In this document: positions 1 to 64,000 of the stretch, piece after piece
Position numbering within the stretch: position 1 is the stretch's first letter
Layout: every line of letters begins with the position of its first letter
From: Verrucomicrobiia bacterium
GTDB taxonomy: Bacteria; Verrucomicrobiota; Verrucomicrobiia; Verrucomicrobiales; DEV007
Assembly (NCBI GenBank): GCA_030427505.1
Contig: JAUICH010000005.1
Span: 1 to 64,000 of the forward strand
DNA length: 64,000 nucleotides
Direction of reading: 5' to 3'
Translations under genes and position numbers: made by a program
Notes under the pieces: generated by a model
Databases searched by the model: none
The model's input: the letters and a program-made list of their open reading frames with translations, nothing else
What the model was told of the DNA's origin: nothing

Positions 1-156
1 TTGGCTGGGGGCAAGGCGCGATGAAGGAGGCTATGTGAATCATAACTGACTGAAGAGCAACGAAGACCCCAGCCAAAAAGACCGGTTCCCGCCCTGCCGC
101 CAGCGGCTCTTTGTTCAGACCAAGCGCCCATCATTTTAAGGCGGTCAGTGCACTAG
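1..156 (-). mobile_element. Truncated copy of a MITE-like element (family A)
   Basis: This stretch is the near-identical reverse complement of most of the complete element at 3151-3352, and its left end is cut by the window edge. Its outer end (129-156) is a 28-bp terminal inverted repeat reading CATCATTTTAAGGCGGTCAG then TGCACTAG. It encodes nothing. The CTAG at the tip suggests insertion by a transposase that duplicates TA, as IS630/Tc1-type enzymes do. That last point is inference. Confidence 0.75.
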
Positions 157-166
157 CTAAGGCGTT

Positions 167-520
167 CTACAAAACCCCTCCTGTATCGCGGTGGCGTCCA
201 CGGCTTTGGCGCATTGCCTTTTCCCGCAGCATCTCCCACTCCGCCCGGCGGGTGGCCAGGCGCTCTTTCAACTGAATCTTCTTCTCTCCTTCCGGCTCCA
301 ATTGAATGGCGGCTTCCAGATCCGCGATCTCCCGCAGCATTTCCACCTCCAGCGGGCGAAACCCAGCGTTCTTGAGGATGGAGACACTCATCCGGATTTC
401 GGCGGGCAGGGAGAAGTAGGCGTCCAGATCCAGCGGTTGCCCCTTCCCCGGCAGGCCATCAAAGAGCCCGTCACGAATCGCTTCCTCGATCCGTTCTTCG
501 GCGAGCCGGGTCCAGTCCAT
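167..520 (-). CDS. DUF1992 (DnaJ-homologue subfamily C member 28-like) protein
   Basis: A 117-aa soluble protein. The family hallmark GLPGKGQPLDL lies at residues 22-32, after an N-terminal helix of the form LAEERIEEAIRDG; the rest is charged and helical, with a basic tail. The length matches the bacterial members of DUF1992, known in eukaryotes as the conserved domain of DNAJC28. No J domain is present and the biochemical role is not established. The gene lies alone between two inverted-repeat elements, its 3' end about 10 bp from the element at 1-156. Start is the ATG at 520. The family call is firm; the function is open. Confidence 0.85.
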   Translation of the reverse strand: MDWTRLAEERIEEAIRDGLFDGLPGKGQPLDLDAYFSLPAEIRMSVSILKNAGFRPLEVEMLREIADLEAAIQLEPEGEKKIQLKERLATRRAEWEMLREKAMRQSRGRHRDTGGVL

Positions 521-610
521 GACGGCAATCTACCACGTCACTGAAAGGCGTCTCCAAATACTCTCCGGGCAATCTTCGCAGCCTGCCCCCACCCAGCCAA
601 TCCATCTGGC

Positions 611-829
611 TAGGGTGTATGGACAAATTCCCGATCCGCCCGGAATGGATGCGGAAAGGTGATCAGATTAGCGCCGCAAGCGGCGAATTTTCAATAGACG
701 CGGCCCATTTTCCGCCCGGCTGCGTTTCCGCTCTCTCTATTGGGGGTTGGCCCAATGCCATTCACGGCACCTTGCCAGCCGAAAGATGGTCTCGCGCCGG
801 GCCGTCCGCCAATTTGTCCACACACCTTA
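611..829 (+). mobile_element. MITE-like element (family B), 219 bp
   Basis: The two ends form an imperfect terminal inverted repeat. The left end reads TAGGGTGTATGGACAAATTC and the right end, reverse-complemented, reads TAAGGTGTGTGGACAAATTG. Both begin with TA, fitting a TA target-site duplication. Positions 736-829 match, inverted, the copy at 29606-29700. The element carries no convincing reading frame and fills most of the gap between the DUF1992 gene and the glycosidase gene, so it may affect their promoters. Confidence 0.65.
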
Positions 830-872
830 GAGTTCTTGCATCCTTACTTCCACTGGCCTAAGCCTGAGGGGA

Positions 873-1784
873 GTGAAACCCTTCCGCCGATTGTCAATAT
901 GTGCACTCTGGCCGAGAATCTTCGCCCTTCTCTTCGCCGGATTCGGCTGGAGCGTTTTTCTTTCCGGGGCTGAGAATGCGGCGGAAACCGAACCGCCTTC
1001 CACCACCGACTCTCCGCCTGAATGGTCGCCTCTCTTTCGCGGCATCCGCATGGCCGGCGTGATCCGGGGCGAAGGCGAACAAATGGTAAACTGCGTGGCG
1101 GTCAAGATTGACCTCACGGAGGACGGCATTCGCTTCACTGGCACCCCGCCCAACGGGGCAGAGCCAGAGGAGACCGCGGGTCAGGTAGCCAGCGCCTTTC
1201 TCAAGGAGCACCAGGTTCAGGTCGCGGTGAACACCTCCTTCTTCGCTCCTTGCTGCGACTTTGTGCCAGGGCAGCCGAAGGACTTGGCCAGCCTGGCCGT
1301 GCTGGACGGCGAGATCATTTCTCCATGGGGCAAGGACAAACCGGTCGTGCTGATGGTGGACCGGGAAAACCATGCTCAGGTTATTCGTCAGGCGCCAGAC
1401 TCCGTGGCGAACCTTCAGATCGCCGTTTCAGGCACGGACTTACTTGACGGAGGGCAGGTAGTCGAAAGCCAACCCAACGAAGATCTTCACCCGCGCACCG
1501 CGGCGGGATTGACTCAAGATGGCCGATACCTGATTTTTCTGATCATCGACGGACGTCAGCCCGGCCACAGCGCGGGCGCCAGCCTGAGAATGACGGCCCG
1601 GTGGCTTCAGTATTTCGGAGCACACGAAGGGCTTAATCTGGATGGAGGCGGCTCCTCGGTCCTGGCCGTGGCCGATCCAGATACGGCTTCGGGTTTCCGC
1701 CTTCTCAACCGTCCCAGTTCCGTCCTGCAACGGGTAAACGGAAACCATCTCGGCATCTTTGCTCATGCCTTGAGCGAGAATTGA
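873..1784 (+). CDS. Secreted phosphodiester glycosidase family (NAGPA/DUF2233) protein
   Basis: A 303-aa protein with an N-terminal hydrophobic stretch (residues 16-31) that reads as a signal peptide. Family motifs are present: VAVNTSFF (117-124), LHPRTAAG (205-212) and NLDGGGSS (255-262), the last being the signature of the NAGPA fold. Relatives cleave sugar-phosphodiester bonds, as in mannose-6-phosphate uncovering, or act on phosphodiester-linked glycans. The natural substrate here is unknown; periplasmic or extracellular action is inferred from the signal. The start is a GTG with GAGGGGA directly upstream; no better in-frame ATG was seen. It lies 44 bp downstream of the family B element and 75 bp upstream of the Gfo/Idh gene, probably co-transcribed with it. 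Confidence 0.8.
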   Translation: MKPFRRLSICALWPRIFALLFAGFGWSVFLSGAENAAETEPPSTTDSPPEWSPLFRGIRMAGVIRGEGEQMVNCVAVKIDLTEDGIRFTGTPPNGAEPEETAGQVASAFLKEHQVQVAVNTSFFAPCCDFVPGQPKDLASLAVLDGEIISPWGKDKPVVLMVDRENHAQVIRQAPDSVANLQIAVSGTDLLDGGQVVESQPNEDLHPRTAAGLTQDGRYLIFLIIDGRQPGHSAGASLRMTARWLQYFGAHEGLNLDGGGSSVLAVADPDTASGFRLLNRPSSVLQRVNGNHLGIFAHALSEN

Positions 1785-1859
1785 ACCCTCCTGGACGGTC
1801 AGCAGTCAGAAACGCTTTCCACCCCCTCTGTTCCCTAAGTTCTCCCCCTTTAAATCCCT

Positions 1860-3110
1860 ATGTCTACCCCCTCCCGGCCTGTCTGCCTCATCGGCGGCGG
1901 CATGATCACCAAGCTCCAGGTGCTGCCCTCGCTCTATCACCTGCAGCGCCTCGGACAAATCGGCGATATCACGATTTGCGCGCGCAATCTGTCTACCCTG
2001 AAACCTCTGCTGGAAGATTCTTTTCTCCAACAGGCCTTTCCCGGCCAGAGTTTCATCCCCTCTCCGGGGACCGATGCCGGGGACGGCTCGCACCCGGATC
2101 TCTACAAGGAGGTACTCGATAGCCTGCCGGAGCAATCCATCGTCTACATCGCCATTCCGGACCAGAACCACTATGAAGTGCTGTGCGAAACACTGGAACG
2201 GAACCACCATGTGGTCTGCGTAAAGCCGCTGGTGCTAACTCACGAACACGCCCTGGACGTACAGCGCCGGGCAATGGACCGCGGCCTCTTCGTGGGCGTG
2301 GAGTATCACAAACGCTACGATGACCGGAACTGGATCGCCCGGCGAAAATACCGGGCCGGACAGTTGGGCGAGTTCAAGCTGGGCCACGCCAAGCTGCACG
2401 AGAAATGGCAGTACCGGAACTCCAACTTCATGAACTGGTGCACCACGGACCAGACCGATTTCTTTGTCTACATCGGTTGCCACTATGTGGACCTGGTTGC
2501 CTTCATCACCGGCCTGAAACCCGTGTCTGTCTCCGTCCACGGCATCGAAGACGCCTTTCCCAACGGAAACATTGGCTATCTCTATACGGACGCCCGCGTC
2601 GTCTGGGAGAACGGCGCGGTCCTGAACGTGCAGAACGGCATTGCTTACCCGGAGAGAGCATCAGGAGGGAACGATCAAGGCATGCTGCTCTACACCAAGG
2701 ACGAGGCGCGGCAAGCCGGTGGGTTCATTCACCATGTGGATAACTACCGCGGCGTCGACTACTCCGCCGTGGTCGCGGGCGACGACCCGGGGGACACGCA
2801 TCACCACTACGTGAATCCCGACTACTTTCAGATGATCGAGCGCAGTGAAGGCCCTGGGCTTCGTCCCGTCGGGTATGGGTACCGCGCCATCGAACAGCTT
2901 GTCTCTGCCGCCGCCCAAGTCGCGGCGGCGGGGGACCTTCCTTCCCGAAAAGCCAAGCTTGAAGAAATCGACGCCGCCGGCTGGCACGCCACCCCGGCCA
3001 ACAGTTTCTACAACGAATTGGTCGTGGAAGCGGGCCGCCTGTCCATCCTGAACGGGGCCAGGACGGTAGACATCACCTACGGGGATTCGCCCGGCGTGGC
3101 GTTTGCCTGA
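1860..3110 (+). CDS. Gfo/Idh/MocA family oxidoreductase
   Basis: A 416-aa NAD(P)-dependent oxidoreductase. The N-terminal Rossmann fold starts with CLIGGGMITK (residues 9-18). The usual EKP motif appears as CVKPL (120-124), so the Glu is replaced by Val while the Lys and Pro remain. The segment KFHLGHA-like KLGHAKLHEKWQYR and the C-terminal half match the alpha/beta dimerisation domain. These enzymes oxidise or reduce sugars, inositols and aldoses in the cytoplasm; the exact substrate cannot be read. No signal peptide or Tat motif is present. It follows the phosphodiester glycosidase gene and precedes a complete family A element. Confidence 0.85.
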   Translation: MSTPSRPVCLIGGGMITKLQVLPSLYHLQRLGQIGDITICARNLSTLKPLLEDSFLQQAFPGQSFIPSPGTDAGDGSHPDLYKEVLDSLPEQSIVYIAIPDQNHYEVLCETLERNHHVVCVKPLVLTHEHALDVQRRAMDRGLFVGVEYHKRYDDRNWIARRKYRAGQLGEFKLGHAKLHEKWQYRNSNFMNWCTTDQTDFFVYIGCHYVDLVAFITGLKPVSVSVHGIEDAFPNGNIGYLYTDARVVWENGAVLNVQNGIAYPERASGGNDQGMLLYTKDEARQAGGFIHHVDNYRGVDYSAVVAGDDPGDTHHHYVNPDYFQMIERSEGPGLRPVGYGYRAIEQLVSAAAQVAAAGDLPSRKAKLEEIDAAGWHATPANSFYNELVVEAGRLSILNGARTVDITYGDSPGVAFA

Positions 3111-3150
3111 CGGGGTCCTGGCTTATGGAAACGAAGTTGGAACCGCGACT

Positions 3151-3352
3151 CTAGTGCACTGACCGCCTTAAAATGATGAGCGCTTGGTCTGAACAAAGAG
3201 CCGCTGGCGCCAGGGTGGGAGCCGGTCTTTTTGGCTGGGGTCATCGTTGCTCTTCAGTCAGTTATGATTCACATAGCCTCCTTCATCGCGCCTTGCCCCC
3301 AGCCAAAAATCCTCGCCAATCACCCATCATCTTAAGGCGGTCAGTGCACTAG
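3151..3352 (+). mobile_element. Complete MITE-like element (family A), 202 bp
   Basis: It is bounded by 28-bp terminal inverted repeats differing at one position, with outer sequence CTAGTGCACTGACCGCCTTA. An inner inverted repeat, TTTTTGGCTGGGG (about 3227-3239) against CCCCAGCCAAAAA (3297-3309), would fold into a second stem. A truncated inverted copy begins the window (1-156), so three genes (167-3110) sit between oppositely oriented copies. No ORF inside is plausible. A TA-duplicating transposase acting in trans is inferred. Confidence 0.8.
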
Positions 3353-3497
3353 ACGCATCCCGCGAAAGGTCTTTTCGGGGACACCTTGAGATGTGAACCG
3401 GAAGCACCGTTCCGGCTTCTCAGGCCCGGTTCGCGAGTTCCTCGCCCGGAGGTCGAGGACCACCTCTGCCTCGACCTCGCCCGTCATCGGGAGGGGA

Positions 3498-4376
3498 CTA
3501 CGCGGCTTTTGCTTTTTCGTCCGTGGGACTCTCCGGGGTCTTCAGTTTCCCATCCAAATGCACGTCTGTCTGCGGGTAGGGAATGGAAACGCCTTCCGCG
3601 TCGAAGGCCAGCTTGATACGCTCCGTCAGGTCGCACTTGGTGGCCCAGAAGTCGGAGGACTTTGTCCAGGGCCGGACCAGTAGATCGACGCTGCTGGCGC
3701 CCAACTCGCCCACGGCGATGAAAGGTTCGGGGTCCTTTAGCACCCGTTCGTCTTCCGTGACCAGGCGAGTCAGGATGTCTTTCGCTTTCTGGATATCGTC
3801 ATCATAACCAATACCAATGACGAGGTCGATCCGGCGCGTGTCTTTGGCGCTGTAGTTGGTGATCACGCCATTGAAAATGTCCCCGTTGGGAACCGTCATC
3901 TCGATGTTTTCCGGCGTGTGCATGAGTGTGTAGAAAATCCGGATCTCCTCCACCACGCCCTTGATTCCGGCAGCCTCGATAAAGTCTCCCTCCCGGAAGG
4001 GTTTGAAGACCAACAGCATCACCCCAGCGGCAAAGTTCTGCAGGGAATCCTTCAACGCCAGGCCCACCGCGATGCCGGCGGCGCCCAAGAGGGCAATCAA
4101 AGAAGTGGTATCCACCCCCAACTGATCCAGGGCCGCCACCAGCACTACCAGCAGCAGCGCCCAGCTCAGGATGGAGACCACGAAGTTAATCAGCATGGGC
4201 TCCAGCTTGCCGCGCTTCAGAGCCGCGCGGGTCAGTTTGACCACCCAGTTCTTGATCATTCGCCCGATGAAAAAGATCAGCAGGGCGAAGATGATATTGG
4301 TCGCCCAGGGAATGATGAAGTCGTGGAGCAATGCCTGGTAGTCGAAGTCTCTTACCTTGTCGGTTAATTCAGTCAT
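3498..4376 (-). CDS. mscS: MscS-type small-conductance mechanosensitive channel
   Basis: The ATG at 4376 gives a 292-aa protein, the usual MscS length; the reading frame stays open upstream to 4706 but that part is basic, unlike the family and overlaps the divergent gene. Three membrane spans occupy roughly residues 20-125. The pore helix is clear (GAAGIAVGLALKDSLQNFAA), followed by the beta domain with VPNGDIFNGVITNYS and the C-terminal IPYPQTDVHL. The channel opens under membrane tension to release solutes during hypo-osmotic shock. It is divergent from the aminotransferase gene and ends about 145 bp from the family A element. Confidence 0.93.
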   Translation of the reverse strand: MTELTDKVRDFDYQALLHDFIIPWATNIIFALLIFFIGRMIKNWVVKLTRAALKRGKLEPMLINFVVSILSWALLLVVLVAALDQLGVDTTSLIALLGAAGIAVGLALKDSLQNFAAGVMLLVFKPFREGDFIEAAGIKGVVEEIRIFYTLMHTPENIEMTVPNGDIFNGVITNYSAKDTRRIDLVIGIGYDDDIQKAKDILTRLVTEDERVLKDPEPFIAVGELGASSVDLLVRPWTKSSDFWATKCDLTERIKLAFDAEGVSIPYPQTDVHLDGKLKTPESPTDEKAKAA

Positions 4377-4548
4377 GATCGTTGTGGTTGGCTCAGCCCT
4401 CCGAGTTTCCCCATGAAGTGCCGCGGCTCGAATGCACGCCGCAAACACCTCCCCTCCCGTTACACCCCTGAGCGTTACGCACTTGTCCGCCCGGCGGACG
4501 CCCTTTCCTTTTCTTGCGGAATTGGCATCCTGTTTCAAAGTATGCGCC

Positions 4549-5940
4549 ATGGGCAGATCCTTTGAATTCACCCCCGTTAAGCCTGCCGCCCCCATCTCGA
4601 CCCCCAATCGCGAGATCCGGACGGAGATTCCGCATCCCGAAGACCGGGATATCGTCAATACCCTCCGCCGTGGCGAGCCGCTCTCCATGAGCGGGCAGCC
4701 CCTCATTGTCTGGGATAAGGCGCAGGGGGTTCACGTTTACGACCGTCACGGAAACAAGTGGCTGGACTTCAGTTCCGGCGTGCTGGTGACCAACGCGGGC
4801 CACGCCCGGGCGGAAGCCGTGGAGGCCATCAAGCAAACCGCGGAAAAGCTGCACCATTCCTACTGTTTCCCGAACGCGGAGCGGGCGGAACTGATTGCCT
4901 ACCTTCTGGAGCGCTGCGTCCCGGACTATCTGGACAAGGTCTTCCTCCTGACCACCGGCTCCGAAGCGGTGGAGTGCGCCATAAAAATCGCCCGCGCCTA
5001 CGCTCACACCAAGAGCGGGCCGAATAAGGACTACATCGTCACGTTTTCGGGCGACTTCCACGGCCGGACCATGGGCAGCCAGATGGCCGGGGGCATTCCG
5101 GCCCTGAAAGACTGGATCGTCCATCCGGACCCCTGCATGATCAACGTCCCAATCCCGGACGGCTTTCGCGGTCAGGACATCAGCTTCGAGGGCTTCCTCC
5201 AGGCACTCGACCGTCAGGGCGTCCACCCAGAGCGCATCGCTGGGGTCTGCCTGGAAACTTACCAGGGCGGCACCGCCATTCTCCTGCCGGTGGACTACAT
5301 GAAGAAACTCCGTGCCTTCTGCGACGAGAACGAAGCGCTCCTGATCTTCGATGAAGTGCAGGCCGGGTTCGGCCGCTGCGGGAAAATGTGGGGCTTCGAA
5401 CATTACGGAGTGGAGGCGGACCTCATCGTTTGCGGCAAGGGCATGAGTTCTGGCCTGCCGATTTCCGCCGTGATGGGTCACTCGAAGTGGATGAACATCT
5501 TTCCGCCTGGTTCCATGACCTCCACCCACACGGGGAACCCCATCTGCTGCGCCGCCGCCCTGGCGAACCTGAAGCTGCTGGTGGAAGAAGACCTGGTGGG
5601 CAACGCCGCCGGGCTGCACCCCATTCTGGAAGAACGCATGGCGCACTTTGAGAAAAAATACCCGGATCATGTAGGCCGGGCCGCTTCCATCGGCCTGGTG
5701 GGCGCGGTTCAAATGGTCAAGGGCCGCGGCAGCCTGGAGCCAGACCACGACACCGCTTTCGAGATCGTGAAGCACTGCGTGGAAAACGGCCTCATGCTGT
5801 TCGCCCCCGTGGGAACCGGGGGCGGAACCGTGAAACTGAGCCCCCCTCTCATGATCACCGCCGATCAATTGGTGGAGGGCCTGAACGTGCTGGAGGCAGC
5901 CATGGACGCGGTCTGCGTACCCGAAACCGTGACGGCCTGA
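4549..5940 (+). CDS. Class III pyridoxal-phosphate aminotransferase (GABA aminotransferase-like)
   Basis: A 463-aa fold-type I aminotransferase. TTGSEAVECAIKIAR (cofactor phosphate site), LIFDEVQAGFGR (with the Asp near 268 that pairs with the pyridine nitrogen) and CGKGMSSGLP (Schiff-base Lys near 297) are all in place. Overall it resembles 4-aminobutyrate, taurine or omega-amino acid aminotransferases more than acetylornithine aminotransferase, but the amino donor cannot be fixed. The frame is open from an ATG at 4432; I prefer 4549 because the extra 39 residues look non-homologous and would crowd the divergent promoter region. Neither start has a clear Shine-Dalgarno site. It converges on cls. 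Confidence 0.88.
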   Translation: MGRSFEFTPVKPAAPISTPNREIRTEIPHPEDRDIVNTLRRGEPLSMSGQPLIVWDKAQGVHVYDRHGNKWLDFSSGVLVTNAGHARAEAVEAIKQTAEKLHHSYCFPNAERAELIAYLLERCVPDYLDKVFLLTTGSEAVECAIKIARAYAHTKSGPNKDYIVTFSGDFHGRTMGSQMAGGIPALKDWIVHPDPCMINVPIPDGFRGQDISFEGFLQALDRQGVHPERIAGVCLETYQGGTAILLPVDYMKKLRAFCDENEALLIFDEVQAGFGRCGKMWGFEHYGVEADLIVCGKGMSSGLPISAVMGHSKWMNIFPPGSMTSTHTGNPICCAAALANLKLLVEEDLVGNAAGLHPILEERMAHFEKKYPDHVGRAASIGLVGAVQMVKGRGSLEPDHDTAFEIVKHCVENGLMLFAPVGTGGGTVKLSPPLMITADQLVEGLNVLEAAMDAVCVPETVTA

Positions 5941-5971
5941 AGCCCGGCCCGGCCTGGCGCACAGAAAGAGA

Positions 5972-7510
5972 TCAAAGATAGGGAGAAGCCAGCCGGGCGA
6001 CTCCGTTGCGCAGCTTGTCCACCACCGGCAGGGCTTTGAGTTCGCCGATGGAGATTTCTCTGCCGGCGGAGATCAGCTTTTCCGCGATGTGGCGCTGCTG
6101 CTCCGCCAGCGCCGCATCGTAGCATTCCACGTTGAACTCGAAATTCAGCCGCAAGCTGCGCTGATCCCAGTTCGCGGAGCCAATCAGGCTCCACCGGTCA
6201 TCCACCGCGAAAATCTTGGTATGCTCGAAGGGCGGCGGGCTGAGCCAAATGCGGCAACCCCGGTGCAGGATCTGCCAGAGCATGGCAGTGGAGGCCCACT
6301 GCACCATGCGCAAGTTGTTGATTTCCGGGATGACGATTCTCACGTCCACCCCCCTCATGGCCGCGACATTCAGGGCCATGATGACGGGGTCCTCCGGCAG
6401 GAAGTAAGGAGTCACGATGGTGACGTGGCGCTCCGCCTCAGCCAAGGCACCCAAGATAGTAAGCCTCAAAGTTTCAAAATCTTCGTCTGGCCCATCCGCA
6501 ATCCCTCGTGCCCATACGCTTCCCTTTCGTGGAATCACCGGAAACCAGGCATCGCCTTTCAACACTTCACCGGTGGTGAAAGCCCAATCCACGGCGAAGG
6601 CCTCCTGGAGGTGCGTGATGACCGGACCCTCCACCCGAAAGTGCAGATCCTGAATGGGACTGGCCGGTTGCCAAGCCAGGCAGTTCCCTTCCCGGATATT
6701 CATCCCTCCGGTAAATCCTTCCCGGCCGTCCACCACCAGAATCTTCCGGTGATTCCGCAGATTGGAGTAGTGCAAAGCACGGGGAGCCAGAGTTTTCATG
6801 AATCCCGCCACGGGAATGCCCAACTCCTGCAAGACACGGATGGCACTGGGCCGCCCGTAGCGCGCCCCCACGGCATCCACCAGGACGCGCACCCGCACCC
6901 CGCGGCCGATGGCTTCTTGGAAAGCCTCCACGAATTCGCGGCCCGCCCGGTCTATATCGAAAATGTAGGTGCACAGTGAGACGGTTTTCTCCGCCGAACG
7001 AATGGCCTCCAGCATGGCGCCGAACGCCTCTTCCCCACCTCGCAAGACGGTGACCCTGTTTCCCCCTTCCAGCGGCCGTTGCGTCAGGCGGCCCACCAGG
7101 CGAGCCAGCGGTTTGATGATGGTGCCATCCTCCGGGATGCGATCTGGCAGCGGGACGCGGGGTGGTGGTTCGTCCCCTTCCAGCCCCTCGGTCCCCTGGA
7201 TGTCGTCCATGTGCACCGGTTCGAACTCTTTCAGCTTCTCCCGCGACGCGGCCAGGGCATCCTGCACCCCGCGCCCGCGACGCTCGATACGATTGATGCC
7301 GAAACACACATAGAGAAAAGCCCCCAAGAACGGCACCAGCCAGGTAATCGCCACCCAGCCAATCACGGAGCGTGTATTCCGCTTCTTCAAGACGGCGTGG
7401 CCGGTCACCCCGACGGCCAGTCCGAACTGTAGGACCGATGCGAGAAAGGCCCACAGGAGGGAAATAAACCCGGAGACCTCTAGGGACAACGTTTCAGGCA
7501 TGCCGGTCAA
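5972..7510 (-). CDS. cls: Cardiolipin synthase (phospholipase D family)
   Basis: A 512-aa membrane enzyme. Two N-terminal hydrophobic helices (about 14-40 and 48-71) with the usual bacterial Cls linker precede two HKD motifs: HRKILVVDGREGFTGGMN from residue 254 and HTKIFAVDDRWSLIGSANWD from residue 430. Both His-Lys-Asp triads are intact. The family condenses two phosphatidylglycerols (or PG and PE) into cardiolipin at the inner membrane. Length is normal for ClsA-type enzymes. Convergent with the aminotransferase gene, ending 31 bp from it; monocistronic in appearance. Confidence 0.93.
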   Translation of the reverse strand: MTGMPETLSLEVSGFISLLWAFLASVLQFGLAVGVTGHAVLKKRNTRSVIGWVAITWLVPFLGAFLYVCFGINRIERRGRGVQDALAASREKLKEFEPVHMDDIQGTEGLEGDEPPPRVPLPDRIPEDGTIIKPLARLVGRLTQRPLEGGNRVTVLRGGEEAFGAMLEAIRSAEKTVSLCTYIFDIDRAGREFVEAFQEAIGRGVRVRVLVDAVGARYGRPSAIRVLQELGIPVAGFMKTLAPRALHYSNLRNHRKILVVDGREGFTGGMNIREGNCLAWQPASPIQDLHFRVEGPVITHLQEAFAVDWAFTTGEVLKGDAWFPVIPRKGSVWARGIADGPDEDFETLRLTILGALAEAERHVTIVTPYFLPEDPVIMALNVAAMRGVDVRIVIPEINNLRMVQWASTAMLWQILHRGCRIWLSPPPFEHTKIFAVDDRWSLIGSANWDQRSLRLNFEFNVECYDAALAEQQRHIAEKLISAGREISIGELKALPVVDKLRNGVARLASPYL

Positions 7511-7871
7511 TGGTGCGGTTCAACGCTTCCGCGGAAACCGGGAACGGCCGGCCAACCGGAATCCCGGCGGGAAAGCCGGAAGCGGCATGAGAAACACTGG
7601 AATCCCCAAATCATCCGGGACTTTCGCACAGGCCAGGCATACACCGCAAGTATGCCTCCCAATTCCGGATGCCTTTACGAGCCAGAGCCGTCAAGTCCCT
7701 CTGGATCGATCATCCCGTCACGCCGCCGGACTGCCGCGCCCGGCCACCGGTCCAAGCCGAACGCTCCACACGGGAAAAGAACGGCGGCAAAGCGCTATTC
7801 CGAAATGCTTAGCAAGCAAGAAAGATAATCAGCGCTTAAAGATCTCTAATACCTAAGTTAGCCTAACCGCA
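7511..7871. other. Non-coding gap upstream of cls
   Basis: No convincing coding sequence, RNA gene or strong repeat was seen. The stretch next to 7860 is AT-richer and could contain the minus-strand cls promoter, but no confident -35/-10 pair can be named. The reading frame across 7500-7856 on the plus strand is proline/arginine-rich and unlike a protein. Confidence 0.4.
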
Positions 7872-8339
7872 TCAGGGCATCCGAACTCCGGTAGACTCGA
7901 ACCGGCTGTCCTCAAATCTTTGCAGATCTTCGGAAAAGGTCATGACTCGCATGTTTCCACCACCCCAAGTAATGGAGCGATGATCGATGACCCCCCAACG
8001 CTTGATCTCGCGGCGTCCGTTCGCATAGACGTGCTCCACATAGCCGTCTTTCTTAAATATTAACGTCCCCCGGCCATAAGAACTGTCCTTGGGACTGTCC
8101 ATTCGCCAAGTGGTTCCGGGTAGATAGTCCAACAAATCACAGGCATCCGCTGGCATCTCGATTACCACGGGATCCGCTTGAACGTTCTTCTGTTCCTTAT
8201 CCTGATCCTGAACCTGATTGGGTTCCGAATCTCCAACTGCGTGTGCCGGCCCGCTGGCCGCAAATCCCACCACCGCGATCACAGCCGATACCAGGGCTGT
8301 CCAAAGTAACCTCGCTTCCATAGGATTCACGTTAGGCAC
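7872..8339 (-). CDS. Small secreted protein of unknown function
   Basis: A 155-aa protein with a signal peptide (hydrophobic core LLWTALVSAVIAVVGFAASG, then cleavage near AHA-VG at about residue 35). An acidic, Gln-rich linker follows, then a C-terminal region with TTWRMDS, GTLIFKKDGYVEH and DHRSITWGGGN. This resembles a small lipocalin-like or beta-barrel module found in secreted proteins of this phylum, but I cannot name a family. ATG at 8339 and at 8321 (MEARLL) are both possible starts. It stands alone between cls and the PSCyt1 gene. Confidence 0.6.
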   Translation of the reverse strand: MPNVNPMEARLLWTALVSAVIAVVGFAASGPAHAVGDSEPNQVQDQDKEQKNVQADPVVIEMPADACDLLDYLPGTTWRMDSPKDSSYGRGTLIFKKDGYVEHVYANGRREIKRWGVIDHRSITWGGGNMRVMTFSEDLQRFEDSRFESTGVRMP

Positions 8340-8505
8340 TGTCCCTGAAATTGTAAAGTGAAACTCGCTTGCCCTGCGGCAATTTCGGAAAGGTCAGTAC
8401 GCGCCACCCCGATGAGGTTTTCCATTCTTAGCCGAATGAAAAACTCTAACCACCGAAGGAAGACAGCCGGAAGCCAATACGGCGGGCCCGGACAAGAAGA
8501 AACCG

Positions 8506-9126
8506 CTACAAACCGCTTTCTCCCGACGCCAGGCTCTTTGCCTGAGCCTGGCTCTCCGAAGACAGGGACGCGAGCGGCACTTTGTAAGCCTTCCCGTTCA
8601 TTAGCAGCTCTACTGAATCTCCACTCAGCCGGAGAAATGCCGCTTCGATGACTTTTCCTTGGGCATTCGTCCAAGACATGACTTTACGCTCTGCCAGGGC
8701 AGGCGCTTCGTTCATGGGCTTGTCGTCATCCTTGTCTTTCTTGTTCGCATCCACCACGGCCCCTTCCACAATCCATTGGCGCACCAGTTCCTTTTCCTTG
8801 TCGGAGAGTGGCTCTCCTTTTCCGGATGGCGGCATCGCATCGTTGTCGTCTGAGGGAAGCTCGATGAAGCGCAACAGATCGCTCTTTTCCGGGTCCCCCG
8901 GGACGACGGGATGGTTCGGACCGACGGAGTATTTTTCGAACTCTTCCAGGTCGTCCAGAATCAGGCTCCCTTTTGAGACTCCTTCCCGGTCGCTATGGCA
9001 TTTGAAACACTTCCGATCGAAGATCGGCAGGATGTCTTTCTTGTAGTCCAGCGCGACGGCTTGGTGGACCCACGCGGAGGGAGTAAAGATCGCAAAGGCG
9101 ATACACAGGGCTGGCAGCGGCTTCAT
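8506..9126 (-). CDS. Planctomycete-type cytochrome c (PSCyt1) with SHD1-like tail
   Basis: Starting at the ATG at 9126, a 206-aa exported protein with signal peptide (1-25). The PSCyt1 region DILPIFDRKCFKCHSD holds one haem motif C40-F-K-C43-H44, and GDPEKSDLLRFI, DAMPPSGKGEPLSDKE and VRQWIVEGA follow in family order. The C-terminal 50 residues (MSWTNAQGKVIEAAF... VELLMNGKAYKVPLASLS) match the SLA1 homology domain 1 pattern common in planctomycete and verrucomicrobial secreted proteins. It probably carries electrons in the periplasm, partner unknown. The frame is open to 9285, but that extension overlaps the next gene and lacks a signal. Confidence 0.85.
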   Translation of the reverse strand: MKPLPALCIAFAIFTPSAWVHQAVALDYKKDILPIFDRKCFKCHSDREGVSKGSLILDDLEEFEKYSVGPNHPVVPGDPEKSDLLRFIELPSDDNDAMPPSGKGEPLSDKEKELVRQWIVEGAVVDANKKDKDDDKPMNEAPALAERKVMSWTNAQGKVIEAAFLRLSGDSVELLMNGKAYKVPLASLSSESQAQAKSLASGESGL

Positions 9127-9239
9127 GGAAGAGAAAGTAAGATTTCGACAGAGGGAAATGTCCGCCATTTCCCGAGGGTGAAAACAAATATCGCGCCGCC
9201 TCCGGGACTTCGCCGGGCTCGGCGCGGCCTTCGGATGCG

Positions 9240-10034
9240 TTAAAAAATCAGAACCGGCACGATCCAGCGCACGGCCACCGGGCAACCTTCCGGCCGGAAG
9301 ATGTCCGGTCCCGGTCCCCGGGGATCGTCTTCCCCCCAGTAGAGGTCGATCTGGTTCTCAAACAACCCGCCCCCCGTGTCCGCCGCTTCGAATCGCAGGT
9401 TTCCGAAGGCCGCGTATATCTGAGGGTCCATCACCAGCATTTCCGTGCCCTTGGAGAAAAGTCCGTTCCGCCGGTGAACCGCGGCGGACGCCCGGTCGCG
9501 CAGGGTATTGTTCCGGTTCCCCAAGGCCCGGCGGGCGAAGTCCCAGGAACCGTCGTACTTCAGATAAGGCTGTCCGTCCTGGGGCGGCTCCACCCGGCCA
9601 AACCCCTCGGTGACGACCGCCCGGACGAAGTTCGCCGAAAACTTCCGGCCGCCGAGGCCGCCGCGAGTTTCCGGCGACATGTCAAAGCCCCCTTCCCGGG
9701 TAAATCCGCCCTCCCGTGGCGTGTAGTAGACCGTGCAGAAAAAGTAGAACACCCGCGGCGGAGGCGGAGTCTCATAGGTCTCGAAAACGTCTTCCAGCGT
9801 TTCCACGTAGCCGCGCAGACCTTCTACCGGCACGCCCGCCCCCTCGGGTCCGAGCGCGGCAAAGTTCCGCGCCTCTTGCAGAAAGCCCTCACGCGGCTCC
9901 GGGAGGACCAGCATCTCTCTAATCACGCTGGTCTGTCCCAGCGTGACACCCCATCCGGATATCGCGAAGAAGACCGCGACGCAGCAGGCAGGGGTACGGA
10001 CACGGAAACAGTGTAGTCTTGGCAGGGCCGGCAC
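9240..10034 (-). CDS. Secreted 3D-domain protein (MltA-like double-psi barrel fold)
   Basis: A 264-aa protein with a signal peptide (CCVAVFFAISGWGVTLG). Near the C-terminus FGNLRFEAADTGGGLFENQIDLYWGED carries the three conserved Asp of the 3D domain, the catalytic fold of MltA lytic transglycosylases and related cell-wall enzymes; TEGFGRVEPPQDGQPY upstream fits the same barrel. Peptidoglycan cleavage in the periplasm is inferred. The start chosen is GTG at 10034 because a strong ribosome-binding site lies 9 bases upstream; a longer frame to 10121 would overlap namZ by 71 bp. It follows namZ by 16 bp, which strengthens a cell-wall role. Confidence 0.75.
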   Translation of the reverse strand: MPALPRLHCFRVRTPACCVAVFFAISGWGVTLGQTSVIREMLVLPEPREGFLQEARNFAALGPEGAGVPVEGLRGYVETLEDVFETYETPPPPRVFYFFCTVYYTPREGGFTREGGFDMSPETRGGLGGRKFSANFVRAVVTEGFGRVEPPQDGQPYLKYDGSWDFARRALGNRNNTLRDRASAAVHRRNGLFSKGTEMLVMDPQIYAAFGNLRFEAADTGGGLFENQIDLYWGEDDPRGPGPDIFRPEGCPVAVRWIVPVLIF

Positions 10035-10043
10035 GATGAGGGC

Positions 10044-10050
10044 ACCTCCT
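10044..10050 (-). promoter_or_regulatory. Strong Shine-Dalgarno site deciding the start of the 3D-domain gene
   Basis: On the minus strand the sequence AGGAGGT lies just after the namZ stop (10051-10053) and 9 nt before GTG at 10034. It is the best ribosome-binding site seen in this operon and argues against the longer reading frame. Confidence 0.7.
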
Positions 10051-11148
10051 CTAGTCAAAAAAGCTCTCCACCGGTCCGCCCAGCAGGATTTCGATTGGCA
10101 GCTTTTCCTCTTCGTATTCATAGGGCGGCGGGTTCCACCGGAATTCCTCCGGGTGCAGAGTTCTGGCCAGTTTCAGGATTTCCATGGTGGTCTTCCAGGG
10201 CAGAAAGGTGTTCCGGTCCGTCACATGGATCTGCGCCCCCCGGCAAAGGGTCCGGGCGTGTTTCTGGAACATGGGTTCAAAGGCAGCCTCCCGGAAAAGC
10301 ACGCCCGGCAGGTTCAGGGCGTTCAGTTCGCCGCACAGTTCATAACCGTCCATCCAGGGGGCGCCGAACAGTTCGAAGGGACGGGTGGTGCCCCGCCCTT
10401 CGGAAAGGTTGGTTCCCTCCAACAGACACATGCCGGGATAGACGATGGCGGTATCCAGCGTGGGCATGTTGGGAGAAGGCATCACCCAGGGCAGCCCGGT
10501 TTCGTCGAACCACATTTCAGGCTTCCAGCCCTCCATGGGTAACACCGTCAGGTCGCAGCTGGGAAAGCACTCCTTCTGAAACCGCCGCGCGAGGGAACCC
10601 AGGGTCTGACCGTGCCGGTTTGGCAAAGGGTACAGTCCCACAAAGGAAAGGTAGTCCGGGTCCTGCGGCGGACCTTCCGTCACCACGGCGTTGATGGGGT
10701 TCGGGCGGTCCGCCACCACCACGGGAATGCCGGCCTTCTCACAGGCTCTCATGCAAAGCCACAGACTCCAGATGAAGGTGTAGTAGCGGCTTCCCACTTC
10801 CACCAGATCCACAAAAAGCGCGTCCAAGCCCGCCAGCATCTCCGGCGTGGGTTCGCGATGCTCCGCATACAGGCTATAGACCGGAATCCCCAGACGGGGG
10901 TGAGGAAACCCTTCCCATTCCACCATATTGTCCTGAGTGGTGCTTTCAAAGCCATGCTGCGGGCCGAAGAGTGCCGCCAGGTGGATGAGGTCCCCGCTCA
11001 TCTCTTCCAAGTGCGAGAGGGTGGGACGCAACTGACCATCCACCGAGGCGGAGTGCAGCAGGGCTCCAAGCCGCGCGCCGCACAGCCGGTCCGGCCAGGT
11101 CTCACGCAGCCGGTCCACCGGCAGGATTACCCGTTTCTCAGAAGTCAT
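10051..11148 (-). CDS. namZ: Exo-beta-N-acetylmuramidase NamZ (DUF1343)
   Basis: A 365-aa DUF1343 protein. Typical features are LFGPQHGFESTTQDNM (near 60), IPVYSLYAEHREPTPEML, DALFVDLVEVGSRYYTFIWSL, VVADRPNPI and NLSEGRGTTRPFELFGAPW. Characterised NamZ enzymes remove terminal N-acetylmuramic acid from peptidoglycan fragments, part of muropeptide recycling. The length lacks the extra N-terminal segment of exported members, and no signal peptide is visible, so the enzyme appears cytoplasmic. Its start overlaps the ompH-like stop as TGATG, indicating translational coupling, and a 3D-domain cell-wall protein follows. Confidence 0.88.
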   Translation of the reverse strand: MTSEKRVILPVDRLRETWPDRLCGARLGALLHSASVDGQLRPTLSHLEEMSGDLIHLAALFGPQHGFESTTQDNMVEWEGFPHPRLGIPVYSLYAEHREPTPEMLAGLDALFVDLVEVGSRYYTFIWSLWLCMRACEKAGIPVVVADRPNPINAVVTEGPPQDPDYLSFVGLYPLPNRHGQTLGSLARRFQKECFPSCDLTVLPMEGWKPEMWFDETGLPWVMPSPNMPTLDTAIVYPGMCLLEGTNLSEGRGTTRPFELFGAPWMDGYELCGELNALNLPGVLFREAAFEPMFQKHARTLCRGAQIHVTDRNTFLPWKTTMEILKLARTLHPEEFRWNPPPYEYEEEKLPIEILLGGPVESFFD

Positions 11149-11780
11149 CAGGGTCGTTTCCCGGCGGGCTGTGCTTTTTTTCCCGCTTCCTTCGCTTTCT
11201 CCGTGACCCGCTGAAGAACGCTCTCGGTCAAATCATCCAGGCCCCGAACGTCCAGCACCATGGGCAGGCCGTTCGCGGCGGCGGCGGAGCGGTCCAAGAC
11301 CAAGTGATAGCGACCGTTCGCGTTCAGTTCCGCGACGGTTTCTTTGATCGATTCCAGGATGCGCCGCCGTTCGGCCAGGAATCTCTTTTCGATTTCCTGT
11401 TCCTGGGTGGTCTTCAGGGTAGCGATGGCGGTTTCCAGTTCTCCCGCCTCTTTCAGCACCTCCTTCGCATCCTCCCGTTCGCCAGCCTGAATCAGTTCCT
11501 GGTGTTTCTGCAGGGTTTCTTTCAGGGCCTTTGATTTCTCGCGAAACAGTTCCCGCGCCGCGTCCCGCTCTTCGGTCAAAGCCGCCAGCGCGGACTCAGC
11601 TTCGGGATGCCGTTCAAAGACCGCCACCAGATCCACAACCGCCACTCTGAGTGGAGCGGCGGCCTCCTGTCCGGCCGCCATCCCGGTACTGGCGTCCCAT
11701 ATGAAAACGAATGCGGCAATGAACGCCAGCGCCGCGGCGGCGGCGCGCGCGGTGACAATGGTATCGGCTAAGCCCTTCAC
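11148..11780 (-). CDS. OmpH/Skp-family periplasmic chaperone-like protein
   Basis: With the GTG at 11780 this is a 210-aa protein: an Ala-rich hydrophobic signal segment, then LRVAVVDLVAVFERHPEAESALAALTEE (the conserved OmpH N-terminal strand), a long charged coiled coil rich in Glu/Lys/Gln, and C-terminal LVLDRSAAAANGLPMVLDVRGLDDLTESVLQ. Skp proteins hold unfolded outer-membrane proteins in the periplasm. The frame extends to an ATG at 11918, but that would overlap the upstream gene and add a non-signal-like segment, so the shorter start is preferred though its ribosome site is weak. Coupled to namZ by a 1-nt overlap. Confidence 0.8.
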   Translation of the reverse strand: MKGLADTIVTARAAAAALAFIAAFVFIWDASTGMAAGQEAAAPLRVAVVDLVAVFERHPEAESALAALTEERDAARELFREKSKALKETLQKHQELIQAGEREDAKEVLKEAGELETAIATLKTTQEQEIEKRFLAERRRILESIKETVAELNANGRYHLVLDRSAAAANGLPMVLDVRGLDDLTESVLQRVTEKAKEAGKKAQPAGKRP

Positions 11781-11862
11781 AGCTTTTTCATACGCACAAA
11801 GGGCCGGTGGGGGCAACGCCCCATTCGGAAGGAACTTCGCCTGACCGCCCGGAGGGCCGGCA

Positions 11863-12957
11863 CTATTTCTTCGCTTCCGCCACTTTGGCCAGCGCATCGG
11901 CCAATTTTGTATTGGCATCCTGAAGGGCTTTGTTTTCCGAAGTCAGCGCTTCCTTCAGCTTGGCGAACTGGGCGGCTTCAGCCCCCAGTTTTTTCTGCAT
12001 CTCTTCAAAGTTCGCCTTCAAGGCGGCGGCTTGCTGCACCGCTGCCTGGGCGGAAGCGGCATCCGCCAACTGCTTGGCCTGCGCCTGAGTCTGCTGAGTC
12101 AGTCCCGCAATTTGCGTGCTTTGAGCTTCCATTTGCTTCGCCAGGGTTTCGCTTTTCTTTGCCAGATCGGCAAACTTGGCGGCTTCGGCCCCCAGCTTCT
12201 CGCTCTGTTGCTGCACCTGCGCGGTCAGCTCTTTGACCTTGGCATCCCGCGCCGCGACTTCCTTCTTCAGCTTCTCTACTTCGGCATTGAGGTTCTTCGC
12301 CGCGGCTTCCCGCGCGGCCACTTCGGTCTTCAGCTTGTCCGCTTCCGCGCCCAAGTTCTTGGCCATGGCATCGCGAGCGGCCAGGTCCTTCTTCAGTTTC
12401 TCCGCTTCGGCGCTCAGGTTCTGGTTCACTTTTGCCATCTGACCCGCCTTCGCCGTGGCCTCCTGAACTTGTCCGCTCAGCTTGTTCCGTTCCTCACCCA
12501 ACGTGTTGAGCTTTTGCTCCAGCGCCACGATCCGCTCTTCCTTCAGCACTTTGACTTCAGCCTGCAGCTCGTTCCGCGCGGCCACGGTTCCCGCCAATTC
12601 CTTTTCCTTTTGGGCCAGCGTGCCCTTCGTGGCTTTCAGTTCGCCTTCGCGGTCGGCCAGAGTCTTTTCCGTGCCGGCCAGCTTCTCCTTCACTTCCCCC
12701 AGTTCCACTTTAAGGAGGGCGTTAACCTGTTCGGCATCTTGCGCGGCTTTTTGGGCCGAATCGTACTTCTCCACGAACACTTCGGCGCCGCCTTCGTCCA
12801 CGATTCGCTTATCCGCCTCGGTGGGAGTCTTTCGGAAAATCAACGAGAGGATCAGGCTCAGGACCGCCAAGACCAGGAGCGAAGTGAAAACTAAAGCTCC
12901 CATGCCTTCCAACCGGAACGCGCCCCGGTTACGTTTTGCCAGTTTGGTAATCGTCAT
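11863..12957 (-). CDS. Membrane-anchored coiled-coil protein of unknown function
   Basis: A 364-aa protein with one membrane span (about residues 19-41, GALVFTSLLVLAVLSLILSLIF) after a short basic N-terminus. The rest is an almost uninterrupted Glu/Lys/Ala-rich coiled coil. Internal repeats of about 21 residues (LKKDLAARDA, LKTEVAAREA, LKKEVAARDA preceded by Leu/Ala heptads) span roughly 185-250. A periplasmic or cytoplasmic scaffold role is possible; no catalytic motif is visible. It precedes the OmpH/Skp-like gene on the same strand with about 80 bp between, so an envelope-assembly role is a reasonable guess. Confidence 0.7.
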   Translation of the reverse strand: MTITKLAKRNRGAFRLEGMGALVFTSLLVLAVLSLILSLIFRKTPTEADKRIVDEGGAEVFVEKYDSAQKAAQDAEQVNALLKVELGEVKEKLAGTEKTLADREGELKATKGTLAQKEKELAGTVAARNELQAEVKVLKEERIVALEQKLNTLGEERNKLSGQVQEATAKAGQMAKVNQNLSAEAEKLKKDLAARDAMAKNLGAEADKLKTEVAAREAAAKNLNAEVEKLKKEVAARDAKVKELTAQVQQQSEKLGAEAAKFADLAKKSETLAKQMEAQSTQIAGLTQQTQAQAKQLADAASAQAAVQQAAALKANFEEMQKKLGAEAAQFAKLKEALTSENKALQDANTKLADALAKVAEAKK

Positions 12958-13199
12958 AAAATAGGAAAAATGGTGGGTTTGGATCTGATGACTTCTTTAG
13001 ACCTTCTACCCAAACAAACGTCCGAAAAAAGGCAAAAACGCCTTATTTCAACGCAATGGCCGGAAAATCCGCCGGGAAACCCAGCGGCGGCAATGGCCTG
13101 GGAAAACTACCGGGAAACACCCCCCCAAAAAAACGGCGTTCGCGCCCGTGAACGCGGACCGGCGAGACGCCTACGACCCCCAGCGGGAACCGCGTGAAT

Positions 13200-13283
13200 T
13201 CAGCCCTTAATCAGGTAAGTGAACGCCACCGCTCCCATGAGGAGAAAGCCAAACGCCACCGCGATTCCAAGTACGATCATCAT
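13200..13283 (-). CDS. Candidate 27-aa membrane peptide downstream of the ThuA gene
   Basis: ATG at 13283 opens 27 codons reading MMIVLGIAVAFGFLLMGAVA then FTYLIKG, a single strongly hydrophobic helix with a basic tail. The frame continues upstream without a stop to the ThuA stop codon (TGA 13335-13337), adding GEIIAGKTGFRAYKSAR, which looks like a natural cytoplasmic lead-in but has no ATG, GTG or TTG. The composition is unlike a random frame. No clear ribosome site was found, so coupling to the ThuA gene or a non-standard start is needed. Function unknown. Confidence 0.45.
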   Translation of the reverse strand: MMIVLGIAVAFGFLLMGAVAFTYLIKG

Positions 13284-13334
13284 ACGGGCAGATTTATAGG
13301 CACGGAATCCGGTTTTTCCAGCGATAATCTCGCC

Positions 13335-14291
13335 TCATTTGGGTCCGGAGCCCTTCTTTTTCGGCGGCTCGGCTGGTTCTTCCAGGGAATAGACCTTCAC
13401 TTCCGCATCCGGATCGGGCACGGGCTGACCGGCTGCCCAGTGGATGCCATTCACCAGGAGACGCATTGTCTGGGGGGTTCCAAAGTCCGTGAGGTGCCCG
13501 AAACTGGTGCCGAAGACCCGGGCTCCGTAGTAGTTCCTGTCCCAGGTCCAGGCCACGATGTCTTTCTCGTTCTCTTGCAGATAACGCACTCCGAACTGAT
13601 TAGAATGGATCTTTGCCTCTGGCACCGATCCCGAACCCAGCACCAGCGGCACGACACCGGGTTCCAGCCCGGTCAGATACAAAACACCACCGGACACAAA
13701 AGGCTCCGTACCCACCCCCGTCAGCACCGGATGCTCCCGCGCCGCCTCGATGGTTTCGCACTGGGTATCGCTCCGCATGTGCGCGAGGTAGGGTGTGCCG
13801 CAAACCCGGATCCCAAAGTCGTCGTTCCAATGAAAACGCTCATGACCTTCCGGGTAGTTGAACGCATGAGTGGAAGTCCGGAACGCCACCACGGGTTTGC
13901 CGGACTTCAGGTACTCTTCGATGAGCGCAAACTGGGCGTCATCCAGGGTCAAAAAACGCATGAAGAACACGGCCACGTCCGCATCAGCGAGCGCTTCCAA
14001 TCCTGACAGACCCACCCCATTTTTATTCATCTCCGGGTCGCCATCCGGCAAAATGACCGTGGTGCGAAATCCGAACCGTTCCATTTCTCCGGCCAAGACC
14101 GGCATGGAGATTTCCGGGTGATAGTGGTGCGTGCCCGCCACAAAGACCAGATGTGGCTTCTTCCCGCCCACGCCGGTTTCATCCGCCGCCCGGGAAGCCG
14201 AAGGCAAAAAACCACAGAACAGCGCCAAAGCGCCAGCGAACGCCACCCTCCAGAGGCGGCCCTTCATTAACAGGGGTTGGGACAAAGCCAT
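13335..14291 (-). CDS. Secreted ThuA-domain protein
   Basis: A 318-aa protein with a signal peptide (WRVAFAGALALFCGFLPSASRA). The ThuA (trehalose utilisation, glutamine amidotransferase-like) fold is recognisable from KPHLVFVAGTHHYHPE, VAVFFMRFLTLDDAQFALIEEYLKSGKPVVAFRTSTHAF and VAWTWDRNYYGARVFGTSFGH. In this phylum such proteins are exported and accompany sugar catabolism and cytochrome genes; no catalytic activity is established. ATG at 14291 or 14267 both keep the signal peptide. It lies downstream of ccsA by about 50 bp, on the same strand. Confidence 0.85.
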   Translation of the reverse strand: MALSQPLLMKGRLWRVAFAGALALFCGFLPSASRAADETGVGGKKPHLVFVAGTHHYHPEISMPVLAGEMERFGFRTTVILPDGDPEMNKNGVGLSGLEALADADVAVFFMRFLTLDDAQFALIEEYLKSGKPVVAFRTSTHAFNYPEGHERFHWNDDFGIRVCGTPYLAHMRSDTQCETIEAAREHPVLTGVGTEPFVSGGVLYLTGLEPGVVPLVLGSGSVPEAKIHSNQFGVRYLQENEKDIVAWTWDRNYYGARVFGTSFGHLTDFGTPQTMRLLVNGIHWAAGQPVPDPDAEVKVYSLEEPAEPPKKKGSGPK

Positions 14292-14339
14292 GCGCTGTCT
14301 TACACCCTGTGGCTGGCACCGATCAAGCCCGCGCGCTTC

Positions 14340-16391
14340 TCAGGCGGGCTCTGCTTTTCCGCCCGTGGGCATCTCCTTGCCTTCCGGCGCCCCCTGCTTC
14401 TTCACCTTGCTCATCCGGTCGTGGATGAACAAGAACAAGCCGAGTCCAAGGAAGATGCCTTCCACGGCCCAGAAGGTGTAGAGCGCTCCCCATACGCCTT
14501 CGGTGAACCCGTAGCTGTGCAGGCCCACGCCCAGGTTGTTCACGCCCCACCAGGAGAAGGTAACGATCATCCCCAGCACCACCGCCGCCACATTGGTCCC
14601 CACTTCGCGGAAATAGCCACCCATGCGGGCATGCAGCATGACCAGAGACCAGAGGCAGATCAAGAGGGCTCCATTTTCCTTCGGGTCCCAGCCCCAGAAA
14701 CGGCCCCAGCTGTAGTTCGCCCAAATACCGCCCAGGACGGTTCCCACCAGGGAAAACAACAGGCAGAAACAGGTGACGCCATAAACCTTCCGCGTCACGG
14801 AACGGAACATTTCGCGAGGCTTCTTCTCTTTGTCCCGGTCCATCAGGATGGCGATGGGCCGTCCCAGCAGGTAGAAGTGCGCGATGACCCCGGCCAGGAT
14901 ACCAGCCGCGTATCCGATATTGATGATGGTGACATGGGTAGCGAGCCAGAAATTCGTATCCAGCACCGCCTGGAGTTGCGGCATGGTATCGGTCGCCTCT
15001 TTCATGTCGTAGCGCAGGGACAGAAACATCCCGGCCATGCCGCAGATAACCGCGGCGGCGATGCCGACCCGCTTCCGGTCGGCCCACTCGATGAACAGCC
15101 CTAACAGAACCGCCACCGCCGTGATGAAGATAATGGTGTCATACAGCCCCGTGATGGGCGGGCGTCCGCGAATGATGCACCGGATCACGATGCCGGCCAC
15201 GTCATACCCCAGCCCGATGGCGCACGCGCCGATGGCGGCCCAAGTCATGTAGCGGCCAAATTTTCCGCCCGGTTCCAGCCAACTGACGGCCAGGAACACG
15301 AACGCCACGACGAAGAACGCCAGGCTGTTGAGGAAGTAGTTGCCCTGGTAAAGAGACACCTCTAGACCCGCCTTCGCGCCTTCCCCTCTGGCTTTGGCCT
15401 CCTGCTTGATGTTTCCGGTGTAGTCCTTCAGGCTCGCGAGGAAAGACGCTTCGTCTCCGGAATTGGAAGCCTGAACCAGCTCTTTCAAGCCGTTGAGCTG
15501 CTCCGCCACCCAGGGGCGTTTCTCCTCGGATTCGATGGCCGCGATCAGAGCGGTGCCCACGGAAAGCCACTCTTCGTTTTCTTCCTCCGCCGGGGGGAAA
15601 ATGTTCAGCTTCCGTCCGGTGGACGCATAGAAAAACACAAGCCGAAAACCGTCCGCCACCATTTGTTCCTCCGGCGTTCCGTCCGCCATTTGCTGCATGC
15701 TCTGAACAAAATTCTGGAACGGCATCTCGGGCAACTGGTCGATGAACTCCACGGCATCGAACTTTTGCGCCATCTGCTTCATCTCTTCCGGCAAGACCGA
15801 ATTCGAGGCGAGCGCGCCGGGGTCGGCAAAGCTGAACTGTTCGCTCAGGTATTCGAAGTCGCTGACGTTCTGGCCCAGGTTCACCAGGTTCTGCTCGGTC
15901 CGGTTACGGTCCTTCGCATCTTTCTGCGCGTACTCCGCGGAAAGGTTCGCCAGTTTTTCCCGGCCCCGCAGCAGATCGTTATAGGAATAGCGGTCCCGCT
16001 TTTCTTTGGGCACCACGTTGATGGCCACGACGGCGGTGGAATCATCCACGATGAAGAGCGGCATCTCCTTCGCCAGCTCGGTGCGGAAGAGCACGTCCAT
16101 CATCCAGGTGGCCGCGTCCAGCTTGTGGGCCTCGCCCTGGGCGGTTTCGAACTTGATGGAGGTCAGCCCGCTGTATTGGAGCAGTTTGTAGCGGGCCAGG
16201 GTGTCGATGGGTTTCACCCGGCCCCCTTCCTGAACCAGCATGCCGCGGAACACGTCCACGGTGGCATCCTCCCAGGGCTCGTAGGTATCGATGGCGGTGG
16301 AGACGTTCTTGGCCCACCCGGTGGCGGGCACGGCCGCCAGCAACAGGACGGCCCAGAGGAGGGCGGAGAGGCGTTGGGAGAGTGTTTTCAT
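14340..16391 (-). CDS. ccsA: Cytochrome c biogenesis protein CcsA (system II) with long periplasmic N-terminal domain
   Basis: ATG at 16391 gives 683 aa: signal-like segment (1-27), a long soluble domain (about 30-370), then eight or so membrane helices. The haem-handling tryptophan-rich motif WGRFWGWDPKENG is followed by LLICLWSLVMLHARMGGYFRE and FSWWGVNNLGVGLHSYGFTEG, as in CcsA/CcmF proteins. With ResB it delivers haem to apocytochrome CxxCH motifs outside the membrane. The enlarged N-terminal domain (GMLVQEGGRVKPIDTLARYKLLQYSG) is a known verrucomicrobial/Bacteroidota variant. Start overlaps the resB stop by one base (TGATG). It serves the cytochromes encoded nearby. Confidence 0.9.
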   Translation of the reverse strand: MKTLSQRLSALLWAVLLLAAVPATGWAKNVSTAIDTYEPWEDATVDVFRGMLVQEGGRVKPIDTLARYKLLQYSGLTSIKFETAQGEAHKLDAATWMMDVLFRTELAKEMPLFIVDDSTAVVAINVVPKEKRDRYSYNDLLRGREKLANLSAEYAQKDAKDRNRTEQNLVNLGQNVSDFEYLSEQFSFADPGALASNSVLPEEMKQMAQKFDAVEFIDQLPEMPFQNFVQSMQQMADGTPEEQMVADGFRLVFFYASTGRKLNIFPPAEEENEEWLSVGTALIAAIESEEKRPWVAEQLNGLKELVQASNSGDEASFLASLKDYTGNIKQEAKARGEGAKAGLEVSLYQGNYFLNSLAFFVVAFVFLAVSWLEPGGKFGRYMTWAAIGACAIGLGYDVAGIVIRCIIRGRPPITGLYDTIIFITAVAVLLGLFIEWADRKRVGIAAAVICGMAGMFLSLRYDMKEATDTMPQLQAVLDTNFWLATHVTIINIGYAAGILAGVIAHFYLLGRPIAILMDRDKEKKPREMFRSVTRKVYGVTCFCLLFSLVGTVLGGIWANYSWGRFWGWDPKENGALLICLWSLVMLHARMGGYFREVGTNVAAVVLGMIVTFSWWGVNNLGVGLHSYGFTEGVWGALYTFWAVEGIFLGLGLFLFIHDRMSKVKKQGAPEGKEMPTGGKAEPA

Positions 16392-17671
16392 CACGGGGCC
16401 GCTTTCTTCAGGGATTTCTGGGACCGGTTCACAAAGTCCATGAGCTTGATAAAAAAGTGCACGCACAGGCCGATGCCCACGATGACCAGCGCGATCAAGG
16501 GCCAGTGGTCCGCCGGGTTTTTCACCACGGCAAACACGGAAAACAGCCGGTCATTCGGACCCGCGTTCTCCGGCCCCCAGGAGGCCTGGAAAAAGGTGTA
16601 GCCCTGGTGCCGCAGGGGTTCGTTCATCTTGATCTCGATCGACTCTTCCTGGCCGTTTTCCAGCTTTGTCACTTCGCTCTCATAGAGCCGGGCAATGCCG
16701 GTGCCGGGATGGCGCTCCATGGTGAACTCGTCCAGGCGAATCGTGAAGGGCACCTGCCATTTCTCGCGCACCAGCCGGGCCGACCACTCTTTTCCCGCCA
16801 GTTCGAATCTGAAGGGCGAGGTCTCGCCGGCCCAGAGAATGGCGGCCGTGCTTCCACTTCCTTCACCCCCAGCATCTGCCTTGGCCTGAAACTCCACGTA
16901 GGTGCCGCCGAGGTTGTGTTCGGCATCCGTGGAGGGCCGCTGTTCCAGCAGCACAAAGTTATCGGCTACCGGGCTCTTCTTGAACTGATCTGAAGAGGCG
17001 ATGGGAGCGGACGTGGGGACCGGGATGGCATTCCGGTAGTAGCCATTCACGAAGACGTCGAAGGGCAGTTCCTGGCTCGTAAAGACCCTGCGTTCATCCG
17101 GCTTGAGGGAGTGGATGTCTTCCGCTGGAATCACCAGGGCTTCCGTGGCCACGTCCGACTCGCCAAGCGGCAGGATCTCGATCTGCCAGTTGTAGTAGCT
17201 TTCGAATTCGCTGGCCTCTTCCTTCTCATACAGGGCCATGTTCCCCTCCTGCGAAAAGTAGGCGGACACAAACCCGGAAAACAGCAGGAACAACATGCCA
17301 CCGTGCGCGATCAGGATGCCCGCGTGAGCCAGGCCTTTGCGGGCCCGGATAATGGCGCCGCAAAACATATTCAAGAAGAGCACGGTCATCAACAACATGC
17401 CCCCCGGAATGGGGATTCCGATCCCGCGGTAGCGAAAGGTGTGGCCGAAAATGTCGGAGAGGAACCACGACTTGAAGTACTTCCGAACCGTGTCGTAAAG
17501 GCCGTACTCGACCTGCTCCAGCGTTCCAAACAGGGTTAGCAACAGCATCAGGAACAACACCACGCACGCCAGCCCATAGGAGGTGATGATCTTCCACAGC
17601 ATCGCGGGCACACTGTGCTTGCGAACGGGGTTCTGATGCTTTTCGATTTCCTCTAGCCGCGCTTCGTTCAT
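16391..17671 (-). CDS. resB: Cytochrome c biogenesis protein ResB (Ccs1)
   Basis: A 426-aa ResB-family membrane protein. Three N-terminal helices lie at about 25-50, 84-106 and 113-137 (LACVVLFLMLLLTLFGTLEQ, GMLLMTVLFLNMFCGAIIRA, AGILIAHGGMLFLLFSGFVS), then a large periplasmic domain ending YTFFQASWGPENAG, and a final helix near 385-405. FGTLEQ is characteristic of ResB. With CcsA it forms the system II cytochrome c synthase. Translationally coupled to ccsA; upstream lies a lipoprotein gene and the multidomain cytochrome. Confidence 0.88.
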   Translation of the reverse strand: MNEARLEEIEKHQNPVRKHSVPAMLWKIITSYGLACVVLFLMLLLTLFGTLEQVEYGLYDTVRKYFKSWFLSDIFGHTFRYRGIGIPIPGGMLLMTVLFLNMFCGAIIRARKGLAHAGILIAHGGMLFLLFSGFVSAYFSQEGNMALYEKEEASEFESYYNWQIEILPLGESDVATEALVIPAEDIHSLKPDERRVFTSQELPFDVFVNGYYRNAIPVPTSAPIASSDQFKKSPVADNFVLLEQRPSTDAEHNLGGTYVEFQAKADAGGEGSGSTAAILWAGETSPFRFELAGKEWSARLVREKWQVPFTIRLDEFTMERHPGTGIARLYESEVTKLENGQEESIEIKMNEPLRHQGYTFFQASWGPENAGPNDRLFSVFAVVKNPADHWPLIALVIVGIGLCVHFFIKLMDFVNRSQKSLKKAAP

Positions 17672-17763
17672 CGGGGAGTTATTTGGAACAACTTATCACG
17701 CCACCTTGGGACGCGATATTACGGCGCGTGTTGGCGCCAGGATTCAACAATAGGCCAACTACT

Positions 17764-18462
17764 TCAGCTTCCCCCCAACTGCACGCCAAGGGATTCCGCG
17801 AACGAAAGAAAATTCTTTTCCTCTCTTTCGACCAAGGTCCGGGGGCCGGTCATCTTCACAAAAACCGCTCCGCCCGGCGTGTTCAGCATTAGGCCCAGCA
17901 TGCGGAAGTCCTTTTGCGCTCCGGCTCCGCCCATGCCGGTGAACTCCCCATCCAGTTTGATGAAGGTGGCGTCCGATTCGAAAAGCTTTACCGTCGGCAG
18001 GGCCTCTACTTCCTCCTCACTGATCGGCTCCAGGCCCATCTGCCCCCGCCAGCGGTTGATGTTGGCGGCCAGCCCGCCGGCGGTGCCAGGCATGCGGCTG
18101 ACATAGACTTCAGCCTCGCCCCGCTCGCCCACGGTAAAGTTCACGTCGCGAAACTGCGTGGCCGGTTGCTCGGTCCAGCCCTCGGGCGTGTCCCACACCA
18201 GGCGGGCTCCTCCGGTATCCGGACCGGCCGAAGGGGTCGCGCCCTCCGGCTCTTCGTGGGGCATACCGAACTGCTGAAGCGCAAAGTGGAAGCGCTGCTC
18301 GCTGGTAACTTCCTCGATAGGGATCTGCTCCTTGGCGGAAAGCGTCCGCTTTTCCGTGATCTCCTTTGGCCCGGTCTCTTCTCCGCAACCGGCCAGCAGG
18401 GCCAGCGCGCTCAGAGTTCCACCAGCCAGCCAGATTGTCTTGTGCCTGTTCACCTTGTACAC
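17764..18462 (-). CDS. Predicted lipoprotein of the cytochrome block
   Basis: GTG at 18462 gives 232 aa beginning VYKVNRHKTIWLAGGTLSAL with a lipobox LLAGC (Cys near 26). The mature protein has VWDTPEGWTEQPATQFRDVNFTVG and AEVYVSRMPGTAGGLAANINRWRGQMGL, a pattern seen in secreted proteins of this phylum that are usually unnamed. The end (FVKMTGPRTLVEREEKNFLSFAESLG) resembles lipoproteins of the PsbP/DUF1795-like fold, a weak similarity. The frame is open to a TTG at 18516, which would make the signal region too long. Between the DUF2231-cytochrome gene and resB on the same strand. Confidence 0.7.
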   Translation of the reverse strand: MYKVNRHKTIWLAGGTLSALALLAGCGEETGPKEITEKRTLSAKEQIPIEEVTSEQRFHFALQQFGMPHEEPEGATPSAGPDTGGARLVWDTPEGWTEQPATQFRDVNFTVGERGEAEVYVSRMPGTAGGLAANINRWRGQMGLEPISEEEVEALPTVKLFESDATFIKLDGEFTGMGGAGAQKDFRMLGLMLNTPGGAVFVKMTGPRTLVEREEKNFLSFAESLGVQLGGS

Positions 18463-18537
18463 GGCTCGCACTCTTCGGGGTAATAGCGCCCTCCGCAAGC
18501 TCGATCGGTTCCGCAAATCCGCCTTCTCAGAGAAAAA

Positions 18538-20799
18538 TCAGGCCTTCTGGGTCTTACTCTCCGCTCCAGCTTCGGGGGTTTCCGGCTTTTTCTCAGCCGG
18601 TTTCTCTTTCGAAGAAGCGTCCGCCGGGGCGGGTTTTGTCTCTTTAGGCTTATCGGCGGGTTTCGCGGCCGGGGGCTCCGGCGCGGGTTTGGGTTGGTCC
18701 GCCTTCTTTACCGCCTCGGGTTTCGGCGCGGGCTTGGGCTGACCGGCCGCCTTCGGTTGAGGCTGGGGCTCCTTGGGAGCATCGGCCTTCTTGGCGGCGG
18801 GTTTCGGCGCCTGGGCTTCTTTCTTTACGGTTGGAACCTCGGGTTTGGCCGGAACAGGTTTCTGGGCCTCCGGCTTGGCGGCGGCTGGTTTGGCTTCGTC
18901 TTTGGGTGCGACTCCGGCCAATTTGACCGGGTCATTTTTCGCCGGCTTTGCCGGTTCTTTGGCGGGGACCGCCACGGGTTTCGGTTCAGGCTTCTTCCCG
19001 GGCGCTTTCGCGGCCGCCGCCACTTCTTTCACTTTCTTTGGATCTTCCGCCGGTTTCTTGGCTTCAGCGGCCTTTTCCTTTTCAGCGTCTTTCGGCTCCA
19101 CGTCTTCCACGGGCCGAGGCACGGGCGCGCCCACCTTCATGGCCAGGTCGTGTCCGGTGTTCACCTCCAGGCTCATACTGCGCTGAAAGGCCCAGGCGGC
19201 CTTGGGATCCACCTTGGTCTCGTAGAGGTAGAGCTTCCTCAGCGCGAGGAGCTGGGACAGTGGCTCGAAAATGCGTTCGGTCACCGCCGTGCCGTAAAGG
19301 TTCAGATACTCCAGATCTCTCAACCCGGCCAGCATGGCGATGCCATCGTCACTGACGGCGGTTTTTTCCAAGTGCAGGCGTTGCAGTTGGCTCATCTTCG
19401 CCACGGTGGCAAGGCCCGCGTCCGTCACCTGGGTGCGCGCCAAGTCCAGCCAGAGAATGTTTTCGGCCACCGGCTCCAGGAGAGCCAACTCGGCATCGCC
19501 AAAGGTTTCCACGGCATTCACGCAACTGACCGTGAGCCGGGAATCTTCGGAAGAAACCGGGGTCAGGGAAAACCCTTTCTCCGCGGCGGCCTGCTGCGCG
19601 GCTTGCAGACGGGAAGCCTGTTCCTCAGGGCTGAGAACATCCCAACCATTTACGGGACTACTGATGGTAAGGGCCAGCGCTTCGGCTGCTTCCTCGCCTG
19701 AAAAGGACGCCTCCACCGCCAGGAGCACATTCCTGATTTCGTCAGTTGGGGCGGCTTCCGCCACGGTCAGGGTCTCGCTGGCTCCGCCAGTGATCCACCA
19801 CTTGAGCAATTGTAGCTCTTCCACGGTGAGCGGGTCTTTCCCGTCCGGCGGCATGAAGTCCGAGTCATCCGGATCCAGTTCGCAGCGATAAATCAGTTCG
19901 CTGTCTTCCGCGTTCCCAGGCTCCACCGTGGGATAGTCCGCGCCTTCTGCTCCCGCCATGATCATGGCGTAGGTGTCCAGCCGCAGCTTGCCTTTGATCT
20001 TGTTCTCGTTGTGGCACTCCGTGCATTTCGCTTCCAGCACGGGCATGATGAAATGATCGAAGATTGCCTGTTCTTCCAGGCTCGCGGGCGGCGTGGCTTC
20101 GGCCACGGCAATCTCTGGAGCGCTTTCCTCCTCGGGTGCCTTTTCATCCATTGCGGCTTCGCCGGAATCCTGCCCCCCGGTCAGTTCCACGGGCGCGTGC
20201 TCTTCGCTGCTGCTTTCCGCCAGTTTCTTGTGCTTTGCCTCCGCTGACTGCAACAGGGGGCGAACGATGAAGTTTTTTCCGTGCAGCGAATCCCCACCAA
20301 AATGGCCCGCGGCGAGGGTCAGCACCACGCTCGCCGTCAGGGTACCGCCGTATAAACCGGCTTGATGGTTCAACTTGAAATACAGCGCCAACACGGCCGC
20401 CACGACCGTCGCCAGACCAGTCCACATGTGCAGTTCGATGATCGAGCCCGCGTAGTCCTCGGAGCGCATGAGCAGGAAGCCCATGAGTGAAGCCCCGATG
20501 GCGCCCGCCACTCCCAGCCAAAGAAGAAAGGCCGTGTTTTGCTTCAGATTTTCAAACCCCTTAAAGCGCGCCAGGGCCTCCATCATGGCCACCACACAAA
20601 GCAGCGCGATGGGCAGGTGCACCACGACCAGGTGAAGACGCCCAAATACCTGATACAACGGCTTTTCCGCCGCCTCCCCTTTCAGGACCACCCACATAAG
20701 GGCGACCAGGACCAGCCACGCCACTCCGGAGACGGCCGCCCAAAAGGGGCCTTTCGATTTCGCCAGCGGCATCTTAGCTAAGGTGGAAAAAAGTTTCAT
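18538..20799 (-). CDS. DUF2231-PSCyt1-LRR fusion cytochrome with Lys/Pro/Ala tail
   Basis: A 753-aa multidomain membrane cytochrome. Residues 20-175 form a DUF2231-like membrane domain (FGRLHLVVVHLPIALLCVVA and further helices). After an acidic linker comes a PSCyt1 region with one haem motif, C259-T-E-C262-H263, plus DSDFMPPDGKDPLTVEE. Leucine-rich repeats follow at about 430-540 (LWLDLARTQVTDAGLATVAK and two more). From about 560 to the end the chain is almost only Lys, Pro, Ala and Glu. Quinone- or cytochrome-linked electron transfer at the membrane is plausible; the tail may bind or span the wall. It heads the lipoprotein-resB-ccsA genes. Confidence 0.85.
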   Translation of the reverse strand: MKLFSTLAKMPLAKSKGPFWAAVSGVAWLVLVALMWVVLKGEAAEKPLYQVFGRLHLVVVHLPIALLCVVAMMEALARFKGFENLKQNTAFLLWLGVAGAIGASLMGFLLMRSEDYAGSIIELHMWTGLATVVAAVLALYFKLNHQAGLYGGTLTASVVLTLAAGHFGGDSLHGKNFIVRPLLQSAEAKHKKLAESSSEEHAPVELTGGQDSGEAAMDEKAPEEESAPEIAVAEATPPASLEEQAIFDHFIMPVLEAKCTECHNENKIKGKLRLDTYAMIMAGAEGADYPTVEPGNAEDSELIYRCELDPDDSDFMPPDGKDPLTVEELQLLKWWITGGASETLTVAEAAPTDEIRNVLLAVEASFSGEEAAEALALTISSPVNGWDVLSPEEQASRLQAAQQAAAEKGFSLTPVSSEDSRLTVSCVNAVETFGDAELALLEPVAENILWLDLARTQVTDAGLATVAKMSQLQRLHLEKTAVSDDGIAMLAGLRDLEYLNLYGTAVTERIFEPLSQLLALRKLYLYETKVDPKAAWAFQRSMSLEVNTGHDLAMKVGAPVPRPVEDVEPKDAEKEKAAEAKKPAEDPKKVKEVAAAAKAPGKKPEPKPVAVPAKEPAKPAKNDPVKLAGVAPKDEAKPAAAKPEAQKPVPAKPEVPTVKKEAQAPKPAAKKADAPKEPQPQPKAAGQPKPAPKPEAVKKADQPKPAPEPPAAKPADKPKETKPAPADASSKEKPAEKKPETPEAGAESKTQKA

Positions 20800-21075
20800 G
20801 ACCGTTATTCAAAAATAGAAGGCTTCCGAAGAAGACCGCGCGGCCTAGCGCGATTCGCCCTACTCAAAGGGGGACGGCAATTCTTCGGGGGTGGGTTACA
20901 TCATTAAGATAAATTCGATTCGGACTGATTCCGCTACGTGATTACGTGATGAATCAAATCGTTCGCGCCTGCCGGAAGCGGTTCTAACAACCCTCCGGTG
21001 CGCTGGGTGTTTCTCTCCAATGAAGGAAAAGGTCACCGTCATCCTTAGACGGCCCTTAAATCGGAGGCGTTCAAA

Positions 21076-22077
21076 TCAAGCGTCGCGCTGAGCCGCGCGG
21101 CGCCGGGCCGCGACGCGCTTCGCCAGCTCATCCACCGTCACTCCCGCCAGGATCACGGTGCCGATAACGGCGAACTCGATGTTGTTCGGAATCCACGGCA
21201 GTAGGTTGATGGTGTTGTAGAGCAACCGCATGAGCGCGGCGCCAATGATGACCCCCGCAATGGTGCCCTGCCCCCCGCGCAGGCTGCACCCCCCTAACAC
21301 TGCCGCCGCGATGGCGTACAACTCGAAGAAATTCCCGAAGTCCGCCGGCGCGGCGGAGTTGGTATCCAACACAAAAAGCATTCCGCCCAGTCCCGCCAGG
21401 GCGGCGCAGATGACGTAGGCGACGATCTTCATGCGGTCCGTCTGGATACCGCTGAGCCGCGCCGCTTCCTCATTGTTTCCCAACGCCATGAGGTAACGTC
21501 CGAAAGTGGTCTTGTTCAGCACGATGGCCGCGACGATGGCAATGAGCACCATGATCAAAAACGGAGCCGGAATGCCAAAGGAATCGGTAATGGGCAGCCG
21601 CCATACGGCAAGCTGCTTGAGCCCCTTGAAGCCGGTCTGAAACCCGTACACTTGATCGTTGGTAAGACCCCGGGCCAGCCCCCGGTAGATCAATAAGCCA
21701 CAAAGCGTTACGATGAAGGGTTGCAGCCGCAGTTTCGTGATCAGCAGCCCATGGGCCAAGCCAATGACTAACGAAACCCCCAAGGCAACCGGAACCGCCA
21801 AAAGCACCGGCCACCCCAATTCGGTGAGCATAAAGGGTAGCCCCACCCCCACCAGACACACCACGGACCCGATGGACAGGTCGATACCACCCGTAATAAT
21901 GACGAACGCCACTCCGACGCTGATGATCCCATACAGCCCCACCCGCTTCAGCAGGTTTACGTGGTTGTATTCCGTCATGAAGCTGGCGCGATCCGAGCCG
22001 GAAAACACGTCCGCCAACAGCCAGGTCAGGACATAGACCGCCAGGAACAATCCCAAAATACCTAAGATACGTTTCAT
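21076..22077 (-). CDS. Sugar ABC transporter permease (RbsC/BPD_transp_2 family)
   Basis: A 333-aa integral membrane protein with about nine hydrophobic helices. The family motif appears as GGIDLSIGSVVCLVGV (near 66-81), and the later segment AVLGGCSLRGGQGTIAGVIIGAALM is the cytoplasmic loop that contacts the ATPase. Length and motifs match the ribose/xylose/galactose-type permeases. Last gene of a three-gene operon, 21 bp after the ATPase gene. The sugar is unknown. Confidence 0.9.
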   Translation of the reverse strand: MKRILGILGLFLAVYVLTWLLADVFSGSDRASFMTEYNHVNLLKRVGLYGIISVGVAFVIITGGIDLSIGSVVCLVGVGLPFMLTELGWPVLLAVPVALGVSLVIGLAHGLLITKLRLQPFIVTLCGLLIYRGLARGLTNDQVYGFQTGFKGLKQLAVWRLPITDSFGIPAPFLIMVLIAIVAAIVLNKTTFGRYLMALGNNEEAARLSGIQTDRMKIVAYVICAALAGLGGMLFVLDTNSAAPADFGNFFELYAIAAAVLGGCSLRGGQGTIAGVIIGAALMRLLYNTINLLPWIPNNIEFAVIGTVILAGVTVDELAKRVAARRRAAQRDA

Positions 22078-22098
22078 GATTTTCGCCTCAGGTAAAGG

Positions 22099-23625
22099 TC
22101 AGGCTGCCTTGGCTCCGCCCCGGCCCGTCGCCAGTTGCATGACGGCTTCTTCGCTCAGTTCCTCGCGTTTCAGCTCGCCGGTGATGCGGCCTTCGTGCAT
22201 CACCAGCGCCCGGTCTGACATGCCCAGAATTTCTTCCATCTCGCTGGACACAAAGAGGATGGCCACGCCGTCACGGGCCAATTCCTCCATCAGGGCATAG
22301 ATTTCCTGCTTCGCGCCGATGTCGATCCCCCGCGTGGGTTCGTCCAGAAGAAGGATTCTCGGCCTCAGGGCCAGCCATTTGCCCAGCACCACCTTCTGCT
22401 GATTGCCCCCGGACAAATAGCGGACGATCTGGCGGTCGTGCGGCGTCTTGATGCGCATGCGCCCGATCATTTCCTCGGAAATGGCGTCCTCTGCCTGCCG
22501 GTTGAGGAAGCCGCCTTTCTGGTCCCGGTTCAGGCTGGCCAGGCTCAAATTTTCCCGGACGGACATTTCCAGCACCAGGCCCTGCGCCTTGCGATCCTCC
22601 GGGGCCAGGGCCATTCCGGCGCGGATGGCGTCCCGCGGCGTCTGGATGTTCACCAACTCTCCATTCACGAAAATTTCACCGCCCACGGCGGGCGTGACGC
22701 CAAAGAGGGTAGCCAAGGTCTCGGTCCGGCCGGCTCCCACCAAGCCCGCCATGCCGACAATTTCCCCCGCGCGGATCGAGAAACTCAGCGGGTGCGCGGG
22801 ATGCACCGGCGTGCGCAAGTCCTTTACCGTCAACACGGCTTCGTCCGGCTCGTGCACTTCGTGCGGGTAGAACTGCGAAAGGTCCCGCCCCACCATCAGC
22901 TTTACCATGGCGTCGTGCTGGATCTCGTCTTTGTCCAGGTGACCCGCGTTCTCGCCATCCCGCAGCACCGTGACGCGGTCGGCCAGTTCCTTCACCTCTC
23001 CCAGGCGGTGCGAGATGTAAATGATGCTTACGCCCTGAGCCCGGAGTTCCTTGATGACGGCAAAGAGCTGCTCCGCTTCCCCGGAGGAGAGGCTGGAGGT
23101 CGGCTCGTCCATGATCAAGACCCGGGCGTTGGTGGACAGGGCCTTGGCGATTTCCACCATCTGCTGGCGCCCAATGCTCAAGCGGCTGACAAGCGTGTCA
23201 GGGTCCACATTCAGCCCAACCTTGGCCAGGAACCCCTTGGCTTCTTCGCGAATCTTCTTCCGGTCGATCCATCCGTACTTGGACGGTTCCCGGCCCAGGA
23301 AAATGTTCGCGCCCACGTCCAGATTGTTCGCCAGGTTCAGTTCCTGGTGAATGAGGGCAATGCCGTGGCGCATGGCATCGTGCACATTGGCAATGCGCAC
23401 CGGCTGGCCGTCCACCAGGATCTCGCCCTCGTCCGGCTCCTGGACCCCGGCGAGGATTTTCATGAGCGTGCTTTTCCCCGCGCCGTTTTCCCCGATGACC
23501 GCCAGCACTTCCGCCGGGTTCAACGTCAGGTCCACCCGGTGAAGCGCGCGAACGCCGGGAAACCGTTTGCCGGCCTGGCGAACTTCCAGGAGGGGCCGTT
23601 CTTTTTCGGGGCTGGATTCGGACAT
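22099..23625 (-). CDS. Sugar ABC transporter ATP-binding protein (RbsA-type, tandem ATPase)
   Basis: A 508-aa duplicated ABC ATPase. The N-terminal half has Walker [10 protein letters not shown], signature [15 protein letters not shown] and Walker [11 protein letters not shown]. The C-terminal half has the degenerate Walker [11 protein letters not shown] usual for this family, signature [15 protein letters not shown] and [15 protein letters not shown]. It energises the neighbouring permease. Between the binding-protein and permease genes, the standard order for CUT2 carbohydrate importers. GTG/ATG start at 23625 as [17 protein letters not shown]. Confidence 0.93.
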
Positions 23626-23671
23626 GCGATCCGGGTTTTTGAATCTGGCAATGTTTCCGCCTGGGGCTCGT

Positions 23672-24715
23672 CTATTTCCCGAGCTTCTGGTTCAGGTCGG
23701 CCCAGAATTCTTCCACGTTGTCTTTCACGATCTGACGGGCCTCGATGTTGATGAACTTGTCTTCCGGAATCACGCTGGTGTCTCCGTCGTGCAGGGCTTT
23801 CAGGACCTCGACGGACTTGTAGCCATACATGTAGGGGTTCTGCACCACGGTGCCATAAACGTAGCCGTCTTTGATTCCCTGGAGGGTTTCTTCGTCTTCG
23901 TCAAAGGCGACGACGGTCACTTCTCCCAGCTTGCCTGCCTGCTCCAGGGCCTGAAGGATCAGCGGCGGATTGTAGGCAAACAGACCCACCATGCAGGACA
24001 CGTCCGGGTAGCGGGACAGGGTGTCTTCCGCGTTGGCCTTCGCTTTCACCCGGTCGAACTGATCGGTCAGGGTGTCGAGAATCGTGTATTTGTCCCCTTT
24101 GATGGGCTGTCCCGGAGGATCGAAACGGCTCGCATCCACGCTGCGGTCCAGGAGTTCGTCGATGACGCCCTGGCGGCGGCGCTTGGCGTTGTCTTGCTCC
24201 ATGCGGCCCACCAGGATCATGATGGAGCCGCCGTCCGGAAGGGCGTCTTTCACCAATTGGCCGCACATCCGGCCGGCCAGGTAGTTGTCCATGCCGATGT
24301 ACACTTCGCGATTGGACGCCGGGGCATCGGAGTCGTGCGTCACGACGTGGGTACGCTCCGCGGCTTGATTGAGCAGGTCCGTCTGGTTATCCGGATCGAT
24401 GGGGCTGACCGCAATACCGTCGATACCCCGGGTCAAAAGGTCTTCAATCATCCGCTTCTGGTCGCCGATCCCGGCCGCCGGCATGGCGATCTCCACTTTC
24501 GAGTCCAAGTCTTCGGCGGCTTTCTTCGCGCCCACCTCGGCGATCGTCCAGAAGTCCGCGACCCCGTTTGTCACGAAGGCAAAGCGGCCCGGTGACTCTC
24601 CGCCCCCAGGCTCCCCGGCTCCATCCGTGGATTCACCGCCTCCGCCGCAGCCTCCCAGAGAAAGAGACAGAACAGCCACGAGGCCTAACACTGCAACACG
24701 CCGGAGAAAATACAT
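23672..24715 (-). CDS. Sugar-binding lipoprotein of the ABC importer (periplasmic-binding family 1/4)
   Basis: A 347-aa lipoprotein: basic start, hydrophobic core, lipobox LGGC (Cys23), then Gly/Ser/Glu linker. The RbsB-like fold is visible in [67 protein letters not shown] and [30 protein letters not shown]. It captures the sugar outside the inner membrane and passes it to the permease. First gene of the operon; about 220 bp without genes upstream must hold its promoter. Confidence 0.9.
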
Positions 24716-24933
24716 CGTCAGAAATTGGGTTGGGTTTATGATTCGGGATTCGGCTCAGCCATGGCGGGGACCACGTGCCGAAAGCAAGGCAGAGCCTAGA
24801 TAAAAGGGCAGATCAAGTAAAAGCAGAAAGCGCCCTGATTTAGTATGAATTGGTCACCCATTGGTATGGATGAGACAGAAACTGGTATCGATTGGCCGCG
24901 AAGCCTTCTCTTCCAATTGCCCTGAAGTGACGA

Positions 24934-26142
24934 TCAGCGACCCGCGGCGGAGACCGCCTTCTCTTCCCGGTCTTCCTGCACGGGAAGGTCCTTACCCGGC
25001 ACCGGGATACTCGCCGACCCCGGTGGCCCCAGGGGGACTTCCAGCTCATCCACGGTGCCCTTCCCCATCATCACCGACAACCAGCGGAGGTCGGGTGTGT
25101 TATCCAGCATGACCTTCACCACCATGGTCAGCGGCATGGCCAAGAACATCCCGATGGGCCCCCACACAAAGCCCCAGAAGAGCACGGACAGAATCACCAC
25201 CAGCGTGGAAATGCCGAAACGTTCGCCAAGGAGCATGGGTTCCACAAAATTTCCCAGGGTCATGTTGATGATGAGGTACCCTATCAAAACACCCACGGCG
25301 AACCACATGTTACCCTGGAGTAAGGCCAGCAACACCGGAGGCACCGCCGCCAGGACGGAACCGATGGCGGGCACATAGTTGAACAGAAACGCCACCAGTC
25401 CCCAGAGGAAGGCGAATTTCACGCCGAAAATCAGGCAGACCACCCAGGCCAGCAGACCCGTCACCAGGCTGACGCCCGTCTTGATGGCCAGGTAGCGCTG
25501 AATGTCCAGGGACGCGCGCTGGAAGCGGCGCAGGTCCGGTCCGTTCGCCCGCATCACTTCCGCCACTTTCACGGAATAGCGATCCGCTTCCGTGAGTACG
25601 AAAATCATCACGACCAGGGCAAAGAAGGACTTCGTCAAAAACGTCGCCGCCCGCTGGATGACACCGGTCTCCCGCACCAGGGTAATGATCTGCAAAGGGT
25701 CGAACAGGCTCTTGTAGGACTTCAAGAGGTCCACTTCCTGAAAGTCCTCGCCCGCCTTAAGACGGATCTCTACCTCTCTGATCAGATCAACGATCCGCTG
25801 GTCGAGCTCCTTTACATACTCGGGTACCTGCTCTTCGAAACTCGACACAATGCCGCCGCCGATCAGCACGAAGACGGACAGGACGAAAACGTCGAAAACC
25901 ACGGTCATCAATACCGCCAGCCAGCGAGGTAACCCCCTGTCCTGCAACCACTTGAGAATTGGAAGACTGAGAAAGGCCAGGAAAAAACCCACCACCGCGG
26001 GCAACAAGAAGTCGGAGGCGGCCCGCAGACCGGCCACCACCACGACAATGCAAGCCAGGCCAAGGATTACCTTAAATCCATCGCCTCGCTTGGGTTTGGG
26101 GGCTAGCACAGCCGCCGTCGTCATAATCGGGGGTAAGGTCAT
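24934..26142 (-). CDS. AI-2E family transporter (PerM/TqsA-like)
   Basis: From the ATG at 26142 a 402-aa membrane protein. Six to eight hydrophobic helices are spread over residues 20-360. The family signature region includes LWGLVAFLFNYVPAIGSVLAAVPPVLLALLQG and FWGFVWGPIGMFLAMPLTMVVKVMLD. Family members export small molecules (autoinducer-2 in TqsA) or act as Na+(Li+)/H+ antiporters, so the substrate is not assigned. The frame runs to 26229, but that extension is basic and non-hydrophobic. GAGGAGG abuts the 26142 ATG, so an ATG at 26124 is also possible. Confidence 0.85.
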   Translation of the reverse strand: MTLPPIMTTAAVLAPKPKRGDGFKVILGLACIVVVVAGLRAASDFLLPAVVGFFLAFLSLPILKWLQDRGLPRWLAVLMTVVFDVFVLSVFVLIGGGIVSSFEEQVPEYVKELDQRIVDLIREVEIRLKAGEDFQEVDLLKSYKSLFDPLQIITLVRETGVIQRAATFLTKSFFALVVMIFVLTEADRYSVKVAEVMRANGPDLRRFQRASLDIQRYLAIKTGVSLVTGLLAWVVCLIFGVKFAFLWGLVAFLFNYVPAIGSVLAAVPPVLLALLQGNMWFAVGVLIGYLIINMTLGNFVEPMLLGERFGISTLVVILSVLFWGFVWGPIGMFLAMPLTMVVKVMLDNTPDLRWLSVMMGKGTVDELEVPLGPPGSASIPVPGKDLPVQEDREEKAVSAAGR

Positions 26143-26460
26143 CCTCCTCGTGAAGCTGCACAACCGAAATCGGGTATCTTTCGGTTTGGGTTTCTTCCGA
26201 GAACGAATCTTTCGCTTTGGCCGGCCCAACTTTTCACGGCGGGAGCCTGCCTATTAATGCGATACGCCTAAAATAATCGCGGATTTTCAGAATGCCCAGC
26301 TTTTGTGACGCTTCACTGGGACAAAAAACGTAGTTTCCTGACTTTCTGGCTTCCAAGAATACTCACCAACCGGTCAAGGCGCCCTCCTCCAAACACGCTT
26401 ATCAAGGGAGTTACGCACCCATTACGGCCATTCTCTTCCTTTCCGCGTAACCAATGGCAT

Positions 26461-26730
26461 ATGGAACACATGTCTTGGATATCCTGGATTGTTTTCGGCC
26501 TTCTGGCCGGAGCGCTTGCGAAGTGGATCATGCCCGGCAAAGATCCGGGCGGCTGCTTCGTGACCATGCTCATCGGCATTGCCGGAGCCGTCGTAGGCGG
26601 TTTTGTCGCCACCAGCATCGGCTGGGGTTCGCTTTCCGGATTCGACATCCGGAGCCTTCTGCTCGCCATCGGCGGATCGTTGATCCTCCTCTGGCTCTAC
26701 CGCCTCATCCTGAAGAAGAAGGAAGGATAG
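26461..26730 (+). CDS. GlsB/YeaQ/YmgE-type small membrane protein
   Basis: An 89-aa protein with three hydrophobic helices: WISWIVFGLLAGALAKWIMPG, GGCFVTMLIGIAGAVVGGFVATSIG and SLLLAIGGSLILLWLYRLILKKKE. The spacing and the GxxAxWIMPGKDPGG turn match the transglycosylase-associated (YeaQ) family, often induced by stress; the molecular role is not established. The frame is open upstream to 26305, but only the ATG at 26461 fits family length. Its stop is built into a hairpin. Confidence 0.85.
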   Translation: MEHMSWISWIVFGLLAGALAKWIMPGKDPGGCFVTMLIGIAGAVVGGFVATSIGWGSLSGFDIRSLLLAIGGSLILLWLYRLILKKKEG

Positions 26731-26759
26731 CCAGCCGGGACTGGCCGGGACGGCTGGCT
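26729..26759. terminator. Hairpin between convergent genes
   Basis: Perfect 9-bp inverted repeat AGCCAGCCG / CGGCTGGCT with a 13-nt loop, starting in the stop codon of the YeaQ-like gene and followed 25 bp later by the end of the convergent response-regulator gene. It lacks a clear T run on either strand, so bidirectional termination is inferred from position. Confidence 0.5.
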
Positions 26760-26784
26760 GACGATGAACACGACCCTCCTACGC

Positions 26785-27627
26785 TTAGTAGGGGGCTCGG
26801 GTGGGTCTTCCGTAGGGAGCCCCTGCTGGCTGTGCCTGATTTTGCTGACGGGGAGGTAGTTTTGACTGCGCCGGAGGCGTGTAGGGCAGGAAACTGTCTT
26901 CTGCGTCATGTCCGCCAGCGCTATCCCACCCCCCGGGGTGGTCATAACCGTAGAGCATGGGCGCTTCCTCCGCCTCTCCGGAATACTCATACTGCTGGCT
27001 GGCGGGATCGATCACTGGAGTGTAACCCGTGTAACTGCCGCGCCCATAGCCGGCGCTGTGTCCGTTCTGGGTCTGCTGCTCCAGGTAGCTGGTCATCGTG
27101 CCAGTGATTTCGCGGAGCTTGTGAGACATTTCGCTGGTTAAGTTCATCAACTCCGAGCGGTAGCGCTCGGCGGTCTGGCGATAGTTTTCCGCCAGCGCTT
27201 CCGCGTCCCGGTTGCGCTGCAACAGATCGTCACAGAAGCGCTTCATCCGCACGCCATTGCCAATGCGCAAGGCCACGTCCTCCACGTCCAGTGGCTTGGT
27301 CAGAAAATCGTTCGCGCCACAGGCAATGCCCCGCAGCCGCGTGTCCCGGTCCTGATAGCCCGTAATCATGATGACGGAAATCGCCGCCAGCGCCCGGTCC
27401 ACCCGCATCAAACGGCACAGCTCAAAACCGTCCCGGCCGGGAATCATGATGTCCAAAAGCACCACGTCTGGCCGGTGTTCCTTGATAATAGGCAGCGCTT
27501 CGCGGCCGTCTCTCGCCATCAACAGCTCATAGCCGTATGGCTCCAAGGCTTGTTTCAAAACACGGCGATTTTGTTCGTCATCTTCAACAACCAACACGCG
27601 GCCCGCTGTCTGGGTGGAATCGTTCAT
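26785..27627 (-). CDS. Response regulator with single receiver domain and low-complexity tail
   Basis: A 280-aa protein. Residues 10-130 form a CheY-like receiver with VVEDD (14-18), phospho-acceptor Asp59 in VVLLDIMIPG, Thr89 in MITG and Lys111 in LTKPLD. A helical region (about 130-190, DLLQRNRDAEALAENYRQTAERYRSEL) follows, then about 90 residues rich in Gly, Tyr, Pro, Gln and Ser. No DNA-binding or enzymatic output domain is visible. It may signal by protein contact through the coiled region. No histidine kinase gene is nearby. Divergent from the SNF2 remnant. Confidence 0.85.
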   Translation of the reverse strand: MNDSTQTAGRVLVVEDDEQNRRVLKQALEPYGYELLMARDGREALPIIKEHRPDVVLLDIMIPGRDGFELCRLMRVDRALAAISVIMITGYQDRDTRLRGIACGANDFLTKPLDVEDVALRIGNGVRMKRFCDDLLQRNRDAEALAENYRQTAERYRSELMNLTSEMSHKLREITGTMTSYLEQQTQNGHSAGYGRGSYTGYTPVIDPASQQYEYSGEAEEAPMLYGYDHPGGWDSAGGHDAEDSFLPYTPPAQSKLPPRQQNQAQPAGAPYGRPTRAPY

Positions 27628-27882
27628 TTATCTTATGGCAGGTAAGAAAAAGCGGCTCCCTGGACGGTTCCTCAAAAATGAGAATCGTCTCAGTATTTAC
27701 TTCACTTCATCGAAATATAAGGACGCCCTGGAAATTAGGCAATGGTAAAGTCAAAGTGTTTTGTGACGTTTTCAAATTTGATAAACTGCTTTGCATTGCC
27801 CGGGCAGGTAGCTACCAAAAACGGTCTATTTTCTGATAGAGCCGCTCCGGCCTTTTCCCTTTGAAAGGAACTCAAACCAGCG

Positions 27883-29329
27883 ATGGCAACGACAAGAACC
27901 CGAAAAACAGCCAATCCCGCCAAGCGGACCCTGAAAGACCACCTGTCTCATTTGAACCTTCGGCAAGCCGAAACGCTGCTTGGACGGGAAGGAAAGTCGC
28001 TGCTGTTGGAAGGCGGAAAGCTGGAAGTGCAATCGCCAGAGGAGGTAGAACTTTCCGCGGACTCTTTTGTTCTCAATCACGCTCTCACGGGCGCAAAGGT
28101 CGAGATTCGCCTCAATGGAGGCCCGGAACGGAAGAATCGAACTGACGTGCAGCGAATGCGCCAGCCAGCCGTGTTTTCACAAGGGAACCACGCTTTCCTA
28201 CATCCTGGAGGAAAAAATGCTCCTCGGACTGGCCGCGCCACCGCCGGAGCGGGTCCCCATCGAAGCGCTCAGCGAAAACGAACTCGTGGCGCAGGCGATC
28301 CGAGAGCGCGAAGAGCGCGCCGCCGCCGAAAAAATGCGGGTGAAAGCACAGGACCCCGCTACTCCGTGGACCGACTACACGGTCACAAGCAAAGCGTCCG
28401 GCAAAACGTACCGCGTGGCTTTGCGCGGATGGCAGCCGGGCCAACTGTATTGTACCTGCCCGGATTTCCGGAAGAACACCCTCGGCTTGTGCAAGCACAC
28501 GCTTCACGTCTGCCGCAAAGTCCAGAGCAAGTTCCCGGCGAAAGTCCGCGAGACGCCCTGGGAGCCGGACCGGTTCGCGGTCTCGCTGACTTATGGGAAG
28601 GACCTAACCGTGAGGCTCGAAGGTCCGGCCCTTTCCAGCAATAGCAAAGCAGCCCAAGTGGCGAAGGCCTTTCTGGGAAAAGAACTGAAGTCGCCTGGGA
28701 AGTTTCGCCAGCTCCTCGAAGCCGTGCGCAAACTGGAAGCGCTGGGCGAAACGGTGACCGTCTATCCGGACGCGGAGGAATTCCTCACCCGCCTTCTGGA
28801 CCGGGAAGGTGTCGTGGAACGCATGGCGGAGATCCGGAAGAACCCGGCGGAGCATCCCCTGCGGGAGTCTCTGCTCGGCGTGCCCTTGTTACCCTATCAG
28901 CTCGACGGCATCGCCTTCGCGGTGGGCGCGGGCCGGGCGATTCTGGCCGACGACATGGGTCTGGGCAAGACCATCCAGGGCGTCGGCGTGGCGGAAATGC
29001 TGTCCCGCGAGGCGGGCATCTCGCGGGTGCTTGTCGTCTGTCCGGCTTCCCTGAAGTCGCAATGGGCATCGGAGATCCGGCGCTTCGCGGGGCATCGCGC
29101 CTGCCAGATCGTCCTCGGGCGCACCAGCGAACGCGTCCGGCAGTACCACGACGGCGCTTTTTTCACCATCTGCAATTATGAGCAGGTCCTGCGCGACCAA
29201 GCCGTGATCGAACCCGTGCCCTGGGATCTCATTATCCTGGACGAAGGCCAGCGAATCGTCACCCTGCCCAATGCCCAAGCTCTCGACCGGCTGGCGGAAG
29301 CCCTGAGCCGGCTGATGCCACGGGGGTAA
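27883..29329 (+). pseudogene. Frameshifted and truncated SWIM/SNF2-type helicase
   Basis: The first part is read from ATG 27883 (TTRTRKTANPAKRTLKDHLS) to about 28110; the homology then moves to the +1 frame (EARNGRIELTCSEC) and continues to 29329. A SWIM-like zinc finger is present (CTCPDFRKNTLGLCKHTLHVC), as are helicase motif I (ADDMGLGKTIQG), Ia (VVCPASLKSQW) and II (LDEGQRI, DEGQ in place of the usual DEGH). Homology stops right after motif II and a stop follows within 25 codons; motifs III-VI are missing. A whole SNF2 protein would be roughly twice as long. This is a decayed gene, unless the first shift is a sequence error. Confidence 0.75.
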
Positions 29330-29402
29330 GGGATTGGGCGGCTCAACTTGCACCCATGCCGGGGATTTCCCTCCCCTGTTGATCCGGCCCATTTCATCGG
29401 TC

Positions 29403-29590
29403 TCACGGGCAAAGGAGGTAAGCCACCAGATCCTTCCGTTCCCGCTCTTTGAGCCTCAGCTTCAGCACCAGGTTGAAGAACTCCACGGCATCCGCCAGCA
29501 TCGGACAGCGGCTGTCGTGCAGGTACGGGGCGGCGAATCCTTGATGCCACGCAGCACGAAGGTCTTGATGGGGCCCTCGGACCGGCCGGG
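29403..29590 (-). pseudogene. C-terminal fragment of a di-haem cytochrome c peroxidase-like gene
   Basis: On the minus strand one frame reads GPIKTFVLRGIKDSPP, then the neighbouring frame reads APYLHDSRCPMLADAVEFFN and LVLKLRLKERERKDLVAYLL. Joined, these match the C-terminal signature of MauG/di-haem peroxidase-like cytochromes (TPxLRxxxxxxPYxHDGRxxTLxxxVEFF...L...E..DLVAFL). A frameshift near 29530 and the absence of the haem-binding part show it is a relic. It abuts the family B element at 29606, which may mark the break. Confidence 0.6.
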
Positions 29591-29605
29591 GTAGGAGCGT
29601 TCCAC

Positions 29606-29700
29606 TAGGCAGTGTGGACAAATTGGGGGCGGCCCGGCGCGAGAGCATTTTTGGGCTGGCAAGGCGCCGTGAACGGCATTGGGCCTACCCCCAATAGAGG
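29606..29700 (-). mobile_element. Partial copy of MITE-like element family B
   Basis: The segment is the reverse complement of positions 736-829, with scattered mismatches, and begins with the same tip (TAGGCAGTGTGGACAAATTG). The other half of the element (equivalent to 611-735) does not follow, so this copy is truncated or rearranged. It lies within a run of broken genes. Confidence 0.6.
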
Positions 29701-30272
29701 CCGTCTCTCCGGCTGAAGTACCGGAGGCACTGTTTCTCCGTGGTGGTTTCCACCATCCAGCGAGCCGATCTCTTCAAGCCGGCTTACGTCGAGGCCCAAG
29801 CCAACTACGCCTCCTTCGTCTACGACAACGGGAAATCCCTGATGAGCCTGCGGAAACTGACCTTGCTGGAAACACTGCGAATTATTAGTTGATCGGAGTC
29901 TTCCCCCCAAGAAGAGGGTAACGAGCAGGAGCCTGTTGAGACGGCCTGGGAAGCCAGTCCATCGGCGAAAACCAAAAAGGCGGCTGACCGTTGCATGCGC
30001 ATGCCAAAATAGGTCCTATTCCCTGTAGCCATTCAAAGACCCATTGGTTTCTCGATCTATTCGAACACCCACTGTGGAAGTCCGCCCGTGAAGTTCGCGA
30101 GCATCGCCGTGCAGGCTGGCGCCGCGCCCGCCCCGAATAAAGCAAAGCCTATCTTGTCCTTTAGTGCTTCATCTTTGCGGAGACCCCTGGGCTTTTCCGG
30201 ACAAGAAAGTGGATCTCTGCTGGCGTTCGGCCCCGGTGACGGTGAATACTTTCCCACCACCGGCACGTCACC
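29701..30272. other. Gap with possible gene fragments
   Basis: No intact gene is supported. On the plus strand about 29736-29892 one frame reads like protein (STIQRADLFKPAYVEAQANY then ASFVYDNGKSLMSLRKLTLL, ending LETLRIIS and a stop) but has no start and no recognised family. The remainder up to the P450 start has no convincing frame. Together with the neighbouring relics it looks like a rearrangement scar. The promoter of the P450 gene should lie in its last 150 bp. Confidence 0.4.
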
Positions 30273-31421
30273 ATGAGCACCCCCAACGACCCTTTTGAAG
30301 AGAAGCGCCGCGAGTCCGGCGTCCTGGAATGCGAATTCCAAGGGGAGAAGCTTCCCATGATCCTGCGCCACGCGGACGTGCAGCGCGCGGCGAAGGACTG
30401 GGAAACGTTCAGCTCGGACGCCCCGTTTCGCGTGCCGATTCCCTCCGAGGAAAAGATGCGCACCATGCGGCAGTTGCCCATCGAGACGAACCCGCCGGAG
30501 CACACGGACTACCGCGCCATCGCCGAACCGTTCTTCAAACGCTCCCGCGACCCGGAAGTGGTGGCGAAAGTGGAAGCCTACATTGACCATCTTCTCGGTG
30601 AGGCCGCGGGGAAGGAAAGCGTCGAGATCGTCAGCGAGTTCGCCGTGCCCTTGCAATGCCACGCCCTTTCCTACCTGTTGAACGTGCCAGAGACCGAAGC
30701 CGAAATGTGGATCGGCTGGGGCATGCATGTGTTCAACAAGGAAGACGCGGATGACGCCCCCATGGACACACGGCTGGAAGACTATCTCCAGGGGCAGTTC
30801 GACCGGGCGGAGAAAGAACCCGGTGACGACTTCTTCACCGCCCTGACCCAGGCCACCTACCAGGGCCGCCCCCTGACCCGCGAGGAAATGATGGGCTTCG
30901 CCAACCTGACCTTTGCCGGGGGCCGCGACACGATCATCCACACCATCTCATCCATCTTTGCTTACCTGGCCAAGAATCCTGAGGCCCTGGCATTCCTGAG
31001 AGAAGACCCCAAGCACCTGCCCAAAGCCACGGAAGAGTTTTTCCGGGTCATCTCCCCCATTACTCACATCGGGCGGGTCTGCCCGGTGACCACGGATGTT
31101 CAAGGCGTGACCGTGCCGCCCCAGGGCCGCGTCTCACTCTGCTGGGCCTCCGCCAATCAGGATGAAACGGTCTTCGAAAACCCGCACGAAGTCCGCCTGG
31201 ACCGCAAGCCGAATCCCCACATCGCCTTCGGCGCCGGCGCCCACTTCTGCCTTGGCGCGGGCCACGCCCGGATGCTCGTCAAAGCCCTACTCCAAAAACT
31301 GTGCGACCGGGTCGAAAGCCTGAACCTGGTGGACGCAAAAGCCCATGTGGAAATGGAAGCGGAGTATCGGCGGGAAGTGGGGTATGACGCCTTGGTTATA
31401 AAGGTGAAAGTAAGAAACTAA
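30273..31421 (+). CDS. Cytochrome P450 (soluble bacterial class)
   Basis: A 382-aa P450. The I-helix oxygen-activation motif is AGGRDT (215-220), the K-helix ExxR is E255-F-F-R258, and the haem loop FGAGAHFCLG places the thiolate ligand at Cys326. Missing membrane anchor and length fit soluble bacterial P450s fed by ferredoxin, but no redox partner gene is adjacent. It hydroxylates or otherwise oxidises an unknown small molecule. It lies about 1.8 kb from the type III polyketide synthase, separated by the KAP/DUF433 insertion, and could serve the same pathway as the P450 domain in the 38908-42918 fusion. Confidence 0.9.
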   Translation: MSTPNDPFEEKRRESGVLECEFQGEKLPMILRHADVQRAAKDWETFSSDAPFRVPIPSEEKMRTMRQLPIETNPPEHTDYRAIAEPFFKRSRDPEVVAKVEAYIDHLLGEAAGKESVEIVSEFAVPLQCHALSYLLNVPETEAEMWIGWGMHVFNKEDADDAPMDTRLEDYLQGQFDRAEKEPGDDFFTALTQATYQGRPLTREEMMGFANLTFAGGRDTIIHTISSIFAYLAKNPEALAFLREDPKHLPKATEEFFRVISPITHIGRVCPVTTDVQGVTVPPQGRVSLCWASANQDETVFENPHEVRLDRKPNPHIAFGAGAHFCLGAGHARMLVKALLQKLCDRVESLNLVDAKAHVEMEAEYRREVGYDALVIKVKVRN

Positions 31422-31442
31422 ACTTACTCGAATAATTGGCCT

Positions 31443-32825
31443 TTATCTTTCATTCGTGAATAAAGCCGTTTCTTCGATGATTTTACAAATACGCACAATT
31501 TGATTTGAAGCAGGCACTCCCCAGCCCCGATTAAACTGCTCCAACGTCCTTCCTACATCTCCCGTAACTGTATCGTCACCCCAAATACCTAACTTTTTAG
31601 ACAGCTCTACGACCATTTTTTCTTCGACACCTACTCCGGTACCGGTAATGTAAAGCGAGAACCACCAATCTCTATCTCTGCCATTAAGGCTCAATTCGTT
31701 TATCAAAAATTCCCCCACCTGAAGGTCCGTCAGATTCCTTTTTGCAATTCCATCGAAAACATTTGGCCTTGCCACCTTGAATGCCGCAAGCATGCACGTC
31801 GCGGCTGCGTAGCACCATCTTAAGTTTCCCCTCGATTCTCTACCGCATTCAGTTGCATGTCCAATTATACGAAAGGTCTCCTGAATCTGCCTAGGATACA
31901 TCCTGAGACCTAACAGAATCTCTTTCAAGTTAGATGATCTGCCGTATTCCTCAAAACCAATCATGCTCACCCGCCCATTTCCATCTATGAAGTGCTTAAT
32001 GTAACTTTCGACCATATTCGAAACAGCACGCTCTTCCAAATCCGGCAATGAAATGCGTCGATGAACAAATCTTCGAAAATACTCGGGGAAATCCATATTT
32101 TCCCCGTATAATGCCTTCACGGCCGATTCCATTTGGCGATTATCAATTGATAAGACAAAGATCAACCCATCGATATCAAATATATGTTTGATCGTTTCCA
32201 AATATCGGACTGCATAGTCAGGTCTACAACGATCAAGTTCATCGATCATGAAAATCACTTTCGGATTTTCCCCCTCGAACATCTCTCGAAGCAATCCTTT
32301 TAGGTCATTCAGAGCAGATGGACGTTTCTCATACGCCATAATTGCGTCCCATTCCTTACCACCCTTGTCTGCCTTTTTCTCCTCCGCAAACTCTCCTGCG
32401 CTTATTACATCGATGCCTGAAAAGTTCGCAATAATCTGATTCAAGAGCCCAGCACCAAACCAGCCGATATCGCTGACTGCTTCTCGAATCTTATCAACAT
32501 CAGGTTTATCAAGTTCACGCAATCTTAGCGCTTCAATTAGAGATGAGACCAGAGCTACTAATGGATCACCGCAGTAATCGCTCTCCCAAGCATTTAAAAT
32601 GATAGGGACCGGAAGCTCTTTATCATCCTTAGCTCTGGACTCCAAATCGTTGTTCCACATTCGAATAGTTGTGGATTTTCCAGAACCAAACGGACCTTCG
32701 AGGCTTGCCACCAATCCTCCATCGACGTATTTGTGGTCAATGAGCAGATAGCGCTCTAACTTTTGCACGAATCCCTTTCTGGAAAGTAGATCGGCTTCAA
32801 AGTCTGTTGGTGAAATTGGAGCCAT
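31443..32825 (-). CDS. KAP-family P-loop NTPase
   Basis: A 460-aa ATPase. Walker A GPFGSGKST lies at 44-52 and Walker B IFMIDELDRC at 191-200, with the KAP-typical RPDYAVRYLETIKHIFDIDGLIFVLSIDN afterwards; FRRFVHRRISLPDL fits the downstream arginine-containing region. A short hydrophobic stretch at about 122-143 takes the place of the usual membrane insertion. KAP NTPases occur in mobile and defence loci; no effector domain is fused here. The DNA is visibly AT-richer than its neighbours, suggesting recent acquisition. It lies 6 bp after a tiny frame that overlaps the DUF433 gene, making an operon likely. Confidence 0.85.
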   Translation of the reverse strand: MAPISPTDFEADLLSRKGFVQKLERYLLIDHKYVDGGLVASLEGPFGSGKSTTIRMWNNDLESRAKDDKELPVPIILNAWESDYCGDPLVALVSSLIEALRLRELDKPDVDKIREAVSDIGWFGAGLLNQIIANFSGIDVISAGEFAEEKKADKGGKEWDAIMAYEKRPSALNDLKGLLREMFEGENPKVIFMIDELDRCRPDYAVRYLETIKHIFDIDGLIFVLSIDNRQMESAVKALYGENMDFPEYFRRFVHRRISLPDLEERAVSNMVESYIKHFIDGNGRVSMIGFEEYGRSSNLKEILLGLRMYPRQIQETFRIIGHATECGRESRGNLRWCYAAATCMLAAFKVARPNVFDGIAKRNLTDLQVGEFLINELSLNGRDRDWWFSLYITGTGVGVEEKMVVELSKKLGIWGDDTVTGDVGRTLEQFNRGWGVPASNQIVRICKIIEETALFTNER

Positions 32826-32831
32826 TCTCTT

Positions 32832-32909
32832 TCAACAACCTATCACTAATTTCAGAAATATTTCGATTGCTAATCTGGCATCAATCGCCTTATCAGTGGC
32901 CGAACTCAT
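32832..32909 (-). CDS. Possible 25-codon frame overlapping the DUF433 stop
   Basis: ATG at 32909 overlaps the DUF433 stop codon as ATGA and opens 25 codons (MSSATDKAIDARLAIEIFLK then LVIGC). It ends 6 bp before the KAP NTPase start. It may be a real leader peptide, or simply translational coupling that carries ribosomes to the KAP gene. No family is recognised. Confidence 0.25.
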   Translation of the reverse strand: MSSATDKAIDARLAIEIFLKLVIGC

Positions 32910-33130
32910 TCCTTTCCGTGCATGGCGCTATTGTTTTGGGCCAAAGCATGTTGGAGACAGACCCGAACGTCACTAGCCTCCAAATCTGGGAAGTCTTCCA
33001 GAATCTCAGTTTCCGTGGCTCCTCCAGCCAGCATATCGAGCACGTCTTTAACCCGGATACGCATACCCCGAATGCAGGGACGCCCCGAACATTGGCCGGG
33101 ATCAAAGGTAATACGATCCAGGTAATTCAT
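32906..33130 (-). CDS. DUF433 protein (antitoxin-like)
   Basis: A 74-aa protein matching DUF433: ITFDPGQCSGRPCIRGMRIRVKDVLDMLAGGATETEILEDFPDLEASDVRVCLQHA is nearly the whole domain in consensus order. DUF433 proteins carry a winged-helix-like fold and usually act as antitoxins to a PIN-like DUF5615 partner encoded just downstream. Here no such partner is present; a KAP NTPase gene follows instead. Autoregulation by the protein is the family expectation and is not visible as a site. The gene lies between the type III PKS gene and the KAP gene, on the same strand as both. Confidence 0.8.
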   Translation of the reverse strand: MNYLDRITFDPGQCSGRPCIRGMRIRVKDVLDMLAGGATETEILEDFPDLEASDVRVCLQHALAQNNSAMHGKE

Positions 33131-33231
33131 AGGCGAAAACTACTGTTCAGAGTCGAACAGCGCAAGTTTCTCACCTATTCGTCCCCGGACAGAAAACCGG
33201 AAAGTCTTGGCGAAAAGAGCTTCTGCGGTTC

Positions 33232-34437
33232 TTACACCCCCGCCGGTTTCACCGCTTCAGATTCCTCTTCGCTCTCGTCCGTCACCTCTTCAGGACTGGC
33301 GAGGGCATCAGGTTTCTCACTGGACTCTGAAACTGACACGCCCAGACGCTGTAGCACGGCGGTTTCCACCGCCAGGCCGGGTCCGAAGGCAACGGCGAAG
33401 GTCTTCCCTCCTGTGGCTGGTTGATTCAACATTTCCTTGAGCACGAAGAGAATCGTCGCGCTGCTCATGTTTCCGTAGTCATTCAGGACCTTGCGGGCGG
33501 CTTCCTGAGAATCGGCGGGCAGGCCCAGGCTATCGACCACCTTGTCCAGGATGGCACGGCCACCGGGGTGAATGGCCCATTCCGTGATGTCTTCCAGGCG
33601 GAGTTCTTCGCGCAGCAACACGTCGCGAAGGATATCGTCCAGGTTGGCGGCGATGACGTCCGGCACGTAGCTGGAAAGCACGATATTGAAGCCGTTATTC
33701 CCGATATCCCAGGCCATCTCCTGTTCTCCGGAAGGAATGAGAGCGGAAGACAGGCCGTCCAGGCGGAAGGCGGGCTTGTCCGCCGCGGGTTCCCGGGTGG
33801 TGACCAGGGTGGCGGCGGCGCCATCCGCGAAAAGGGAGTTCGCCAGCAGGGTGTCCGGCGAATCGTCAATTTGCAGGTGCAGGCTGCACAATTCCAGGCA
33901 GATCACCAGCACCACGGCGGAGGGATCTGCTTCGCAGAACTGCTTGGCCATACGCAGGGCGGGAAAGGCGGCGTAGCAGCCCATGAACCCGATGGTGTAG
34001 CGCTCGACTGACTGGGGCAGGCCCAGTTCCCGGATGACGTAATATTCAGGTCCCGGATTGCAGAAGCCGGTGCAGGACGCAAAGACGATGTGAGTGACGT
34101 CCGACGGCGCGTAGCCCTCCACCTTTTCGAACAGATTCCGGGAAAGTTGAACCGCTAACTTCTTGGCGCTGTGGGAGTAAAGATCATTCCGCTCCTGGGT
34201 GGTCGGCTCGTGAAGCTGGCCCTCTTCATCGACGCGGAAGAGCTTGCCCTCCACCCCTTCCACGAAGTCGTCATAGACCGTGTGGCGGCGTTCGATGCCG
34301 GAACGGCGGTAAATTGCGTGGGCCAGACGCTTCAGCTTGGGGTCTTCGATCAGACCTTTCATGCGCTCCCGCGCGTATTCCTGGGTGTAGGAATATTCGG
34401 GAACGATCGTTTCAATATGTTGCAAATAGGCTGACAT
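33232..34437 (-). CDS. Type III polyketide synthase (chalcone synthase-like)
   Basis: A 401-aa homodimeric ketosynthase. The catalytic triad is complete: Cys154 in FMGCYAAFP, His290 in WAIHPGG and Asn323 in YGNMSSAT. ASCTGFCNPGPEYYVIRELGL and LELCSLHLQ also match the bacterial family. Such enzymes condense an acyl-CoA starter with malonyl-CoA units to give pyrones, resorcinols or phloroglucinols. The last 33 residues (369-401) are an acidic Glu/Ser tail not usual in the family. No ACP or methyltransferase is adjacent. The two fusion enzymes 2-8 kb away could prenylate, oxidise and glycosylate its product. Confidence 0.92.
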   Translation of the reverse strand: MSAYLQHIETIVPEYSYTQEYARERMKGLIEDPKLKRLAHAIYRRSGIERRHTVYDDFVEGVEGKLFRVDEEGQLHEPTTQERNDLYSHSAKKLAVQLSRNLFEKVEGYAPSDVTHIVFASCTGFCNPGPEYYVIRELGLPQSVERYTIGFMGCYAAFPALRMAKQFCEADPSAVVLVICLELCSLHLQIDDSPDTLLANSLFADGAAATLVTTREPAADKPAFRLDGLSSALIPSGEQEMAWDIGNNGFNIVLSSYVPDVIAANLDDILRDVLLREELRLEDITEWAIHPGGRAILDKVVDSLGLPADSQEAARKVLNDYGNMSSATILFVLKEMLNQPATGGKTFAVAFGPGLAVETAVLQRLGVSVSESSEKPDALASPEEVTDESEEESEAVKPAGV

Positions 34438-34534
34438 CCGGTGCCTTTCAATTGGTTACGTTGTTTCTGACGGCTCAGGTCACGCCTCCCTTGCAATCAG
34501 CGGGACGGCTCTCTATATCATTGCTTCCCACCCG

Positions 34535-35677
34535 ATGAAAGCGCTTCTCAAGCCATCTCTGAATTGGTTGCTCATTTTTGTGCCTATCGCCGTCATTTCC
34601 CAATACGCGGCGAACCAACCCACTTTCACCTTTATCGCGGCCTGCATTGCCGTCATTCCGCTGGCTGGGTGGATGGGAAAAGCGACCGAACACCTCGCGG
34701 AACGCACCGGGGCGGCCATCGGCGGGCTCCTGAATGCCACCTTCGGCAACGCGGCGGAATTGATCATCGCCTTCATGGCTCTCCGCGAAGGCTTGCACGA
34801 GATCGTCAAAGCGTCCCTGACCGGTTCCATCATCGGAAACATCCTGCTCGTGCTGGGCGCGGCCTTGCTCGCCGGGGGCTTCAAGCAGCCGGAGCAGGTA
34901 TTCAACGCCATCGGCGCCCGGATCCAGTCCACCCTGCTGACCCTGGCGGCCATCGCGCTGATTGCCCCGGCGGCCTTCCACCACACCGTGCCACCCTCGG
35001 CCTACCACCGGGAAAACCACCTCAGCCTGGCCATTTCAGTCATCCTGCTGGTGGCCTACGGGCTGGGTCTGTTTTTCTCTCTGAAAACGCATAAACATTT
35101 CTTTGCCGGCCACGGACACAGCACGGAAGACAACGTGGAGCAGGACAAACACCACACTTCCCGGCAATCGCCCCACCAGCCCTGGCCCCTGGGCATCGCC
35201 ATTGCCGTGTTGGCGGTGGCGACCGCTCTGGTGGCGTGGATCAGCGAGATCCTGGTCCACACCGTGGAACACGCGGCGGACGCCTTCGGGATGAATCACG
35301 TCTTCGTCGGCGTCATCGTGGTGGCGATCATCGGCAACGCCGCCGAACACAGCACCGCCATCCTCATGGCCCTGAAAAACCGCATGGACCTTGCCCTCGG
35401 CATCGCCATCGGCAGCAGCATCCAGGTGGCCCTCTTCGTCGCCCCCATGCTGGTGCTGTGCAGCTACTTCATCGGCCCCCACCCTCTGGACCTGGTGTTC
35501 ACCCTCCCCGAAGTCATCGCCGTGGCCCTGGCGGTCGCCGTCACCAGCCAGATCGCCGGTGATGGCCGCTCCAATTGGCTCGAAGGCGTCCTCCTCCTCG
35601 CCGTCTACGCCGTCCTGGCGGTGGTATTTTACTTTCTGCCGCTGGACGCTGGCGCGGCCGCCGCTGGCGGGCATTAA
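34535..35677 (+). CDS. cax: Calcium/proton exchanger (CaCA family, Cax-type)
   Basis: A 380-aa membrane protein with about eleven hydrophobic helices in two inverted halves. The signature alpha repeats are GGLLNATFGNAAELIIAFMA in the first half and VAIIGNAAEHSTAILMALK in the second, each with the GNAAE core that binds the cation. A histidine-rich loop (about 188-212, FFAGHGHSTEDNVEQDKHHTS) lies between the halves. It exports Ca2+ in exchange for protons. Divergent from the type III PKS gene; likely a bystander in the cluster. Confidence 0.93.
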   Translation: MKALLKPSLNWLLIFVPIAVISQYAANQPTFTFIAACIAVIPLAGWMGKATEHLAERTGAAIGGLLNATFGNAAELIIAFMALREGLHEIVKASLTGSIIGNILLVLGAALLAGGFKQPEQVFNAIGARIQSTLLTLAAIALIAPAAFHHTVPPSAYHRENHLSLAISVILLVAYGLGLFFSLKTHKHFFAGHGHSTEDNVEQDKHHTSRQSPHQPWPLGIAIAVLAVATALVAWISEILVHTVEHAADAFGMNHVFVGVIVVAIIGNAAEHSTAILMALKNRMDLALGIAIGSSIQVALFVAPMLVLCSYFIGPHPLDLVFTLPEVIAVALAVAVTSQIAGDGRSNWLEGVLLLAVYAVLAVVFYFLPLDAGAAAAGGH

Positions 35678-35688
35678 GTTTGAGGTTC

Positions 35689-36531
35689 ATGTCCCACCCT
35701 TCACTTCCGGAACTCTATTTCCTACACATTCCGAAGACCTCCGGTACCGCTTTCGGCGGCTGGTTGCGCCGCCTATACCCCGTCGAGCAAGCACTACCTG
35801 CTTTCCAATATCATCAGATGGCAGGTTGGTCCCTCGAGAAGATCCGGGCGTTTCGCTGCTACTCCGGTCACTTCGGGCCTTCTTTCAGCGACCTTTTGGG
35901 TCGCCCGCTTCCCACCATCACCTATCTTCGCGATCCCCTGGAGCGCGCGGTGTCTCTGATCCACTTCATTCTGAGAGAGGTCACTCAGTTTCCCGATCAG
36001 GAATCCGCTGACCTGGTTCACTCGATCAAAGCTTCTTCTCACCCCTTCGAAGCCTTCGTCGAGACGGCGGCCCATCTCCCCGGGGTTCGGGACGGCCAAT
36101 GCTGCGAACTGACCCACCGTTGGCCGCTTCAACGCTATCTCACGCCGGAAGGAAACTTTTCTCCAAACCTGGCTACTTTCTGGAATGAAGGCGTGTACCC
36201 GCCCGGTGACCGGCTTCTGGAAGAAGCCCGCGCCTACTTCGATTCTCTGCCCGCGTTCGGAATCGCCGAGTACCCCGAGGAATCTCTCCACTACATTACC
36301 GAAGTCCTCGGTCTGCCCCGAAACGAGCCCTTGCGATGGGAACGCCTCGCGCCCGAGCGCCAGAACCGCTGGCAGCCATTCTACTGGAAAGAAACGCTGC
36401 CGCCCGACATTCGAAGAAAATTAGCCGGGCTCCTGGAAGCCGATCAGGAACTCTATCGGCATGCATTGAATCGTTTTCAGTCCGAGCGGGCTCAGCGTAC
36501 GAGTACTACTTCACCCCGGCTCCCAGGTTAG
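35689..36531 (+). CDS. Sulfotransferase-family protein (Sulfotransfer_2-like)
   Basis: A 280-aa soluble protein. HIPKTSGTAFGGWL near the N-terminus is the 5'-phosphosulfate loop of PAPS-dependent sulfotransferases, and TYLRDPLERAVSLIHFIL (about 80-97) is the 3'-phosphate loop with Arg and Ser. The C-terminal part is family-typical but no acceptor can be inferred. The ATG at 35689 follows GAGG by 4 nt; an in-frame extension overlaps cax and is unlikely. Convergent with the UbiA-AT fusion, ending 26 bp from it. Sulfating a carbohydrate or the product of the neighbouring biosynthetic genes are both possible. Confidence 0.8.
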   Translation: MSHPSLPELYFLHIPKTSGTAFGGWLRRLYPVEQALPAFQYHQMAGWSLEKIRAFRCYSGHFGPSFSDLLGRPLPTITYLRDPLERAVSLIHFILREVTQFPDQESADLVHSIKASSHPFEAFVETAAHLPGVRDGQCCELTHRWPLQRYLTPEGNFSPNLATFWNEGVYPPGDRLLEEARAYFDSLPAFGIAEYPEESLHYITEVLGLPRNEPLRWERLAPERQNRWQPFYWKETLPPDIRRKLAGLLEADQELYRHALNRFQSERAQRTSTTSPRLPG

Positions 36532-36538
36532 GCGGGAT

Positions 36539-36557
36539 GGAGAGAGGTGGTCTCTCC
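36539..36557. terminator. Short hairpin between convergent genes
   Basis: Perfect 7-bp inverted repeat GGAGAGA / TCTCTCC with a 5-nt loop, filling most of the 26-bp gap between the sulfotransferase gene and the end of the UbiA-AT gene. No T run, so terminator function is inferred from location only. Confidence 0.35.
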
Positions 36558-38927
36558 TTATCCCTGGCCGTCTCCGGCCGCGATCGCCTTTTCCTCGCGC
36601 GAGCCGCCTGTCGCCGCCGCCAGGTCCGCCCCATCCAGCACTCTCACTTCGGGATGGGTGGCGGCCAGCATCCGGTGTAGGTCTTTTCCAAACTGCGCGG
36701 CGCCGATACGGATGACCTGGTCAAAGGCTTGTTCGCTGAGAACTTCCAGGGTAGGCGTCAGACGGGACGGTTCGCTCACCTGACGTTCCCAGTATTCCAC
36801 CCCCATCCGCTCCGTCACCTGCCCACCGGTGATGGTTGAGAAAAACGGAACCCGAGGCGCCTGGAAATCGCACCCCTCCATCACCCGGGCCATTCCGCCG
36901 GTTTCCACCAGCGGCGTGTGGGGCACGCAGGGAATGTTCAGGCATTGCGCCTCGATCCCTTCTTTCTTCAGGTAAGTTTCCAGGTGATTCACCTCCGGTT
37001 TCAATCCCGACCACGCCGAGACGTGCTCCGCCTCGATGGCGCAAAAACATTGCCACGCGTGTTTCCGCACGGCTTCGGCCACCACGGCATTGGAGGCGGA
37101 AATCATCAACATCTCTCCTCCGCTCTCTTCGCGCAGCGCCAGGGACACCGCGCAACAGACTCTCACGCTTTCCTCCAAACCAAACACCCCGGCCGCGTGC
37201 CCGGCGGCGATCTCTCCCAAGCTCACCGCGGAGACCAACCCGTATCGAAGCGGCAGAGTCTTTAGCACCGTGAAAATACAGAGCTGATACAGACACTCCG
37301 CCACCATGCAGACCTCAAACCAGGTAACTTCTTTCCTAACCGGCACACCTTCCAACCGTTCCCGCAAGGACCAACCCAGTTCCTTTCTCAAAATCCGGTC
37401 CGCCCGTCCCAACATTTCCGCCGCTCCGGTCTGCCGGACCAAAAGGGCAAATTTTTCCGGCACGGCCAGGCTGGTGGGACCGAAGTAAAGCAGGGTCACA
37501 CCGGCTTCATCAAGACCGCGCGCGGCCCGAGGCGCCTGCGCCTGCGGTTCCGGCTCGGGCGCGGGAAGTGGCTCTACCTCGAAGGTGTCTTCGTAGAGGG
37601 TCACGCTCGCCGCTCCCTCGTCCCACTCGGCATTCACCGACAGCGCGTAGGTTCGCTTCTTTTTCTTCGCGGCCGGAAGGGGCAAACAGATCCGGAAGCA
37701 CACCGGCTTTTCCGCGATTTCCAGACGCTCATACACCTCGCCAAACCGGTTGGGACCATATTGCAGGTCCACCGGCACGGCCTTTCCTTCCACGTAAACC
37801 GTTACAAAAATGTTCACGTCCGAGCGATCCACCAGGCGGGAGGTCAGGTAGGCGCCCTCGATCATCAGAGTTCCCTGGTTCCGCCCGTGTTCCGCCACCG
37901 CCTTTGGCACCCGATGTCGCCACCGCCAGGCTTCCCAGTATTTCCAGAAGGGAAAGAGCGCCAGATATACCGGCAGCAGGGGCCAATAATCCGGGACCTT
38001 CAGAATGACGTCCACCAGCACCAACAGACTCAGCAGGTCGCGATAGAAGCTGTCCAGAAAAACTGGACGCAACACCGCTCGCCACCCGCCGACGCCATCC
38101 TTCTTGACGCGCCGTTTCCGGTTCCGCCACAGCCACCAGCCGCCGCACAAAATGAAACCGACGCCCGGCAGCCAGAATCCATGAATCCCGGAAAAACCTA
38201 ACACAGCCACCAAAAATCCGCCTTCCTGCGGCACTATGACCCGGTTCATCCACCTTTCGGATTTCTCTTGTCCCATTCGTACCACCGCAGTGCGCACCCC
38301 CGCGGCCCGGTCCGCAGCGTAATCGCCGATTTCGTGGATCAGGATGCCCCGCAGCCCACTGCACAACTGCCAAAGCAGGGCCACCACCAGGAATGCCGCG
38401 CTCCACTCCGGTCCGGCGCCCCCAAATAATCTTCCGCCCGGCCAGAGGATCAAGGCGGATACCGCGAAGGGAATCACATGCGCGTAGCCCGCATCCACCA
38501 GTAATCCGGCACGGCTTTCTTTCAACCGCGCGGGCGGCAGGGAATAGGCCAGGAAGAGCACCAGTTCCACCGCCGCCAGGACATGGAGAAACCCAGGGGC
38601 GCCCGCCAACCACAGACAGCCAAACCCGGCCGCCCCCAGGAGGCAGGCCACGGCGGCGGCCCGGACTTTCGGGGCCCTTGCCCACGCGTTGCGCTTTCCC
38701 GCGCGGGCGTCCGCGTCCACGTCGCCCAAGTCATTGATCACATGCCCGAATGCCGCCGTGAAGATGAAGTAGCCCAGCAGAGATCCTAACAGAGCCAGTA
38801 CTCTGCCCACTCCTTCCCCGGTACCAGGAAGTAACAGGTAGAAGGGCGCCAACAGGTAGCTGATCTTATATTGCCACCAGTCTCCGAACCGGCTCCCCGC
38901 CCGGAGTCTATGCCATGCTTTCTTCAT
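36558..38927 (-). CDS. UbiA prenyltransferase fused to a malonyl-CoA-type acyltransferase domain
   Basis: A 789-aa fusion. Residues 15-335 form a UbiA-type integral membrane prenyltransferase: first Asp-rich motif N65-D-L-G-D69-V-D71-A-D, second motif EIGDYAADRAAGVRT (Asp202 and Asp206), about eight helices. Residues 350-455 form a beta-rich linker domain of unknown family. Residues 470-770 form a FabD/PKS-type acyltransferase: nucleophile Ser569 in VSAVSLGEIAAGHAAG (the usual GHSLGE is SAVSLGE here), His670 in VPHTPLVE, and PFFSTITGGQV with YWERQVSEPSRLTPTL. Prenyl transfer to an aromatic and acyl transfer in one chain is unusual. Its start lies inside the last codons of the upstream fusion gene (20-bp overlap), so the two are translationally coupled. 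Confidence 0.88.
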   Translation of the reverse strand: MKKAWHRLRAGSRFGDWWQYKISYLLAPFYLLLPGTGEGVGRVLALLGSLLGYFIFTAAFGHVINDLGDVDADARAGKRNAWARAPKVRAAAVACLLGAAGFGCLWLAGAPGFLHVLAAVELVLFLAYSLPPARLKESRAGLLVDAGYAHVIPFAVSALILWPGGRLFGGAGPEWSAAFLVVALLWQLCSGLRGILIHEIGDYAADRAAGVRTAVVRMGQEKSERWMNRVIVPQEGGFLVAVLGFSGIHGFWLPGVGFILCGGWWLWRNRKRRVKKDGVGGWRAVLRPVFLDSFYRDLLSLLVLVDVILKVPDYWPLLPVYLALFPFWKYWEAWRWRHRVPKAVAEHGRNQGTLMIEGAYLTSRLVDRSDVNIFVTVYVEGKAVPVDLQYGPNRFGEVYERLEIAEKPVCFRICLPLPAAKKKKRTYALSVNAEWDEGAASVTLYEDTFEVEPLPAPEPEPQAQAPRAARGLDEAGVTLLYFGPTSLAVPEKFALLVRQTGAAEMLGRADRILRKELGWSLRERLEGVPVRKEVTWFEVCMVAECLYQLCIFTVLKTLPLRYGLVSAVSLGEIAAGHAAGVFGLEESVRVCCAVSLALREESGGEMLMISASNAVVAEAVRKHAWQCFCAIEAEHVSAWSGLKPEVNHLETYLKKEGIEAQCLNIPCVPHTPLVETGGMARVMEGCDFQAPRVPFFSTITGGQVTERMGVEYWERQVSEPSRLTPTLEVLSEQAFDQVIRIGAAQFGKDLHRMLAATHPEVRVLDGADLAAATGGSREEKAIAAGDGQG

Positions 38928-41900
38928 GCCGCGTCGCGGGCTGCGGTTTCAGGGTGATCGGCAGTTTCCGCGGACCCCGTAAAAAACCATGGTTGCGGAG
39001 CGGTGACTCTCCTGCTGGCCAGGCCCCGCGCCAGTCCGGATACCGCTCCAACAACCGCCGAATCACGATCCGCGCTTCCAGACGCGCCAGGAGCATGCCC
39101 AAACATTGATGCACGCCACGCCCAAAGGCGAGGTGCGGATTCGGCCGGCGGCCCGCATGAAAGGTGTCCGGCTCTTCAAACTTTATTTCGTCCCGGTTGG
39201 CCGAGCCAATCAGCACCCGAACCGTGTCTCCCGCAGCGATCGATTGACCTCCTAGTTCGACCGGCGCCACCACCGCCCGGCTCACGTGCTGCACCGGACT
39301 TTCATAACGCAGGACCTCATCCAGAAAACCCGGCATCGCGCCGGGATCCTCCCGCAACGCCCTTTTCAAATCCTCCCGGGCGGCCAAAAGCACCACCGCG
39401 TTCGCGACCAGATTCCGCGTGGTGACCACGCCCGCCGCCATCACGAGTAGACACAGGTCCACCTTTGCCTCCTCGCTCAGTTCATCGCTTCCGGACAGAA
39501 ACGAGATTAACCCCCTCTCTTCCCGCTCATCCTTACACAGCTCAATCTCATGGTGGAAATACTCCCGGCACTCGCTGACCCGGGCGGCCAATTCTTCCGG
39601 CTCTAGCGCTTCCTGCTCAAGCTCTGTCCCACTCAACAGCATCTCTATCCATCGTGGAAGCCGGTCCGCCGTTTCCCGGTCCAGTCCCATCAGCTCAGTT
39701 ACGACCCACGTGGGCAGAAGCAGGGCCAGCCCTTGAATAAAATCTCCAGTTCCCTGGCTCTCCAAGGCCGAGAGCATTTCATCCGTCCATCCTTCGATTT
39801 TCTCCTCCAATTTTCCCAGGCGTTCCGGTTCGAAAAATCCCCGCATCAGGGCCCTGACTTTCTCGTGCGCCTCACCATCAGCCCCCATGAGCGTGGATTC
39901 GAAGGAGTGTCCCCGGGTCGAGAAGGTGGCGGGATCGTTCAGCACGCGGGCACAATCTTCATACCGGCTTACCAGCCAGACCTGGAGGTTTTCGTCAAAG
40001 CTAACCGGCGCCTCTTCCCTAAGGGCTTTCATCTGGGGGTAGGGGTTCCAGCGAAAACCCGCGTCCGAAAAATCCAATGTCACCTTGCCGCCGGACGCGA
40101 ATTCTTCGGGGCGGGATTCTTCGTCCACGTCCAAGCCTGACGGCGCCGCCGGGGGATTCTCAGGCAGGTCGTTCCCAGCCAGGGCTTCCAGGCAGAAGGC
40201 GGTGGTTAGCTCCTCACTCCCCCAAAACTCCGCCGGTCCCCGGTAAAAGGCCGCGCGCGGCCAACTGCCGTCTGGTCCCTGCCACCCGATCAGCCTTTCC
40301 AACGCCGCTCCCAAGGCTTCGGATTCCGGGGCGAAGCACCACAGCGCGCAGGCCGCCATCGCCGTCAGCATCGCCGCCTCGGGACCTTCCTCCGAAAGCT
40401 GAGCCAGCCGTTTTTCCAACCGCTCCCGGACCGGTTCTTTCGCGGTTTTCAATCCCGGCGCCGCGTGTTTGGCGGCCCGTGCCATCATGTAGTACAACGC
40501 TATCTCGTCCGTGTAGTAAGCACCCAGGTCGCCGTTCAAGCCCGGCCGTTGCACCAGGCGGACCAGATAGTCCACGACCGCCCGCGTCCGCTCTCCTTCT
40601 CCCAGGTAGAGCAGCACGTTCGCGTTCACCACCGGGTCGACCTCCCTGGCGGTCACCGGGTCCCTGGGTTCCGCGAACCGGCCGCTGACCGCTTTTTCCG
40701 GCGGCATCGGCGGCGCCTTGGCTTCGGCCAGGGTATCCAAGGTGTTAAGATACGCCGTAAACTCCGGTGAATGGCCTTCCTCCGGAAGCAGCCACGTGTA
40801 GTACAGCCCCTCCGGGCTCCGCAGAGCTTCAAAGATCCACTCGTTTTCCGGTACCGCCTGCCCGCGGCGCCGTTTCAGCACAAAGGCCGCGCACGAAGTA
40901 TCATCCAGGTCGGGCGGAATCCGCGAGTGCTTGAACTGCTTGGCGGTGTAGTACCGCCACACACCTCCCGGCTCCATCTGGGTCTCCAGGAAAGACAGGG
41001 CCCGCCCCAACATCGCCTCAGCCCCCGGAAGCGCCTCCAGGGCCTGGGCAACGAGCGCCGTGACGAAGGGCGAACTGTCCCATTCTCCTTCTTCCAGCGA
41101 GGGCCGCGTGGAAATCAGGGTCCGGAACTCTCCATCCGGCAACTGCGCCCGCTCCAGAAACTCCAGGGCGAGCGAAATGGCGTGGCGCTTCCTCCCGGCG
41201 TCGTCCACCGGAATGCTACCCTCTGTCTTGTGCTCTCTCCCGGGCAGTTCGCGCTTCTCTCCGGCGGTTCGAGGACTGAAGCCCGCCGCCCCGGGCAAGG
41301 CCGCCCCGTTTAACAGAGCGCCCGCGATGCGGTCCGCGTAATCCTGGAACCGGTAGTGTTTTCCCACATACGCCGCTCCGAGTTCCCGCACGGCCTTGGT
41401 TTCCACACTGTCCGCCGCCAAGAGGCCGTCCAGAGCGCGTCCCGCCGCCTCCAGGCTCTGGTAGGGCACCACCCGGCCAAAGCCTGTTTCCACGATCATC
41501 TCCGCGCACCCCTGATCCCGGTCGAACCCAATCACCGGCACGCCCGCCAGAAAGGCTTCCAGCACCACACTCGGAAACGGATCGATCCGCGAGCACAACA
41601 AGAAGGCATCCGCCATCCCCATCACGGGCCTCACGTCTTCCATTTCATCGCAGTGATGAAAGTGGCCAATCACGCCGTCCCGCCGCAGGTCGTGCAAGCC
41701 ATGTTCGTACAGGTCGTGTTGACCGATCGCGCCTACCCACAAAAAGTGCGTCCGGGGAGCATGCGGAGAGTGCCCGTGATAATACCGGACGAACCGCGTC
41801 AGCCAGTCGAATCCCTTCCTCGACTCGATGGTCCCGCAGCAAACCACCAGCCGGTCCCTGGGGCCCAGGAAATTTTCTTTGCGAACCCGCTCCACCAGCG

Positions 41901-42918
41901 CCGCCGACGCCGCCGTGTCCACCGGCTCCCATTCCATCTGGTAACAGCCCTGCGGCAAGATGGAAAATCGCGTCTCTTTCAGGCCGCTTCGCCCCTCCCT
42001 TCCCAAAACCTCCGCGAAACGGCGGGACACGTCCCGGCAGGGAAACACCACGTCCGCCGAAACCTCAAAATGCCGCCAAATCCGCTCTTTCTCGAACGCA
42101 TAGGGGTACTCATGGATCAAAGAAAATACCTGTAGCCCCGCCTCCCGGCACCGCGTGGCCAGGTCCGTGGCGCAAAGCGAATTGATCAGCGCCAGCCGCC
42201 TGTCCCCCACCTTGGCCACCTGTCCCAGCGCCGTGAAAAACTCCGCGGTTTCACGGGGAGCCGCCTCCGCCGCCTCGTCCAGTTCTTCCACGATGTCCAC
42301 GCGGCACTCCCGGAACGCTTCGTACAGCGGTCCCCACGGCCCGGAGCACAGCAGAAGAACATCCACGTCCCGGCGCGCCCGCAAGCGCCGGACCAGTTCA
42401 AGAATGATCATCGGCGCACCCGTGCGTGTCAGGGCATGGGTCCCTACCACCAACAGATCTCCCTTCGCCGGTTGTCTCTCCCGGAGTGCTTTCGTGTGCC
42501 GCTGCATCTTTCGGCCCAGTTCGCTCCGAACTTCCCGCTTCCAATTCACCGCATTCACCAGGCTCCACACCGGTATCTCCCGCGGCTCGTTTGGGAACTG
42601 CTGCCCGGTTTCCACAATCCGGAATTGGAACCATTCCGGCCGTGTCTCGGCGGAAAACCATTCCGCCGGCACCGGCAGAGAAAACCCATGGCCATCCGGC
42701 ATCTCCCCCGGCTTCAGCGAGGGCCCGTCCGCCCGGGTCTGACCATAGACCTCACCCGAAGGCCCCACCAATTCCACCAAAAAACACCTTTCAGGCGCGC
42801 CCGGCGCAAATACTCCGCCATGAAGACGCAACTCCGAGACCCCAAAGTAGCGCCGCTTCATAGACAAAGCCGACGGATCTTGCGCCACGGATCTGGAAAC
42901 ACGTTTGAAACGAAACAT
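38908..42918 (-). CDS. GT4 glycosyltransferase - terpene-cyclase-like - cytochrome P450 triple fusion
   Basis: A single uninterrupted 1336-aa frame. Residues 1-130: beta-rich N-terminal domain, unknown. About 150-540: GT-B glycosyltransferase of family 4 type (VCCGTIESRKGFDWL, SRIDPFPSVVLEAFLAGVPV, with the E-x7-E-like region). About 575-915: all-helical (alpha/alpha) barrel of the prenyltransferase/squalene-cyclase type, with D670-L-D-D-T674 matching the DxDDT acid motif of class II terpene cyclases and a QW-like repeat WQGPDGSW (879-886). About 945-1330: P450 with I-helix AAGVVTTRN, E1201-VLR1204 and haem loop FGRGVHQCLG (Cys1272). The barrel is about half the length of squalene-hopene cyclase. 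ATG 42918 follows GGGGA by about 8 nt. No signal peptide. Confidence 0.88.
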   Translation of the reverse strand: MFRFKRVSRSVAQDPSALSMKRRYFGVSELRLHGGVFAPGAPERCFLVELVGPSGEVYGQTRADGPSLKPGEMPDGHGFSLPVPAEWFSAETRPEWFQFRIVETGQQFPNEPREIPVWSLVNAVNWKREVRSELGRKMQRHTKALRERQPAKGDLLVVGTHALTRTGAPMIILELVRRLRARRDVDVLLLCSGPWGPLYEAFRECRVDIVEELDEAAEAAPRETAEFFTALGQVAKVGDRRLALINSLCATDLATRCREAGLQVFSLIHEYPYAFEKERIWRHFEVSADVVFPCRDVSRRFAEVLGREGRSGLKETRFSILPQGCYQMEWEPVDTAASAALVERVRKENFLGPRDRLVVCCGTIESRKGFDWLTRFVRYYHGHSPHAPRTHFLWVGAIGQHDLYEHGLHDLRRDGVIGHFHHCDEMEDVRPVMGMADAFLLCSRIDPFPSVVLEAFLAGVPVIGFDRDQGCAEMIVETGFGRVVPYQSLEAAGRALDGLLAADSVETKAVRELGAAYVGKHYRFQDYADRIAGALLNGAALPGAAGFSPRTAGEKRELPGREHKTEGSIPVDDAGRKRHAISLALEFLERAQLPDGEFRTLISTRPSLEEGEWDSSPFVTALVAQALEALPGAEAMLGRALSFLETQMEPGGVWRYYTAKQFKHSRIPPDLDDTSCAAFVLKRRRGQAVPENEWIFEALRSPEGLYYTWLLPEEGHSPEFTAYLNTLDTLAEAKAPPMPPEKAVSGRFAEPRDPVTAREVDPVVNANVLLYLGEGERTRAVVDYLVRLVQRPGLNGDLGAYYTDEIALYYMMARAAKHAAPGLKTAKEPVRERLEKRLAQLSEEGPEAAMLTAMAACALWCFAPESEALGAALERLIGWQGPDGSWPRAAFYRGPAEFWGSEELTTAFCLEALAGNDLPENPPAAPSGLDVDEESRPEEFASGGKVTLDFSDAGFRWNPYPQMKALREEAPVSFDENLQVWLVSRYEDCARVLNDPATFSTRGHSFESTLMGADGEAHEKVRALMRGFFEPERLGKLEEKIEGWTDEMLSALESQGTGDFIQGLALLLPTWVVTELMGLDRETADRLPRWIEMLLSGTELEQEALEPEELAARVSECREYFHHEIELCKDEREERGLISFLSGSDELSEEAKVDLCLLVMAAGVVTTRNLVANAVVLLAAREDLKRALREDPGAMPGFLDEVLRYESPVQHVSRAVVAPVELGGQSIAAGDTVRVLIGSANRDEIKFEEPDTFHAGRRPNPHLAFGRGVHQCLGMLLARLEARIVIRRLLERYPDWRGAWPAGESPLRNHGFLRGPRKLPITLKPQPATRHEESMA

Positions 42919-43241
42919 CTAAAATATCCCCAAAACACACCTGGCATCCACGCACGCGCCCCCCCACACCGAACCAGCCGCTTCAGACGATAGGCACGCT
43001 CAATCACCGATCAAGCCCTGAAACTCAATTCGATCCGGCGATCCCTTTAGCGTGTTATTGCCGGGACGCCCCGCCTTTTTCGCGGCCTTCTCCCCCCACG
43101 GCCCGTGGTCCGCTGTCTGACTTCGGCAGCTGCGATTTTTGACCGGTCAAGAAATCCGGCTGCGGCCACAGCCGCTCCAACTGGCGAGAAGGCCGGAACT
43201 TTGGCCTGCAAGCGCGTGAAAATCAGCAAGACCGCAATCCT
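42919..43241. other. Gap upstream of the triple-fusion gene
   Basis: Must contain the minus-strand promoter of the fusion operon next to 42930-43000, though no confident promoter can be named. The portion about 43090-43229 encodes, on the minus strand, a frame reading RLQAKVPAFSPVGAAVAAAG then FLDRSKIAAAEVRQRT. It has an Ala-rich, protein-like look but no family and no ribosome site, and includes the palindrome-like GGCTGCGGCCACAGCCGC. It may be an interspersed repeat; this is a guess. Confidence 0.35.
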
Positions 43242-43688
43242 TCACCACTCGTGGATAAAGCGTGAGAAAAACGCCTTCACCCGCGCTTGGACTTTTTCAA
43301 AAAAACCATCTTCCCTATCCTGATGGATTCTCCAATCGTTACCGTATTGACTCGTAAGCCACTTTCGGAACTTCTTATGGTTTTCTCTGGTGTTGTACAT
43401 CGCGGTTCCAGAATAGCTCAGATTGTAGAGAACCATAGAGCCCTCCGGAAACGTGACGCCCACCTCGATCATTTGCTCTTGGGCGGTCTTACGTTTCGAA
43501 ATAGACACTCCGTCGCTGGGCGGCGGGAGCGTCATCAAAATGGGAGGGATTTCGTAACCCACGGTAATCATCTCTTCCGCTCTCTCGTTCCCATCCTGCC
43601 GGGCGGATAAGAATTGAAAGATCAATAAGAACAATCCGGCGAGCAGAATGCCGATCATCCAGACCTGAGGTTGGGACAGATACTTCAT
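43242..43688 (-). CDS. Small membrane-anchored protein of unknown function
   Basis: A 148-aa protein with one N-terminal membrane helix (about 9-29, VWMIGILLAGLFLLIFQFLS), no cleavage site, and an extra-membrane domain with GYEIPPILMTLPPPSDGVSI, QMIEVGVTFPEGSMVLYNLS and a basic/aromatic end (NDWRIHQDREDGFFEKVQAR). The C-terminal region is predicted helical. No family recognised. ATG at 43688; divergent from the LamG-like secreted protein gene, about 100 bp away. Composition is normal for the window. Confidence 0.6.
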   Translation of the reverse strand: MKYLSQPQVWMIGILLAGLFLLIFQFLSARQDGNERAEEMITVGYEIPPILMTLPPPSDGVSISKRKTAQEQMIEVGVTFPEGSMVLYNLSYSGTAMYNTRENHKKFRKWLTSQYGNDWRIHQDREDGFFEKVQARVKAFFSRFIHEW

Positions 43689-43786
43689 TCCCGCGTTTCA
43701 CGCAATTAAGCCAGACGGTAGCCACTTGAGAAGAGAAATTAAACTGACAGGATCAAGAAACCCCGGATGTCCTTCCTACAGTCCCC

Positions 43787-44536
43787 ATGAAAACAAAACT
43801 CTTCTGCTTCGAACTCCCGTTCTTGACTTGCGCCGCCGTCCTTGCCTCGCTTCAGATTTCCGTAATCCAAGCAGAACCCCAATCCGGCTACGGCGAACTG
43901 ATCTTCGAAGACCACTTCGAACGCACGGAATCCCAGGAAGAAAAGGACGAGCCCGGCAACGAATGGACCACCAGCAGCGAAACGACGGCGGGCGGGCGGA
44001 AGCAGGTGGATCTGCGGGACGGCGCGCTGCACATGGAGACGGCTGAGAATGCGAATCACGCGGTGTCCACGCGGCATGCCTTTGCGTTTACGGATGGCAC
44101 CATTGGGATGCGCTTCAAGCTGGACAATGACGGCGACGTGCTGCGGCTGAATTACACCGATCTGGGCCTGAAGACCGTGCACGCCGGGCACCTTTTCAAC
44201 GCGGACTTCAGTCTGAAGGGAGTCGCGTTCGAAGATCTGAAAACCGGCGTCATGAATCTGGAAATCCGCGAAGCCCGGAAGGCTGGCACGCTGACGCCGG
44301 AGCAGTCGGCGGCCCTCAAGACCAAGGCCGTGTCCTTTTCCCACCCTATCGAAAAAGGCGTCTGGCACGATCTTCTCGTCCATGTGGACGGCGACAAGAT
44401 CACCGCGGAAGTCGATGGCGAAACCGTGGGCAGCTTCCAGTCCGAAGGCATCGCCCACCCCACCAAGACGCTCCTCCGCCTCCTCGTTCCCGGCGAGGCC
44501 ACCATCGACGACATCCGGATCTGGCGGCGGAAGTAG
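43787..44536 (+). CDS. Secreted LamG/DUF1080-like protein
   Basis: A 249-aa protein with a signal peptide (FCFELPFLTCAAVLASLQISVIQA, cleaved near residue 28). The mature part is a concanavalin-like beta sandwich: ELIFEDHFERTE, NEWTTSSETTAGGRKQVDLR, ALHMETAENANHAVSTR, GVWHDLLVHVDGDKITAEVD, LLVPGEATIDDIRIW. This pattern is shared by DUF1080 (3-keto-disaccharide hydrolase) and LamG-type secreted proteins of Planctomycetes/Verrucomicrobia. Catalytic residues cannot be assigned. It precedes an SGNH hydrolase gene by 45 bp on the same strand, so joint action on polysaccharides is plausible. Confidence 0.7.
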   Translation: MKTKLFCFELPFLTCAAVLASLQISVIQAEPQSGYGELIFEDHFERTESQEEKDEPGNEWTTSSETTAGGRKQVDLRDGALHMETAENANHAVSTRHAFAFTDGTIGMRFKLDNDGDVLRLNYTDLGLKTVHAGHLFNADFSLKGVAFEDLKTGVMNLEIREARKAGTLTPEQSAALKTKAVSFSHPIEKGVWHDLLVHVDGDKITAEVDGETVGSFQSEGIAHPTKTLLRLLVPGEATIDDIRIWRRK

Positions 44537-44581
44537 GCGCCGGGAACAACGCGAGACGCCTCCAGGGTTGCACCGAGGCGG

Positions 44582-45655
44582 ATGCCTGTTAAGAATCGCT
44601 TCATGGCGAAACCCTCCCCCACCCTTGGCCGCGGACGCTTCCAGGCAACTGCCGCGTTCGCGTTCTGGCTTCTTTCCCTGGCTGTCCTGGTCCCCTCCGC
44701 CTTCGCGAAGAAGCCCTTTCCGAAGCTGGACCTGGAGGACGGCGACCAGGTTTTGTTCCTGGGAGACAGCATCACGCAGGCGGGCCGCTATATCGCCTAC
44801 TTCCAGGCTTACCTCTGGGCGGAATACCCGGACCTGGACGTGGATGTGGTGAACCTGGGTCTCGGCGCGGAAACGGCCAGCGGGAACAGCGAACCGCTGC
44901 ACCCCTACCCCCGGCCGGACATCCACGAGCGCATCGGCCGCATCCTGGAGAATACCCACCCGGACGTCGCGGTCATCTGCTACGGGATGAATGACGCCAT
45001 TTATCACCCTTTTTCCCCGGAACGCTACGCGGACTACCAGAAAGGCATGACCAGCCTGTTGGGAATCCTGAAAGACGCGGGTGTCAAGCAGTTCGTCCTC
45101 ATGACGCCGCCCCTTTTCGATTTGCCTTCTTCCCGCCGCAAAAACCAGCCCATGGCCGACACGGGGCCGGATGTGGAATACACCTTTCAGACGCCCTTCA
45201 TCAGCTACGACCTGGTCCTACAACGCTATGGCCTTTGGGTGAAGGAACAATCGGGGGAAGCCGCCGCCATTGTCGATCTTCATACCGCACTCCACGCCTT
45301 TCTCCGCCAGCGCCGTGCCGTGGAACCGGACTTCCTCTATGGAGACGGCGTCCATCCTCCCATCGAAGGCCATCTGGCCATGACCCTTGCGCTTTTGAAA
45401 GCGCTCGGCGAAGACCCAGACTATGTGGACGAGCGCCTTCCTGAGCTGGTGGGCATTTCCCTCCTGCCTTCAGACTCCAAGCTCTCCCCCCTCTACCAGT
45501 CGGTCATGAAGCGCCAGACCATGCTCAGCGCGGCCTACCGCGAACACGTGGGCCACACCAAACCCCAAAAATCCGACTCCCTTCCCCTGGAAGAGGCCAA
45601 GGCCAAAGCAGCGGAGATGGAAAAAGAAATTCGCGCTTCCCTGAAAGCCCCCTGA
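44582..45655 (+). CDS. Secreted SGNH/GDSL hydrolase
   Basis: A 357-aa exported esterase-like protein. Signal peptide (about 1-43, core FAFWLLSLAVLVPSAFA). SGNH blocks: LFLGDSITQAGR (nucleophile Ser), a Gly in VNLGLGAETASG, YGMNDA (Asn) and DGVHPPIEGH (Asp-His pair). Family enzymes deacetylate or de-esterify polysaccharides. The ATG at 44582 has GAGGCGG directly before it; an ATG at 44603 is possible. Precedes a lipoprotein gene by 11 bp, forming a probable three-gene unit with the LamG-like gene. Confidence 0.87.
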   Translation: MPVKNRFMAKPSPTLGRGRFQATAAFAFWLLSLAVLVPSAFAKKPFPKLDLEDGDQVLFLGDSITQAGRYIAYFQAYLWAEYPDLDVDVVNLGLGAETASGNSEPLHPYPRPDIHERIGRILENTHPDVAVICYGMNDAIYHPFSPERYADYQKGMTSLLGILKDAGVKQFVLMTPPLFDLPSSRRKNQPMADTGPDVEYTFQTPFISYDLVLQRYGLWVKEQSGEAAAIVDLHTALHAFLRQRRAVEPDFLYGDGVHPPIEGHLAMTLALLKALGEDPDYVDERLPELVGISLLPSDSKLSPLYQSVMKRQTMLSAAYREHVGHTKPQKSDSLPLEEAKAKAAEMEKEIRASLKAP

Positions 45656-45666
45656 CATCCATATCA

Positions 45667-46140
45667 ATGAACCGCATCGCGTCTGCCCTCTTCGCGCTGT
45701 TGTTGGTGGGATGCGGCGAAACTTCACCTCAAACGGAAACGTCCATGGCCGAAACGAAATACCATGCCGGACAGGTCTGGGACTATCGGACTCGTGAAGG
45801 CGAAGAGGCCTCGCGAATCTTCATCGTGCGGGCCGATCCGGATGAAGCGCTCGGGACGATTTACCACATCTATGTCGACGGCCTGGACATCCAGAACCCT
45901 CACACGGAGGCGGGCGTTCAAGACCATCTCCCGCACTCCCCGGTTTCTGAGAAGACTCTCGACGATAGCGTCACGACGCTCGCCCTCGAACAATCCGAAG
46001 ACTTACCGGATATCTCCGAAGGTTACGAGGTCTGGAAGGAAGCTTTTGACAAAGGAGAGGGTGGCATCTTCACCATACCCGTACAGCAAATCATCCAATT
46101 CATTGAGGATATCGTGACGGGAAAGGCCAATCAGGGATAA
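45667..46140 (+). CDS. Conserved lipoprotein of unknown function
   Basis: A 157-aa protein with lipobox LVGC (Cys16) and then AETKYHAGQVWDYRTREGEE, ASRIFIVRADPDEALGTIYH, IYVDGLDIQNPHTEAGVQDH, LPHSPVSEKTLDDSVTTL. The 'GQVW-YRTR' to 'PHSPVSE--LD-SVT-L' arrangement is a recurring pattern I know from unnamed bacterial proteins, without assigned function. It follows the SGNH hydrolase gene by 11 bp. Confidence 0.7.
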   Translation: MNRIASALFALLLVGCGETSPQTETSMAETKYHAGQVWDYRTREGEEASRIFIVRADPDEALGTIYHIYVDGLDIQNPHTEAGVQDHLPHSPVSEKTLDDSVTTLALEQSEDLPDISEGYEVWKEAFDKGEGGIFTIPVQQIIQFIEDIVTGKANQG

Positions 46141-46293
46141 CCTTCCTTGGCCAACGGCGGTTCCCGCTAGATCAAGAACCACCCCAGAGTGCCGGCAATC
46201 TGAAAGCTCCCCACGCAGCGAAACGAATCAAGACTTGAATTAATTTCATATCGTATTAATCCCCTTACCTATCCTTTCACCTCCTTCGGAACT

Positions 46294-47208
46294 ATGGTTA
46301 AACAAGTCGAACTCTCCCCTGATGGTCCTTCGGTCTCGGACGTCATTTATGGCACCTGGCGTCTGCTGGACGGAGATCCGCGTCCTTCCGTGGCGGATCT
46401 GACCGCTCGCTTCGAGCTGTGCCTGGAACTGGGCATCACCACGCTCGATACCGCGGAAATCTACGGCCTCTACACGGTGGAAAGCGCCATCGGCGAAGTC
46501 TTCAAAGCGAATCCCGGACTGCGCGACAAGTTCCAGGTGGTGACCAAGTGCGGCATCGATGTGCCGTCCAGCGTCAAGAGCCACGCCCGCCTGCCGCACT
46601 ACAACGCCTCTTCCGAAAACCTGGTGGCCTGCGCGGAAAAGTCCCTGGGGCTGTTGAACACGGACCACATCGATCTGCTGCTGGTGCACCGGCCAGACTG
46701 GCTGAACCGCGCGGATGACACCGCGGCCGGGCTTGATAAACTAATCCAGCAGGGAAAAGTCCTCCACGCCGGGGTGTCGAACTACACCTGCCCCCAGTTC
46801 GAACTGTTGTCTTCCCGCGTGGCGAAGCCATTGGTAACGAACCAGGTGGAGATCAGCCTCCTCTGCATGGACGCGCTGTACGACGGTGCCCTGAGCCAAT
46901 GCGAGCAGCTAAACATCCGGCCCATGGCCTGGTCGCCATTGGGCGGAGGCCGCCTCTTTGGCGCGGACCTGGAAAGTTCCCAACGTATTCGCTCCTGCAT
47001 GGACGGGATGAAGGAAAAATACAACGGGGCGGACTACGATACCCTGGCCTTTGCCTGGGTCATGGCCCTACCCTCTCGCCCGGTGACTATTATTGGCACG
47101 AACCGCCCGGAACGGATTCGCTCGCAAGCGGCCGCGTCCGCCATTCAACTGGAGCGTCAGGATTGGTACGCGCTGTGGGAAGCCGCCAAAGGACATTCCG
47201 TACCCTGA
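46294..47208 (+). CDS. Aldo/keto reductase (YdhF-like)
   Basis: A 304-aa NADPH-dependent reductase with a (beta/alpha)8 barrel. Catalytic tetrad residues are in DTAEIYG (Asp, Tyr), VTKCGI (Lys) and LLVHRPD (His); NADPH contacts follow in WSPLGGGRLF and TIIGTNRPERI. Closest in layout to the E. coli YdhF group. Cytoplasmic; substrate is an aldehyde or ketone not identifiable. The 150 bp upstream include an AT-rich stretch with ATTAAT repeats 10 bp apart, around 46239-46260, possibly promoter or operator. Confidence 0.9.
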   Translation: MVKQVELSPDGPSVSDVIYGTWRLLDGDPRPSVADLTARFELCLELGITTLDTAEIYGLYTVESAIGEVFKANPGLRDKFQVVTKCGIDVPSSVKSHARLPHYNASSENLVACAEKSLGLLNTDHIDLLLVHRPDWLNRADDTAAGLDKLIQQGKVLHAGVSNYTCPQFELLSSRVAKPLVTNQVEISLLCMDALYDGALSQCEQLNIRPMAWSPLGGGRLFGADLESSQRIRSCMDGMKEKYNGADYDTLAFAWVMALPSRPVTIIGTNRPERIRSQAAASAIQLERQDWYALWEAAKGHSVP

Positions 47209-47315
47209 TGCGGAGCCCGGCCCGCGGCCTTTCCGGCTGTTTCACATTTCCAGGAAGATTCCGACAGAAATCCGCCCCTTGCGGCGTCATTTAGCGTATA
47301 CACTTTGTCTAAGGT

Positions 47316-47798
47316 ATGCGTTCCCTCTCCCCCACGTTTTTCCTCCTCCTGCTGGCCCTTTCCGCCTGGACCACTCGCCCTGTCATGGGCGCGGACGAGG
47401 GCGGGTTGTCTCCCGATTCTCCGGAGTACGCCGCCATCATGCTGGCGGCGCCCTACGTGCAAAGCGACCATTTCGAGCTGCGGGAGGACTATTGGAGCGG
47501 CCGCGTCAGTGGAAAAACCGGCACTGCGGTGAGGCTGCAATTTTTTAAGCGCAACACCTACCGGCTGTTCTTCGCCACGGAAGCGGCGGAGGCCGCGAAA
47601 GGCACGAAGCTGGAGATCCGCGTCTTCGACCGGGACAACCACCAGGTGGCCATGTCGGGTGCTCAGGAGGGCTCAGCCGTCATGGCGGAACTCGATCCAC
47701 CCGCCACGGGCCTTTACCTGGTGCTGATGCGGGCGGAGATCAAACAGGGCAGCGCGGAACGGCAACTGCCCTGCGTGCTCTTCTACGGATACGAGTAA
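47316..47798 (+). CDS. Small secreted protein of unknown function
   Basis: A 160-aa protein with a signal peptide (SLSPTFFLLLLALSAWTTRPVMGA, cleaved near 25). The mature domain reads as beta strands: HFELREDYWSGRVSGKTGTA, VRLQFFKRNTYRLFFATEAA, TKLEIRVFDRDNHQVAM, GLYLVLMRAEIK. A carbohydrate- or PPC-like sandwich is possible, but no family can be named. Convergent with the TauE/SafE gene, 28 bp apart. Confidence 0.65.
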   Translation: MRSLSPTFFLLLLALSAWTTRPVMGADEGGLSPDSPEYAAIMLAAPYVQSDHFELREDYWSGRVSGKTGTAVRLQFFKRNTYRLFFATEAAEAAKGTKLEIRVFDRDNHQVAMSGAQEGSAVMAELDPPATGLYLVLMRAEIKQGSAERQLPCVLFYGYE

Positions 47799-47826
47799 AG
47801 CCGCACTGGCCTGACGGCCGCTGCCC

Positions 47827-48906
47827 TCAATCCTCGGCTTCCTTTGGCAGAAGATGGTGGCGCAGCAGGTAGCGGCCCCACAGGTAAAGACCGTAGAGCA
47901 CCCCGGCGAAGACGACCACGGCGCACACGGCCCAGGTAAAGCCGGACCAGCCCAGCGACTGCCACTCGTTTTGACAGGTCCAGAAAAACTGGCCCAGGCA
48001 GAGCACGCTGACGGCGTAGAGGGTGATCTCCCGCCCGATGAGGCTGACGACGAAGACTCCCAAAGGAGCCCCCAAGGCCACAATGGGGGCCGCGGCCAGC
48101 CAGTTCTCGAACACTCCCGGGTTTACCGTGCCGGTGGCCATCTTAAACCCGATGCCAGCCACGGAAGTCACCGCCATGACGATCACGGACGTGGGGATGG
48201 CGATCTTCAAGTCACAGCGGAACAAGAGCACCAGCACGGCGTAAACCAGCATGTCGATCCCCACCCCGCTGATGGCGGAAACGGTCAGGGAGGCCAGCAA
48301 CCCGGTAATGAAGCCCGTGCGAAAGTCGCGTCCCCGGCAGCCGGAGGTGTTGCCGTGGTAGGCGCAAAACTCCTTCACTTTAAACAAATGCAATAGCCCG
48401 AAACTGGCCCAAAGGACGGCAAAAACCAGCTTCGTTCCTAGACTGGAAATGTGGGGCGCCACCCAAAGCAGGCCAATGGGTGTGCCGATCAGGGTGGCCA
48501 AAAGCGCGCCCAGAAGCACATGGGTCGCGAGCATCTGACGCCGGCAAAGGATCAGGATGCTGGCGCTGGTCATACCGATGGACTGGATGGCAAAACTGAA
48601 GTCCCTTCCCAGGTCCGCAGGCTGATCGAAGAGAAGCACCAGTATCGGAAAGCCCACCGTTCCGCCCCCCATGGGGGTGGAACCGGCCACGTAGGAACCC
48701 ACCGTCATGGCCAGGGCAATGGGCCAGTGCTCTTTCATGATGGAGAAATGATCCCCCACCAGGACCACCGTCAGCCAGGTGCTGTAAAAAAGGCCCAGCC
48801 AGGCAAACCAAATCCAGAGCGGTTTTCGCCCCGGGACCACGGGATGAGTGGCGGGTTCGGCCGGAATCGCCGCGGAGGACGGAAGGCGCGAAGCGGGTTG
48901 GTGCAT
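47827..48906 (-). CDS. TauE/SafE family sulfite/anion exporter
   Basis: A 359-aa membrane protein with about nine helices in two halves, for example WPIALAMTVGSYVAGSTPMGGGTVGFPILVLLF and GFITGLLASLTVSAISGVGIDMLVYAVLVLLF, which carry the repeated TauE signature. Members export sulfite, sulfoacetate or other organosulfur anions. Divergent from a LysR-type regulator gene with a palindrome between them, so regulation by that protein is likely. A sulfur-anion exporter fits a cell that also encodes sulfatases 12 kb away. Confidence 0.85.
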   Translation of the reverse strand: MHQPASRLPSSAAIPAEPATHPVVPGRKPLWIWFAWLGLFYSTWLTVVLVGDHFSIMKEHWPIALAMTVGSYVAGSTPMGGGTVGFPILVLLFDQPADLGRDFSFAIQSIGMTSASILILCRRQMLATHVLLGALLATLIGTPIGLLWVAPHISSLGTKLVFAVLWASFGLLHLFKVKEFCAYHGNTSGCRGRDFRTGFITGLLASLTVSAISGVGIDMLVYAVLVLLFRCDLKIAIPTSVIVMAVTSVAGIGFKMATGTVNPGVFENWLAAAPIVALGAPLGVFVVSLIGREITLYAVSVLCLGQFFWTCQNEWQSLGWSGFTWAVCAVVVFAGVLYGLYLWGRYLLRHHLLPKEAED

Positions 48907-49005
48907 GGTGGGACAGAGAGTAAAGCAGAACAGCGCCTGAAAAGCGACAGCCCGGAAGAATCGACTCTCCCTATTGATTAGAAAAATGCCGTTTTAGCAT
49001 CGTGT

Positions 49006-49024
49006 TTATAACAGTCTGTTATAA
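49006..49024. promoter_or_regulatory. Perfect 19-bp palindrome, probable LysR-type operator
   Basis: TTATAACAG-T-CTGTTATAA is perfectly symmetric about 49015 and contains the T-N11-A core (TAACAGTCTGTTA) typical of LysR-type regulator sites. It lies 38 bp upstream of the LysR gene start and 100 bp from the divergent TauE gene start, where an autoregulatory and activation site is expected. Confidence 0.65.
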
Positions 49025-49061
49025 CATAGCCCCGGTCATCCGGTAAATTTCCGGCTCCGGA

Positions 49062-49997
49062 ATGGAACTGAGACATCTGCGATATTTTCAAGCAGTGGCG
49101 GAGGAACTGAGCTTTTCCCGTGCCGCGCGCCGCCTGCGAGTGGCGCAGCCAGCCCTGAGCCGGGCCATCCGGGAACTGGAGGAAGAACTGGACACTCCCC
49201 TGCTGGTTCGCCGCCGCCGGGTCTCCCGGCTGACCCCGGCTGGCGCGGTGCTGCTGGAGGAAACCGGCCGCCTTCTGCAGCGCATGGAAGAAGCCATCCG
49301 GCGGGTGAAACGCACCGCCTCCGGCGAAGAGGGAGAGGTGCGGCTCGGCTACATTGGCCCGCCGACGCGGGACTTCCTGGGGGAACTGATGCGGGAATAC
49401 AGTCGCCTGCATCCGCGTGTGGGCCTGGTGCTGGAGGAACGCACCCCGGAACGCGTGTGGGAGATGGTGGCCGCGGGCCGGCTGGACCTGGGCTTTACCC
49501 GGCCCGTGCTGGCCGCCCCTACTTTAAGTCTTAAGACGCTGTCCCTGCGGAAAGAATACATGATGGCGGCGCTGCCCCAGGGGCACCGGCTGGACGGGAA
49601 AGCCGTGACTGGAGATACGAATGAATCCCTTCCTCCCCTGTCATGGAAAGAACTCTCCTCAGAGCCACTCATTTTACTTTCCCGGCGCGAAGGCGTGGGC
49701 ATGCACGAAATGGTACACGCGGCCTGCCGGAGAGCGAAGTTTACCCCCCGCGTGGTGCGCACCCCCAGCCTGATCGATACCGTTCTCGGCTATGTGGAAG
49801 CGGGAACGGGCGTGGGAGTCATCCCCTCCAGCGTGGCGCGATTCGCCGGTGACCGCCCCCTGGTCTTCAGAGCACTGGCTCCAGGGGCGGAAGTGGAACT
49901 CGTCCTGGTCTGGAATGAAACCAACTGCCCGGCGGCGGCGTTGGGATTAATCGACCTGGTACGGGAGTGGCTGGAGGAAAAGAAGATTTCAGCGTAG
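49062..49997 (+). CDS. LysR-type transcriptional regulator
   Basis: A 311-aa regulator. N-terminal winged helix MELRHLRYFQAVAEELSFSRAARRLRVAQPALSRAIRELEEELDTPLLVRR (1-50) is textbook LysR; the co-inducer domain from about 90 includes RLGYIGPPTRDFLGELM and EAGTGVGVIPSSV. It probably controls the divergent TauE/SafE exporter gene and itself through the palindrome at 49006-49024; inducer unknown, perhaps an organosulfur compound or aromatic acid (the IGPP motif resembles BenM/CatM-like binding domains). Confidence 0.92.
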   Translation: MELRHLRYFQAVAEELSFSRAARRLRVAQPALSRAIRELEEELDTPLLVRRRRVSRLTPAGAVLLEETGRLLQRMEEAIRRVKRTASGEEGEVRLGYIGPPTRDFLGELMREYSRLHPRVGLVLEERTPERVWEMVAAGRLDLGFTRPVLAAPTLSLKTLSLRKEYMMAALPQGHRLDGKAVTGDTNESLPPLSWKELSSEPLILLSRREGVGMHEMVHAACRRAKFTPRVVRTPSLIDTVLGYVEAGTGVGVIPSSVARFAGDRPLVFRALAPGAEVELVLVWNETNCPAAALGLIDLVREWLEEKKISA

Positions 49998-50024
49998 ATG
50001 CCGTTCGGCATCGAGTCGATCGGG

Positions 50025-50990
50025 TCAGCGTTTGAGGGTCCGCTGCTCGATGCGAGCCAGTTCCACTGGATTCTCCGCATCTCCTTCTTCAATGAGAACG
50101 ATCAGCGTGTAGGTGAAATCACCCACGATGCCTTTGCTTTTGATGCGCTTGACTGTGTTGGATACACCGGCCCAGTTTTCGACCCGAGTCATGGTTTCTT
50201 CCGGAAGACCAAGCGAATTTCGGACGTCATCCAGAGAATCATAACGAACATCATCATCCGTATTCTCGATCCCGTCGGGTCCAGTTAGATTGCGAACAAA
50301 ATTCTCGGCGGCCGTTTCGTTGGTGGCAAAGAAAGCCTCCAGCAAATCCGCCGGCGCTTCGTGGACGTCAATGGTGCCATCTCCGTAGAGGGTGAAGTAA
50401 TTTCGCCAGTCGGGCTTGGCGCGAGCCACGCGGTCCATGCCGCGAACCAGGGTCATCTGTTCCAGTGAAACGAACGGCTCATTGAGAGGGAACTCGGAAT
50501 ACCCTTCGGCGGTGTAGTAGTCGTTCTCAGCGCCATTGGTGCGGACACGGCTGTTGTCGTCCACCCAGTCATGCAGGGAATCCACCGCGATGGTGGCTTC
50601 GGTGGCATCGAGACCCCACAGGATGAAAAGCTCACGCACCGTGTCTTCGATGACGTCGTCCTCGATGGCGTTGATGAGAATGTGTCCGCCTTCGGTGCCG
50701 ATGGAGACTTCGATTTTTCCACCCGTGGCATGTTCGCGAGTCAGCGCCGTATCCCCCGGAGAGATGTCAGGGTGCGTGGCCAGGGCCAGGCCGGACTCTG
50801 CGAGGAGCTTGGCCTGGAAACGCATCTTGTTATAGGTATTTTCCTCCCAGCCAAACTCCAGAGACTGCCTCACTCCCAGGACCGCGATGGACATGATGAT
50901 GAGAGCGGCAATGACAATAGTCAGCGCCACGGCTCCGCGTTGGCGTTGGCGGCAACGGCGGCACTTTTGGAGATGGAAGTGAACCTTCAT
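50025..50990 (-). CDS. gspK: Type II secretion minor pseudopilin GspK
   Basis: A 321-aa protein. The prepilin segment is QRGAVALTIVIAALIIMSIA with cleavage after Gly19; the residue at mature position 5 is not Glu, as is normal for GspK. The large mature domain carries the GspK-type region LSDWVDDN-like SLHDWVDDNSRVRTNGAEND, plus FEDVR-like DDVRNSLGL. GspK caps the pseudopilus with GspI and GspJ. Last gene of the gsp cluster, separated from gspJ by 156 bp containing a short repeat. Confidence 0.85.
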   Translation of the reverse strand: MKVHFHLQKCRRCRQRQRGAVALTIVIAALIIMSIAVLGVRQSLEFGWEENTYNKMRFQAKLLAESGLALATHPDISPGDTALTREHATGGKIEVSIGTEGGHILINAIEDDVIEDTVRELFILWGLDATEATIAVDSLHDWVDDNSRVRTNGAENDYYTAEGYSEFPLNEPFVSLEQMTLVRGMDRVARAKPDWRNYFTLYGDGTIDVHEAPADLLEAFFATNETAAENFVRNLTGPDGIENTDDDVRYDSLDDVRNSLGLPEETMTRVENWAGVSNTVKRIKSKGIVGDFTYTLIVLIEEGDAENPVELARIEQRTLKR

Positions 50991-51034
50991 TACCCGCTGG
51001 CCTGAGAAGAGTCGTTTGCGTTCGCGAAGCGAAA

Positions 51035-51064
51035 GACAGGGAGAAGAGGCGACAAGGAGACAGG
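51035..51064. repeat. GACAAGGAGACAGG-type repeat, copy 1
   Basis: GACAGGGAGAAGAGGCGACA followed by AGGAGACAGG lies between gspJ and gspK. Similar purine-rich units occur at 53277-53310 and 55224-55264, always in or next to spacers of this gene cluster. Confidence 0.5.
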
Positions 51065-51146
51065 CACCGTCCAGTGGGGACGTAGCGCTGCATCGGTTCG
51101 CGATAGGGTCTTGGATAGGTGATGCATCATTCTTTTGGCAATGGGG

Positions 51147-52193
51147 CTACCTTCCCCCGCCTCCACCTTGGTTATTACCTCCTCCGGCACCTCCGGGTCC
51201 CTGGCCGCCGCCTCCGGGAGTTTGACCGCCTCCCGGGCCGCGTCCTCCACCAGGGCCCCCGGGTCCGCGGTCTCCACCAGGACCTCCTGGTCCACCACCT
51301 GGACCCGCTCCGTCTCTGCCACCTCGTCCGCCACGTGGGCCTTGTCCGCGTCCATCGGCTCCGCCGGGCCCTCCGGGTCCGGCGCTTGGACGCCCACCAC
51401 CAGGCCCAATGGCTCCCGGGCCCACGGCGGTCCGGCTGTCGCTACTACCGGTGCCGTTGGAACTGGTGTTCTGGCTCGCGCTCTGGGCGGCCTGGGTAAG
51501 GTGCTCGGGCATTTCGAAAACCATGCGGACGGGACCAGGGTGCCAGGCATCTTCCACGACAAGCTCGAGCATCGGGGGCACTTCGCTGTTATCTTCCCAG
51601 GTGTCCACCCAGTCGCGCTGCTCGGCATCCCAGAAGCGCCAGGTCATGGCCGTCACGTCGCTGATGAGAGGTAACCAATAACGTCCATCCTCATCCGTAT
51701 CAATAATACCGTCGGTGGCGCTGGCGCGAAAGACCATCTCTCCATCATCCTCGGAGGGCGCGAAGCTTTCACGGCTGATGGCGATCTGGTAGAGGGGTTC
51801 GGGAAGTTCATAGGGATTCTCGTTCTGGGGACGAAGGCTGAGAATGAGATCGTCCCGCGTCGCCACGTCGTAGTCGAAAATAAAGGCATCGGCGGAGCCG
51901 CTGATGGTCAGCTCCGTTTGTCCGCTGGAGGATTCGCCAGCCTGTGTCAATTGCACCGAACCACCGGAAGGCAGCGTTTCGATGGCCCGGTTGAGGAGAA
52001 ACAAAAAGCGGTCCATTTGCTGGTCGCGCCGCTCATACTCCTGCATCTCCGACGCGGTATCGACGGACTGCCACACAATGCCAAACACGGAGCCCAGCAA
52101 GAGCGAAAGCACCACCATGGCAACCACGATCTCCACCAGCGAGAAGGCGCGCTGGCTGTGGCGGACAAGGGGTCTGGTGGATGGAAGCCACAT
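51147..52193 (-). CDS. gspJ: Type II secretion minor pseudopilin GspJ with Gly/Pro-rich tail
   Basis: ATG at 52193 gives 348 aa. Prepilin segment QRAFSLVEIVVAMVVLSLLL: the residue before the cleavage site is Ala16, not the usual Gly, with Phe+1 and Glu+5 present. The GspJ core runs to about 245 (TWRFWDAEQRDWVDTWEDN, PGPVRMVFEMP). The last 100 residues are almost entirely Gly, Pro, Asn, Gln and Arg in short GGPGG/GPGG units, far beyond the usual end. The tail could be a disordered extension or a translation of repeat-expanded DNA. It starts 14 bp after gspI. Confidence 0.8.
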   Translation of the reverse strand: MWLPSTRPLVRHSQRAFSLVEIVVAMVVLSLLLGSVFGIVWQSVDTASEMQEYERRDQQMDRFLFLLNRAIETLPSGGSVQLTQAGESSSGQTELTISGSADAFIFDYDVATRDDLILSLRPQNENPYELPEPLYQIAISRESFAPSEDDGEMVFRASATDGIIDTDEDGRYWLPLISDVTAMTWRFWDAEQRDWVDTWEDNSEVPPMLELVVEDAWHPGPVRMVFEMPEHLTQAAQSASQNTSSNGTGSSDSRTAVGPGAIGPGGGRPSAGPGGPGGADGRGQGPRGGRGGRDGAGPGGGPGGPGGDRGPGGPGGGRGPGGGQTPGGGGQGPGGAGGGNNQGGGGGR

Positions 52194-52207
52194 TTTTGGC
52201 AACTCTG

Positions 52208-52636
52208 TTAGTTCCCGCCGTCTTCGGGTTTGTAGATATAAATCTCCACTGAATCGGAACCATTTTCGTAGCCCCACTCTGGTGGGTAGGTGGCGATGGC
52301 GCGCAGGGTGTAGAGGTCTTCCAACTGGTTGCCGTCACCATCGGAAATGTTGAGGGCTTCCACTTCGGTGTGATAGGTCACGCCCAGTCCTGGATCGGTG
52401 TAGCTGGTAGCCATCTCCGAAAGGGGCCGTTGCTTGGCTTCCTTGATGATGGACTCCAGGCCCTTCTGGACCAGGGCGTCACGGGCATAGGTGTTGGAGA
52501 CTTCCGCCATCCTTTCGAGAGTGGTGGCCATGCCCACCACCGCGAGGGAAAACACGGTAACAGCGAGAAGCACCTCGAGGAGTACGGCTCCGGACTTCGC
52601 GCGGCGGGACGAAGCTATCAGCGGCTTACTCCACAT
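52208..52636 (-). CDS. gspI: Type II secretion minor pseudopilin GspI
   Basis: A 142-aa prepilin-like protein. AKSGAVLLEVLLAVTVFSLAVVGM has cleavage after Gly16 and Glu at +5; the later segment is short, as in GspI. A strong ribosome site AGGAGG lies 9 nt before the ATG at 52636, inside the end of gspH, with an 11-bp gene overlap. With GspJ and GspK it forms the pseudopilus tip complex. Confidence 0.8.
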   Translation of the reverse strand: MWSKPLIASSRRAKSGAVLLEVLLAVTVFSLAVVGMATTLERMAEVSNTYARDALVQKGLESIIKEAKQRPLSEMATSYTDPGLGVTYHTEVEALNISDGDGNQLEDLYTLRAIATYPPEWGYENGSDSVEIYIYKPEDGGN

Positions 52637-53420
52637 AGGAATGCTCCTCCTGAATGTCCCCGGTCAGGGGGTGGAACTTGACCTCGAAATACGCTTTGTC
52701 CGCCTGGATGCGGATCTCCAAGGGACGGCACATACCAGAGGGCTGAAAGACCCAGCGCTCGAACAGCCCCGCGGTGATGTCCTGCCACTCGGTATGCCCC
52801 CAGGAACGGATCTGGTAGCGGGTGCCCACGGGCATCTCGTAGGTTTCGTAGTAAAGCGGCTCTACTTCCGGTGGAGCGTCCGGATCCGGCATGGCGAGTT
52901 CGCCGAAGCGATTGACGGCTGCCTGCCGCAGGGCTTCTTCGCGTTTTTCGACTTCCATCTCCCGCATCAGCTGATCGAACTCTTCGCTCTCCCCGTAGGG
53001 TTGGAAGTATTGGGCCGCGTGGAAGCCCCGCCGGTCGAAGGCGATCTGGTAGGGACGCTGCTCTTCGATGGCTTTCGCCCGGACGGTCCGGGCCATGCGA
53101 ACGAGTTCCGCTATCGGCTCGCGAGCGAGTTGCTCGTCCTGAAGCCCCTGGATCGTAGGAACGGCCATCGCGGCGAGGAGGCCCAGGATGACCAACACGA
53201 TGACGATCTCAACTAGGGTGAAACCTCGGGTATTGGAGGATTCGGCAGTGGCGGGGCGCGGCGGAGTCTTGGTCCCAGACAAGGAGACAAGGAGATTGGG
53301 AGACAAGGAAATGTTGGATGCCGGGGCGCTGGAGGGAAGGCCGGCGCCGCGAATAGTGGGTTTGTCAGGGCCTTTGGGGTCCTTACCAGTTACCGATGTC
53401 GTCATCGCTTTCGACGCCAT
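52626..53420 (-). CDS. gspH: Type II secretion pseudopilin GspH
   Basis: A 264-aa protein. The prepilin segment TRGFTLVEIVIVLVILGLLA has cleavage after Gly66 and Glu at +5; the pre-sequence is unusually long (66 residues against the normal 6-25) because the short repeat at 53277-53310 lies inside it. The true start may be later, but no good start codon with a ribosome site was found; the ATG at 53420 overlaps gspG by 38 bp, with an alternative at 53402. The mature domain matches GspH size. Confidence 0.72.
   Translation of the reverse strand: MASKAMTTSVTGKDPKGPDKPTIRGAGLPSSAPASNISLSPNLLVSLSGTKTPPRPATAESSNTRGFTLVEIVIVLVILGLLAAMAVPTIQGLQDEQLAREPIAELVRMARTVRAKAIEEQRPYQIAFDRRGFHAAQYFQPYGESEEFDQLMREMEVEKREEALRQAAVNRFGELAMPDPDAPPEVEPLYYETYEMPVGTRYQIRSWGHTEWQDITAGLFERWVFQPSGMCRPLEIRIQADKAYFEVKFHPLTGDIQEEHSYVE
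53277..53310. repeat. GACAAGGAGACAAGGAG-type repeat, copy 2
   Basis: Direct repetition of AGACAAGGAGA-type units within the leader region of gspH. The unit is shared with 51035-51064 and 55224-55264. Confidence 0.5.
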
Positions 53421-53835
53421 CCTCTCCCAGGGAATAGATGTCGTACTTCTCCTTACTCTTCTGAGCGGGGAAGCGGTATTGGTATTCGTTGCCCCAGGGG
53501 TCCAGCATGGGTTCCTTCAGATACTGCCGCCAGGTTTTCGGCTGTGGATCGCCGCTGGGCTTGGTGACGAGCGCGGCGAGGCCCTGGTCCTGTGACGGGG
53601 GCTTAAAGTAGTTGTTCCGCTCGTACATTTTCAGCGTGAGGTCGAGCTGCTTCAGGTCGTCCTCCACTCGCGTGACCTTGGCGTCGTCGATCACCCCCAT
53701 CAGAAGATAAATCCCCGAGCCAGCCAGGATGCCGATAATGGTCAGCACGATGACAAGCTCCACCAAGGTGAAACCAGCGGCACGGCGGAGAGAACGCAAA
53801 CGGTGACGCCGCGAAGAGGAAGGAACGGTTTTCAT
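53383..53835 (-). CDS. gspG: Type II secretion major pseudopilin GspG
   Basis: A 150-aa major pseudopilin. AAGFTLVELVIVLTIIGILAGS: cleavage after Gly21, Glu+5. The C-terminal calcium-site region is recognisable in LDPWGNEYQYRFPAQ and DIYSLGEDGVESDDDIGNW. The family polymerises into the pseudopilus that pushes substrates through the outer-membrane secretin. Upstream of gspH on the same strand, 80 bp after gspF. Confidence 0.93.
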   Translation of the reverse strand: MKTVPSSSRRHRLRSLRRAAGFTLVELVIVLTIIGILAGSGIYLLMGVIDDAKVTRVEDDLKQLDLTLKMYERNNYFKPPSQDQGLAALVTKPSGDPQPKTWRQYLKEPMLDPWGNEYQYRFPAQKSKEKYDIYSLGEDGVESDDDIGNW

Positions 53836-53915
53836 GACTTGTTGATTTGAGCGAATGAGTTAGAAAGTGAGTTGAAAGGATTTCTTTTTGGGGAAGTCAG
53901 TTTGACGAAGCAGCC

Positions 53916-55163
53916 TCATTTCCGCGAGGAAATTCCCGCGACAGAACCGAACATGGTGGTCACGATGGCATAGGCGATGACTCCGATGACGATGGCCACG
54001 ACGATGAGGATGACCTGGGGGAAAAAGGTGGTGAGCCGATTGATACGCACGTCCAGCTCTTCATCGTATTTCTTGGCCGCCTTCTCAAAAGCGAAGCCGA
54101 GTTCCCCGGTTTGTTCACCGATCGCGACACGATCGACCAGCGCGAGGGGGAAAGCTTTCGACTGACCAAGCCCCTTGGCCAGGGACCCGCCTTCACCCAC
54201 GAAGGCCACGGTGTTCTCCAGGATCTTGCGCAGCCAGACGTTTGGCACGGCGTGGCTCATCAGTTTCAGGCTGTTGAGCAGCGGCACGCCATTGGCCACC
54301 AGGTTGGCCATAGTGTGGCAGAACTGCGCATAGAAGCGGCCGGAGATGACGGGGCCGAAGACAGGGATCTTCAGCTTGGCTTGGTCCCACCAGGCGCGGC
54401 CCTGGGGGGTTGCAATGAAGACACGGAATCCCAGCAGGGCGGTGAAGGCAATCAATAGAATCAGCCACCACCAGGCGCCCATGAAGTCGCTGAACTTCAC
54501 CAGGATCAAGGTAATGAAGGGCAACTTCTGGCCAGTCTTGCTGATGAGCTCCATCAGCATCGGCATGAGAATGGTGCTGAAGACAAACATCAGCACGATG
54601 CTCCCCGCAAAGAGCACCGCCGGATAGATCATGGCCGTTCCCACCTTGGATTGCAGGTGGTGAAGCTGCTTCAGGTTGGTGGCCAGGCGGCGAAGGATCT
54701 CTCCGAGCGAACCACTCGCTTCCCCGGCGGCCACGAGATTCCGGTAGAGCGGATCGAAGGAAGGCGAAGCTTTCTTCAGCGCGGTGGAAAAGCGGGCGCC
54801 CTCCCGGATCTCATCCCGCAGGATGGACGAAATGCGCTTGATGGCCTTGTTCTGCTGGCGCTCGTTCATGACGCGGAGCGCTTGTTCCAGTTGCACGCCG
54901 GCATCCAGGAGGTCGGCCATCTCTTCGGTGAAGAGAATGAGTTCCGTGCGCTTCAGCGTCGCTGGTAGTCCGGAAGCTTCGGCATCTGCCTTGGCCTTTG
55001 CCTTGGCGGAGGAAGCGCCTTTTTCTTCCACCGCCGACACACTCACGGGATGCAGCGCCTGCGACTCCAGCTTCCGGTAGGCCTCGATCTTATTCCGCAC
55101 GGCCAGGCTGCCAGACACGGTCTGGCCCTGAGCATTGATGGCGGTGTAGGCGAAGGAAGGCAT
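53916..55163 (-). CDS. gspF: Type II secretion inner-membrane protein GspF
   Basis: A 415-aa protein with two T2SSF domains. N-terminal FAYTAINAQGQTVSGSLAVRNKIEAYRKLES, the first domain ending in helices at about 180-210 and 230-255, and the second domain with RFYAQFCHTMANLVANGVPLLNSLKLM. A final helix near 385-407 completes the three-span layout. GspF forms the platform between GspE and the pseudopilus. Starts 130 bp downstream of gspE, with the third copy of the purine repeat in between. Confidence 0.93.
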   Translation of the reverse strand: MPSFAYTAINAQGQTVSGSLAVRNKIEAYRKLESQALHPVSVSAVEEKGASSAKAKAKADAEASGLPATLKRTELILFTEEMADLLDAGVQLEQALRVMNERQQNKAIKRISSILRDEIREGARFSTALKKASPSFDPLYRNLVAAGEASGSLGEILRRLATNLKQLHHLQSKVGTAMIYPAVLFAGSIVLMFVFSTILMPMLMELISKTGQKLPFITLILVKFSDFMGAWWWLILLIAFTALLGFRVFIATPQGRAWWDQAKLKIPVFGPVISGRFYAQFCHTMANLVANGVPLLNSLKLMSHAVPNVWLRKILENTVAFVGEGGSLAKGLGQSKAFPLALVDRVAIGEQTGELGFAFEKAAKKYDEELDVRINRLTTFFPQVILIVVAIVIGVIAYAIVTTMFGSVAGISSRK

Positions 55164-55223
55164 TGGGGCGTGGCGTTGGTGGCAGGGGAAAGAGGGATGC
55201 GTGGGGGCGTGGCGGTAGCGTTG

Positions 55224-55264
55224 CGACAGACAGGGAGAGGGGGAGACAAGGAGACAGGGAAAGG
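55224..55264. repeat. GACAAGGAGACAGGGA-type repeat, copy 3
   Basis: GACAGACAGGGAGAGGGGGA followed by GACAAGGAGACAGGGA and a little more lies in the gspE-gspF spacer. Part of the same repeat family as 51035-51064 and 53277-53310. Confidence 0.5.
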
Positions 55265-55292
55265 TTGGCGGAGGGCGCGGTGTTGACCTGGT

Positions 55293-57035
55293 TTAGGCGG
55301 TGGGCAGGGAGACGGCCTGGGCGGTGTGAGTGCTGCCGCCGTTGGAGGAATGGTCGCTGGTGGTGTTGGTGAGGACTTCTTCGACAGTGGTGAGTCCGGC
55401 GGCGACCTTGCTCCAACCGTAGCGGCGAAGCGGAATCATGCCGTCGTGGAGCGCCTGCTGGCGGAGGACGGCGTTGGGCTTGTCCGCGGTAATGAGTTCC
55501 TGCATCTCGTTCGTGATCATGCAGATTTCCACGATGGCCATCCGGCCGCGGTAGCCAGTGTCCCGGCACTGGCGGCAACCGTTGGCGCGCATGATGCCGC
55601 CTTTCAATTCGACGGGAAACCCGATCTTCCGCAGATACTCGTCGTCCAGTTCCTCGGGCTGCTTGCAGTTCGGGCAGAGGGTCCGCACCAGGCGCTGAGC
55701 CAGGAAGGCGCGGACGGAGGACGCGATCAGGAACGGCTCGACGCCCATGTCGAGCAGGCGGGAGATGCCGCCCACGGCGTCGTTGGTGTGGAGGGTGGAG
55801 AACACCAGGTGACCTGTCAGGGCGCCACGAATGGCGATCTCCGTGGTCTCCAGGTCGCGCATTTCCCCCACCATGATGATGTTCGGGTCGCCGCGCAGAA
55901 TGCTGCGCAGGCCGGAGGCGAAGGTCAGTTTGATCTCCGGCTTCACCGCGATCTGGACCACACCGTCGAGCTTGTTTTCGACGGGGTCTTCGATGGTGAC
56001 AATGCGGGTTTCCTTCGTGTTAAGCTGCTTCAGGAAGGTGTAGAGCGTGGTCGATTTCCCGGACCCGGTGGGTCCCGTCACCAGGATGATGCCGTTGGGC
56101 AGCTTCAGCAGTTCGCGGATCTTTTCTTCCGACTCGGTATCCAGACCCAGCATGGACATGTCGAACTTCTGCCGGGTCAGCAGGCGGAGGCTCACGCTTT
56201 CCCCATTCACCGACGGGATGGTGGCGACGCGGACGTCGATGGGTTCGCCGTCCAGTTCCAGATTGATGCGGCCGTCCTGCGGCAGACGGCGCTCCGCGAT
56301 GTCCAGGTGCGCCATGATCTTCAGGCGGGAAATGATGGACGCCTGGAGCATCCGCATGTTCGGCGGCACGGTCACTTCCTGGAGCGATCCATCGATGCGG
56401 TAGCGGATGCGCAGGTCCTTTTCCAGCGGCTCCAGATGGATGTCCGTGGCGCGTTCCTTCAGCGCTTCACGGAAAATCTGGTTCACGAAATTCATCACGG
56501 ACGCTTCCTCGTCCTCCGCGTCCAGGACGTTCACCTCCTGGGTCAGTTCGTCATCATCCCCGGCCGCCTCCCGGCCCTCGATGAGTTCCTCGAAATTCTC
56601 CGCGCCCACCCCGTAGCCCTGGCGGAGCCCCTCCAGGATCTGGTAGCGGGTGCCCACGGCCCACGTCACGTTCTTGTGCAGTTCCTGCCCCACGGCCTGC
56701 TTCGCCTTCAGGTCAAAGGGGTCATACGTCATCAGGCACACGTCCTTCCCATTCACCCGCCCGGGCAGGAGCCGGTGACGCAGCGCCAGCTTCGCCGGAA
56801 AGCGGGAGTGCAGCGGCTGGGAAAGATCCACCTCCGGCTTCGCCAGATATTCCAAACCCGTGGCCCCGGCGAGGTGCTGAGCAAAAACCGCCTCATCCAC
56901 CAGGTCCGCGTCCAACAGCGCCTCAATCGGCGATAGCTGCTTGCCCACGGCTTCCTGGAGGACACGCTCACAGGTCACGCGGTCGCGGCAACCGCTGTCC
57001 ATCGCCAGCTTGGTAATGAGGGGGATCAGGGACAT
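55293..57035 (-). CDS. gspE: Type II secretion ATPase GspE
   Basis: From the ATG at 57035 a 580-aa ATPase. N-terminal MshEN-like domains (1-160) precede the core: DIHLEP (Asp box), Walker A GPTGSGKST at 321-329, then VTIEDPVE, the His box region LVFSTLHTND, and a tetracysteine zinc site (CPNC and CRQC). It powers pseudopilus assembly from the cytoplasm. A longer frame opens at 57149, but the extra 38 residues are atypical. The final 25 residues (Ser/Thr/Asn-rich) extend beyond the conserved end. First gene of the cluster as seen here. Confidence 0.92.
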   Translation of the reverse strand: MSLIPLITKLAMDSGCRDRVTCERVLQEAVGKQLSPIEALLDADLVDEAVFAQHLAGATGLEYLAKPEVDLSQPLHSRFPAKLALRHRLLPGRVNGKDVCLMTYDPFDLKAKQAVGQELHKNVTWAVGTRYQILEGLRQGYGVGAENFEELIEGREAAGDDDELTQEVNVLDAEDEEASVMNFVNQIFREALKERATDIHLEPLEKDLRIRYRIDGSLQEVTVPPNMRMLQASIISRLKIMAHLDIAERRLPQDGRINLELDGEPIDVRVATIPSVNGESVSLRLLTRQKFDMSMLGLDTESEEKIRELLKLPNGIILVTGPTGSGKSTTLYTFLKQLNTKETRIVTIEDPVENKLDGVVQIAVKPEIKLTFASGLRSILRGDPNIIMVGEMRDLETTEIAIRGALTGHLVFSTLHTNDAVGGISRLLDMGVEPFLIASSVRAFLAQRLVRTLCPNCKQPEELDDEYLRKIGFPVELKGGIMRANGCRQCRDTGYRGRMAIVEICMITNEMQELITADKPNAVLRQQALHDGMIPLRRYGWSKVAAGLTTVEEVLTNTTSDHSSNGGSTHTAQAVSLPTA

Positions 57036-57253
57036 GAGAGGACCATGGCTTTCACCGGAAAGAAAACCACACTGTTTGAACCCCCCGCAACAGAAATGGT
57101 TACGGGGAAATGCAAAGCCGCCGATTTCAGTTTCGGCCAAAATATTCACGGTTGGCGCCGGTTGCGATTGAACCAGCTCCCGGCTGCCGTAATAATGAGT
57201 CTGTCAGGCTCAGGCCTCTCCCCTTTTTGGAACCTTTGACCTCCCCACCTCCC

Positions 57254-57589
57254 ATGAAACCTTCCCTCCAGCGACTGCGTGACCGGATTGAAAGCAATGC
57301 CTCCCTCAGTGGTGAGGAGCGGGAAACGATGCTGGGCCTGCTGGCGGACCTGGAGAAAGAGACCGACTCGCTGGGCGATCACCCGGATGCGGAGAAGATC
57401 CGGGAGGCGGTGACCTTGGCGGACACCGCCACGGCGGGCGAGGCGGAGGCATCCACAGCGGAAAAAGAGGACGAAGAATCGCCCCTGGAAGCTTTACAAA
57501 ACGCGATCCTGGAGTTGGAAGCTTCGCATCCGAAGACCGCGAACATGCTGTCCCGCATCGGGCAGGTGCTGGCGAACATGGGAATTTAG
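57254..57589 (+). CDS. DUF4404 family protein
   Basis: A 111-aa acidic, helical protein matching DUF4404: LRDRIESNASLSGEERETML near the N-terminus and LEALQNAILELEASHPKTANMLSRIGQVLANMGI as the conserved C-terminal helix. The function is unknown; members are small soluble proteins. The ATG at 57254 is preferred over an open frame to 57110. It is followed 165 bp later by the universal stress protein gene. Confidence 0.8.
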   Translation: MKPSLQRLRDRIESNASLSGEERETMLGLLADLEKETDSLGDHPDAEKIREAVTLADTATAGEAEASTAEKEDEESPLEALQNAILELEASHPKTANMLSRIGQVLANMGI

Positions 57590-57753
57590 GGTTGGTCCGC
57601 TGGCAGCATTCCGCCAGTATCGCGCCAAGAACGGCTCAGGCTTTTTCAAGGGATGCATTGCCATCCCGGCCAGGATTCGTAACCTGTACCAGAGCGCGAA
57701 CGCGAAAAAGGTTCCCCGTTTCGTTTCACCCCCCAACCTCCCCTGCTTCCCCC

Positions 57754-58584
57754 ATGATCAAACGCATTCTTGTCGCGATTGACAATTCGCCGCACGCCGC
57801 GGCGGCCACGCAGCGGGCTTGTGAAATCGCCCACGCCCACAATGCCGAAACCGCCGGCTTGGCGGTGGTCGATACCCCGGAGATCATCGGCCAGACCACG
57901 CCGGTGTATCCGGAAGCGGCTGTCTTGGCGGCGGAAGCTTCCCAGGAACTGGTCGCGGAGGCGGAGAGAACGGTCAAATCGGCCTTGGAAAAGTATGCCG
58001 CGCTCTGCGAGACGGCTCATGTGCCACACCTGGAAATCATCCGGGAAGGCGTGCCGGCCGACCAGATCCTGCGGGTTTCCCGCTTGTTCGATCTGCTGGT
58101 CATCGGCGTGCGGACCTTCTTTCATTTCGAAACGCGGGAAGGTCCTGGAGATTCCCTGACCCGGATCCTGCGGGAAAGCGCCACGCCCGTGCTGGCGGTG
58201 CCGCGTTTCAACCCCGGTCCTTTTCACACCGTGACCGTGGTCTTCGACGGCAGCGCGAACGCGGCGCGCACCCTGCGCGACTTCGCCGTTTTCGCTCATC
58301 CCTATGACTTTAAGATCAAGATCGTGTCTTCCCACCGGGACGAAGATCACGCCCGGCAAGTCGCGGAAGCCGCCGCGGCTTACCTGCGGGCTCATGGGAA
58401 GACTGACTTGACGGCTTTTGGAACGAAGCACGACATTGTCGATGCCCTGGAAGACGACGTGATCGGCGCGACGGACCTGATCGTGGCGGGTCAACATCAT
58501 CGCCAGCCGATCAAAGACCTCTTCAAACGCAGCGTGCCCGATTACCTGGTGAAGGAAGGACACACCTCCTTGTTTATCGGCTAG
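57754..58584 (+). CDS. Tandem universal stress protein
   Basis: A 276-aa protein with two UspA-like domains. The first starts with MIKRILVAIDNSPHAAAATQ and includes HVPHLEIIREGVPADQILRV and LLVIGVRTFFHF; the second starts at about 145 with FHTVTVVFDGSANAARTLRD and ends with DLIVAGQHHRQPIKDLFKRS then VPDYLV. Usp proteins bind ATP or AMP and accumulate on starvation; the usual glycine-rich ATP loop is poorly kept here. Start at ATG 57754, not the longer frame. Confidence 0.82.
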   Translation: MIKRILVAIDNSPHAAAATQRACEIAHAHNAETAGLAVVDTPEIIGQTTPVYPEAAVLAAEASQELVAEAERTVKSALEKYAALCETAHVPHLEIIREGVPADQILRVSRLFDLLVIGVRTFFHFETREGPGDSLTRILRESATPVLAVPRFNPGPFHTVTVVFDGSANAARTLRDFAVFAHPYDFKIKIVSSHRDEDHARQVAEAAAAYLRAHGKTDLTAFGTKHDIVDALEDDVIGATDLIVAGQHHRQPIKDLFKRSVPDYLVKEGHTSLFIG

Positions 58585-58632
58585 CCGGCTTCCCCTCATA
58601 CTCTATAACCCCATCATACTGAATTCTTTGCA

Positions 58633-59103
58633 ATGAAACGAATCGGCCTGGTATTTGTTGGCTCAGCGGCGCTCCTGATAACCTTTTGCGGTTTGTCCGC
58701 CTGTAACCTCGAAGAAAAGGAAGACGATACGGCCGTCCTGGAGACCGGGCCCGGAGGCGTGGATTTCGTCTCGGAGATCAAACCTCTGCTGGAAGCCAAC
58801 TGCATTGCCTGTCACAACAGCAAGTCCGTCTTTGGCGACGTGGTCCTGGAAAATCGCGAACTCGCTTTCCGGGAGAATAAGCACGGTAAAGTCATCGTTC
58901 CGGGCGATCCGGAAGCGAGCCTGCTTTACCAGGTCACGCAGGTTCCCCACGCGGCGGACCAGTCCATGCCAGCCACCGGCCCGAAACTGAGCGAAGAAGA
59001 GATCGTGCTGCTCAAGACCTGGATCTCAGAGGGAGCAAAGTGGCCGGAAGGCGCGGCCGGAGTCATCAAGCCGCTGGACCTGGACGCGGTGCAGCAAGGC
59101 TAA
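58633..59103 (+). CDS. PSCyt1-type cytochrome c lipoprotein
   Basis: A 156-aa lipoprotein (lipobox LSAC, Cys24) with a single haem motif C57-I-A-C60-H61 inside VDFVSEIKPLLEANCIACHN, and the family features GDPEASLLYQVT, MPATGPKLSEEE and LKTWISEGAKWPEGA. Shorter than the other two cytochromes of this type in the window and without SHD1 or LRR domains. It presumably passes electrons at the outer face of the inner membrane. Haem attachment would depend on ResB/CcsA. Confidence 0.87.
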   Translation: MKRIGLVFVGSAALLITFCGLSACNLEEKEDDTAVLETGPGGVDFVSEIKPLLEANCIACHNSKSVFGDVVLENRELAFRENKHGKVIVPGDPEASLLYQVTQVPHAADQSMPATGPKLSEEEIVLLKTWISEGAKWPEGAAGVIKPLDLDAVQQG

Positions 59104-59134
59104 GAAAGGTTCAGTCGATTTCCTTTCGCCCCTC

Positions 59135-59713
59135 TCAGCCAAGAGGTTTAAAGTATCCCTTGATACAATTCAGGTTTCGCACGCAAACCTGAATATGGTT
59201 TTTGCGGCGGAAGCCGGCATCAGGATAAGGGGTGTCTCCCTCCTGAAAAAGGCCACGAACGGAGTCGAAAGGACGCAGGTCGTTACGTTTCCTAAGCTTG
59301 TGCGCCATTTCGATAACCTCACAGTCAAGGTGCCTTTTGTACTTGTCCGGTCCGCCCTTATTCTCTGGCAAAGGCCTTCCCGCCTTACCGAAAGCGGACT
59401 TCAGAAGTCCATAGGCTTCCTCCACGATCTGAATGTGCTCCCGTTGCATGAGACTGAGACAAAGGCCCAAGTCGATAATCGCGCCTACTACAAAAGGCTC
59501 GCGAACCCTGGACTCAGGTCGCGTCATACGTTCCTCCGCCCATTCTTCCGCTCTTAGCGGATCATTTTCCCAGAAGTAGATACCGTGGCCCAACCAATCG
59601 TAAGAATTGGTGCTGATAGCCAGCCGATGCTTGCCGGCAAGGAGTTGTTCGCCTATCGCGCGGTCGCAACCGTGGAAGCCCAAGATGAACGCCGAATGGC
59701 CCGAGTAGCGCAT
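59135..59713 (-). CDS. Putative ADP-ribosyltransferase-like toxin
   Basis: A 192-aa soluble protein. The N-terminal third resembles ADP-ribosyltransferase/DUF3990-type folds: FILGFHGCDRAIGEQLL (HG motif), then STNSYDWLGHGIYFWENDPLRAEEWAEE, where DxLGxGIYFW corresponds to the NAD-binding tyrosine strand. The rest has GAIIDLGLCLSLMQREHIQI and FHxxxHIQVCVRN-like KNHIQVCVRNLNCIKGYF. The typical catalytic Glu cannot be placed with certainty. The gene starts 4 bp after a small acidic protein gene on the same strand, the layout of a type II toxin-antitoxin pair. Toxicity and NAD use are inferred. Confidence 0.6.
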   Translation of the reverse strand: MRYSGHSAFILGFHGCDRAIGEQLLAGKHRLAISTNSYDWLGHGIYFWENDPLRAEEWAEERMTRPESRVREPFVVGAIIDLGLCLSLMQREHIQIVEEAYGLLKSAFGKAGRPLPENKGGPDKYKRHLDCEVIEMAHKLRKRNDLRPFDSVRGLFQEGDTPYPDAGFRRKNHIQVCVRNLNCIKGYFKPLG

Positions 59714-59717
59714 GGGA

Positions 59718-59909
59718 CTACCACTTCCCGGTTCTCATGAGACGCTCGTAGCGTTCCTCCTGAGTCAATTCCTCCTGCTCAATTGGCTCGTGAAGGCTTT
59801 CAATAATTTCGCGAGCCAATTCGGGATCGCTTTCGACCTCCTTGGTCAGGCGTTTCAGACCGTCAATGGTGGCTTGAAGGTCTTCTTCGGTGGGCTCGGT
59901 GTAGGGCAT
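59718..59909 (-). CDS. Small acidic antitoxin-like protein
   Basis: A 63-aa acidic, helical protein (PYTEPTEEDLQATIDGLKRL then TKEVESDPELAREIIESLHE, ending LTQEERYERLMRTGKW). No DNA-binding motif is obvious. Its position 4 bp before the ADP-ribosyltransferase-like gene and its size suggest a cognate antitoxin or partner protein. No family could be named. Confidence 0.6.
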   Translation of the reverse strand: MPYTEPTEEDLQATIDGLKRLTKEVESDPELAREIIESLHEPIEQEELTQEERYERLMRTGKW

Positions 59910-60300
59910 GGCTTTATTAGCATAGCGGAGGCTGGCCAGAATCCTATCCTATTTTCTGCCAAGTACCAGAAGCGGCGATTGGGGGGGTATTTCCACACCG
60001 GTCCCGTCAGAAATTCACGGGATCATCGCCCCCCAGCAGAGATTACGCTTCTATCGCCCAGATCCCGATGCTTGGGCGCAGAGATCAAAGGATCGCATGG
60101 CGCGAATCCGGGAAATTGGGAGTTGAACGCTTTTGCGGTGGAATTCAAGCTGATGGCCCGCCGTTAAGGATTCGAGGGCGGGTGGTGTTCCCGGGCCGGG
60201 CAGGCCCATCAAAGCGCCACCGGACCAAACTCCTTGTCAGGGGAAGGCGCTTTTCCTTTTCCTGGGCGGCGGGCTTTTGTTAATCAGACCCTCCCCCTTT
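59910..60300. other. Gap between the toxin-like pair and the sulfatase cluster
   Basis: Nothing definite. On the plus strand one frame about 60035-60123 reads IIAPQQRLRFYRPDPDAWAQ then RSKDRMARIREIGS and a stop, and another ends at 60166 with HGANPGNWELNAFAVEF. Both look like remnants of coding sequence but cannot be assigned. The region should hold divergent promoters for the flanking operons. No strong palindrome was seen. Confidence 0.35.
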
Positions 60301-62112
60301 ATGAATCACCCTCGTCTCCTTTCATTCGCCATGGCGCGCTTTCTTCCAGCCGTTTTCGCAGCCTGTGCTCTCCTTCCTTTCATTGCCCGCGCGGCTCAAG
60401 CCGCGGACGCCCCGCCGAACGTGGTGCTGGTGATGACGGATGACCAGGGCTACGGAGACCTGGCCTGTCACGGAAATCCGGTCATCAAGACGCCAAATCT
60501 GGATCAGTTGCACGGCGAAAGCATTCGCCTGACGGATTACCATGTTTCCCCCACCTGCTCGCCCACCCGGGCCGCGCTGATGACGGGGCACTGGACGAAC
60601 CGCACCGGCGCCTGGCACACCATCATGGGGCGGTCGCTCCTGCGGAAGAACGAAGTGACCATGGGACAGATCTTTTCCGACGCCGGCTACACCACGGCCA
60701 TGTTCGGCAAGTGGCACCTGGGAGACAACTACCCTTTCCGCCCAGAGGACCGCGGGTTCCAGGAAGTCATGCGGCACGGTGGCGGCGGCGTGGGCCAGAC
60801 GCCTGACTTTTTCGACAACGCCTACTTCGACGGCAGCTACTGGCACAACGGCCAGGTCACCCCGGTGGAAGGGTTCTGCACGGATGTCTGGTTTGACTAC
60901 GCAAAGCGCTTCATCGAGGCAAACAAAGGCGGCGACAAACCCTTCTTCGCCTACATCGCCACCAACGCGCCGCACGGCCCCTATCACTCTCCGGAAGACT
61001 ACATCGCCCTGTATCCTGACATGAACGCGGGAGTGGCCAGCTTCCTGGGGATGATCTCTAACATCGACACCAATGTCGGCAAGCTGCGCGAATACCTCCG
61101 GGAAAGCGGTCTCGAAGACAATACCATCTTCATCTTCACCACCGACAACGGCACCGCCAATGGCGACAAAGTCTACAACGCCGACATGCGCGGCAAAAAA
61201 GGCAGCGCCTACGACGGCGGACACCGGGTGCCGTTTTTCATCTACTGGCCCAACGGCAAGCTGACCGGAGGGCGCGACGTGGAGACCATCACGGCTCACG
61301 TGGATATCCTGCCCACGCTCATCGACCTCTGCGGCCTTCCCTTTCCGGCGGACCTGAAGTTCGACGGCCGCTCCATCCGCCCGCTGCTGGAAGGCACCGC
61401 CAAGGACTGGCCGGACCGCATCCTGGTAACGGATTCTCAGAGGGTGCGCGATCCCATCAAGTGGAAGGATTGCAGCGTCATGACGCAACAGTGGCGGATG
61501 ATCAACGGCAAGCAGCTCTTCGACATGAACGCGGACCCGAGCCAGAAGAACGACGTGGCCGATCTATATCCGGAAGAAATGAAGCGCCTGACGGATTTCT
61601 ACGAAGCCTGGTGGGCGGACATCTCGCCCAGCTTTGCGGAAGATTGTGAGATCATGTTAGGAAACCCGAAGGATAATCCGGCGAGGTTGACCTGCCACGA
61701 CTGGATCGCTGACGGACTGACCCCGTGGAACCAGTCCCACATCCGCAAGGCGGTGAACGATCCTGATTCCTTCGGCTTCTGGAACGTGGATGTGACCGAG
61801 GCGGGCGACTATGAAATCGAGCTGCGCCGCTGGCCGGAAGAAACCGATACTGCCATCACTGCCGGCATGGAGCCAGGTGAAGACGTTCCCGGGGTACCAG
61901 CTTACCGCACGACGCCGGGTGTCGCTTTTCCAGCGACGAAAGCGTGGCTTAAGATTGGCGGGCAGGAACTTACCCTGCCGGTCGAAGAAGGCGCGAAAGG
62001 CGTCACCTTCAAGCTCTCCCTGGAAACCGGCCCGGATGAACTTTGGGCAAAGTTCCTGGACGCGGAAGGCAAAGAACTGGGCGCGTACTACGCTTATGTG
62101 AAGAAGCTCTGA
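60301..62112 (+). CDS. Secreted sulfatase (arylsulfatase A-like, CSPTR type)
   Basis: A 603-aa exported sulfatase. Signal peptide (1-35, core LPAVFAACALLPFIARAA). Metal-binding start NVVLVMTDDQGYGDLACHG, formylglycine motif C86-S-P-T-R in PTCSPTRAALMTG, and FGKWHLGDN, IFTTDNGTANG, HRVPFFIYWP all follow family order. After about 440 an extra beta domain (VDVTEAGDYEIELRRWPEE) is appended, not part of the sulfatase core. Hydrolyses sulfate esters of polysaccharides or small molecules outside the cell. First of three adjacent sulfatase genes. Confidence 0.92.
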   Translation: MNHPRLLSFAMARFLPAVFAACALLPFIARAAQAADAPPNVVLVMTDDQGYGDLACHGNPVIKTPNLDQLHGESIRLTDYHVSPTCSPTRAALMTGHWTNRTGAWHTIMGRSLLRKNEVTMGQIFSDAGYTTAMFGKWHLGDNYPFRPEDRGFQEVMRHGGGGVGQTPDFFDNAYFDGSYWHNGQVTPVEGFCTDVWFDYAKRFIEANKGGDKPFFAYIATNAPHGPYHSPEDYIALYPDMNAGVASFLGMISNIDTNVGKLREYLRESGLEDNTIFIFTTDNGTANGDKVYNADMRGKKGSAYDGGHRVPFFIYWPNGKLTGGRDVETITAHVDILPTLIDLCGLPFPADLKFDGRSIRPLLEGTAKDWPDRILVTDSQRVRDPIKWKDCSVMTQQWRMINGKQLFDMNADPSQKNDVADLYPEEMKRLTDFYEAWWADISPSFAEDCEIMLGNPKDNPARLTCHDWIADGLTPWNQSHIRKAVNDPDSFGFWNVDVTEAGDYEIELRRWPEETDTAITAGMEPGEDVPGVPAYRTTPGVAFPATKAWLKIGGQELTLPVEEGAKGVTFKLSLETGPDELWAKFLDAEGKELGAYYAYVKKL

Positions 62113-62173
62113 TCCAGTATTCAGCCCCACCGGTTCACCTTATTTCTCGAACAGTTTCTGGCTACCCCCCTGA

Positions 62174-63730
62174 ATGAAGACCATGCGCTTTCCACAACTG
62201 AACTCCCCTTCCCTGCTCGCCGCCGCCCTGAGTATTGCGGCCCTTCTGTCGCTCCCGTCGGCCGGACGCGCGGCGGAGAAAAACATCATCTTCGTCATCG
62301 CGGATGACGAAAGCCCCACCCTGGGATGCTATGGCGATCCGGTGGCGGTCACCCCAAACACCGACGCCCTGGCCGCGGATGGCACGGTTTTCCTGAATGC
62401 CTTCGCCACCACGGCCAGCTGTAGCGCCAGCCGTTCGGTGGTGATGTCAGGACTGCACAACCACCGCAACGGCCAATACGGCCACCAGCACAGCTACCAC
62501 AAGTTCTCTTCTTACTACAACGTGGTCAGCCTGGCCATGCCTCGCGTGATCGCGAATGCGGGCTACCGCACGGCGCACATCGGAAAATACCACGTAGCCC
62601 CCGAGGAAGTTTACCACTACGAGACCTACCTGAAGGGCAATGGGCGCAACGCCGTGGAAATGGCGGACAACTGCAAGGAATTCATCACCAATCAGGACGA
62701 CGAACGCCCGTTCTTCATCTACTTCGGCACGGCGGACCCGCACCGGGGCGGCGGTGACGACGACACTTCTTCCCTGGAGCTGAAACCCAACCTGTTTGGG
62801 AACAAGCCAAATGACGGTCAGTACCCCGGAGTGAACGAAGTTTTCTACGACCCGAAAGACTTGCCCATTCCGCCTTTCCTTCCCGACACACCGGAGGCCC
62901 GGGAAGAACTTGCGCAGTACTATCAGTCCTGCTCGCGGGTGGACCAGGGTATTGGCCGCCTGGTGGAGATCCTGAAAGAAGCGGATCTCTACGACAAAAC
63001 GATGATCGTCTTTACCTCCGACCACGGCATGGCCTTCCCCGGCGGCAAGACCACGACCTATGAAGGCGGTCTTCGGGTGCCCTTTGTCGTTCGCAATCCC
63101 TACGAAGAAAATCGCGGCGTGAAGCACGAAGCCCTGATCAGTCACATCGACATCACGCCCTCCCTGCTGGACTTCGCCGGCGGACTCGATCCAAAGACCA
63201 ACGGCCCGAAAAACTGGGTGGACCCTGACAAGTACTGGAAGGAAAAATCCTACGTGGCCATGGAAAACCGGGGGCCCCGCAATGGCTTCAAGAGCTATCA
63301 CGGAAAATCCTGGATTCCGATCCTGGGCCGGCCGGATGCCGAACACTGGGACATGATCTTCGCCTCCCACACCTTCCACGAAATCCAGATGTACTACCCC
63401 ATGCGCGTCGTGCGGGACAAAGAATACAAACTGATCTGGAACATCGCCCATGGCCTTCCCTATCCCTTCGCCTCCGATCTGTGGGCCGCCTCTACCTGGC
63501 AGGCGCAGTTTCAGAAAAGCATGGATGCCCCCTACGGCAACAAAACCGTGGGCGAATACATTCACCGTCCGGCTTTCGAGTTCTATCACATCGCCGAAGA
63601 TCCTGACGAAACCACCAACCTGGCCAGCGATCCCGCCTACGCCAAGAAGCTCCAAGAATACAAAGACAAATTGAAGGAACTCCAGGAGAAAACGGACGAC
63701 CCGTGGATCATGAAATGGGAGTATGAGTAA
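62174..63730 (+). CDS. Secreted sulfatase (N-sulfoglucosamine sulfohydrolase-like, CSASR type)
   Basis: A 518-aa exported sulfatase. Signal peptide (about 1-34). ADDESPTLGCYGDP gives the metal-binding Asp pair, and the formylglycine motif is C83-S-A-S-R, the CxAxR variant. IGKYHVAPEEVY, FTSDHGMAFPGGKTTTYEGG and FVVRNPYEENRG follow. The overall pattern (ASCSASRSVVMSGLHNHRNG) is that of heparan N-sulfatase-like enzymes (S1_8 group), implying action on N-sulfated or related glucosamine glycans; only a subfamily guess. It follows the first sulfatase by 61 bp. Confidence 0.9.
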   Translation: MKTMRFPQLNSPSLLAAALSIAALLSLPSAGRAAEKNIIFVIADDESPTLGCYGDPVAVTPNTDALAADGTVFLNAFATTASCSASRSVVMSGLHNHRNGQYGHQHSYHKFSSYYNVVSLAMPRVIANAGYRTAHIGKYHVAPEEVYHYETYLKGNGRNAVEMADNCKEFITNQDDERPFFIYFGTADPHRGGGDDDTSSLELKPNLFGNKPNDGQYPGVNEVFYDPKDLPIPPFLPDTPEAREELAQYYQSCSRVDQGIGRLVEILKEADLYDKTMIVFTSDHGMAFPGGKTTTYEGGLRVPFVVRNPYEENRGVKHEALISHIDITPSLLDFAGGLDPKTNGPKNWVDPDKYWKEKSYVAMENRGPRNGFKSYHGKSWIPILGRPDAEHWDMIFASHTFHEIQMYYPMRVVRDKEYKLIWNIAHGLPYPFASDLWAASTWQAQFQKSMDAPYGNKTVGEYIHRPAFEFYHIAEDPDETTNLASDPAYAKKLQEYKDKLKELQEKTDDPWIMKWEYE

Positions 63731-63808
63731 ACCCACCCGGCTCCACGCGCCCAACCTACATTTCCAACATCCCCCCATTCAAGAATCCTTAACCGGAAGA
63801 ACTCTCTC

Positions 63809-64000
63809 ATGAACCCCCTCCGAATCTTGCTCACGGCAGTAGCGGCCCTGTTCTTTACAGGTATCGCTCAAGCGGCTGACTCGCCGAACATCCTCTGGAT
63901 CACCAGTGAAGACAATGGCCCCGAACTGGGTTGCTACGGCGATTCCTATTCCGTTTCGCCTCACCTGGATGCCCTGGCGGCCAAGGGGATGCGCTACACC
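63809..64000 (+). CDS. Third sulfatase, partial at the window edge
   Basis: ATG at 63809 begins a signal peptide ([20 protein letters not shown] then QAA) followed by [20 protein letters not shown] and [20 protein letters not shown], the metal-binding N-terminus of sulfatases. The window ends before the formylglycine site. 78 bp separate it from the preceding gene. Its opening is closer to the second sulfatase than to the first, so a recent duplication is possible. Confidence 0.85.

Follow-up and report, generated by a model that had tools for sequence, protein, structure and literature searches.

A UbiA-type prenyltransferase fused to a beta-rich domain and an acyltransferase, and its GT4-terpene cyclase-P450 operon partner, in Verrucomicrobiota

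UbiA prenyltransferases and class II terpene cyclases form the core of meroterpenoid chemistry, the two enzymes usually being encoded by separate genes. The UbiA superfamily carries as its signature two Asp-rich motifs, NxxxDxxxD and DxxxD, which in the known enzymes face the cytosol; in the acyltransferase FabD, an arginine binds the malonyl carboxylate. In the merosterol pathway of cyanobacteria, according to the available text of the source, the cyclised product arises through a prenyltransferase resembling UbiA together with an SHC-like cyclase, with two P450s encoded in the cluster (PMC5618424). For the adociasulfates, sulfated merotriterpenoids of sponges, a hypothetical pathway is predicted to call for a prenyltransferase of the UbiA kind, a class II cyclase, an oxidation step and a sulfotransferase; it is a proposal without genes, concerns C30 chains, and in the available part of that source makes no mention of glycosyl or acyl transfer (PMC5618424). 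Single class II terpene cyclase beta domains (TC-beta) with a DxD(D/T)T motif, fused to another enzyme, occur in the HAD-TC-beta drimenol synthases and AstC. As far as the available texts go, drimenol and drimenyl diphosphate synthases act on FPP, and AsDMS cannot do without the central Asp of its DxDTT motif (PMC9128629); AstC is described with a DxDT acid-base pair (PMC13244436); and AsDMS is reported to bind the head of its substrate rather like MstE, the merosterolic acid synthase (PMC12365925), whose substrate is given in PDB titles as geranylgeranyl dihydroxybenzoate.

The window, i.e. the whole stretch of DNA analysed here, comprises 64,000 nucleotides from a Verrucomicrobiia bacterium (Verrucomicrobiales, DEV007; GCA_030427505.1, contig JAUICH010000005.1, positions 1 to 64,000). 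A preliminary description had placed a UbiA prenyltransferase and a malonyl-CoA-type acyltransferase on one polypeptide, and the single chain is borne out: the gene at 36558..38927 (minus strand) encodes a UbiA-beta domain-acyltransferase (AT) fusion protein of 789 aa, P0001, as judged by ORF, translation, Pfam and a counterpart with the same fusion in G448, a second MAG of the family. Both Pfam matches exceed their curated cut-offs in the 789-aa chain, UbiA (PF01040) at aa 37-276 with E 1.2e-12 and 48.1 bits against 34.2, and Acyl_transf_1 (PF00698) at aa 495-741 with E 2.5e-15 and 57.2 bits against 32.7. The Asp motifs of the UbiA part, N65-x3-D69-x3-D73 and D202-x3-D206, lie where the description had put them, at 65-73 and 202-206, and all five residues are invariant in the four aligned sequences; the AT pair, Ser569 within SAVSLGE and His670 within VPHTP, had likewise been located correctly. 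A chance ORF or an assembly chimera can be ruled out, because the UbiA-beta-AT order recurs identically in G448.

The UbiA part spans aa 13-328 (37944..38891, minus strand) and includes a hydrophobic stretch at 312-328; its limits follow from Pfam, fold model, hydropathy and loop charges. Its model matches the UbiA homologue of A. fulgidus in fold (4tq4_C; Z 19.0, rmsd 3.9 over 253 residues), with a moderate margin over isoprenoid synthases, which reach up to Z 15, and Foldseek with the fusion model gave E under 0.001 for UbiA alone. The model contains nine long helices besides the stretch 312-328, and in a ten-segment topology, the tenth segment of which was set by hand, 24 Lys and Arg residues fall on the loops of the Asp-motif side and one on the opposite loops. 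The model and loop charges suggest that 312-328 forms a tenth membrane helix; given this helix and the cytosolic position of the Asp motifs, the beta domain and the AT are probably cytosolic. The beta-rich domain, aa 346-455 (37563..37892, minus strand), was delimited by strands predicted in a low-confidence model and by its profile, and matched no Pfam family at E up to 5 (stretch 37533-37892). The AT part, aa 477-770 (36618..37499, minus strand), was delimited by Pfam and by alignment with 38 ATs; its model is poor, mostly with pLDDT under 50.

Among 74 family genomes, the window genome included, G448 is the one other genome with the full layout, at 49% identity over aa 6-766. Taken part by part, the two fused proteins are 55.0% identical in UbiA, 46.2% in the beta-rich region and 43.9% in the AT, and at this value the AT does not look like a decaying domain. 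The G448 copy scores 34.4 bits for Acyl_transf_1 (cut-off 32.7) and 33.2 bits for UbiA, just under the cut-off of 34.2, for which G444 and G449 reach 59.0 and 41.0 bits. In G449 (457-aa frame) and G444 (458-aa frame) UbiA is joined to the beta domain, as it is in a 475-aa ORF of G479, a single-contig genome of another family; none of the three has the AT. The AT is fused to UbiA-beta in two of the five known loci and absent from three, so that the homologues are not all split: one of the four UbiA-beta relatives, G448, is AT-fused. Within the order, the beta-domain profile (A6) picked out five of 386 genomes (window genome, G448, G449, G444 and G479), and the window genome was its sole match in 266 genomes drawn from the class. 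In stop-to-stop frames of at least 60 aa from 12 loci, profile searches confined the beta domain to the verrucomicrobial loci, and the AT profile, built with both fused copies included, matched L063 only.

In 387 genomes drawn from the phylum, P0001 found matches in 123, all of them outside the window genome confined to the AT part. The family genomes gave, in addition, two short matches outside the AT, in G405 (aa 299-355, E 6e-4) and G457 (aa 84-142, E 1e-3); these were taken as chance, the profiles for UbiA, TC-beta, N-domain and beta domain all failing to match loci L069 and L070. Parts of P0001 are matched by 177 plasmid records, of which none reaches 80% coverage. A peptide-pattern scan of genome contigs returned no relative with P0001 and three loci with the TC-beta profile, those of G448, G444 and G449; coverage of chromosomes from other phyla came from these two scans, which depend on exact short peptide patterns that distant loci can escape. 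The sample of such verrucomicrobial loci is n = 5.

The specificity of the AT was assessed against 38 FabD-like and PKS acyltransferase domains taken from relatives. The Ser/His dyad is intact in all 40 aligned rows, both fused copies among them, so that the alignment reveals no loss of the catalytic pair in the fusion. With the fold family, as recognised by profile, and this dyad, the likeness to FabD and type I PKS acyltransferases (PF00698) ends: the arginine found in 38/38 comparison ATs is Val594 in the window copy and Gly in G448, the asparagine (38/38) is Glu632 and Val, respectively, the GQG loop has become GPT, and the whole is joined to a membrane prenyltransferase. Of the 34 rows with letters at the Gln position of the loop, 27 have Gln, six Met and one Asn; in the fused copies Pro occupies this place. 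The label "malonyl-CoA-type" is accordingly not supported by the residues, and the proposal that acyl donor or acceptor differ from those of FabD appears likely with the Arg, Asn and Gln-loop residues lost. Little weight attaches to the nucleophile context SAVSLGE, which had been singled out as unusual, FabD-like ATs of the phylum showing LSLGE at this place. Because the arginine is lost in both fused ATs, we infer that the transferred acyl group lacks a free carboxylate. On the other hand, the AT could be inactive, Asn and the Gln loop being gone as well.

Two other roles of the AT must be weighed along these lines. That it is a docking or dimerising domain and no longer an enzyme would agree with the loss of Arg, Asn and Gln loop and with its absence from three of five loci; against it, Ser and His are retained by both fused proteins together with their surroundings VSLGE and PHTPL, and conservation of the AT is about as high as that of the beta domain. 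A purely structural role is considered distinctly unlikely. An ordinary malonyl-CoA:ACP transferase, fused by happenstance, could invoke the family match to Acyl_transf_1 and the matches to FabD and MdcH models, but the latter are weak and far under their cut-offs (TIGR00128 fabD 35.1 bits against 260.9, the equivalog score not being reached), the arginine is missing from both fused copies, at least one further AT lies elsewhere in the genome, inside a 4040-aa frame, and neither KS nor ACP was recognised by Pfam in the fusion or its partner protein. This explanation is regarded as highly improbable.

The partner gene (38908..42918, minus strand) lies upstream of the fusion gene and overlaps it, its stop being placed 20 nt inside the latter. 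It encodes 1336 aa in the order N-terminal domain-GT4-TC-beta-P450, as established by Pfam, homologues and junctions. The N-terminal domain (42589..42861, minus strand) is conserved in alignment A5 and matched no Pfam family at E up to 5; the catalytic GT4 match covers aa 345-503 (41410..41886, minus strand; Glyco_trans_1_4 1.2e-14, Glycos_transf_1 1.9e-12); the P450 domain extends over about aa 958-1325 (38944..40047, minus strand; Pfam p450 1.5e-22, NCBIfam P450 at 951-1323) with the heme-Cys motif FGRGVHQCLG at 1265. P450 and GT4 are the sole Pfam families at E up to 0.01 in the protein, which contains no HAD domain. Homologues occur in G448, G444, G449 and G479, with distances to the UbiA gene of -1, -4, 47 and 6 nt, and a GT4-TC-beta-P450 gene precedes UbiA-beta in all five verrucomicrobial loci.

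The middle domain, aa 579-919 (40162..41184, minus strand), was assigned by PDB profile search, AF2 model and fold searches. The window copy matches no Pfam cyclase family, and in three relatives SQHop_cyclase_C reaches 19.2-20.9 bits, below its cut-off of 26.1. A profile from four sequences found AstC (9.4e-6), drimenol synthase (1.7e-5) and, from 1.9e-5, bacterial squalene-hopene-type cyclases in the PDB, the invariant DLDDT (aa 670-674; 40897..40911, minus strand) aligning opposite the DxDTT-type motif of these cyclases, a stretch that itself scores just 1.6 and 3.6 bits. The AF2 model (pLDDT 78.8, pTM 0.84) matches drimenol synthase at 4.4e-10 in Foldseek and, in VIA-align, drimenol synthase 9mhs_B with Z 27.5 and rmsd 2.8 over 283 residues, MstE with Z 24.8-25.3, and the best unrelated toroid enzyme with 18.7. 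By profile and model, the middle domain is thus assigned as a class II terpene cyclase beta domain, and it is these profile and fold matches that identify the partner as GT4-TC-beta-P450. DLDDT is present in 5/5 verrucomicrobial loci and in Nostoc, with DVDDT in Novosphingobium; a TC-beta tree has no well-supported branch, and weak partial matches exist in G217 and G364. Compared with the HAD-TC-beta drimenol synthases, which together with AstC are the best PDB matches, the present chain lacks the HAD phosphatase, has GT4 and P450 as partners, and is followed by UbiA in the next gene.

On the other side of the fusion gene and convergent with it lies a sulfotransferase-like gene of 280 aa (35689..36531, plus strand), recognised by Pfam Sulfotransfer_2 below cut-off and by an orthologue in G448 (PF03567; 18.1 bits in the window, 21.5 bits in G448, cut-off 22). 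The G448 protein is 49% identical, and its gene likewise adjoins the fusion gene there in the corresponding place. Among the 74 family genomes a close copy was found solely in the window genome (G000) and G448, in both beside the fusion, and three others (G395, G392, G389) have partial matches with E 1.0e-8 to 1.4e-6; the family genome search gave no match in G444 or G449, and none was recognised in 20 kb of G479. AT and sulfotransferase co-occur in 2/2 AT-bearing loci, which may represent one event and is too few for statistics. The context of the overlapping GT4-TC-beta-P450 gene and of the sulfotransferase gene, which the preliminary description had not taken in, suggests a role for the fusion. 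A type III PKS (33232-34437) was also considered as a supplier of the acceptor and looks unrelated to the operon. Similar PKS genes, each with a similar Na/Ca exchanger as neighbour, occur in L074 (G449, on a contig other than that of the operon) and L076 (G447), searches with the operon proteins found no operon in G447, and 59 of the 74 family genomes have type III PKS-type matches, weak ones counted.

The pairing of UbiA and TC-beta recurs outside Verrucomicrobiota. By tblastn, TC-beta was found in 2 of 72,556 plasmid records, from Nostoc C052 and Novosphingobium RL4. In Nostoc sp. C052, plasmid pC052_D encodes PhyH-UbiA-TC-beta-TPR in one chain of 1218 aa (WP_179070293.1; UbiA Pfam 4.2e-19, TC-beta 2.7e-72), so that a related UbiA and TC-beta are combined there in a single polypeptide; it carries PhyH and TPR, where the verrucomicrobial set has GT4, P450, beta domain and AT instead. 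On the Novosphingobium RL4 plasmid, UbiA (342 aa) and TC-beta (3e-41) are encoded by close genes between 7995 and 11027 of L101. An Oscillatoria plasmid encodes methyltransferase-UbiA-PhyH, with no TC-beta within the stretch read, and a Methylomagnum plasmid has UbiA (4e-45) beside a 1095-aa GT4 protein with a polyprenyl synthetase gene nearby, TC-beta again not being found within the stretch read; profiles run on stop-to-stop frames of at least 60 aa detected no TC-beta in L099 or L105. The related UbiA genes of the Nostoc, Methylomagnum and Novosphingobium plasmids stand among glycosyltransferases, sulfotransferases and ABC-2 exporters.

By analogy, the UbiA and TC-beta pairing is the main mechanistic lead, and the two overlapping genes can be rationalized as a compact assembly line whose prenyl product would be cyclised, oxidised and glycosylated, a meroterpenoid or a terpenoid glycolipid being the most likely outcome; we hold this reading at about even chances. 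The UbiA domain would move a prenyl chain onto an acceptor, as expected from its family, and the TC-beta domain would protonate this chain via DLDDT and close the rings, as MstE does with geranylgeranylated dihydroxybenzoate, a step suggested by fold, motif and the recurrent UbiA and TC-beta pairing. The P450 would then oxidise the product and the GT4 glycosylate it. At the two AT-bearing loci, the AT may pass an acyl group without free carboxylate from CoA or ACP via Ser569 to the product, and the neighbouring sulfotransferase may sulfate it; AT and sulfotransferase are best read as adders of optional groups. The tenth helix would bring the C-terminus back to the cytosolic side, putting the AT within reach of its donor and of the partner protein. 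With the merosterol pathway, as given in the available text, the operon shares UbiA, P450 and a class II cyclase of a single domain (PMC5618424); in contrast to that pathway, GT4, cyclase and P450 form one polypeptide here, UbiA bears the beta domain and the AT, a sulfotransferase gene is adjacent, and aromatic-acceptor genes were not recognised. Neither these nor a prenyl diphosphate synthase were recognised in the operon. Other points also count against the proposed pathway: the fit of the cyclase to drimenol synthases, whose substrate is free FPP, is slightly better than its fit to MstE; the related plasmid UbiA genes lie among glycan-type genes, which suits a glycan target equally well; and the DxDTT stretches score low, the AT model is poor and the loci are few.

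The order of the first two steps might be reversed, TC-beta first closing the rings of free FPP or GGPP and UbiA then transferring the resulting cyclic diphosphate, of the drimenyl type, to the acceptor. The top sequence and fold matches, drimenol and drimenyl diphosphate synthases and AstC, act on FPP according to the available text (PMC9128629), and since the chain contains no HAD phosphatase, the diphosphate would be left for UbiA; yet MstE, whose substrate is a dihydroxybenzoate that already bears its prenyl chain, follows closely with Z about 25, and AsDMS itself is reported to bind the substrate head rather as MstE does (PMC12365925). The reversed order is judged on balance improbable. 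The target could also be a surface glycan or its lipid carrier, to which UbiA and TC-beta would add a cyclised prenyl group, AT and sulfotransferase modifying the glycan further. Here the fusion of the cyclase to a GT4, the glycan-type neighbourhoods of the three plasmid UbiA genes and, on the G444 contig past UbiA, ORFs that on reading resemble a sugar-nucleotide isomerase and a GT2 are set against ORF lists without a glycan exporter adjoining the operon in the window, L063, L065 and L102, and against the combination of P450 and class II cyclase, which is typical of terpenoid pathways; a glycan target is considered unlikely.

With the assembly line for a cyclised prenyl product as the preferred reading, the chemistry would be of the merosterol or drimane kind, and the novelty would lie in the two fusions. 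No description of UbiA-AT or GT4-TC-beta-P450 fusions was found in a literature search that lay mostly outside subscription journals and preprints. In a wider and rather doubtful extension, these loci could represent an undescribed class of UbiA and TC-beta machines that place cyclised prenyl groups on surface glycans or glycolipids across at least Verrucomicrobiota, Cyanobacteriota and Pseudomonadota, with an extra tenth helix in UbiA permitting cytosolic enzymes to be fused C-terminally (in Nostoc TC-beta with TPR, in Oscillatoria PhyH, in the present protein the beta domain with the AT) and with a non-malonate AT acylating at the membrane in this branch. One such cyanobacterial or proteobacterial locus is annotated as a TPR protein alone.

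UbiA beside a DLDDT toroid may serve as a sequence handle for like loci in cyanobacteria and proteobacteria. The AT of the fusion would be a case of an AT fold apparently shifted away from malonate, and the enzyme set, packed into a pair of overlapping genes that contain two enzyme fusions, would provide a short, testable pathway from verrucomicrobial lineages.

Close to the UbiA operon, which comprises the UbiA-beta-AT fusion gene and the overlapping GT4-TC-beta-P450 gene, the window carries a second, stand-alone cytochrome P450 on the forward strand (30273-31421), whose identity to the P450 domain fused at the C-terminus of the GT4-TC-beta-P450 protein is 25%. The KAP-family NTPase gene on the reverse strand (31443-32825) is probably a recent arrival, since its third-position GC of 0.43 lies below the 0.7-0.8 of most adjacent genes. 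A type III PKS gene of the DpgA/chalcone-synthase-like kind (33232-34437, reverse strand) is divergent to a Na/Ca exchanger gene (34535-35677, forward strand), and a similar pair occurs in two family genomes (loci L074 and L076), there not at the UbiA operon. Elsewhere in the window's genome, a PKS-type acyltransferase (AT) lies inside an open frame of 4040 aa (G000:C4:6828-7586, locus L002); in many family genomes, AT matches fall within frames of about 4000 aa.

On the plasmid pC052_D of Nostoc sp. C052, a single chain of 1218 aa (L098:7131-10787) combines PhyH, UbiA, the class II terpene cyclase beta domain (TC-beta) and TPR, and is annotated as a TPR protein only; genes for glycosyltransferases, a sulfotransferase and an ABC-2 exporter lie nearby.

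A small P-loop ATPase-like stretch with the motif GPPASGKST, scoring below the cut-off for Pfam AAA, immediately precedes the GT4-TC-beta-P450 gene in G479, a genome of another family of the same order (L102:5994-6665), and is in frame with it in the family genome G444 (L064:1535-2062). In a further genome, G454, the N-terminal domain and GT4 recur as in the GT4-TC-beta-P450 protein (L066:5589-8189), followed, as the sequence reads, by a putative sulfotransferase-like stretch (GFHRSGTSYLSQYLQ) where the cyclase would be. Because this stretch seems to stand in for the cyclase, the module of N-terminal domain and GT4 has apparently been shuffled among different partners.
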